Source: Chthonomonadales bacterium (GTDB taxonomy: Bacteria; Armatimonadota; Chthonomonadetes; Chthonomonadales; CAJBBX01). From it: a stretch of DNA of 33,722 nt. The notes under the pieces are model-generated. The model was not told the origin of the DNA and made no database searches. It worked only from the letters and a program-made list of their open reading frames with translations. This document shows, piece after piece, positions 1 to 33,722 of the stretch; the stretch's first letter is position 1; the number at the start of each line of letters is the position of its first letter. The stretch spans positions 70,562 to 104,283 of the forward strand of contig JADLGO010000027.1 of assembly GCA_020849275.1 (NCBI GenBank). The letters run 5' to 3'. The position numbers were made by a program, and so were the translations under genes.

Positions 1-508
1 CGTAGGCGAAGCCGATGCCCGCCCCGGCGAGGAGGCCGATGGTGAGCCAGAGCCCGAGGAGACTGATGGTCTCCGCCGGCCTCGCCTGCAGCAGCAGGCC
101 GGCGACCAGGAAGCCTCCTCCGAGCAGCCCGCCTCCAGCGAGCGCCGTCAGCACCGGGCCGCGCCGGTCCTGCACGCGCCCCGCGAAGACCATCACGAGA
201 GCGAACGCCAGAATGCAGACGCCGAACGCGTACTTGAGCTTGCCGGTCTGCTCCGTGTGGAGCTTGCTGGCGGCGGCCTCGTTCGGCACGCTCACGACGC
301 TCAGGTTGGCCGGGGCGGCGGTTGCGCTGCTGGCGGCTCCCTGAATGATAACGCGCGGGAAAACGTGGTCCTCCAACGGTGTCCAGAAAATGCTGTAGCC
401 GTACACCGTACCGAGGATCAACTGGACGATGACGGCGCCCAGAAGCACCCGCCAGCGAGCCGTTTGCGAGACGGCGAGGGCGGTCGCCGGGGCGGTGGCT
501 GTCGACAT
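1..508 (-). CDS. OFA-family MFS transporter, N-terminal part (cut by window edge)
   Basis: About 169 codons are present; the gene runs off the left edge. The start is ATG at 508, preceded on the minus strand by GGGAGG with 5 nt spacing; an out-of-frame ATG lies 4 nt upstream. Residues 19-35 form a first membrane segment (VLLGAVIVQLILGTVYG), followed by an external loop of about 45 residues. After that come a second segment (YAFGVCILAFALVMVF), the cytoplasmic A-motif-like GRVQDRRGP, and two more glycine-rich segments ending in GLLAGAGIGFAY. That pattern fits the oxalate:formate antiporter (OFA) branch of the major facilitator superfamily, which moves small carboxylates or other organic anions across the inner membrane. 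The substrate cannot be read from this half. It is divergent from gyrA. Confidence 0.72.
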   Translation of the reverse strand, partial: MSTATAPATALAVSQTARWRVLLGAVIVQLILGTVYGYSIFWTPLEDHVFPRVIIQGAASSATAAPANLSVVSVPNEAAASKLHTEQTGKLKYAFGVCILAFALVMVFAGRVQDRRGPVLTALAGGGLLGGGFLVAGLLLQARPAETISLLGLWLTIGLLAGAGIGFAY

Positions 509-546
509 GCATGCCTCCCAGTTGCGGTGGCCGCGGCCCGTTGGGG

Positions 547-595
547 GGTCGGGCGCTGGCGCCCACGCGCTTCGCGGGGCGCCAGCCGCCCGACC
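547..595. promoter_or_regulatory. Long near-perfect hairpin in the MFS/gyrA divergent region
   Basis: GGTCGGGC (547-554) plus GCTGGCGCCC (555-564) pair fully with GGGCGCCAGC (577-586) and GCCCGACC (588-595). Only C587 is bulged. The 12-nt apex can itself form a 4-bp CGCG/CGCG stem. The structure ends 38 nt upstream of the MFS start, so it would lie in that gene's 5' leader if transcription starts further upstream. No U-tract follows on either strand, so a simple intrinsic terminator is unlikely. Role unknown. Confidence 0.55.
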
Positions 596-895
596 TGACC
601 TGTGCTCCGCGCTCTCCGTTTGCGGCAGAGCGCTACAACGAAAGCACTCGAAGCTCGTGTGCGCAGGCGGGCGTCCGCGGCCGCGTTACCGCCACCGGCC
701 TGCTATGGTAATTCGGTCCCGAAACCCCGTCTCCTCTTCCGATCACGCCCCTGAGCGGCGCCTACCGCCGTGGGACTGCGTGCACCCGGGCGATGGCCAC
801 ACCCCTGCTCGCCGGCCTCGAGGGCGCGGGGCGCTTTTCGGTTCCCTGCGGTTCATTGCGATTCCTTCTGTTTGGTACGCTTTTCTTTTCGCTGT

Positions 896-917
896 CACTC
901 GGCGCGCGCGCCGAGTG
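896..917. repeat. 22-bp perfect palindrome upstream of gyrA
   Basis: The half-site CACTCGGCGCG is followed at once by its exact reverse complement. It lies about 80 bp upstream of the gyrA -35 element. It could be a protein-binding operator or a cruciform-prone site. Nothing beyond the symmetry supports a particular factor. Confidence 0.45.
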
Positions 918-964
918 CCGACCCCCGTTCGGCCTGCGGGTCTGGCCCGGACCGCGCTCGCGGG

Positions 965-982
965 CGCGCGGTCGACCGCGCG
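965..982. repeat. 18-bp perfect palindrome just upstream of the gyrA promoter
   Basis: The half-site CGCGCGGTC is followed by its exact reverse complement, centred on GTCGAC. The palindrome ends 17 bp before the TTGACA of the gyrA promoter, a typical place for an activator or repressor operator. GC-rich sequence makes chance symmetry somewhat more likely. Confidence 0.4.
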
Positions 983-999
983 GGAATCGCCGCGAGAAG

Positions 1000-1029
1000 T
1001 TGACAAAACTATACATGATCTGCCACAAT
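1000..1029 (+). promoter_or_regulatory. gyrA promoter (sigma70-type)
   Basis: A perfect -35 TTGACA (1000-1005) is followed after 18 bp by CACAAT (1024-1029). An upstream TG at 1021-1022 makes it an extended -10. The spacer is conspicuously AT-rich against GC-rich surroundings. Transcription would start near 1036, giving a leader of about 35 nt before the gyrA start. Confidence 0.65.
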
Positions 1030-1069
1030 GCGAGGTAGGCTGGCCTGGTGATTCGGCGAAGGAGGGACG

Positions 1070-3598
1070 ATGGCAATCGACAGCGATGCGCCTGCCGGAG
1101 GGGGCGAAGGGCCGCGGGGAGTGTTCGTCGTCGACATCGAGGAGGAACTGCGCCGCTCGTATCTGGGGTACGCCGTATCGACGCTGATCGCGCGCGCTCT
1201 TCCGGACGTTCGCGACGGTCTGAAGCCGGTGCAGCGCCGCATCCTGATGGCGATGCACGATCTTAACCTCACGCCGGGCGCCGGGCACCGCAAGTCCGCC
1301 AAGATATGCGGTGACACCAGTGGCAACTATCACCCCCACGGCGAAGCGGTCATCTACCCGACAATGGTGCGCATGGCCCAGTCGTTCAGCCTTCGCTACA
1401 TGCTGGTGGACGGCCAGGGCAACTTCGGCAGCGTGGACGGCGACCCGCCAGCCGCCATGCGGTACACCGAGGCGCGCATGTCGGCCTTCGCCACCGAGAT
1501 GCTGCAGGACCTGGACCGGGACGCGGTCGACTGGATGCCCAACTATGACCAGACGCGTCCGGAGCCCACCGTGCTCCCGTCGCGCTTCCCCAACCTGCTC
1601 TGCAATGGCAGCGAGGGCATCGCGGTGGGCATGACGACCAAGATCCCGCCGCACAACCTGCGCGAGGTCTGCGACGTGTGCACGCACATGATCGACAACC
1701 CGGACGCCACGGCGGCCGACCTGCTGAGGATGATGCCGGGTCCGGACTTCCCAACCGCCGGGATCATCCTCGGCGTGCGCGGCATCCGCGAGGCCTACGA
1801 GACCGGCCGCGGCCGCATCACCGTTCAGGCCAACGTGCAGATCGAGCCTCTGGAGGGCGCGCGCAACGCGATCGTCATATCGGAGCTGCCCTACCAGGTG
1901 AACAAGCAGCGCCTGATCGAGGACATCGCCGACCTGGTCAAGCAGAAGCGAATCGACGGCATCACCGACATTCAGGACTTCACCGACCGTCATGGCATGC
2001 GCGTGGTCATCTCGCTGCGCCGCGACGCCTACCCGAAGAAGGTGCTTAACTTCCTTCTGAAGCACACGGCGCTGCGGACCACCTTCGGCGTCATCATGCT
2101 GGCACTCGTAGATAACCAGCCGCGCCTGCTGACGCTGCCGCAGGTCGTCAACCACTTCCTGAATCACCGGCGCCAGATCGTCCTGCGGCGGACGCGCTAC
2201 GAGCTAGGCCGCGCCAAGCAGCGCGCCCACATCCTTGAGGGCTTCCAGATCGCCCTGGACTTCCTCGACGAGATCATCCGCATCATTCGCAACGCCGATG
2301 ACGACACGGTGGCGCGCACGCAGATGATGGCGCGCTTCGGGCTGACGCAGCTTCAGGCCGAGGCGATCCTCTCCATGCAGCTTCGTCAGCTCACGCGCCT
2401 CAACCGCGCCCGCGTCGAGGACGAGTATCGCGGCAAGCTCAAGGAGATCGCCGGCTACGAGGACATCCTGGTGACGCCGGCCAGAGTGAACGCGATCATT
2501 CGCGCGGAGTTGCGCACACTGAAGGAGAAGCACGGGGATGAGCGCCGCACGCGCATCGTTCCGACCGAAGCGGAGGAGATCGGCGAGGAGGACCTGATCC
2601 CCGAGGAGGACATGCTCCTCACGATCACGCGCGACGGCTACGTGAAGCGCGTGCCAATGGACGCTTACCGCACTCAGAAGCGCGGCGGCCGCGGCATAAT
2701 CGGCGCCAACACGAAGGAAGAGGACACGATCGAGCACCTGTTCGTGGCGAACACGCACGACTACGTGCTCTTCTTCACGAATCGCGGCCGCGTCTACAAA
2801 CTGAAGGCCTACGAGGTGCCCCAGAGCACACGCACGGCGATGGGCACGGCGATCGTCAATCTGATCAACATCGAGCCAGGCGACGTCGTGACCGCCAGTG
2901 TCCCCGTCAAGGACTTGCAGAGCGCCGAGGGCTTCATGCTCATGGCCACGCGCAACGGGGAGGTGAAGCGAGTGGACCTGCGCGAGTTCGCCAACCTGCG
3001 CGCCAACGGCCTGATCTGCTTCGACCTGGAGGCGGACGACGAGCTCAAATGGGTCAAACTGACCGACGGCTCGCAGGAGTGCATGCTCATCACGGAGGGC
3101 GGCAAGGCGATCCGCTTCGCCGAGGGCGACGTCCCCACGCGCGGCCGGCCGGCCGGCGGCGTGCGCGGCATCGAGATGCGCGGCGGCACCGGACAGATCC
3201 ATGACCACGTCGTGGCGATGGACGTTGTGCGGCCGACGAGCGAGCTGCTGGTGGTGGGCGAGCGGGGCGTCGGCAAGCGCACGGCGCTGGCGAGCTATCG
3301 GACCCAGAGCCGCGGCGGCAAGGGCCTGATCACGATGGACATCACCGAGAAGACCGGCCCGATCGTCGACGGTGTCGTGGTGGAGCCCGACGACCGGCTG
3401 ATGATCATCACGTCGAACGGCATCACGATTCGCATGGAGGTGGAGGGGATTCGCAAGACGGGCCGAAGCACGCAGGGGGTCAAGCTCATCAACCTGGACT
3501 CCGGCGACCGCGTGGCACGGATCGAGCGCCTCGCGCGCACCGAAGCGGCGGAAAACGCCGTGCGGGCGCAGGCCGAGAAGAAAGACGGCGCGAAGTAG
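1070..3598 (+). CDS. gyrA: DNA gyrase subunit A
   Basis: This 842-residue type IIA topoisomerase subunit cuts and rejoins DNA, and with GyrB introduces negative supercoils. The ATG at 1070 follows GGAGGG. The breakage-reunion domain is intact: the catalytic tyrosine is Tyr132 in AAMRYTEAR, preceded by the conserved [15 protein letters not shown] stretch. A GyrA box, QKRGGRG, and repeated blade motifs mark the C-terminal DNA-wrapping domain, which favours GyrA over ParC. The quinolone-contact region reads [13 protein letters not shown]. Compared with E. coli, Asp82 is Glu, Ser83 is Ala93 and Asp87 is Pro97, so both residues that anchor the drug-metal bridge are missing. No gyrB is nearby. The gene has its own promoter and ends at a strong hairpin. 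Confidence 0.97.
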
Positions 3599-3619
3599 CG
3601 CCATGCGGCAACCAAGCAG

Positions 3620-3657
3620 CGTCGAGGGCCCCGGCCGCAAGGCCGGGGCCCTCGACG
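3620..3657. terminator. Bidirectional terminator between gyrA and the CDGSH gene
   Basis: A perfect 17-bp stem (3620-3636 with 3641-3657) is closed by a GCAA (GNRA) tetraloop. It lies 21 bp after the gyrA stop and 13 bp from the stop of the convergent CDGSH gene. There is no U-run, so it may block readthrough from both sides or act with Rho. Confidence 0.75.
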
Positions 3658-3670
3658 TGAGCAGGGACCC

Positions 3671-3877
3671 CTACGTTTCGGTGCCGTCCGCCCAACCGCA
3701 GCGCTTGTGCGTTCCGTCGCAGAACGGCTTTCCGCGGGACTGCCCGCACCGACAGAGGAAGATGCTCCCCTCGCCGGTGTCGATCGGGATCTCGTTGCCC
3801 TCCAGGTCCACGAGGCGCACCTCGCCCGTCACCCGGTAGGGTCCGTTGCGCCGCACCTGGATCACCACCTCGCCCAT
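3671..3877 (-). CDS. CDGSH iron-sulfur domain protein
   Basis: This 68-residue protein carries the mitoNEET/CDGSH [2Fe-2S] ligand set: Cys42, Cys44, Cys53 and His57, in LCRCGQSRGKPFCDGTHKR. The signature reads CDGTH here. A short beta-rich N-terminal part (GPYRVTGEVRLVDLEGNEI) precedes the motif, the usual layout of single-motif bacterial members. It should bind one redox-active, acid-labile cluster; its partner is unknown. The ATG at 3877 follows GGGAGG. The gene starts 25 nt after the tldD stop, so it is probably the last gene of the minus-strand S9 peptidase-SDR-tldD group. Confidence 0.9.
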   Translation of the reverse strand: MGEVVIQVRRNGPYRVTGEVRLVDLEGNEIPIDTGEGSIFLCRCGQSRGKPFCDGTHKRCGWADGTET

Positions 3878-3902
3878 TCGCGCGTCCTCCCACGCCTCTG
3901 GC

Positions 3903-5342
3903 TCACCGCGCGGCGCCCACCTTCACGCGGCGGAACCGGGCCGGCGCGGCCCCGTGCGTCATCTGCGAGATCTGCATCGGGTCGCCCTTGCCACAGTTGA
4001 GCACGCCGTCAGGCACCCAGAACCGCTCGTCGCAGACCGCGTCGCAGGAGCTCCAGAAGTCGGTGGTCATGCTCTGGTAGGTCACGTTCTTCAGCATGCG
4101 GGTCCGCTTTCCGCGGCGGATCTCCCAGAAGGCGTCGCCGCCGAACTGGAAATTGCAGCGCATCTGGTCGATCGAGAAGGAACCCCGCCCCTCGATGTAG
4201 ATACCGTCGTCGGTGTCAGCGATCAGCTCCTCGGGCGTGAGCGGCGCATTGCCGGGCATCAGCGAGAGGTTGGGGATGCGCACGATCGGGATGCTGCCCC
4301 AGTTGTCGGCGCGGCATCCACCCACGCTGCGCTCAAGCCCGATCTCGCCCGCCACCTCGCGGCCCGTGCTGTAGCCGACGAACAGGCCCTCATCCACGAT
4401 GCTCCAGCGCTGGCCGGCCACGCCATCGTCGTCGAAGCCGTGCGTGGCCAGGCCCGCCGGCAGCGTGTTGTCCGCCACGAAGCTCACCCGTGGCGAGCCG
4501 TACCGCAGGTGGCGAAGCTTGTCAGGCGTCGCGAAGCTCCGGCCCGCCAGCGACTCCTCGTAGCCGAGCGCGCGGTCGAGCTCGGTGGCATGGCCCACCG
4601 ATTCGTGGATCGTCAGCGAGAGGTTCTGCGGGTCGAGGATCAGGTCCCTGACGCCCATCTCGCACTCGTCCGCCCGCAGATGCTCCAGAGCCTGCAGGGC
4701 CACGCGCTCGGCGTTGGCGAGCAGGTCGTCGGCGTCGATGTTCTCGTAGCCCTTCGTCAACGGGGGAGGCACATAGGAGCGCGAGCGCGCATCGCCCTCG
4801 CCCACAGCCGTCGCCATGTAGCCCGCGCCGGTCGTCACGACCACGCTGGAAAGATCGGATCCCTCCGAGCTGACGAAATGGCGCTCATCCTTACGGAGCG
4901 TCATGAACCCCTCGGCCTTGCGAATGCCCGTGTGCCGCAGGAGCCGCTCGTTGATGGCCAGAAGGAGCCCGACCTTCTGGTCGATGGGCACGGTGAACGG
5001 GTCGATGCGGCAATCGGTGCGGAATTCCGCGGTGCGCGGCGGCTCGGGCACGAGCCGGACGGGCGAGCGCAGCGTGGAGGCGCTCGCCCGCGCGATGGCG
5101 ACGGCCTGCGCGGCGGCTCGCATGGCCTCCTCGCGCGTGAGCGTGCCGGTGCCGGCGAACCCCCAGGCGCCGTCGACGATCACGCGGACACCGAGGCCGA
5201 CGTCCTCGGTGTCGAGGATCCCGCGCACCCGCTCGTCCTCGGTGCCGATGTTCTGCCGCAGGTGGCGCACGAGGCGCACGTCGGCATACGCCGCGCCGCG
5301 CCGCACGGCGGTATCGAGGGCCAGGCTGGCCAACTCCTTCAA
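3903..5342 (-). CDS. tldD: TldD/PmbA-family zinc metalloprotease, TldD-like
   Basis: This 479-residue protein has the TldD signature HExxxH at His246-Glu247-His251 (LTIHESVGHATELDRALG) and the conserved C-terminal cysteine motif LNCGKGDP at Cys450. In known systems TldD is the catalytic half of the TldD/TldE heterodimer that degrades unfolded peptides and matures some RiPPs or antitoxins. The start is TTG at 5342: an in-frame TGA sits two codons upstream, and GGAGGTGAG lies just before the TTG, so this start is well supported. No TldE (PmbA) gene adjoins it. It lies 68 nt downstream of the SDR gene and 25 nt before the CDGSH gene. No RiPP precursor is visible nearby. Confidence 0.92.
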   Translation of the reverse strand: MKELASLALDTAVRRGAAYADVRLVRHLRQNIGTEDERVRGILDTEDVGLGVRVIVDGAWGFAGTGTLTREEAMRAAAQAVAIARASASTLRSPVRLVPEPPRTAEFRTDCRIDPFTVPIDQKVGLLLAINERLLRHTGIRKAEGFMTLRKDERHFVSSEGSDLSSVVVTTGAGYMATAVGEGDARSRSYVPPPLTKGYENIDADDLLANAERVALQALEHLRADECEMGVRDLILDPQNLSLTIHESVGHATELDRALGYEESLAGRSFATPDKLRHLRYGSPRVSFVADNTLPAGLATHGFDDDGVAGQRWSIVDEGLFVGYSTGREVAGEIGLERSVGGCRADNWGSIPIVRIPNLSLMPGNAPLTPEELIADTDDGIYIEGRGSFSIDQMRCNFQFGGDAFWEIRRGKRTRMLKNVTYQSMTTDFWSSCDAVCDERFWVPDGVLNCGKGDPMQISQMTHGAAPARFRRVKVGAAR

Positions 5343-5410
5343 GGCTCACCTCCGCGATCCGCCCGGCGCCCGCCGGCGTGGCCGGCGCCTGGCATCGTGC
5401 CGCGCGCCCG

Positions 5411-6196
5411 CTACACGGGCCAGCTCCGCGGCGAAAGCTGCGTGGTCAGACCCCCATCCACGTAGAGGATCTGGCCGGTGATGTAGGATGCCTGGTCGGA
5501 GGCAAGGAAGGCGACCGCCGCGGCCACCTCGGCCGCGGTCCCGGCGCGCCCGAGCGGCACCGCCTCCAGGGGGCGCGGGGCGACGTCGTCGCGCAGCTCG
5601 GGTATGGGGCCGGGAGCCACCGCGTTCACGCGGATGCCCTCCGTTCCGTAGTCGAGCGCCAGGGCGCGGACCAGGCCGTCCGCGGCGGCCTTCGCCGCGT
5701 CGTAGGGCAGTCCGCGATGGTGGGCCCGGAGCGCGCCGACCGTCGAGACGTAGACGAGCGCGCCGTGACCTCGCGGAGCCATGAGCGCGTGCGATTTGCG
5801 CGCGAGCACGAAGGCTGCCCGGGCGATCGTCGCGAACGCGCGGTCCCACTGCGGGTCGGTCACCCGGCGCGCATCCGTCTGGAGCATGGCCGCCGCGTTG
5901 TGCACCATCACGTCCACCGTGTCGTACCGCTCGACTGTCAGGTCGAACAGACGATCCAGGTCGGCGTCGATCGAGACGTCCGCAGTGAGCGCGGCGCACT
6001 CCCCGCCCGCCGCGCTTACCAGCGCGCAGGTTTCCTCGATCGGTTGTGCTCGGCGCCCGCAGACGACCACGCGCGCCCGCTCGGCGGCCAACCGCAAGGC
6101 GATTCCCCGTCCGATGTTCGTGCCGCCGCCGGTCACGATGGCCGTGCGCCCGGCGAGGTCGGCGAAGCAGGGGCCGACCGGGTCACGGAACGCCAC
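5411..6196 (-). CDS. SDR-family NAD(P)-dependent oxidoreductase
   Basis: This 261-residue classical short-chain dehydrogenase/reductase shows the cofactor motif TGGGTNIGRG near the N-terminus, HNAA in place of NNAG, the catalytic serine in YVSTVGA, and YDAAKAA as the YxxxK active site. The family C-terminal motif RVNAVAPGPI and a YITGQILYVDGG ending are also present. A longer open frame exists upstream, but GTG at 6196 with GGAGG 5 nt before it is the sensible start. With it the gene overlaps the S9 peptidase end by 14 nt, implying translational coupling. FabG-like or sugar/alcohol dehydrogenase functions are equally possible. Confidence 0.88.
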   Translation of the reverse strand: MAFRDPVGPCFADLAGRTAIVTGGGTNIGRGIALRLAAERARVVVCGRRAQPIEETCALVSAAGGECAALTADVSIDADLDRLFDLTVERYDTVDVMVHNAAAMLQTDARRVTDPQWDRAFATIARAAFVLARKSHALMAPRGHGALVYVSTVGALRAHHRGLPYDAAKAAADGLVRALALDYGTEGIRVNAVAPGPIPELRDDVAPRPLEAVPLGRAGTAAEVAAAVAFLASDQASYITGQILYVDGGLTTQLSPRSWPV

Positions 6197-8714
6197 GACG
6201 ACCTCCGCCTCGCCGCGCGCGCAAGGCCGGGCGGCGCCGCTTCTGCGGTCCCGGCACGGGGAGTGGCTCGCCGGGCGCGGGCTCTGGTTGCGGCCGAGAA
6301 GCCGGCGGTTCCCCTTCGGGCTGCTCCTCCTCGCCTGGCGGCGGCTTCTCGCCCAGGCCAAAGCCAACCGGCGGGAAGCCGTCGACTGTTAGCACGAAGT
6401 CGCCCCCGCGTTCCGGGATCCGAAAGCCCGGGGCCACGGCAAAGCTCACGCGGCCAGTGTCGGGGTCCGGATGCGCCACGATAGTCAGTTCTCCGCCGCG
6501 CACGAGCGTCTTGCCCCCACCCACGTCGGCCACCACGCCAGCCAGGCCGCAGGCGCCCTCGCCGGCGTGTGCGAGCGCCACTTCGGCCAGCGCGAACTCC
6601 CAGCTCTCCTCGACGGGCTCCAGGCTGCCCACCGCGATCGTTACCTCCAGCAGGCGTCCCTCGTCGCGATCCCAGCCGGCGCACTCGACGTCATCAGCGC
6701 GCAGCACGTGCAGCTCATAGCCCTCATGGTCGATCCGGTCGCCGATGCGTCCGACAGCCGTCCCCTCAGCCGGGCGCTTCAGATAGCGGTCGAACCATGC
6801 CAGGCAGCGTCGCATCTCGTCGAGCCGGTGCGCCGGCTCGCGCAGGCCGTGGCCTTCGCGCGGGTAGCGGACGAACTCCACGGTCGCCCCACGGTCGCGC
6901 AGCGCCCGATACATCTCGCGCGAGTTGCTGATGAACGTGTTGGTGTCGCTCTCTCCGTGCACGATGAGGACGGGCGTCTTGATTTGTTCCAGGTAGGTCG
7001 CCGGGGAGCGCTCGCGGTAGATGGCCGGGTCGTCCCAGTAGTGAGCGCCCATGTAGTCCGGCTCCCAGCGCGAGATCTCGGAGTTGCTGTAGTCGGACAC
7101 CAGGCTGAAGATGCCGAACATGGAGATGGCCGCTGCGAAGCGGTCCGTCTGCGTGATGGCCCAGTTCGTCATGTAGCCTCCATAGGATCCGCCCATGATC
7201 CCGATGTGGGCCGGGTCGGCGAGGCCTCGCTCCACCAGCAGGTCGACGCCCGCCATGATGTCGGCGAAATCGCCGCCGCCCAGGTCGCGCCGATTGGCGG
7301 TGCTGAACGCGTTGCCGTAGCCCTCGCTCCCACGGTAGTTGGGCTTCAGCACGCGGTAGCCCTCGGCCGCCCAGACGGCGTGCTCGTGGTAGCTGCGCAG
7401 CGTGTTGGTCGCCCGGCCCTTGGGGCCGCCATGCACCTGTACCACCAGCGGCAGGGCCGCGTCATCGCGCGCTCCAGAGGGGTGCGTCAGAACGCCCTCG
7501 ATCTCCCATTCGCCGCTTCGCCAGCGGACGACCTCCTGACGCGGGAGGATATAGTCCTCCTCGAGCGCCTTGCCCATCTCCGTGAGCCGCTGGCGCGAGC
7601 CGTCCGGCTGAAGCGCGTAGAGGTCGGGCGAGGCCGCGACGCTCTCGAGCGCCGCCACGATGACCCCGGCCGAGCTCACATCGGCGTCCAGCACGCATGC
7701 GGGGCTCTCGCCCAGGGGCGCGTCGGCCAGGCCGTCGGGGCCCAGCCGCACGATGCGGTCCGCGGTGCCGTCGGCGGCCACCGCGCAGAGGCCGCCGGCG
7801 CCGGCGCGCCACACGATCGAGTGCGCGTCGTAGCGCAAGCCGGCGAACAGGTTGCGCGGCTCGCCGCCGGCCTCGTCCACCACCCAGGGACACTCTTGCG
7901 AGTAGCTGAGCGCCGGGTCGATCGGGGCCAGGAACGCGATCTGCCGACCATCGGGCGACCACCGCGGCGCGAACTGGCCGCCCGCCCGCTCGATCAGCTT
8001 GCGCGGCTCGCCCTGCTCGATCTCCAGCACGAACAGGTCGTACTGGTGGTAGTCGTTGGCGTCGCCGGTGTAGTTCGTGCTGAACACGATGCGCTTGCCG
8101 TCCGGCGACAGGTCGAACTCGGCGATGCCGAAATCGCCCGTGAAGAGGAGCTCGGGCTTGCGATCCTCCAGCTCGACCTCCCAGAACTGCCGCCGCAGCT
8201 TGTCCTGCTGCTCAACGCAGGCGTCCGCCTTGCGCTTGCGCGCGTCGTCGCGGGCGTACTGGAGCGCCTGCGGCCGGCTCTCTGGGGCCAGGAAGACGAG
8301 CGCCTCGCTATCGGGGGTCCAGCGGAACGAGCGGACGCCTTCGCGCGCCTTCGTCAGCCGCCGCGCCTCGCCGCCGTCGGCGGGGATCACCCAGAGCTGC
8401 TCGCGCGGGCCCTCCTCCTCCTCTTCGAGAGGCGGCGCCTCGGTCATGTCCGGACGGGCGGAGAGGAAGGCGATCCAGCGGCCGTCCGGTGACCAGAGAG
8501 GTTCACGCTCGCCCTCCCAGCTATAGGTGAGCTGGCGCGGCCGCGGGTCGGTCAGTCCGACCATCCAGAGGTGGGCCGTGACGCGACTCTCCTCGAAGTC
8601 CGATTCCGCCACGACGAACACGACTCGCCTGCCTTCCGGGGAAACACTCGGGCTGTGTGGCACCTTCGTCTCGAGGAGGGCTCGCAAGCTCAGGCGCTGC
8701 CTGGTCTCTGGCAT
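6183..8714 (-). CDS. S9-family serine peptidase (acylaminoacyl-peptidase type) with C-terminal extension
   Basis: This 843-residue protein has a beta-propeller with repeated SPDGR/SPDGK blades (about residues 20-390) and an alpha/beta-hydrolase domain (about 395-647). The likely catalytic triad is Ser510 in GGSYGGYM, Asp590 in HGESDTN and His622 in REGHGL, with HGG at 428-430 for the oxyanion hole. These features fit S9C-type oligopeptidases, which trim short or N-acylated peptides. No signal peptide is seen, so it is probably cytoplasmic. Family members usually end near residue 650; this one continues about 190 residues as a beta-rich segment (about 655-785) and then a Pro/Glu-rich, finally Arg-rich tail. 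The beta segment resembles DUF4352/Ig-like domains, tentatively. The ATG at 8714 has only a weak Shine-Dalgarno sequence. Confidence 0.92.
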   Translation of the reverse strand: MPETRQRLSLRALLETKVPHSPSVSPEGRRVVFVVAESDFEESRVTAHLWMVGLTDPRPRQLTYSWEGEREPLWSPDGRWIAFLSARPDMTEAPPLEEEEEGPREQLWVIPADGGEARRLTKAREGVRSFRWTPDSEALVFLAPESRPQALQYARDDARKRKADACVEQQDKLRRQFWEVELEDRKPELLFTGDFGIAEFDLSPDGKRIVFSTNYTGDANDYHQYDLFVLEIEQGEPRKLIERAGGQFAPRWSPDGRQIAFLAPIDPALSYSQECPWVVDEAGGEPRNLFAGLRYDAHSIVWRAGAGGLCAVAADGTADRIVRLGPDGLADAPLGESPACVLDADVSSAGVIVAALESVAASPDLYALQPDGSRQRLTEMGKALEEDYILPRQEVVRWRSGEWEIEGVLTHPSGARDDAALPLVVQVHGGPKGRATNTLRSYHEHAVWAAEGYRVLKPNYRGSEGYGNAFSTANRRDLGGGDFADIMAGVDLLVERGLADPAHIGIMGGSYGGYMTNWAITQTDRFAAAISMFGIFSLVSDYSNSEISRWEPDYMGAHYWDDPAIYRERSPATYLEQIKTPVLIVHGESDTNTFISNSREMYRALRDRGATVEFVRYPREGHGLREPAHRLDEMRRCLAWFDRYLKRPAEGTAVGRIGDRIDHEGYELHVLRADDVECAGWDRDEGRLLEVTIAVGSLEPVEESWEFALAEVALAHAGEGACGLAGVVADVGGGKTLVRGGELTIVAHPDPDTGRVSFAVAPGFRIPERGGDFVLTVDGFPPVGFGLGEKPPPGEEEQPEGEPPASRPQPEPAPGEPLPVPGPQKRRRPALRARRGGGRRGVP

Positions 8715-8730
8715 GGGGCGTTACCTGAAG

Positions 8731-8750
8731 GCGCCGGAGCGCGCCGGCGC
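8731..8750. terminator. Small hairpin in the mutY/S9 peptidase gap
   Basis: GCGCCGG (8731-8737) and CCGGCGC (8744-8750) form a 7-bp stem with a 6-nt loop, between the mutY stop and the peptidase start on the minus strand. There is no U-tract. It could weaken readthrough from mutY, but in DNA this GC-rich it may be chance. Confidence 0.25.
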
Positions 8751-8800
8751 GGGTCCGTCGGGCTGCCGTGTGGCTTCCTGGGCGCGGCGGGGCTGCATGT

Positions 8801-9937
8801 CTACCGGCTCGCCGCACCGCCGGCCGCGCGCCCGCGAAGGGCGGCGGCGACTCCGGCCTGCGGTGAGGAGAGCGCGAGCCCATCCAGCGCTTCGATCTCA
8901 ACCCATCGCACCTCGGCGCAGTCGCGAGCCTGTGCCCGGCCGCGCGGCGCCTCGCACGCGAGGGCGTGAAGCACGATGGCGTGATGAGTGACGCTGTGGC
9001 GCACCATCGCCACGGTGCCGGTCACGGTGGCGCGCAGGCCGACCACCTCCCGCGCGGCGCGCGCCGCGCAGGCACGCGGGTCCTCGCCGGGCGCGCAGAG
9101 CCGCCTGGGGAACTCCCACAGCCCGCCCCACAGCCCAGTCTCGTGGCGTCGCGCCACGAGCACGCGGTCGCCGCGCCGCACCACGGCGCTGCTGTGTTGC
9201 ACGCGCACGACCCGTCGGCGCGCCGAGGGGCGCGGCCACGCCGTCGGCTCGCGGGTGTGGGCCGCCGCGCAGGCCGGCTCGAGCGGGCACGCGCCGCAGC
9301 GCGGATCGTGGGGCGCACAGACGAGGGCGCCGAGCTCCATCAGCGCCTGGTTGTGGTCGCCAGCACCTCGCCGCGGCACCAACTCCGCGGCGAGCTCCCA
9401 GAGCCGCGCGGAGCCCCGCGCCGACCTCGGCTCGGCATCGACGGCGAACACGCGCGACAGAACCCGCGCAACGTTGGCGTCGACGACGGGAGCCGGTGCA
9501 TCGAAGGCGACCGAGGCGATGGCGCCGGCCGTGTAACGTCCCACGCCGGGCAGTGCCTCGAGCTCGGCGGCCGTCCGCGGCAGGACGCCGCCTCGCTGCT
9601 CGACCAGGCTGCGCGCCGCCGCGTGCAGAGACCGGGCGCGCGCGTAGTATCCCAGGCCAGCCCAGAGGCGCAGTACCTCGTCCAGCGGCGCGCGGGCGAG
9701 CGCCTCCACCGTCGGGAAGCTCGCCATCCAGCGCTCGAAGAAGGGCCGCGCGGTGACCACCCGGGTCTGCTGCAGCATGGTCTCAGAGACCCAGACGGCG
9801 TAGGGGTCGGGCGGAAGAGCGCGCCACGGCAGCATGCGGCGGTTCAACGCGTACCACTCCGCGAGCGGGCCGCGGCACAGCGCGGCCACGTCCGAGGCGG
9901 ACGGCACGCGCGGCTCGAGGGTGCGACTCGTTGACAT
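8801..9937 (-). CDS. mutY: A/G-specific adenine glycosylase
   Basis: This 378-residue base-excision repair enzyme removes adenine mispaired with 8-oxoguanine. The catalytic Glu52 lies in SETMLQQT. The helix-hairpin-helix LPGVGRYTAGAI is at 129-140, and the catalytic Asp153 is in VVDANVARV. The [4Fe-4S] cluster ligands are Cys207, Cys214, Cys217 and Cys223 with exact C-x6-C-x2-C-x5-C spacing. The C-terminal part (about 245-360, with WGGLWEFPRR) is the NUDIX-like 8-oxoG recognition domain. Length is normal. The ATG at 9937 follows AAAGGAG. Both the start and this ribosome-binding site lie inside the divergent tRNA-Pro promoter. Confidence 0.96.
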   Translation of the reverse strand: MSTSRTLEPRVPSASDVAALCRGPLAEWYALNRRMLPWRALPPDPYAVWVSETMLQQTRVVTARPFFERWMASFPTVEALARAPLDEVLRLWAGLGYYARARSLHAAARSLVEQRGGVLPRTAAELEALPGVGRYTAGAIASVAFDAPAPVVDANVARVLSRVFAVDAEPRSARGSARLWELAAELVPRRGAGDHNQALMELGALVCAPHDPRCGACPLEPACAAAHTREPTAWPRPSARRRVVRVQHSSAVVRRGDRVLVARRHETGLWGGLWEFPRRLCAPGEDPRACAARAAREVVGLRATVTGTVAMVRHSVTHHAIVLHALACEAPRGRAQARDCAEVRWVEIEALDGLALSSPQAGVAAALRGRAAGGAASR

Positions 9938-9959
9938 GCGACTCCTTTGACAGTATAAT
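9931..9959 (+). promoter_or_regulatory. Perfect-consensus promoter for tRNA-Pro
   Basis: TTGACA (9931-9936), exactly 17 bp, then TATAAT (9954-9959): a full sigma70 consensus. Transcription would start near 9966, 6 nt before the mature tRNA. The last two bases of the -35 belong to the mutY start codon (9935-9937), and the spacer contains mutY's ribosome-binding site (9942-9948), so polymerase bound here covers the mutY translation start region. Confidence 0.88.
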
Positions 9960-9971
9960 ACCCCCTGTCAG

Positions 9972-10045
9972 CGGGGTGTAGCTCAGCTTGGTAGAGTGCC
10001 TGGATGGGGGCCAGGAGGTCCGCGGTTCAAGTCCGCGCACCCCGA
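9972..10045 (+). tRNA. tRNA-Pro (anticodon GGG)
   Basis: The acceptor stem CGGGGTG/CACCCCG is perfect (9972-9978 with 10038-10044). The D-arm is GCTC with GAGT (one G-U pair). The anticodon stem is CCTGG/CCAGG with loop ATGGGGG, so the anticodon is GGG at 10006-10008, reading CCC and CCU. The T-arm is CGCGG TTCAAGT CCGCG. The discriminator is A10045. The 3' CCA is not encoded (ACG follows), so a CCA-adding enzyme must supply it. C1-G72 fits bacterial tRNA-Pro. Confidence 0.96.
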
Positions 10046-10060
10046 CGCGCGACGTGTCGA

Positions 10061-10091
10061 AAGGGGAGGCAGCCCGGTGCTGCTTCCCCTT
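10061..10091 (+). terminator. Terminator hairpin after tRNA-Pro
   Basis: AAGGGGAGGCAGC (10061-10073) pairs with GCTGCTTCCCCTT (10079-10091): 13 bp with one G-U pair and a 5-nt loop. It begins 16 nt after the tRNA. There is no following U-run. It also separates the tRNA from the convergent GNAT gene. Confidence 0.6.
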
Positions 10092-10157
10092 CGGCGCTTC
10101 CGGCCCGCAGTCGCTCGGGTCCGCGCCCCTGCGGTGGCCAACGGCCGACGGCTCCTT

Positions 10158-10709
10158 CTATCCCTGCCCGTCCCAGGGCGGACCAAGGGAGCGCAGAACC
10201 ACATCCCACCGCTCCGGGTGCGACGGGTCGGCGTGCTCCGGCACGTAGCCGAGCCGAAGGTAAAGCCGGATGGCCGGCAGCCGCGGGTCGTCCGTCTCGA
10301 GCACGGAGTCGCGACAGCCCTCCTCGCGGAAGCGCTCCAGCGCGCGCACCACGACCGCGGCGCCGAGCCCGAGTCCTCGCGCCGCCGGGTCCGATGCCAC
10401 CCAGTGCAGGTAGCCGCTGCCCGGGTAGCGCTCGGGAATCCGGCGGGCTGAGGCCGTCGCGGCCGGTTCACCTTCGCGCGTCGCGATGTAGACCGCGGCC
10501 ACGTCCGGCGCCCGGGTCAGGTCGCGGCGCACGCGGTCCACCGTCCACTCCGTCTGGAACGCGCGCGCGAGGACTCGCGCGAGGCCGGCCTCGTCGGCGG
10601 GCATGGCCTCGCGGACCTCGCACCCTGGCGGCAGCGCGAGCGCGGGCAGCCCATCGAGGTCCGGGCGGCGCATGAAGAGCTGGCGCGGAGGCGGCGCTTG
10701 GGGGTGCAT
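10158..10709 (-). CDS. GNAT-family N-acetyltransferase
   Basis: This 183-residue protein has one GCN5-related acetyltransferase fold. The acetyl-CoA binding motif is VASDPAARGLGLGAA (R/QxxGxG/A type), followed by the helix ALERFREEGC. The C-terminal part, LETDDPRLPAIRLYLRLGYVPE, is the standard motif B region. Substrate is unknown; it could act on a small amine or on a protein N-terminus. The ATG at 10709 lies 4 nt after the sixA stop, so it is very likely the last gene of the valS-containing run. It converges on the tRNA-Pro terminator. Confidence 0.88.
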   Translation of the reverse strand: MHPQAPPPRQLFMRRPDLDGLPALALPPGCEVREAMPADEAGLARVLARAFQTEWTVDRVRRDLTRAPDVAAVYIATREGEPAATASARRIPERYPGSGYLHWVASDPAARGLGLGAAVVVRALERFREEGCRDSVLETDDPRLPAIRLYLRLGYVPEHADPSHPERWDVVLRSLGPPWDGQG

Positions 10710-10713
10710 CGGC

Positions 10714-11187
10714 CTATCCTCGCACGAGCAGCGATGGCGTCACCAGCCACCGAAGCACTCCGCCGCCAGGCTCAAGGCGATCCGCCTCGATCCAGATGAG
10801 GCCGCCCTTCTTGAGCTCGATGGCCGCGCCGCCCACCAGCTGCCCGGCCACCCGGCTCAGCGACGGCTCGTGCCCGACGAGCATGGCGCGCCGCACGTCG
10901 GCGTGGCGTCCGACGATCTCCTGGAGCGCGCCCAGCGAGAAGCCCCCCGCGAGCGATGGCTCGACCGCAAGGGGCGCGTCGAGCGCTTCCGCAACGATCC
11001 GCGCCGTCTCGCGCGCGCGGGCCAGCGGGCTGCTCAGCAGAGCGTCCAGCCTGAGCCCCCTGTGGGCCAGTGCGTGGCCGACCGCGCGCATCTGCTCGAC
11101 GCCCTCCTCGGTCAACCGACGCTCTGCGTCGCTCAGCGCGCCGCGCGCCTCCTCCGCGACGCCGTGCCTCAGCAAGTACAACTGCAT
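10714..11187 (-). CDS. sixA: SixA-type phosphohistidine phosphatase
   Basis: This 157-residue member of the histidine phosphatase superfamily has the catalytic His8 in YLLRHG, SSPLARARETA as the second phosphate-pocket segment, and His106 in AMLVGHEPSL. Its short length, the GHEPSL motif and the lack of the insertions found in phosphoglycerate mutases favour SixA, which removes phosphate from phosphohistidine, for example on HPt or PTS proteins. A longer frame extends upstream, but ATG at 11187 with GGAGGGGG before it gives the family-typical N-terminus. It is 94 nt downstream of rph and 4 nt before the GNAT gene. Confidence 0.9.
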   Translation of the reverse strand: MQLYLLRHGVAEEARGALSDAERRLTEEGVEQMRAVGHALAHRGLRLDALLSSPLARARETARIVAEALDAPLAVEPSLAGGFSLGALQEIVGRHADVRRAMLVGHEPSLSRVAGQLVGGAAIELKKGGLIWIEADRLEPGGGVLRWLVTPSLLVRG

Positions 11188-11281
11188 AGCCCCCTCCGCA
11201 CACCCCATCGCCGCGCGCCGTGCGCGCCCCAACGACAGGCTTTCGCGTCCCGGCATCGGGCGTCTCGAACGCGGGTGCCTG

Positions 11282-12001
11282 TCACGCGCCCTCCTCGAGC
11301 GCCGCGCGCTGTAGACCGTGGAGTTGTTGCACGCCTCCTTGCGCCAGGTCAAGCAGCCGGTTGAGGCTTGCACGGTCGAACGGAATGCCCTCGGCGGTGC
11401 CCTGGACCTCCACGAACCGGCCACGGTCGGTCATCACCACGTTCATATCGACTCCGGCGTAGCGATCCTCATCGTAGCACAGGTCGAGCACCTCCTCACC
11501 GCCGACGATGCCGACGCTGATGGCCGCCACCATGCCCAGAAGCACCTTGCGGCGCACGACCCTTTCGTTCATCAGCCACCGGACCGCTTCCGCAAGCGCT
11601 ACGTAGGCCCCCGTAACGGAGGTCGTGCGCGTCCCGCCGTCGGCCTGGAGCACGTCGCAGTCGATGGCGATGGTGCGCTCTCCGAGGGCGTCGGTATCCA
11701 CGATGGCACGCAGGCTACGCCCCACCAACCGCTGAATCTCCATCGTGCGGCCGCCCGGTCCGCGTGTCTCGCGCTGCGTGCGCTCGCGGCAGGAGCGAGG
11801 CAGCATGGCGTACTCCGCGGTGACCCAGCCCTTGCCGGTCCCTTTCTGGAACGGCGGAACGCGCTCCTCCACGCTCGCGGTGCAGAGCACCCGCGTGTCG
11901 CCGCACTCGATCAGGCACGATCCCTCCGCGTATTTCTGCACGCCGCGCCGGATCACCACGGGCCGAAGCTGGCTCGGGGCGCGCCCGTCTGGTCTTGCCA
12001 T
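11282..12001 (-). CDS. rph: Ribonuclease PH
   Basis: This 239-residue phosphorolytic 3'-5' exoribonuclease trims tRNA 3' ends. Clear motifs are [15 protein letters not shown], the phosphate-binding stretch around [19 protein letters not shown] (80-98), [14 protein letters not shown], and the catalytic aspartates Asp179 and Asp185 in [12 protein letters not shown]. Length is standard. The ATG at 12001 follows AGGCGAG. The tRNA in this window lacks an encoded CCA, so end maturation by Rph followed by CCA addition fits. It sits 18 nt after a histidine phosphatase gene and before sixA, rather than beside the frequent partner rdgB. Confidence 0.97.
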
Positions 12002-12019
12002 CTCGCTCGCCTTTCCCTG

Positions 12020-12541
12020 TCAGTCGCGGTCCGGAGGGAGGCTCACGGCGTCGCACCGTACCGCGCCGTCCTCCGCCGTCAGGAGGTAGATCCCCGCGGT
12101 CGGCAGCGGGAAGCGCCGCAGGTCGTGCACCGCCGTGTCGGGGTCGTCGCCCTCGAGAGCGATCAGGAGCGCCCGGATCGGGTCGCGGTGCGAGACGGCG
12201 ACCGCGCAGCCCTCCGCTCCCCGCAGCCACTCGTCCACGAAGGCCCTCATGCGCGCGGCGACCTCCGACGGCCTCTCGCCGCGGTCCCACTCGTGCAACC
12301 TCTCATCCACGCGCAGAGGAGCTTCGCTGGCGCTCGCGAGGAGCGCCGCCGTCTCCGCCGCGCGCTCCAGAGGCGAGTGGTAGACGGCCGCGAAACTCGC
12401 CGGCGCCAGCGTACGCGCGGCCTCGACGGCCTCGGCGCGGCCGCGCTCGCTCAGCACGAACCCGGGCAGCCGGCCATAGGCCACGCGCTCCGGGTTGTGC
12501 ACGTTGCCGTGACGTACCAGGTACAGCACGCGAGCGGCCAC
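12020..12541 (-). CDS. Histidine phosphatase family protein (phosphoglycerate-mutase-like)
   Basis: The 173 residues include the catalytic motif LVRHG with His11, the second pocket segment HSPLERAAETA, the acid region LHEWDRGE (Glu84) and the second histidine His118 in VSHRDPIRAL. The protein resembles the GpmB/CobC/PhoE group, whose substrates range from sugar phosphates to alpha-ribazole phosphate; sequence alone does not choose. The start is GTG at 12541, one base after the valS stop, so translation is almost certainly coupled to valS. It is the first of two histidine phosphatases flanking rph. Confidence 0.9.
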   Translation of the reverse strand: MAARVLYLVRHGNVHNPERVAYGRLPGFVLSERGRAEAVEAARTLAPASFAAVYHSPLERAAETAALLASASEAPLRVDERLHEWDRGERPSEVAARMRAFVDEWLRGAEGCAVAVSHRDPIRALLIALEGDDPDTAVHDLRRFPLPTAGIYLLTAEDGAVRCDAVSLPPDRD

Positions 12542-12542
12542 C

Positions 12543-15200
12543 TCAGCGCTCCAGGCGCGCGCGACGCTCGGCGAGCGACGCCAGGCGCTCCTCGAGCCCC
12601 GCCAGGCTCGCGCGCTCCCGCTGCACGACGGCCTCCGGCGCGCGCGACACGAACTGCTCGTTGGCGAGCTTCGCCCGCCCCCTGGCCAGGTCGCGCTCCA
12701 CGGAAGCGACCTCGCGACCCAGCCGCTCCCGCTCCTTGTCCACGTCGATCGTCAGGCCGACGTCGACAAACAGCTCGGCGCCGTCGATCGCGGCGCCGAC
12801 CCATGCGCCCCCGGGCGGCGCGTCATGCATCTGAAGCTCGCTGAGGCGCGCCAGGTTCACGATCAACTCGTTGGCCTCCGTAAGCGCCATCGCGACGCGC
12901 CGGCTGCCCGGCACGGCGGCGGCGAGCACGCGCGCCGCTGGCGCCACGCCGGCCTCCGCGCGCGCGTTGCGCAGCGCGCGCACCGACGCCATGACGATCC
13001 CCATGCGTTCCTCGGGCGCCTCCGCGATCCGCGTCGGGTCGGCCTGAGGGTACGGAGCGCGCAGAATCGTCTCTCGCGTCCGGCCGGTGGGGTCGGCGTT
13101 CTCCAGCGCCTGCCAGATCTCCTCGGTGATGAAGGGCACCATCGGATGCATCAGGCGCAACGTCGAGTCGAGCGCGTGCCAGAGCACGCGTCGGGCCACG
13201 CCGGCGTCGGCGTCATCGGAGCGCAGGCGCGGCTTGACGATCTCCAGGTACCAGTCGCAGAGCTCGTCCCACAGAAACGCGTAGGCGGCGCGCATCGCGT
13301 CGTCCATGTCGTAGGTCGCTAGCGCCGACGTCACCGCGTCGATGGTGCGGTTGAGGCGCGATAGGATCCAGCGATCCGGTGTCGTGAGCGCCTCGTCGGC
13401 CGGCAGCTCGCGGAGTCCGCCGCCCTTCCCCTCCAGACTCAGCAGGACGAATCGGCTGGCATTCCAGAGCTTGTTGCAGAAAGTGCCCGCGAGCCGGACG
13501 CGCTCCTCGCTGAAGCGGATGTCCTGGTTCTTGCCGGCCTGCTGAAGAAGCGAGAAGCGCAGGGCGTCGGCGCCGTAGCGCTCCACCATGTCCAGCGGAT
13601 CCACGCCGTTGCCCTTGCTCTTCGACATGCGCTCGCCGCGCTCGTCCAGGATGGTCGCGTGCACGTAGACATCGCGAAACGGCACCTGTCCAACGAAGTC
13701 GAGGCCCGTCATCACCATGCGCGCAACCCAGAGGAACAGGATCTCCTGCGCGGTCGAGAGCACGTTGGTAGGGTACCAGAACGCCAGGTCCTCGGTCTCC
13801 GCGGGCCATCCGAGCGTGGCGATCGGCCACAGCGCCGACGAGAACCAGGTGTCGAGCACGTCCTCGTCCTGGCGCAGGTCCGCCTCGGGCACGCCGAGCT
13901 CCGCGGCGGCCTCGGCGCCCGACCGCGCCGCGGCATACCGGCCGTCGAGGGTCCACCACACCGGGATGCGATGCCCCCACCAGAGCTGGCGCGAGATGCA
14001 CCAGTCGCGGATGTTGCCCATCCAGTCCAGGTAGATGCGGGCGTAGCGATCCGGCCAGAAACGCACATCGCCGGCTCTCACCACATCGATGGCCGGCGCG
14101 GCAAGCTCCGTCTGCCGCGCGAACCACTGCTCCGAGAGCAGCGGCTCCAGCACCGTCTTGCAGCGGTCGCACAGCGGGGTCTTCACCACGTAGTCTTCGG
14201 CGTCCCCGAGGAGCCCCTGCGCGGCCATGTCCTCAAGCACGAGCCGCCGGCAGTCGAAGCGCTCCATGCCGGCGTACCTCGGACCGGCCGCCAGGGTCAT
14301 AGCGCCATCCTCGCCAATCACCACGACTTGCGGGAGCCGGTGTCGCAGGCCCGCCTCGAAGTCGTCCAGATCATGGGCGGGCGTCACCTTCACCGCGCCG
14401 CTTCCAAAGTCCATGCGCGCGTACTCGTCGGCGATCACGGGGATCTCGCGGTCGGTGAGCGGAAGGCGCACCTTCGTACCCACTGCGCCCGCGTAGCGCG
14501 CGTCCTCGGGGTTCACCGCCACGGCGGTGTCGCCGAGCATGGTCTCGGGCCGCGTGGTGGCGATCGTGATGAACCCGGATCCGTTCGCGAAGGGATAGCG
14601 CATGTGGTAGAGCTTGCCCGGGCGCTCCTCGCTGCTCACCTCGATGTCGGAGATGGCCGATCGGCAGCGCGGGCACCAGTTCACCACACGCTTGCCACGG
14701 TAGATGAGCCCACGCTTCCACCAGCGCAGAAACGCCTCGTGGATCGCCTCCACGTAGGAGGGGTCCATCGTGAATCGCGCGCGCGACCAGTCGTAGGAGC
14801 AGCCAAGTTTCTGGAGCTGCAGGTAGATGCGGTCGCCATACTGGCGACGCCACTCCCAGCACCGCTCCACGAACCGCTCACGGCCCAGGTCGTGCCTCGT
14901 GAGCCCCTGCGCGGCCAGGTCGCGCTCCACCACGTTCTGCGTGGCGATGCCGGCGTGGTCGGTGCCGGGCAGGCAGAGCACGTTGTCGCCGGCCATCCGC
15001 CGCCAGCGCGTCATCGTGTCCAGAACGGCGGCGTTGAGCGCATGGCCGATGTGCAGGCTGCCGGTGACGTTGGGCGGCGGGATCGTGATGCAGTAGGGGC
15101 GGCCGGAGCCCGGCGTTGCGCGAAAGGCGTCGCGCGCCAGCCACTCCGAGTACCAGCGGCCCTCCACCACCTTCGGCTCATACGCCTTCGCCAACTCCAT
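12543..15200 (-). CDS. valS: Valyl-tRNA synthetase
   Basis: This 885-residue class I aminoacyl-tRNA synthetase charges tRNA-Val. HIGH is at 50-53 (PPPNVTGSLHIGHALN) and KMSKS appears as RMSKS at 524-528. The CP1 editing domain (about 200-345) has TTRPET and AHDLDDFE. Cysteine pairs WCPRCR (175-180) and LCDRCK (343-348) could bind zinc. WCISRQLWWGHRIPVW and the DTWFSSALWP valine-pocket region are intact, and the C-terminal coiled coil (about 815-885) is present. The ATG at 15200 overlaps the upstream GNAT end by 23 nt. Expression should be governed by the T-box leader ahead of that GNAT gene. Confidence 0.98.
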   Translation of the reverse strand: MELAKAYEPKVVEGRWYSEWLARDAFRATPGSGRPYCITIPPPNVTGSLHIGHALNAAVLDTMTRWRRMAGDNVLCLPGTDHAGIATQNVVERDLAAQGLTRHDLGRERFVERCWEWRRQYGDRIYLQLQKLGCSYDWSRARFTMDPSYVEAIHEAFLRWWKRGLIYRGKRVVNWCPRCRSAISDIEVSSEERPGKLYHMRYPFANGSGFITIATTRPETMLGDTAVAVNPEDARYAGAVGTKVRLPLTDREIPVIADEYARMDFGSGAVKVTPAHDLDDFEAGLRHRLPQVVVIGEDGAMTLAAGPRYAGMERFDCRRLVLEDMAAQGLLGDAEDYVVKTPLCDRCKTVLEPLLSEQWFARQTELAAPAIDVVRAGDVRFWPDRYARIYLDWMGNIRDWCISRQLWWGHRIPVWWTLDGRYAAARSGAEAAAELGVPEADLRQDEDVLDTWFSSALWPIATLGWPAETEDLAFWYPTNVLSTAQEILFLWVARMVMTGLDFVGQVPFRDVYVHATILDERGERMSKSKGNGVDPLDMVERYGADALRFSLLQQAGKNQDIRFSEERVRLAGTFCNKLWNASRFVLLSLEGKGGGLRELPADEALTTPDRWILSRLNRTIDAVTSALATYDMDDAMRAAYAFLWDELCDWYLEIVKPRLRSDDADAGVARRVLWHALDSTLRLMHPMVPFITEEIWQALENADPTGRTRETILRAPYPQADPTRIAEAPEERMGIVMASVRALRNARAEAGVAPAARVLAAAVPGSRRVAMALTEANELIVNLARLSELQMHDAPPGGAWVGAAIDGAELFVDVGLTIDVDKERERLGREVASVERDLARGRAKLANEQFVSRAPEAVVQRERASLAGLEERLASLAERRARLER

Positions 15201-15756
15201 CCTCTTGGCGTCCTTTCCGCGCGGCCTCTCGCCGACGGTGCGCGACCACGAGCATGTCGGTGCTCGCCCACCCGTAGGCGACCTCCGGCAGAGTCACGCC
15301 GGCGATCTCGAGTTGCTGCTCCCGGACGTACACTCCGCCCAACCGCTCATAGAAGTCGCGCGCACGGTTGGCCGCGAGCACCCAGACGATCATGGAGCGC
15401 ATGCCCCGCGCCGCGAGCTCCGCGGCCGCCGCCTCCACCAGAGCGGAACCCGCGCCCTGGCGCTGGTGCTCTGGCAGCACGTAGAGCGCCGTTAGCTCGC
15501 CCTCGTACCGTGGGTCGTCCCCGCGCTCCGGGCCGGCCGACGCGACGCCGAACACGCGGCTCCGCTCATCCACGGCGACCAGCGCGAACCGCACCCCCTC
15601 GGCCAGGAGCTCCCGCGTGCGCCTGGCGCGCGGCTCGATGGCGAGCCCGGCGAGGTAGTCGTCGGGCAGCACGCCGGCGTATGCCGACCGCCATGTTGCC
15701 ACCATCACGCGCGCGATCGCTTGCGCGTCCTCGGGACTCGCCAGTCTGATACGCAC
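15178..15756 (-). CDS. GNAT-family N-acetyltransferase between the T-box and valS
   Basis: This 192-residue protein has the GNAT core: ALYVLPEHQRQGAGSALVEAA binds acetyl-CoA, followed by MRSMIVWVLAANRARDFYERLGG. The N-terminus IRLASPEDAQAIARVMVATWRSAYAG is typical. The frame stays open further upstream, but that part would run through the terminator; GTG at 15756, 30 nt after the terminator, gives the normal GNAT start. The stop lies inside the valS start (23-nt overlap). Being the first gene after a valine T-box, it should rise when tRNA-Val is uncharged. The substrate is unknown. Confidence 0.87.
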   Translation of the reverse strand: MRIRLASPEDAQAIARVMVATWRSAYAGVLPDDYLAGLAIEPRARRTRELLAEGVRFALVAVDERSRVFGVASAGPERGDDPRYEGELTALYVLPEHQRQGAGSALVEAAAAELAARGMRSMIVWVLAANRARDFYERLGGVYVREQQLEIAGVTLPEVAYGWASTDMLVVAHRRREAARKGRQEDGVGEGV

Positions 15757-15785
15757 GGCCTTCCGCTCTCCTGCGCCGAGACTCG

Positions 15786-15816
15786 AAAAGCCCGCGTCCC
15801 CAAAGGACGCGGGCTT
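15786..15816 (-). terminator. T-box attenuator terminator
   Basis: On the minus strand AGCCCGCGTCC pairs with GGACGCGGGCT around a short T/G loop, and a TTTT run (15786-15789) follows. This is a textbook intrinsic terminator placed right after the T-box sequence, 30 nt before the GNAT start. Formation of the antiterminator would use its upstream arm. Confidence 0.92.
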
Positions 15817-16055
15817 CTTGCCCACGCGGTGCCACCTTCGTTCCCGGCCGCGCGCTCGCGCCGTCGGCCGAACTCTCTCGCGCAATAACGGGCGCGCCCG
15901 GGAGGCTTGGGCGGCGCGCGAGGCGCGTTCGGACCCTGGGCCTCCGGCTCCGGGGCGACGTTCGGCTCCGATCCGTCGGGCGACTTCCACCTGACACGCC
16001 CTCTCTGGGACGGCGGCGGCGCCTACTCCTCCCCTTCACGGCCACCTTCGATTGT
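15786..16055 (-). promoter_or_regulatory. T-box riboswitch leader, valine-specific
   Basis: Read on the minus strand, the leader carries in order the Stem I marks AGTA (16024-16027), CAGAGAG (16001-16007) and GGTGGAAG (15984-15991). The specifier loop context GAAC-GTC-GC follows, with the GTC valine codon at 15957-15959. Then comes the T-box sequence AAGGTGGCACCGCG (15825-15838) and an intrinsic terminator. Uncharged tRNA-Val should pair with the specifier and the T-box, favour the antiterminator and let transcription reach the GNAT-valS genes. One oddity: the UGGN pairing element is UGGC, which predicts a G discriminator, whereas tRNA-Val usually has A. Confidence 0.93.
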
Positions 16056-16061
16056 GGGGTG

Positions 16062-16091
16062 ATTGTACACCAGCGCGACGCGCACTGTCAA
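16062..16091 (-). promoter_or_regulatory. Promoter of the T-box/valS transcript
   Basis: On the minus strand the -35 is TTGACA (16086-16091) and the -10 is TACAAT (16062-16067), with an 18-bp spacer. Transcription would begin near 16055, giving a leader of about 300 nt that contains the whole T-box. Confidence 0.8.
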
Positions 16092-16095
16092 CCGC

Positions 16096-16121
16096 GTGCC
16101 GGCTCCTTGTGCCGGCTCTTT
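16096..16121. repeat. Tandem 13-bp direct repeat beside the valS promoter
   Basis: GTGCCGGCTCCTT (16096-16108) is followed immediately by GTGCCGGCTCTTT (16109-16121), identical at 12 of 13 positions. The copies lie 5 bp upstream of the valS -35 (in its own direction) and between the divergent valS and aroF promoters. They may be a pair of protein-binding sites or simple sequence. Confidence 0.4.
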
Positions 16122-16250
16122 GATGGCCCGTCGCGGTTGCCGGCGCGCGGCGGAGGGGGCTGCGCCCGGTGCCCCGTGGCGCGATCGTTTGCAGGCCCCG
16201 GCCGGGTGGGAGGCGCGTTTCGGGGCTGTCCGAGGGTGCCGCGGAGCCCA

Positions 16251-16259
16251 TGCTATAAT
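16251..16259 (+). promoter_or_regulatory. Extended -10 promoter of the aroF operon
   Basis: TGCTATAAT is a perfect extended -10 element (TGnTATAAT). No good -35 is seen 16-18 bp upstream. Transcription would begin near 16266, leaving a leader of about 25 nt with GGAGGA at 16274-16279 before the aroF start. Confidence 0.7.
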
Positions 16260-16290
16260 AGGTTGCCATTCGCCGGAGGACCGAGCCGCC

Positions 16291-17313
16291 GTGATCGTCA
16301 TCCTGAAGCCGGGCGCGACGGACGCCCAGATCGAGTCCCTGAGCGAGCTCCTGCGCGCGCGGGGGCTCGGTGTCCACCTCTCGCGCGGCGTCGAGACCAC
16401 GCTGGTCGGCGCCATCGGGGCGCTCGACGAGGACCGCGCGGCCCTGATCCAGCAGTTCGCCGCGCTGGACTACGTGGAGCGAGTCGTGCCCATCTCGCGC
16501 CCGTACAAGGTCGTCGCCCGCGCGTTCCGCCCCGAGGGCACCATCCTCAACGTGCGCGGCGTGGAGATCGGCGGCGAGCGCGCGTGCGTTATCGCCGGCC
16601 CGTGCACGGTCGAGTCGCCCGAGATGCTCTTCGCGACGGCGCGGCACGTCCGCGACCACGGCGCGCACATCCTCCGCGGCGGCGCGTTCAAGCCCTCTAC
16701 CTCGCCCTACAGCTTCCACGGCATGGGGGAAGACGGCCTGCGGCTTCTCGCCGAGGCGCGCGACATGACCGGCCTCCCGGTCATCACGGAGGTGATGGAC
16801 ACGCGCGACGTGGAGCTGGTCAGCCGGTACGCGGACTTCCTTCAGGTCGGCACGCGCAACATGGCCAACTTCTCGCTCCTGCGCGAGATCGGCCAGTCGC
16901 GCATGCCGGTGATGCTCAAGCGGGGATGGGCCAGCACCATCGAGGAGTGGCTGCAGGCCGCCGAGTACATCGCTTCCCGCGGCAACCACGCCATCATCCT
17001 GTGCGAGCGCGGGATCCGCACCTTCGAGACCTACACGCGCAACACGTTCGACATCAACGCGATTCCGGCGGTCAAGGAGCTGTCGCACCTGCCGATCATC
17101 GCCGACCCGGCCCACGGCACGGGCAGGTGGAGTCTGGTGAGCGCCGTCGCGCGCGGGGCGGTGGCCGCCGGCGCGGACGGCGTCATGGTCGAGGTGCATC
17201 CCGCCCCGGCCGAGGCGCTCAAGGACGGCGGCCAGTCGCTCACGTTCGGCAGCTTCGCGCGCCTGATGAGCGAGCTCGATCCCATCGCGCGCGCGGTGGG
17301 GCGCCGCCTGTGA
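16291..17313 (+). CDS. aroF: 3-deoxy-7-phosphoheptulonate synthase (DAHP synthase, type I-beta)
   Basis: This 340-residue enzyme condenses phosphoenolpyruvate with erythrose 4-phosphate, the first step of the shikimate pathway. Residues 1 to about 75 form the ferredoxin-like domain (ILKPGATDAQIESL) seen in Thermotoga-type enzymes, where it mediates feedback inhibition by aromatic amino acids. The TIM barrel follows: AGPCTVES, LRGGAFKPSTSPYSF, LQVGTRNM, LLKRG-type MLKRGWASTIEEW and ILCERGIRTFE. Predicted metal ligands are Cys105, His275, Glu301 and Asp312, each three positions on from the Thermotoga enzyme. The start is GTG at 16291. Its stop overlaps the tyrA start. Confidence 0.95.
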   Translation: MIVILKPGATDAQIESLSELLRARGLGVHLSRGVETTLVGAIGALDEDRAALIQQFAALDYVERVVPISRPYKVVARAFRPEGTILNVRGVEIGGERACVIAGPCTVESPEMLFATARHVRDHGAHILRGGAFKPSTSPYSFHGMGEDGLRLLAEARDMTGLPVITEVMDTRDVELVSRYADFLQVGTRNMANFSLLREIGQSRMPVMLKRGWASTIEEWLQAAEYIASRGNHAIILCERGIRTFETYTRNTFDINAIPAVKELSHLPIIADPAHGTGRWSLVSAVARGAVAAGADGVMVEVHPAPAEALKDGGQSLTFGSFARLMSELDPIARAVGRRL

Positions 17314-18197
17314 ACGAGGCGGCGGAGGCCGACCCGGCTGGCAGATCGCTTGGCACCGTTGCGATCCTCGGCCTCGGGCTGATCGGTGGCTCCATCGCGC
17401 GGGCGCTTCGGGCCGGGGCCGCGGCGCGCCTCGTGGCGTGGGACCCGTGCCGCGACCCGCTCGATGCCGCCAGCGGGGCCGGCGTCATCGAGCCGGCTCC
17501 ATCCGCGGGGGAGGCCGCCGCGCAGGCAGACCTCGTGGTGCTCGCCGGACCTCCCGCCTCCATCGTGACGATGATGGCGACGATCGCGCCCCACCTGCGG
17601 CACGCCGCCGTCGTGACGGACGTCGCGAGCACAAAGGCGCGCATCGCTGCCGAGGGCGAGCGGCTCCTCGGTTCGGCGTTTGTCGGCGGTCACCCGATGG
17701 CGGGCACGGAGCGCTCCGGCTTCGCGGCGTCGCGCGCCGACCTCTTCCGCGACTCCCCGTGGATACTGACGCCCGGCGCGGCGACCTCCGAGCGCGCCGT
17801 GGCCGCCGCTGAGTGCCTTGCTCGGGCGTGCGGCGCGCGGCCGGTGCGGGTCGCACTCTCGGAGCACGACCGGTGGATGGCGGGTCTCAGCCACCTGCCC
17901 CATGTGGCCGCCTACGGCGTCGCGGGGTGCGCGCGCGCCCTGGTCCCGCCGGCCGGCTGGGGCCTGGCGGCGGGCAGCTTGCGCGACGTGGTGCGCGTGG
18001 CGGCCAGCGACCCCGCCCTCTGGTCCGAGATCCTCATGGAGAACCGCGAGGACCTGCTCGGCGCGCTCGACGCGCTCACGAGCTGGATCAACGACGTACG
18101 CTCGGCGCTGGCCGACGGCGATGCCGCGCGCCTGCGCGAGGCGCTCACGGCGGCCCGCGATGCCCGGTTGGACCTCGCCCGGTGCAGGACCCGCTGA
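17310..18197 (+). CDS. tyrA: Prephenate dehydrogenase
   Basis: This 295-residue NAD(P)-dependent dehydrogenase makes the tyrosine-branch intermediate from prephenate (or arogenate). The Rossmann motif is ILGLGLIGGSIARAL (19-33). The catalytic histidine is His128 in VGGHPMAGTERSGF, and SHLPH (194-198) and ENREDLL are conserved in the helical C-terminal domain. There is no fused chorismate mutase or ACT domain. The GTG start at 17310 overlaps the aroF stop in a GTGA arrangement, and the end overlaps aroA by 16 nt, so the three genes are translationally coupled. Prephenate versus arogenate preference cannot be told from sequence. Confidence 0.93.
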   Translation: MNEAAEADPAGRSLGTVAILGLGLIGGSIARALRAGAAARLVAWDPCRDPLDAASGAGVIEPAPSAGEAAAQADLVVLAGPPASIVTMMATIAPHLRHAAVVTDVASTKARIAAEGERLLGSAFVGGHPMAGTERSGFAASRADLFRDSPWILTPGAATSERAVAAAECLARACGARPVRVALSEHDRWMAGLSHLPHVAAYGVAGCARALVPPAGWGLAAGSLRDVVRVAASDPALWSEILMENREDLLGALDALTSWINDVRSALADGDAARLREALTAARDARLDLARCRTR

Positions 18198-19468
18198 CCA
18201 TCCGGCCGCTCGACGGCCCTCTCGACGCCACGGTGCGGCTGCCGGGCTCCAAGAGCCTGACGAACCGCGCGCTCCTCCTCGCCGCCCTCGCGGACGGCCC
18301 CTCGCGCATCCGTAACGCCCTGTTCTCCGACGATACCCGCTACATGGCGGGCGCCCTGCGCGCCCTCGGGTTGGAGGTGACGGAGGATGCGGACGCCCTG
18401 ACCGTGACCGTCAACGGCGCGGGCGGCCGCGTCCCCGCCTCCACGGCCGATCTTCGGGTGGGAAACTCTGGAACCAGCGCGCGGTTTCTTACGTCGTATC
18501 TGGCACTCGGCGCCGGCACCTACCGCCTGGACGGCACCGCGCGCATGCGCCGGCGGCCGATCGGGGACCTGCTGCGCTCGCTCCGTGAGCTCGGCGCGGA
18601 CGTTCGGTGCCCCGGAGAGGAAGGCTATCCCCCGGTCGAGGTTCGCGCGAGTGGGCTGCCCGGCGGATCCTGCCGGTTGGCGGCCTCGGCCAGCAGCCAG
18701 TTCCTGTCCGCCCTTCTCATGGTCGCCCCCTACGCCAGGCAGGGCGTGCGCGTCCAGGTCGACGGCCCGCTGGTCTCCCAGCCGTATGTGGAGATGACCC
18801 TTGGCGTGATGGCGGAGTGGGGCGTGCGCGCGAGCCACCAGCACTGGCGTGCCTTCGACGTGGAGCCCGGCGGCCGCTACCGGGCCAGGGTCTACGACGT
18901 GGAGCCTGACGCTTCCGCCGCGTCCTACTTTATGGCGGCGGCTGCCGTGACGGCCGGACACGTGCGCATCCCCGGGCTCGGGCGCGCCTCGGTGCAGGGC
19001 GATCTGGCGTTCGCGGACGTTCTGCGGCGGATGGGCTGCTCGGTGAGATGGGAGCGCGACGCGATCGAGGTGATCGGACCGGATCGTCTCGTCGGGGTGG
19101 ACGTCGACATGAACGCGATCTCCGACACCGTGATGACCCTGGCCGCCATCGCGCCGTTCGCCGCGACGGCCACCACCATCCGCAATGTGGCCCATGTGCG
19201 ACACAAGGAGACGGACCGCCTGGCCGCGCTCGCCGCGGAGTTGCGGCGACTGGGAGTGACGGTCGACGAGCGCGAGGATGGGCTGCGCATCGACCCCGGT
19301 CCGCTGCGACCCACGGCGGTGAGCACTTACGACGACCATCGCATGGCGATGAGTTTCGCCGTTGCCGGCCTGCGCGCACCGGGGATCGCCATTCGCGACC
19401 CAGGGTGTGTTGCCAAGACCTTTCCGGGCTTCTTCGACGTGCTCGAGGGCATCCGGAGCGGCGGCTGA
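18182..19468 (+). CDS. aroA: 3-phosphoshikimate 1-carboxyvinyltransferase (EPSP synthase)
   Basis: This 428-residue enzyme joins shikimate 3-phosphate and phosphoenolpyruvate. Seen motifs are LPGSKSLTNRALLLAALA with Lys24, VGNSGTSARF (93-102) for the PEP/glyphosate loop, ASASSQFLSALL, DMNAISDTVMTLA with the catalytic aspartate, RHKETDRL and STYDDHRMAM. The glycine equivalent to E. coli Gly96 is kept (Gly97), but the loop has Ser for Ala before it and Phe where E. coli has Pro101, so glyphosate response cannot be assumed. The start is GTG at 18182 inside the end of tyrA. Confidence 0.96.
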   Translation: MQDPLTIRPLDGPLDATVRLPGSKSLTNRALLLAALADGPSRIRNALFSDDTRYMAGALRALGLEVTEDADALTVTVNGAGGRVPASTADLRVGNSGTSARFLTSYLALGAGTYRLDGTARMRRRPIGDLLRSLRELGADVRCPGEEGYPPVEVRASGLPGGSCRLAASASSQFLSALLMVAPYARQGVRVQVDGPLVSQPYVEMTLGVMAEWGVRASHQHWRAFDVEPGGRYRARVYDVEPDASAASYFMAAAAVTAGHVRIPGLGRASVQGDLAFADVLRRMGCSVRWERDAIEVIGPDRLVGVDVDMNAISDTVMTLAAIAPFAATATTIRNVAHVRHKETDRLAALAAELRRLGVTVDEREDGLRIDPGPLRPTAVSTYDDHRMAMSFAVAGLRAPGIAIRDPGCVAKTFPGFFDVLEGIRSGG

Positions 19469-19491
19469 CCGGCTGAGCGGGAGAGCCACCC

Positions 19492-21018
19492 ATGCGGCAC
19501 CGCGAGGTGAAGGAGGTTACGGCGACCAGGCCCGAGCCGCACGCGCGCAAGTGGCGGCAGGTGCCGGCGCTGTTGGTGTCGCTCGCCGTGCTCGCTACCG
19601 CGCTGCTCGCCTACGCCAACCTCCAGACGGCGCTGGCCGTTGACCAAATCGACGACGTGTACCGGTGTGGCACGCTGCGTGACCGCACCTGGTGGGCGTA
19701 CTCCTCTGCGCGCGAGGGTCGCGCGGACGAAGCGGCCGCTCAGGTCGAGTTGATGCGCGCCGCCGTGCGGGGCTTGCGCCTCCGCTACGGCGCGGTCGCT
19801 GCCCCCGCCGCCGCGGAACTGGCGCGTTTCCAGCAAGCGATCGCCCGTCCGGGCCCGGAGGACTGGCGGGCGGCCTCCCGCATGTTCGCCGCGGCCGCCG
19901 ACCTTACGCACAAGGTGCGCGGGCGGGCGGCCGCATCGCGGAGTCTTGCGGGCGTCACGCTCGGCGCCGGCCTGCTGGCGCTCGCACTGCTGCTGCTGCG
20001 CACGATGCGCCTCTGGCGTACGCTGCGCGAGGTCCAGGCCCGCCTGCGAGATCGCGATGCGACGACGCGCGCCATCCTCAACACGGCGCCCGACGCGATC
20101 GTGGCCGCCGACCAGTCGGGCGTGGTCCGGCTCGTGAACCCGGCCGCCGAGCGCCTGTTCGGGTACCCCGCCTCGGAGATGATCGGCGCGCCCTTGCGAA
20201 CGCTCATGCCCGCGGCGGCGCCCAACGCCGATGGCCCCTTCGCCGCGCCCTCCAGCCCGCCCTCGGCAGCGGCCGAGCCGCCACGCCACGAGACGCGCGC
20301 GCGACGGCGCGACGGCTCGGAGTTCGCGGTCGAGTTCACCGTGAGCGACGTCTCGCTTGATGGTGAGCGGCTCTACACCGGCGTGCTTCGGGACGTGACG
20401 GAGCGCCGCGCGTTCGAGGTGAAGCTCGAGGAGCAGGTCCGCATCAACGAGCAGGCCCGGCAGGACCTGGAGCAGGCCAACCGTCTCCTGCACTGGCTGG
20501 CATCTACGGACGGCCTGACCGGCCTGCACAACCACCGCGCCTTCGTCGAGCGCATGAGCCAGGAGTTCGCGCGCTGCGTGCGCTACGGCACGCCGCTCTC
20601 GCTCGTGCTGGTCGATCTGGACCACTTCAAGGCATACAACGACGCGCGCGGCCACGCCGCCGGCGACGCCCTGCTGGCATCGGTGGGTCGCATGCTGCGC
20701 TCCGGCGCGCGCTCGGCGGATCTGGCCGCGCGGTACGGCGGAGACGAGTTCGTCCTACTCCTACCCGGCACCGACTCCGAGGGCGCGGCGGCCATCGCCG
20801 AGCGTCATCGGGAGGAGATCGCCACGGCGCCGTGGGCCAGTGGCGTCACGGCGGCGTTCGGCGTCGCCAGCGTGGACGTCAGCGTGAACACCGGCGACGC
20901 GCTTTTCGCCAGCGCCGATCGCGCGCTCTACTCCGCCAAGGCCGCCGGGGGCAACGTCGTGGAGCGGGCGCCCGGCGCGCGCGAGGTCGGCGGCGCCGCG
21001 CCGGCAGACTCCGGCTGA
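19492..21018 (+). CDS. Membrane PAS-GGDEF diguanylate cyclase
   Basis: The 508 residues comprise TM1 (about 24-44), a roughly 105-residue helical extracytoplasmic domain, TM2 (about 152-170), a PAS domain (about 190-305, NTAPDAIVAADQSG and NPAAERLFGYPASEMIG), a short coiled coil and a GGDEF domain (about 333-490). The active site is intact GGDEF at 416-420. The product-inhibition I-site RxxD is present as Arg407-Ser-Ala-Asp410, exactly five residues before it. It should make cyclic di-GMP in response to an external or PAS-sensed signal. The ATG at 19492 lies 23 nt after aroA with GGGAGAG before it, so it is probably cotranscribed with the aromatic operon. It converges on the APC permease gene. 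Confidence 0.94.
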   Translation: MRHREVKEVTATRPEPHARKWRQVPALLVSLAVLATALLAYANLQTALAVDQIDDVYRCGTLRDRTWWAYSSAREGRADEAAAQVELMRAAVRGLRLRYGAVAAPAAAELARFQQAIARPGPEDWRAASRMFAAAADLTHKVRGRAAASRSLAGVTLGAGLLALALLLLRTMRLWRTLREVQARLRDRDATTRAILNTAPDAIVAADQSGVVRLVNPAAERLFGYPASEMIGAPLRTLMPAAAPNADGPFAAPSSPPSAAAEPPRHETRARRRDGSEFAVEFTVSDVSLDGERLYTGVLRDVTERRAFEVKLEEQVRINEQARQDLEQANRLLHWLASTDGLTGLHNHRAFVERMSQEFARCVRYGTPLSLVLVDLDHFKAYNDARGHAAGDALLASVGRMLRSGARSADLAARYGGDEFVLLLPGTDSEGAAAIAERHREEIATAPWASGVTAAFGVASVDVSVNTGDALFASADRALYSAKAAGGNVVERAPGAREVGGAAPADSG

Positions 21019-21034
21019 GCCCGCGCGCGCTCTT

Positions 21035-22933
21035 TTACTCTTCCAGGTAGTAGCGCACGCTGGTGATCACGATGCCACGCCGGTAGTGCAGGTGCAGCCG
21101 CAGCACCCAACCCGTGGCGTTGTGCAGGAACGTCTGCCACCACCGCGCCGGCACGAACTCCGGCAACACGACGGTTACCACGTCATCGTCGCGGATGTGC
21201 TCGGTCTCGTCCAGATACTGGAGCACGGGCCGTACCAGCGACCGATAGGGCGAGTCCAGCACCACGAGCGGCGTGCCCCCGGCGTAGCGCTCCCATTGGC
21301 CCGCCAGCGCCTGCTCGTTCGCTGCGTCGAAGGCCACGTGCACGGCGATCGCGTTGGGGTCGATGGTGCGCGCGTAGTTGAGCGCCGACAGAACGCCGCG
21401 ATGGATGCGTGAGGGCACCAGGACGATCACGGTGTGCCGGATCGGCTCCTCGGCGTCCTCCGGGATCCGCGCAAGTTGCTCCGCGACCCCGCGATAGTGG
21501 CGCGCGATGCCGTAGAAGAGCGCGACCGTCGCCGCCATCAAGAGCAGCGCCATCCATGCGCCCTCGTAGAACCACGTCGTCCCGAACAGCGGCTGAGGCA
21601 CGACGAACTTGGCCCGGATCACCACGACCATGACCGTGAAGGTCACCAGACCACCGAGCACGTTGATCACAAGGCCCGGCCAGTCGCGCCGGGTCGAGCG
21701 CAGAGTGTGGACGACCATGCCGGCCTGAGCGGTCGTGAACGCGATGAAGACGCCGACCGTGTAGAGCGGCAGCAGCGCGTGGGTCTCGCCGCCAAAGACC
21801 GCCAGAAAGCCCATCGCGAGGAGGGAGAGGGCGACGATGCCGTTGTCCAGGGAGAGGCGATCGCCGAGGGCCGTCAGTTGCCTGGGGAGGAACCCGTCCT
21901 CGGCGAGGATGGCGGCGAGGCGCGGGAAGGCCGCGTAGGCCGTGTTGGCGGCCAGCAGCAGGATCAGGGCGGTAAAGCCGAGCACCCCGTAGTAGAGCAG
22001 CCCTCCGGGCATCTCGGTGCCGGCCGCGGCGCGCGCGATCTGGGAGATGACCGTCTCAGTCTCGTTGGGGCCGATGTGGAAGTGCACCGCCAGGTAGGTG
22101 ATGCCGGTGAACAGGGCGGCGAGGATGGCCCCGAGGATGCCGAGGGTCCACTGGGCGTTGCGCGCCTCGGGCGCGCGGAACGCCTGCACGCCGTTGGCCA
22201 CCGCCTCGATGCCGGTCAGCGCGGCGCATCCCGACGCGAAGCCGCGAATGAGCAGATAGGGCGTCAGCGTCACGTCCGCGTTCGGGTTGGGAGGCATCGC
22301 CACCGATTCGACCGGGGCCCCCGTGACCAGTGCGCGAAACAGCCCGAGCGCCACGATGCCGAACATGAGGACGATGAAGCTGTAGGACGGGATCGCGACC
22401 CACACGCCGGACTCGCGCACACCGCGCAGGTTGAGGACCGCCAGGAACGCGACGACGCACAGGCAGACCGTGAGCCGATGGGACGCCAGGTCGGCGAACT
22501 GCGGGCTAACGTGATGCAAGGCGGAGAAGGTGGCGGCGACGCCCTCCGCCACGCTCACGGCGACGGTGAGCACATAGTCGACGAGGAGCGCGGACGCGGC
22601 CACCAGGCCAAGGGAGAGGCCCAGGTTCTCCCGCGCCACCAGATAGGAGCCGCCGCCGCGCGCGTACGCCTTGATCACCTGCCAGTAGGACACGACGACC
22701 ATCAGGATCAGCCCGACGATGCCCAGGCTGAGCGCCATCGCGGCGCCATATTGCGCGTGGCCAACGTTGTAGTCATGGAACTGGCGCAGGATCGCCTCGG
22801 TCGCGTAGGAGACCGAGGAGAGGGCGTCGCTGGCGAAGATGGGGAGCGCCAGGATGATCGGCAGGCGCTCGTGGACGGCGTGCGTCGTGGGCAGCGGCCT
22901 GCCCAGTAGCAGCCGGCGTATGATGGAGGGCAT
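21035..22933 (-). CDS. APC-superfamily permease, KimA-like
   Basis: This 632-residue membrane protein has about 12 hydrophobic segments. The N-terminus (RRLLLGRPLPTTHAVHERL, then LPIFASDALSSVSYATEAIL) matches the pattern of Bacillus KimA (YdaO)-type permeases. A cytosolic C-terminal domain of about 133 residues (from HTVIVLVPSRIHRGVLSALNYAR at 500) resembles the universal-stress-protein-like domain of that group. KimA imports potassium with protons and is inhibited by cyclic di-AMP; potassium uptake is therefore a reasonable guess, and amino-acid transport an alternative. The start codon ATG at 22933 has no clear Shine-Dalgarno sequence. It lies 58 nt after acuC, too little room for the ydaO riboswitch often found before such genes. 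Confidence 0.85.
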   Translation of the reverse strand: MPSIIRRLLLGRPLPTTHAVHERLPIILALPIFASDALSSVSYATEAILRQFHDYNVGHAQYGAAMALSLGIVGLILMVVVSYWQVIKAYARGGGSYLVARENLGLSLGLVAASALLVDYVLTVAVSVAEGVAATFSALHHVSPQFADLASHRLTVCLCVVAFLAVLNLRGVRESGVWVAIPSYSFIVLMFGIVALGLFRALVTGAPVESVAMPPNPNADVTLTPYLLIRGFASGCAALTGIEAVANGVQAFRAPEARNAQWTLGILGAILAALFTGITYLAVHFHIGPNETETVISQIARAAAGTEMPGGLLYYGVLGFTALILLLAANTAYAAFPRLAAILAEDGFLPRQLTALGDRLSLDNGIVALSLLAMGFLAVFGGETHALLPLYTVGVFIAFTTAQAGMVVHTLRSTRRDWPGLVINVLGGLVTFTVMVVVIRAKFVVPQPLFGTTWFYEGAWMALLLMAATVALFYGIARHYRGVAEQLARIPEDAEEPIRHTVIVLVPSRIHRGVLSALNYARTIDPNAIAVHVAFDAANEQALAGQWERYAGGTPLVVLDSPYRSLVRPVLQYLDETEHIRDDDVVTVVLPEFVPARWWQTFLHNATGWVLRLHLHYRRGIVITSVRYYLEE

Positions 22934-22991
22934 CGTGGTGGGTGCTGGTTACGGGTGCGCGCGGCTGGTTTGCCGGTGGCGCCCGGCCGCG

Positions 22992-24104
22992 CTATAGGCC
23001 GAAGCGCCCGAACAGGCGCGTGCGCGCTTCCTCGACGGTATGGTGGGCGTAGGCCTGGGCCTGCTCCCGATCGTGCGGCGCGATCGGCGGCTCCTCCTCG
23101 TCGCGCAGGAACGGCATACGCTCATGATAGGGGAAGGCATCCGGCGTCTCGTTGGCCAGGCGCACCCCGAAGAGCACCTCGAACGCAAGCGCCCACATGC
23201 GAGGAACCGTCAGAGGATTGTACCCGCCGCCGCCCAGCGCAAGCAGCGGCTTGCCGAGCGCCGCGATATCGGCCACGGCGCCCGCCCAGCCCTGCGCGGT
23301 CAGCGACAGACGCGCGAGCGGGTCGAGGAAGTGCGGGTCGGCGCCCATCTCCAGGCAGATGGCGTCCGGATCGAAGGCCCTCAGGATCGGCAGGCCGGCC
23401 TCTCGCCACGTCGACAGCCAGACCGCATCGTCCGTGTAGGGCCATACCGGCAGGTTGACGCTGTAGCCAGTTCCCTCGCCAATACCCGTCTCGCGCACGA
23501 AGCCTCCGCCCGGGTAGAGCGTCTGACCCGTCTCGTGGATCGAGATGGTCAGGACCGTCGGATCGTCATAGAATGCCTCCTGCACGCCGTCACCGTGATG
23601 TACGTCGATGTCAACGTAGGCGACTCGCGCGAAGCGGCGGCGAAGGCGGTGGATCGCGACGGCGCAGTCGTTGAACACGCAGAACCCGGCGGCGCGGTCG
23701 TAGTGCGCATGGTGAAGCCCGCCCGACAGGTTGAGGGCGATCCGGCTTCGCCCATCGATGAGCGCCTGCGCTCCGTCGACCGAGGCGCCTGTGTAGAGGG
23801 CGGAGGCGTCATACATCCCTGGAAACACCGGGTTGTCGCCCGGCCCAAAGCCGTAGCGCATCGGAAAGGGAACGTGCTCTCCAACGCTGAGGCGATCGAC
23901 GACCTCCACGAACTCGCCGCTGTGCGTTGTCAGCAGGTCCTCCACGCCGCAGGGCCGCGGCTCCTCCACCGACACGGCGTCGAGGGCCCCGTAGCTGCGC
24001 AGGAGCTCGTAGGTGCGGACGATACGCGTCGGCTTGAGGGGGTGGCTGGGACCCATGTCGTACTGCTGAAAGCGATCCGTGTAGAGGAACACTCCCTTGC
24101 TCAT
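22992..24104 (-). CDS. acuC: Histone-deacetylase-family protein, AcuC type
   Basis: This 370-residue zinc-dependent deacylase of the arginase/deacetylase fold has the paired histidines His131-His132 in GGLHHAHYDRAAGFCVFND. The metal motif DIDVHHGDG (165-173) holds ligands Asp167 and His169, LEMGADPHFLDPLA gives a third acidic ligand, and LALGGGGYN carries the active-site tyrosine. AcuC in Bacillus deacetylates and activates acetyl-CoA synthetase; its neighbours acuA and acsA are absent here, so the target is open (polyamine or protein lysine are alternatives). The frame continues upstream, but ATG at 24104 after GAGG gives the family N-terminus. It is divergent from a TrmB-like regulator. Confidence 0.88.
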   Translation of the reverse strand: MSKGVFLYTDRFQQYDMGPSHPLKPTRIVRTYELLRSYGALDAVSVEEPRPCGVEDLLTTHSGEFVEVVDRLSVGEHVPFPMRYGFGPGDNPVFPGMYDASALYTGASVDGAQALIDGRSRIALNLSGGLHHAHYDRAAGFCVFNDCAVAIHRLRRRFARVAYVDIDVHHGDGVQEAFYDDPTVLTISIHETGQTLYPGGGFVRETGIGEGTGYSVNLPVWPYTDDAVWLSTWREAGLPILRAFDPDAICLEMGADPHFLDPLARLSLTAQGWAGAVADIAALGKPLLALGGGGYNPLTVPRMWALAFEVLFGVRLANETPDAFPYHERMPFLRDEEEPPIAPHDREQAQAYAHHTVEEARTRLFGRFGL

Positions 24105-24345
24105 GCCTCGACCCCGGTTCCAGTGGCTCGGCCCCTCGGCGGCCGCTCTCGGCGCGCCGGGCGGGGCCGCCCGCGCGTGGATGGTGGGCGCGGTTGGCGC
24201 TCCGGCACGCGCGTCGGTACGCCATCCGGGCAACGCTGCGTGCGGTTTCCACGAGGTGCGCGGCTTCTCCTGCACGCGCGGCGGCCGCGCGCCCTCGCCG
24301 GCTGCCCTCGCCAAGACGCAGGGTGCGCCGATTCGCGAGCGGGGA

Positions 24346-24374
24346 TTGACAGATCCGCCGGGCAGCAACATAAT
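24346..24374 (+). promoter_or_regulatory. Promoter of the regulator-ahcY unit
   Basis: TTGACA (24346-24351), exactly 17 bp, then CATAAT (24369-24374): one mismatch from consensus. The -10 overlaps an in-frame ATG at 24373, which therefore cannot be the translation start of this transcript; RNA would begin near 24381. Confidence 0.82.
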
Positions 24375-24396
24375 GACTACCGGAGTGGTGAACATC

Positions 24397-26438
<2,042 letters not shown>

Positions 26439-26448
26439 CCATGCGCCG

Positions 26449-26480
26449 GCCCACCGGCGCCGCCGCGCGCGCCGGTGGGC
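26449..26480. terminator. Bidirectional terminator between ahcY and the rqcH-like gene
   Basis: GCCCACCGGCGC (26449-26460) pairs perfectly with GCGCCGGTGGGC (26469-26480) around an 8-nt loop, 10 bp after the ahcY stop and 7 bp from the stop of the convergent gene. There is no U-run, as with the gyrA hairpin. Confidence 0.7.
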
Positions 26481-26487
26481 TCCGCGC

Positions 26488-28206
26488 TCAGTGCACGTTG
26501 CGCTCCGGCTCCACGTGGATCGTCTTCTCGTTCTGGTAGACCGCCGTGCCCGGCGCCGCTCCGCGCGGTCGCCGCACATGCTTTCGAAGCGTGTAGTCGA
26601 CCGGCACGAGCGACGCGTGCTTCGATGCGCTGTGCGCCGCGGCCAGTCGGGCCGCGCGCTCGATCACCGGGCGGGGCACCGCGTCGGGGCGGTTGGCGGT
26701 GCGCACCACCACGTGCGCGCTGGTCGTTGCGCGCACGTGCAGCCACAGGTCGTTTGGCGCGGCCACGCGCGTCGTCAGGTAGTCGTTGGCCTCCGCGTTC
26801 TCCCCCACCAGGATGTCGTAGCCCTCGGGCCCCTGGTAGAGCCGGATTCGCTTGCCCCCGAAGGCGCCGCGCTCCTCGCCGCGCCGGCCCATCGCCGGCG
26901 CAGCCGCCGGACGCCGCAGCAGCCCCGCGCCCGTCAGCCGCTCGCGCAGCGCGCGCGCCGCGGCCTCGTCACGTACGTCGCGAATCTCCTCTTGCGCGCC
27001 TGCCAGCGCCTCAAGATCGCGCGCCACGCGCTCGCGCCGCTCCGCCACGTGCGCGGCGGCGCCGCGGGCTTTGCGGTAGCGGCGGAAGCAGGCCTCGGCG
27101 TTCTCGCGCGCGGTCAGCCGCGGATCCAGCGCGATCGCGCGGGGCGGCGCGCCCTCTGCGTGGAGGTCCTCCACCAGTACCTCGGTGGCGGCCTCCGGCA
27201 CCCGGTGCAGGTTCGCGAGCAGCAGCTCGCCGGCCTCACGAAACCGGTCGGCCTTTGCTGCCTCGCTGGCCGCCTCGTCGAGGTCGCGCGCCTCCCTCTC
27301 CCGCGCGACACGCGCACGCTGGAGCGAGGTCGCAAGGTCGCGAAGGGCTGCGTCGGTCGCCGCGCCAGGGACGGCGACGGCGTAGAACTGGTCGAGCGCC
27401 GTGCTCAGGCTCGCGCGCCGATGCTGGTCCTCGGCCGGCAACTGCACGCTCGCGAGAGGGTACGCGCCGGACGGCCGCCCGCCCGGCGCGCGGACCAGGA
27501 CGGGCTCCCAGTCGCCGTCCGCGCGGAAGACGTCACCCCACGCGTCGGCGAGCGACGCCGCCCCGGCGCGGATCGCGATCTCGGCGGCCAGGAACGGCGA
27601 CAGGCCGTCCACGTGGGCCATCAGCCACGCGACCGCGCTCTCGGCATCGGCGGGAAGGCGCGCCGCGAGGGCGGCCAGGTCGGCCGAGGCGCTGAACGGG
27701 TCCATGCGGCCCGACGCCGCAGGAGGCGCGACGTACGGACGCCCCGGCAGCGTCTCGCGGAAGCGGTTCTGCCGATGCGTGATGCGCCTGGCCGCGTCGA
27801 GCACCACCGCTCCTTCGCCCACCAGCACCAGGTTGCTGTGCTTGCCCATCAGCTCGGCGACGAGCGTGACTTCGCGTCCGCCGGAGTGGAGCACGAGGTC
27901 CAGGATGCGGTCGAACCCGCGCTGACATGCCGAATGGACGACCGCCCCCTCGAGGTGCTTGCGGCAGAGCATGCAGAAGGCGGGCGGAGCCGGCGGGTTG
28001 GGCAGGCGCACGCTCGTCAGATGGGCTCGCGCGAAAGCCGGGGCCGCCGAGAGCAGCAGGTGGTGCGTGCGCGCGGCCGCCCGCACCGTGAGCACGAGCG
28101 TGCTGTCGGCCGGCTGGGTAACGCGCTGCACGACACCGCTCACGATCGCCCGGGCGATCTCGGCGGTGACGACGCGCAGGCAGAGGCTGTCGAAGGGAGG
28201 CTTCAT
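26488..28206 (-). CDS. rqcH: Rqc2/RqcH-family (NFACT) ribosome quality control protein
   Basis: The 572 residues show the NFACT layout: NFACT-N (about 1-200), a helix-hairpin-helix and coiled-coil middle, and NFACT-R (about 455-572, with KRIRLYQGPEGYDILVGENAEANDYLTTRVA and DLWLHVRATTSAHVVVR from 486). The Asp-Arg pair needed for alanine tailing in Bacillus RqcH is kept at Asp99-Arg100 (RGFDRILDLVL). RqcH binds obstructed 50S subunits with peptidyl-tRNA and adds C-terminal alanine tails; older annotations call these proteins fibronectin-binding. The start is ATG at 28206 with a weak, distant GGAG. A cysteine-containing insert CMLCRKHLEGA (78-88) is typical of the family. No RqcP gene adjoins it. 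Confidence 0.92.
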   Translation of the reverse strand: MKPPFDSLCLRVVTAEIARAIVSGVVQRVTQPADSTLVLTVRAAARTHHLLLSAAPAFARAHLTSVRLPNPPAPPAFCMLCRKHLEGAVVHSACQRGFDRILDLVLHSGGREVTLVAELMGKHSNLVLVGEGAVVLDAARRITHRQNRFRETLPGRPYVAPPAASGRMDPFSASADLAALAARLPADAESAVAWLMAHVDGLSPFLAAEIAIRAGAASLADAWGDVFRADGDWEPVLVRAPGGRPSGAYPLASVQLPAEDQHRRASLSTALDQFYAVAVPGAATDAALRDLATSLQRARVAREREARDLDEAASEAAKADRFREAGELLLANLHRVPEAATEVLVEDLHAEGAPPRAIALDPRLTARENAEACFRRYRKARGAAAHVAERRERVARDLEALAGAQEEIRDVRDEAAARALRERLTGAGLLRRPAAAPAMGRRGEERGAFGGKRIRLYQGPEGYDILVGENAEANDYLTTRVAAPNDLWLHVRATTSAHVVVRTANRPDAVPRPVIERAARLAAAHSASKHASLVPVDYTLRKHVRRPRGAAPGTAVYQNEKTIHVEPERNVH

Positions 28207-28309
28207 GTTGCTGTCGGGCTCCGCGCGCCTGGAGGATCCGCACGCGCCGCCGCGGAAGTAACCAATCCAGGCCGGCGCCCTGGCGTCTGTCGTCCCCGAG
28301 GTTCTTCCA

Positions 28310-29326
28310 ATGCCCGAGCGCGTCACAACGATTGAGCGGCTCGCCGCCCACTGGCGCGTGGCGCTTCCCGCCCCGTTCAGCAACCTGTACGCGGCGCGGC
28401 GCGAGCCCGTGGCCGGCTCCTGCGAACTGGCGCCCATCGAGGCGCTGCTGGAAGACGAGCTCCGTTGGCGCGGCATCTACCCGCGCCTGCTCCCGTTCGG
28501 GTCCGACGGCGAGGGTGCGGTCTTCGCCCTGCTGGCCGCAGACGGGCTGCCGGTCATGCGGTGGACGGAGGACGCCGACCACTGCGTGCCGGTGGCCTCG
28601 AGCTTCGCCGCGTTCCTCGGCTGGTGCCGGCTCACGGCGGCCTACGAGCGGCAGGACGCGGCGCCCGACGCCGCAGAGCCCAGCGACGACGCCGCGCCGG
28701 TGGGCGGACCCCTGCCACGTACGGAGCGCGAGTTGAACGAGGCGCTCGTGCGCGCGGACCCGCTGGCGCCCCACGCGCTGGCCGTGCTGGCGTGTGACGT
28801 GCTTCGGCGCGGCGACGCCGGCGGGGCGGCGTCGCTGACCGCCCGGGCAGCCAGCGCGGCGCCCTGGTTCGGCGACGCGTGGTTCCTGCGCGGCCATGTA
28901 GGGGCCACCACCGGCCACGCGGCGGAGGCGGCGGCAAGCTGGCTCCTGGCGCTGCGCTGCCCGATCGCGCTCACGTCGAGCACCGGGGCGTACGGCCTGG
29001 ACGCCGATGGCGACGATGTGCAGATCCCGGAGGCCGTCGTCGACGGCCTGCGCGCCATGTCGGGCGCGCTCCCGACGGGCGACCCGCTCGTCGCCCTCGC
29101 CCTCGGCGAGCATCCTTTCAGCGTGGGGACGCGCCTGGCCCTCGCGCTCGCACTCGAGGCGGCCGGCGACATCGGCGGAGCCGAGCGCGAGACGCACAAC
29201 GCGCTGGCGCTGGCCACCGACGACTCCGCGCTCGACCACGCGTACGATGCCCTCATCGACCTCCTTCGGCGGACGGGCCGCCCGCACGACGCGGAGCGCT
29301 GCCGCCGCGACGCCGAGCTTGCCTAG
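28310..29326 (+). CDS. SMI1/KNR4 (SUKH)-like protein with C-terminal TPR-like helices
   Basis: The 338 residues start with a SUKH-type fold (about 1-105): LPAPFSNLYAAR, then LLPFGSDGEGAVFALLAADGLPVMRWTEDA, ending VASSFAAFLGW. A short acidic linker (115-128) leads to alanine-rich helical repeats (about 135-338) that look like TPR units, e.g. LNEALVRADPLAPHALAVLACDVLRRGDAGGAASLTARAASAAP. SUKH proteins are often immunity factors in toxin systems, but no toxin or secretion gene is nearby, so a scaffolding role is as likely. The ATG at 28310 follows GAGG. It is divergent from the rqcH-like gene and stands alone. Confidence 0.72.
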   Translation: MPERVTTIERLAAHWRVALPAPFSNLYAARREPVAGSCELAPIEALLEDELRWRGIYPRLLPFGSDGEGAVFALLAADGLPVMRWTEDADHCVPVASSFAAFLGWCRLTAAYERQDAAPDAAEPSDDAAPVGGPLPRTERELNEALVRADPLAPHALAVLACDVLRRGDAGGAASLTARAASAAPWFGDAWFLRGHVGATTGHAAEAAASWLLALRCPIALTSSTGAYGLDADGDDVQIPEAVVDGLRAMSGALPTGDPLVALALGEHPFSVGTRLALALALEAAGDIGGAERETHNALALATDDSALDHAYDALIDLLRRTGRPHDAERCRRDAELA

Positions 29327-29562
29327 TTTCGGCGCGACGATGCCAGCGACCTGCCCGTTGGACGGCATGGGCGGAGCGGTCGTTGGCGATGGCGAGGAGG
29401 TCCGGGCGCTCCGCACCGCGGGCATCCCGGCGCGGTGAAACGCTCGACTGGCGACCCCCTCCCGGACTCCCGGAGCGGCCGGCGCGCGAGCGCGAGCGGC
29501 GGCAGGGGACCGGCGGGGCCGTCGGGAACTAAGGCCCCAGAACGCTCACGCGAGGGACCCGC
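29327..29562. other. Intergenic region before the alpha-mannosidase gene
   Basis: I see no supported gene, RNA or strong promoter in these 236 bp. The end holds GAGGGA as ribosome-binding site for the mannosidase. The region is rich in short GC repeats without a convincing hairpin. Confidence 0.5.
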
Positions 29563-32145
29563 ATGGCCACCACGCTGCACGTGATCTCGCATACGCACTG
29601 GGATCGCGAGTGGTATCTCACGTTCCAACAGTTTCGCCTGCGGCTGGTCGACCTGATCGACCATCTGCTCGACATCCTGGAGGCCGATCCCAGCTATCGG
29701 CACTTCAACCTCGACGCCCAGACCATCGTGCTCGACGACTACCTCGCGATTCGGCCGCACGCGCGCGAGCGCCTCACGCGCCACATCCGTGAGGGTCGCA
29801 TCACCATCGGCCCCTGGTACGAGTTGAACGACGAGTTCCTCACCAGCGCGGAGGCGACGGTGCGAAGCTTGCTGATCGGGCACCGCATGGCGGCCGAGTA
29901 TGGCCCTACGATGAAGATCGGCTACCTGCCCGACCAGTTCGGCAACATCTCGCAGATGCCCCAGATCCTCCGCGGATTCGGGATTGACAATGCCGTTATG
30001 GGTCGCGGCTACCAGCTCGTCGGCGATCGCCAGATGGAGTTCTGGTGGGAGGGGCCCGACGGCTCGCGCGTGCTGTCATCGCTGATGGCTTTCTGGTACA
30101 ACAACGCGCAGTACATTCCCGCGGACCGCCAGGGCGCGCGGCAGGCCCTCGAGCGCATCGTCGCCACGATGAAGCCACGCTCGGCCACCGGCCACCTCCT
30201 GCTGATGAACGGCGTCGACCATCTGGAGCCGCTTCCCTGGATCGGCGGGACCATCCGGGAGCTTGCGGCCGACGACGGCGGCGCCGGCGGGGAGTGGCGT
30301 ATTGCCCACACGACGCTCCCTGCCTACGTGGATGCGCTGCGCGCGGCGGTGGCGGACCTGCCCACCCCGCTTGCGGTGCGCCAGGGCGAGTTGCGCGAGG
30401 ACCGCGGCGGGGCCTGCCTGGCCGGAACGCTCTCCTCGCGCATCTACCTCAAGCAGGAGAACGCGCGTTCGCAGGCCGCTCTCGAGCACGACGCCGAGCG
30501 CCTGGCCGGCTTCGCGCGGATTCTGGGATCCGCCTACCCGCGCGACGAGATGCTCTACGCGTGGAAGCTACTGCTCCAGAACCACCCGCACGACTCGATC
30601 TGCGGCTGCTCGATCGATCAGGTTCACCGCGAGATGATGCCGCGGTTCGCCCAGGTTCGGCAGGTGGCCGACGAGCTCGCCGACCGGGCGCTCGATCACC
30701 TCTTCGGCCGCGACCGCGCCGCTGGCGCGCAGCCAGGCTCCACCAGCCTGGCGGTGGTCAACACGCTCAACTGGGAGCGCACCGACCCGGTGGAAGCCAC
30801 GCTCGTCTTCGCGCTCGGGCCCCCGGCTCGCTCCAATCCCCGGCGTGACGACGCGGCCGCGCCGGGTGGATTCCGGCTGGTCGACGCCGATGGCGCGGAG
30901 GTACCCTTCGCTGTCGTTGGGATCGAAACGGGGCTGCAGACGGTGCTCAGCCCGGTTGAGCTGCCGCTCGACCAGTGGGTGCGGCGCGTGCGCATCGAGT
31001 TCGTGGCGCGCGCGGTGCCGCCGTGCGGGTACCGCGAGTACCGGATCGTCCCGCAGGCCGTGATGCCGGAGTACGCACTCGCGGAGTCGAGCGGCCTGGC
31101 GGAGGAACTGCGGGCGCTCTGCCTGGAGGACGTCGGCGATGTCGGCGACGAGTACCTGCACCGTAAGCCGCTTGCCGACCGGCGCGTGCTGGCGCGCGCG
31201 GAGCCGTCCACCGGCGCGGCGCGCCTCGACAGCGCGGCTCGCGCGCGCACTCGGGTTGCGTTCACGCTGGACCTCCCGGCCTCGGGCGACGCCGCTGGCC
31301 GGTCGAGTGAGACTGTGGTCTGCCCGATCGTCGTGACGGCGACGCGCTGGGCCGGCGTGCCGCGCGTCGAGTACCGCATCGAGGTGGACAACCGGGCGCG
31401 CGACCACCGCCTGCGCGCGATGTGGGACGCCGGCGCCGGCGAGCGTGCCGCCGCCGAGGGGCAGTACGACGTCATCGAACGCCCCATCCGCTCGCCCCTC
31501 GAGGCGGAGGGAGCCTCCCCGTTCCATCCGCAGCAGACGTGGGTGGACGTGAGCGGGCCACGGGGCGGCCGCGCCATCCTCAACCTTGGGCTTCCCGAGT
31601 ACGAGGTGTACGAGGAGGGCACGTCGGATGCGCCGCGGCGGAGCATCGCGGTGACGCTGCTGCGCTGCGTCGGCCAGCTCAGCGGCCGCGGCGACGGACC
31701 GGGCACCCGGACCCCCGATGCGCAGTGCCCGGGACCCCATGCCTTCGAGCTCGCCGTCTTCGACCACGCCGGTGGCTGGGAGGAGGCGCGCGTCTGGCAG
31801 CAGGCGCACCAGCTCAGCGTGCCGCTGCGCGCGGTCCAGTGCGCGCCGAACGAGCGACGCCCCGCCGAGCGCTCCTTCGTGCGCGTTGAGCCGGCCGAGC
31901 TCGTCGTGTCGGCCGTCAAGGGGGCCGAGGACCGCGACTCGCTCGTGGTACGACTCTACAACACGACGCACCGCGCGGTGTCGGCCGCGCTCGTGCAGGT
32001 AGAGGGCGCGCGGCGGATGCGCCCCGTCACGCTCAACGAGGAGCCAGTCCTCGACTGGACGGAGGGAGGCGCGATGCGGCTGGACGTGGGGCCGGCCGCC
32101 ATCGTGACGCTCGAGTGCGAGCTGGCCGCCAGAGCCAGTCGATGA
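29563..32145 (+). CDS. Glycoside hydrolase family 38 alpha-mannosidase
   Basis: The 860 residues begin with the GH38 zinc motif SHTHWDREWY (predicted ligands His12 and Asp14). The catalytic nucleophile is predicted as Asp124 in IGYLPDQFGNISQMPQILRGFGI, and the remaining zinc histidine as His343 in LLQNHPHDSICGCSIDQVHREM. The three-helix middle domain and C-terminal beta domains (about 375-860) follow. It should release alpha-linked mannose from glycans or glycerate conjugates. There is no signal peptide, so it acts in the cytoplasm, implying imported oligosaccharides. Its stop overlaps the start of the next gene (ATGA), which acts on mannonate. Confidence 0.95.
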   Translation: MATTLHVISHTHWDREWYLTFQQFRLRLVDLIDHLLDILEADPSYRHFNLDAQTIVLDDYLAIRPHARERLTRHIREGRITIGPWYELNDEFLTSAEATVRSLLIGHRMAAEYGPTMKIGYLPDQFGNISQMPQILRGFGIDNAVMGRGYQLVGDRQMEFWWEGPDGSRVLSSLMAFWYNNAQYIPADRQGARQALERIVATMKPRSATGHLLLMNGVDHLEPLPWIGGTIRELAADDGGAGGEWRIAHTTLPAYVDALRAAVADLPTPLAVRQGELREDRGGACLAGTLSSRIYLKQENARSQAALEHDAERLAGFARILGSAYPRDEMLYAWKLLLQNHPHDSICGCSIDQVHREMMPRFAQVRQVADELADRALDHLFGRDRAAGAQPGSTSLAVVNTLNWERTDPVEATLVFALGPPARSNPRRDDAAAPGGFRLVDADGAEVPFAVVGIETGLQTVLSPVELPLDQWVRRVRIEFVARAVPPCGYREYRIVPQAVMPEYALAESSGLAEELRALCLEDVGDVGDEYLHRKPLADRRVLARAEPSTGAARLDSAARARTRVAFTLDLPASGDAAGRSSETVVCPIVVTATRWAGVPRVEYRIEVDNRARDHRLRAMWDAGAGERAAAEGQYDVIERPIRSPLEAEGASPFHPQQTWVDVSGPRGGRAILNLGLPEYEVYEEGTSDAPRRSIAVTLLRCVGQLSGRGDGPGTRTPDAQCPGPHAFELAVFDHAGGWEEARVWQQAHQLSVPLRAVQCAPNERRPAERSFVRVEPAELVVSAVKGAEDRDSLVVRLYNTTHRAVSAALVQVEGARRMRPVTLNEEPVLDWTEGGAMRLDVGPAAIVTLECELAARASR

Positions 32146-33365
32146 GGATCACGGAGGTTCGGGTCGTCGTCACCTGTCCGGGCCGTAACTACGTGTGCGT
32201 GAAGGTGATGACCGACGAGCCCGGCCTCCACGGGGTCGGCGACGCTACACTGAATGGCCGGGAGCTGGCGGTGGCCGCCGCGCTGCGCGAGCACATCGCG
32301 CCGCTGCTCGTCGGGCGCGATCCGGACCGCATCGAGGACGTCTGGCAGGACCTCTATCGCGGAGCCTACTGGCGCGGCGGGCCGGTCCTGATGACCGCCC
32401 TGGCGGGCATCGATCTGGCGCTGTGGGACATCAAGGGCAAGCGCGCGGGGATGCCGCTCTACTCGCTCCTGGGCGGCAGGACGCGCGACGGGGCCCTTGC
32501 CTACAGCCACGCGGGCGGCGTCGACTACGCCGCCTGCGAGGACGAGGCGCGCTCGCTGATGGAGCGCGGGTTCCGGGCCGTCCGGGTACAGTGCGGCGTT
32601 CCGCGCGTCGCGTCCACCTACGGCGTCGGAGGCGCCTCGGAAGCGGCCGCGGCACAGTGGGGCGACGGCGGGCCGATGCCGCACGTGGAGGCCAACTGGG
32701 AGCCGGCGGCCTACCTGCGGGTGGTGCCCGGGCTGCTCGCGCACCTGCGGTCGACCCTGGGCGACGAGGTGGAGCTCCTGCACGACGTGCACGAGCGATT
32801 GAGCCCCATTCAGGCCGCGCGCCTGGCGCGCGAGCTCGAGCCCTTCCACCTGTTCTTTCTAGAGGATCCGCTGCGTCCCGAGCACAGGGAGAGCTTCCGT
32901 CTGATCCGGAGCCACTCGACGACGCCGATCGCGATGGGAGAGCTGTTCCACAGCCGCTACGACTGCCTCCAACTCATCACCGAGCAACTCATCGACTACG
33001 TTCGCTGCGACCTCGGCCACATCGGCGGCATCACGGAGGCCCGCAAGATCGCCGCGATCGCGGAGCCGTACCAGGTCCTCACGGCCTGGCACGGGCCGGG
33101 CGACATCGGCCCGGCGACGCACGCGGCCAACGTGCACCTGGACTGCGCCGTCCCCAACTTTGGTATCCAGGAGATGGTCTTCTTTCCGGAACCGGTGCAC
33201 GAGGTGATGCCCGGTGCGCCCGAGCTCCTCGATGGCTACCTGGTGCCCTCCGAGCGGGCCGGGCTCGGCGTGGACCTGGACGAGGCCGCCGCCGCGCGCT
33301 ACCCGTACCGCCGCGCCTACCTGCCCACCGTGCGACGCGCCGACGGCAGCGTGCACGACTGGTAG
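32142..33365 (+). CDS. manD: Mannonate dehydratase, ManD type (enolase superfamily)
   Basis: This 407-residue enzyme of the ManD/RspA group has the N-terminal capping motif GVGDATLNGRELAV and LYRGAYWRGGPV. In the barrel are Arg148 (VRVQCG) and Tyr160 (ASTYGV) for catalysis, metal ligands Asp215 (LLHDVHERL, with His217 as acid), Glu241 (FLEDPL) and Glu267 (MGELF), and His317 in TAWHGPGD. The C-terminal tryptophan that reaches the active site is Trp407 (HDW). Active members dehydrate D-mannonate to 2-keto-3-deoxygluconate; some relatives prefer gluconate or have weak activity. The ATG at 32142 overlaps the mannosidase stop, so the two are translationally coupled. Confidence 0.92.
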   Translation: MRITEVRVVVTCPGRNYVCVKVMTDEPGLHGVGDATLNGRELAVAAALREHIAPLLVGRDPDRIEDVWQDLYRGAYWRGGPVLMTALAGIDLALWDIKGKRAGMPLYSLLGGRTRDGALAYSHAGGVDYAACEDEARSLMERGFRAVRVQCGVPRVASTYGVGGASEAAAAQWGDGGPMPHVEANWEPAAYLRVVPGLLAHLRSTLGDEVELLHDVHERLSPIQAARLARELEPFHLFFLEDPLRPEHRESFRLIRSHSTTPIAMGELFHSRYDCLQLITEQLIDYVRCDLGHIGGITEARKIAAIAEPYQVLTAWHGPGDIGPATHAANVHLDCAVPNFGIQEMVFFPEPVHEVMPGAPELLDGYLVPSERAGLGVDLDEAAAARYPYRRAYLPTVRRADGSVHDW

Positions 33366-33597
33366 GCGCCAGTCGGCGAGGCCGCGCGCCAGCAGCAGCC
33401 AGCCGAGGGCGGCCTCCGGCGGAGCAGGCCGGGCAGTGCGTGGGGTGGCGCCCGACGCGAGCCGGAGTGCTGCCCGAGCGCCAACGGCGGGTGCACTATC
33501 GACTTCCTTGACGCGCTCGACACGATCCCTTGCGGGACCGGCTCTCTCACAGGCTCAGTAGGCCCGCGGGCCCGTCAAGAGATCTCCGGGGCCGGCG
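33366..33597. other. Intergenic region between manD and the IS element
   Basis: No gene is supported in these 232 bp. A 12-bp palindrome GGCCCGCGGGCC lies at 33561-33572. No clear terminator for manD was found. Confidence 0.5.
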
Positions 33598-33722
33598 CAG
33601 GGCGATTGCATCTTAGCTACACGGCTAGGATCTGGCTGAGATAGCGGTTGTCCCATCCGGCGGAGAGCCTGCGGTTGCGGATGCCGCATTTGGCGGTATT
33701 GTCCTGGCGTAAGAGGTTGAGG
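33598..33722. mobile_element. End of an ISAs1-family insertion sequence (cut by window edge)
   Basis: The element is recognised by its transposase C-terminus. CAGGGCGATTGCATCTT (33598-33614), directly outside the transposase stop, is a candidate terminal inverted repeat, since ISAs1-type ends commonly begin CAGGG. The other end and any target duplication lie outside the window. The sequence here is visibly less GC-rich than its surroundings. Confidence 0.6.
33617..33722 (-). CDS. ISAs1-family (H-repeat type) transposase, C-terminal fragment
   Basis: About 35 codons are visible; the rest lies beyond the right edge. The end reads LNLLRQDNTAKCGIRNRR, then LSAGWDNRYLSQILAV and a TAG stop at 33617-33619. 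This matches the conserved tail of ISAs1/H-repeat DDE transposases (typically NLLKQ..TAK.GI..KR..AGWD..YL..VL). Whether the full gene is intact cannot be judged here. Confidence 0.82.
   Translation of the reverse strand, partial: LNLLRQDNTAKCGIRNRRLSAGWDNRYLSQILAV

What the first reader, a model, noticed from the sequence alone, without database searches (positions are those of the whole stretch)
9931..10045. Perfect tRNA-Pro promoter laid over the mutY start codon and ribosome-binding site
TTGACA-17-TATAAT is a full consensus promoter. Its -35 shares two bases with the mutY ATG on the other strand, and its spacer holds the mutY AAAGGAG. mutY transcription must therefore cross this site from the tRNA gene side, giving RNA antisense to tRNA-Pro and polymerase collision. 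Strong growth-linked tRNA transcription could lower mutY output.
Basis: partly seen in the sequence, partly recalled or inferred. Interest (0 to 1): 0.5.

Follow-up and report, generated by a model that had tools for sequence, protein, structure and literature searches.

The report
Shared promoter between tRNA-Pro and mutY
A very strong but ordinary tRNA promoter overlaps the start of the DNA-repair gene mutY on the other strand, and the repair gene is probably read from the back face of the same promoter rather than by transcription running backwards through the tRNA gene.

Summary
In detail: TTGACA (9931-9936), 17 bases, TATAAT (9954-9959), then tRNA-Pro(GGG) (9972-10046, +); the mutY ATG (9937, -) shares two bases with the -35 and its AAAGGAG lies in the spacer. 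The strong promoter is ordinary: 8 of 34 other tRNA upstreams read in this Armatimonadota genome have both hexamers perfect. The head-to-head pair is kept in 9 of 12 family genomes, 6 of 8 genera. The claim that mutY transcription must run antisense through the tRNA is not required and probably wrong. The reverse of the tRNA -10 reads TATTAT, bidirectional-promoter geometry, implying an 11-nt mutY leader that starts at AAAGGAG. In 40 mutY loci without the adjacent tRNA-Pro, 12 have a -10 hexamer implying a 0-4 nt leader; the reverse-hexamer control gives 0 of 40. A hairpin lies beyond the tRNA in 9 of 9, but also at an unpaired tRNA-Pro, so it is probably the tRNA's own terminator. Polymerase competition lowering mutY is possible but untested. 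Known kind, modest interest.

The parts
9931..9936 (+). -35 hexamer TTGACA of the tRNA-Pro promoter; read in reverse with its neighbours it encodes the MutY N-terminus Met-Ser-Thr
9954..9959 (+). -10 hexamer TATAAT of the tRNA-Pro promoter
9955..9960 (-). reverse -10 candidate TATTAT for mutY (5/6), with -11A and -7T reciprocal to the tRNA -10; implied start about 9948
   Evidence: geometry from PMC12825309 and PMC10268837
9952..9957 (-). alternative reverse -10 candidate TATACT (5/6), implied start about 9945
9942..9948 (-). AAAGGAG ribosome-binding site of mutY; by eye none as clear in the other 8 paired genomes
8801..9937 (-). mutY, A/G-specific adenine glycosylase, 378 aa
9972..10046 (+). 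tRNA-Pro, anticodon GGG, no encoded CCA
10061..10091 (.). near-perfect G+C-rich hairpin after the tRNA, without a T run; probable end of the tRNA transcript and possible barrier to transcripts from the other side
   Evidence: not called a terminator
10158..10709 (-). GNAT acetyltransferase, the nearest upstream gene in the same direction as mutY in this genome

Best explanation
One short promoter serves two genes back to back. Facing right it is a full-consensus sigma-70 tRNA promoter. Facing left, the near-symmetric -10 (TATAATA, reverse TATTAT) works as a weak mutY promoter with start about 9948, giving an 11-nt leader that begins at AAAGGAG. Polymerase can sit in only one orientation at a time, so strong tRNA initiation may keep mutY low by exclusion. 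Shown: sequence, geometry, conservation of the pair, and the placement of mutY -10 hexamers in relatives. Inferred: that the reverse -10 is used, the start site, and any effect on mutY.
For: Reverse -10 TATTAT or TATACT (at least 5/6) on the back of the tRNA -10, implied leader 1-12 nt, in 7 of 9 paired genomes; in the other two it is 4/6 (G010, 11 nt; G007, 75 nt). In 40 mutY loci without the adjacent tRNA-Pro, a -10 of at least 5/6 falls at implied leader 0-4 nt in 12; no other 5-nt bin exceeds 4; reverse-hexamer control 0 of 40 in that bin. By the kinship table, 10 of these 12 are among the 21 loci of the window's own order and 2 among the 19 others. Pair kept in 9 of 12 family genomes across deep MutY divergence, while the neighbours beyond the tRNA differ; in G006 the neighbour is a poly(A) polymerase on the tRNA's strand, so mutY there has no adjacent gene to be co-transcribed with. 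C. jejuni mutY has a leaderless mRNA (PMC3847290, one passage).
Against: The A after TATAAT that gives the reverse hexamer its first T is common in other tRNA promoters too (24 of 53), so 8 of 9 genomes (5 of 6 genera) is not clear selection; an unpaired tRNA-Pro promoter in G005 has it as well. The reverse -35 is poor (GCTACA, 3/6). The favourable -18T is absent for the reverse start (9966 is A on that strand). G004 lacks the reverse -12T. The 9 genomes are 6 genera, and the 12 relatives are not independent of each other. A same-strand run with valS, RNase PH and a GNAT gene lies upstream in this genome, so read-through is possible. The hairpin also follows the unpaired tRNA-Pro of G005, and on the mutY strand of the window 20 of 200 shuffles fold as well. 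Genome-wide, -10 hexamers do not favour short leaders: in G000 the excess over control is spread over all distances (31 against 7; 13 against 3 at -4..15), and G006 (6 against 5) and G015 (4 against 6) show none. No RNA data.
Confidence: 0.62

Rival explanations
1. One reading: mutY is transcribed by read-through from the valS / RNase PH / GNAT run upstream, crosses the tRNA gene as antisense RNA, and meets tRNA-transcribing polymerases head-on.
For: Same-strand genes lie upstream in G000, and same-strand long ORFs in G003, G004, G007 and G010. In G007 the mutY start is 97 nt from the tRNA with no good short-leader -10. G002 has a promoter-like TATAAT on the mutY strand beyond the tRNA (L063 about 2718, by eye).
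Against: A hairpin stands between tRNA and upstream genes in 9 of 9, though its action as a terminator is inferred; neighbours not conserved, and on the opposite strand in G006; many relatives place a -10 directly before mutY.
Confidence: 0.2
2. mutY has its own separate promoter within the tRNA gene or the tRNA-hairpin gap.
For: A few 4/6 hexamers occur there in G002, G004, G006 and G009.
Against: Within 150 nt of the tRNA 5' end none reaches 5/6 at the -10 in any of 9 genomes, and G000 has no 4/6 one.
Confidence: 0.06
3. The overlap is compact-genome coincidence: mutY is expressed at a low constant level and the tRNA promoter has no regulatory effect on it. Compatible with a shared -10.
For: Two other tRNA upstreams of 32 in this genome have a coding-like divergent ORF whose first start lies under 50 nt away (ORFs not confirmed as genes). 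PMC12825309 found basal activity too low for competition at all five promoters it tested (abstract and passages).
Against: Here one side is full consensus; the same paper saw transcription in the opposite direction greatly reduced after -35 'up' changes (passage).
Confidence: 0.5

Closest known systems
Bidirectional promoters with a shared symmetric -10 (Grainger group; PMC12825309, PMC10268837)
   Same: -11A and -7T reciprocally paired on the two strands; predicted starts 18 bp apart (9966 and 9948); steric exclusion expected.
   Different: One direction is a full-consensus tRNA promoter; the start codon and ribosome-binding site of the other gene lie inside it; the pair is conserved in 6 of 8 genera of a family. 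Divergent RNA is not demonstrated here.
Ordinary sigma-70 tRNA promoters
   Same: TTGACA-17-TATAAT shortly before the tRNA; 8 of 34 other own-genome upstreams are also 12/12.
   Different: Its -35 overlaps a conserved divergent gene start.
Leaderless or short-leader mRNAs, including C. jejuni mutY (PMC3847290, one passage seen)
   Same: mutY of 12 of 40 relatives has a -10 implying a 0-4 nt leader.
   Different: In the window the implied leader is 8-11 nt and holds a ribosome-binding site.

Membership tests
Bidirectional promoter (shared -10) | -11A and -7T of each direction reciprocally paired | tested here: met
   9955 A and 9959 T on +; reverse TATTAT 9960-9955
Bidirectional promoter (shared -10) | Primary transcripts start on both strands, most often 18 bp apart | not testable with these tools
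   Only predicted positions 9966 (+) and 9948 (-)
Bidirectional promoter (shared -10) | Favourable, not required: T at -18 for the reverse start | tested here: not met
   9966 is T on +, so A on the reverse strand
Sigma-70 tRNA promoter | TTGACA, 16-18 nt, TATAAT just upstream of a tRNA | tested here: met
Leaderless mutY mRNA | Transcript starts at or within a few nt of the start codon | tested here: inconclusive
   Window implies 8-11 nt with AAAGGAG; G002, G006, G009 and G011 imply 1-4 nt; no RNA data
MutY adenine glycosylase | TIGR01084 equivalog cut-off | tested here: met
   307.1 bits against 286.5

The most novel reading that the evidence does not exclude
A family-wide exclusion switch: one polymerase-binding site, kept while the surrounding genes changed, gives either tRNA-Pro or a short-leader mutY mRNA. 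Growth-linked tRNA synthesis would then directly set the supply of a mutation-avoidance enzyme, tying mutation rate to growth, and the MutY N-terminus Met-Ser-Thr would be dictated by the tRNA -35 element.
Probability: 0.15. Interest if true: 0.55.

Novelty: new member of a known kind. Interest (0 to 1): 0.32.

Why it matters
If the shared -10 is used both ways, it is a natural case of a bidirectional promoter conserved across genera, with a very strong tRNA side and a DNA-repair side, and a clean place to ask whether polymerase exclusion couples growth rate to repair. It also corrects a tempting inference: overlap of a promoter with a divergent start codon does not imply antisense transcription of the neighbouring RNA gene.

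Tried and rejected
Second TTGACA (9947-9952) and the inverted repeat TGACAG/CTGTCA around the -10: by eye absent from the other 8 paired genomes, so treated as chance.

Selection on the reverse -10 shown by the A after TATAAT: rejected as weak (24 of 53 other tRNA promoters of at least 9/12 have it, out of 98 upstreams read). The G005 tRNA-Pro(GGG) promoter, which is not next to mutY, also reads GGTATAATACC.

Hairpin as a special insulator of the pair: not supported, because the unpaired tRNA-Pro of G005 has one too; G001 and G008 were not read in that call, since my pattern missed their tRNA.

General preference for short leaders: tried with isolated starts in G000 (ribosome-binding-like motif 18 of 55, control 9; 5/6 -10 hexamers near starts only 3; too noisy) and with hexamer-to-ATG distances in about 400 kb each of three genomes (no preference for short distances that stands out).

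Alternative mutY starts: GTG at codons 11 and 17, no AGGA/GGAG before them by eye; TTG 31 and ATG 35 fall inside the conserved core.

Papers: 'tRNA promoter' with 'mutY' gave 0 papers; 'mutY' with 'tRNA-Pro' gave 4, by title and abstract start not about this; 'mutY' with 'leaderless' gave 5, two of which I looked into by passages; 'leaderless' with 'Armatimonadetes' gave 2, by title not about this; a search on bidirectional promoters and tRNA genes listed 12 of 87, none of them on this by title and abstract start. So I found no report of this pair in those searches only. The original 2021 paper on bidirectional promoters is not held and is known to me by recall and through the two later papers.

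Mended counts: an early count of the pair, 6 of 12, was too low because ARAGORN had not been run on L142-L144 (note); it is 9 of 12. My note says '6 of 9 genera'; the family table has 8 genera, so it is 6 of 8.

Full report
OBSERVATION. It is the only TTGACA-16..18-TATAAT in the window. The gene is MutY by NCBIfam. Its ATG is the only start codon between the upstream stop and codon 11.

IS IT UNUSUAL? The perfect promoter is not. The genome has 44 tRNA matches; sequence was delivered for the best 30 loci. Among 34 distinct tRNA upstreams in these (the window's tRNA not among them), 21 score at least 9/12 and 8 score 12/12 with spacer 16-18. Among 32 own-genome tRNA upstreams, 5 have a coding-like divergent ORF starting within 160 nt, and 3 under 50 nt, the window's among them (ORFs other than mutY not confirmed as genes).

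CONSERVATION. The window belongs to Armatimonadota, near Chthonomonadales, judged from the names of the closest named relatives. Of the 12 family genomes held, 9 have tRNA-Pro(GGG) head-to-head with mutY: G000, G002, G003, G004, G006, G007, G009, G010, G011, that is 6 of 8 genera. G001, G005 and G008 do not (no tRNA found in front of their mutY). The distance from the tRNA 5' end to the mutY start is 26-36 nt in 8 of 9 and 97 nt in G007. In G000, G003 and G010 the start is ATG-TCA-AC, the reverse of GTTGACAT; in G004 a GTG stands at the same place, with another in-frame GTG two codons before it. G007 has the ATG there, but in a 19-codon frame that stops (read by eye), and its mutY must start further on. 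In G002 and the three genomes of one genus (G006, G009, G011) the ATG lies in the spacer. A clear AAAGGAG is seen only in the window. A MutY tree of 20 rows needs 3 changes for the pair; 0% of 200 bootstrap trees need only 1, so an origin once would require later losses. The branches between genera are long.

WHERE IS THE mutY PROMOTER? A scan of the mutY strand from 150 nt beyond the tRNA 5' end to the start codon finds, in 7 of 9 genomes, a -10 of at least 5/6, and only on the back of the tRNA's own -10, with implied leader 1-12 nt. G010 has a 4/6 hexamer there (11 nt), and G007 a 4/6 hexamer 75 nt from the start. Elsewhere in that range nothing exceeds 4/6; outside it, G002 has a TATAAT. 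The independent test is mutY in genomes without the adjacent tRNA-Pro. I examined 50 loci, one each from 50 of the 61 genomes (the other 11 were not fetched; 8 of those had only weak matches). One, L160, was dropped because its match starts late, leaving 49, of which 40 are not next to tRNA-Pro. In those 40, a -10 hexamer of at least 5/6 lies at implied leader 0-4 nt before an in-frame start codon in 12; the next-highest 5-nt bin holds 4. With the hexamer read on the other strand the 0-4 bin is 0 of 40. By the kinship table, 10 of the 12 are among the 21 loci of the window's own order, and 2 among the 19 others. Five of the 12 are exact TATAAT (L038, L041, L046, L050, L052). L052 is next to a tRNA-Phe. 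All candidate in-frame starts were allowed for each locus, equally for every bin; the loci are related, so 12 is not a count of independent events. So mutY in this order often carries its -10 immediately before the start codon, which in the paired genomes is the position of the tRNA -10. This is not a general habit of these genomes as far as I could see: about 400 kb each of G000, G006 and G015 show no marked preference of -10 hexamers for short leaders. Campylobacter jejuni mutY is listed among leaderless mRNAs (PMC3847290, one passage seen).

READ-THROUGH. In this genome valS, RNase PH and a GNAT gene lie upstream on the mutY strand, so read-through is conceivable. Against it: a G+C-rich hairpin stands just beyond the tRNA in 9 of 9 genomes (in the window -38.5 kcal/mol, z -3.66, 0 of 200 shuffles as good on +; -30.2, z -1.24, 20 of 200 on -). 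It has no T run and was not called a terminator, and the unpaired tRNA-Pro of G005 has one too, so it is probably the tRNA's own end and its effect on the mutY strand is inferred. The neighbours beyond it differ: GNAT in G000, WD40 repeats in G003, ORFs without a Pfam match over cut-off in G004, G007 and G010, and in G006 a poly(A) polymerase on the tRNA's strand (Pfam was run on G006 only of its genus). The module that stays together is tRNA-Pro plus mutY.

MECHANISM. PMC12825309 (first of 6 parts and passages read) and PMC10268837 (first of 3 parts read) describe bidirectional promoters: reciprocal -11A and -7T, starts most often 18 bp apart, polymerases excluding each other, and reduction of one direction when the -35 of the other is improved. 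Here + 9966 and - 9948 are 18 bp apart and the implied first mutY base is A. Steps shown: sequence, geometry, conservation. Steps inferred: use of the reverse -10 and any competition. Weak points: the A after TATAAT is frequent in other tRNA promoters (24 of 53), the reverse -35 is poor, the reverse -18T is absent, and G004, G007 and G010 fit less well.

VERDICT. Observation confirmed; interpretation partly supported. Antisense crossing is not required and probably not the main route. A shared, strongly one-sided bidirectional promoter is the best reading (0.62). New member of a known kind.

Noticed in passing
window 9947-9952 and 9948-9969: A second TTGACA directly before the -10, and an inverted repeat TGACAG...CTGTCA around the -10; by eye not conserved in the other 8 paired genomes.
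   Followed up: partly
window 10061-10091: A strong hairpin without a T run after the tRNA; a counterpart of different sequence follows tRNA-Pro in all 9 paired genomes and in unpaired G005, perhaps a T-poor terminator type of this family.
   Followed up: partly
L057 (G007), mutY-oriented 1389-1448: An ATG at the -35 as in relatives, but in a 19-codon frame that stops (by eye); mutY must start downstream. Either a start shift or a frame change in this assembly.
   Followed up: no
L063 (G002) about 2718-2790: On the mutY strand beyond the tRNA: TATAAT, a GGAGGAGG site and a 17-codon frame ending just before the hairpin (by eye); could be a small gene or a leader peptide.
   Followed up: no
L052 (G025): mutY here is head-to-head with tRNA-Phe instead, with a separate -10 for each gene and an implied mutY leader of 3 nt.
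   Followed up: partly
window 9972-10045: The whole-window Rfam scan at gathering threshold reported no match, although the tRNA scores 58.4 bits against a cut-off of 29 when a short stretch is scanned with laxer filters: presumably a filter effect.
   Followed up: partly
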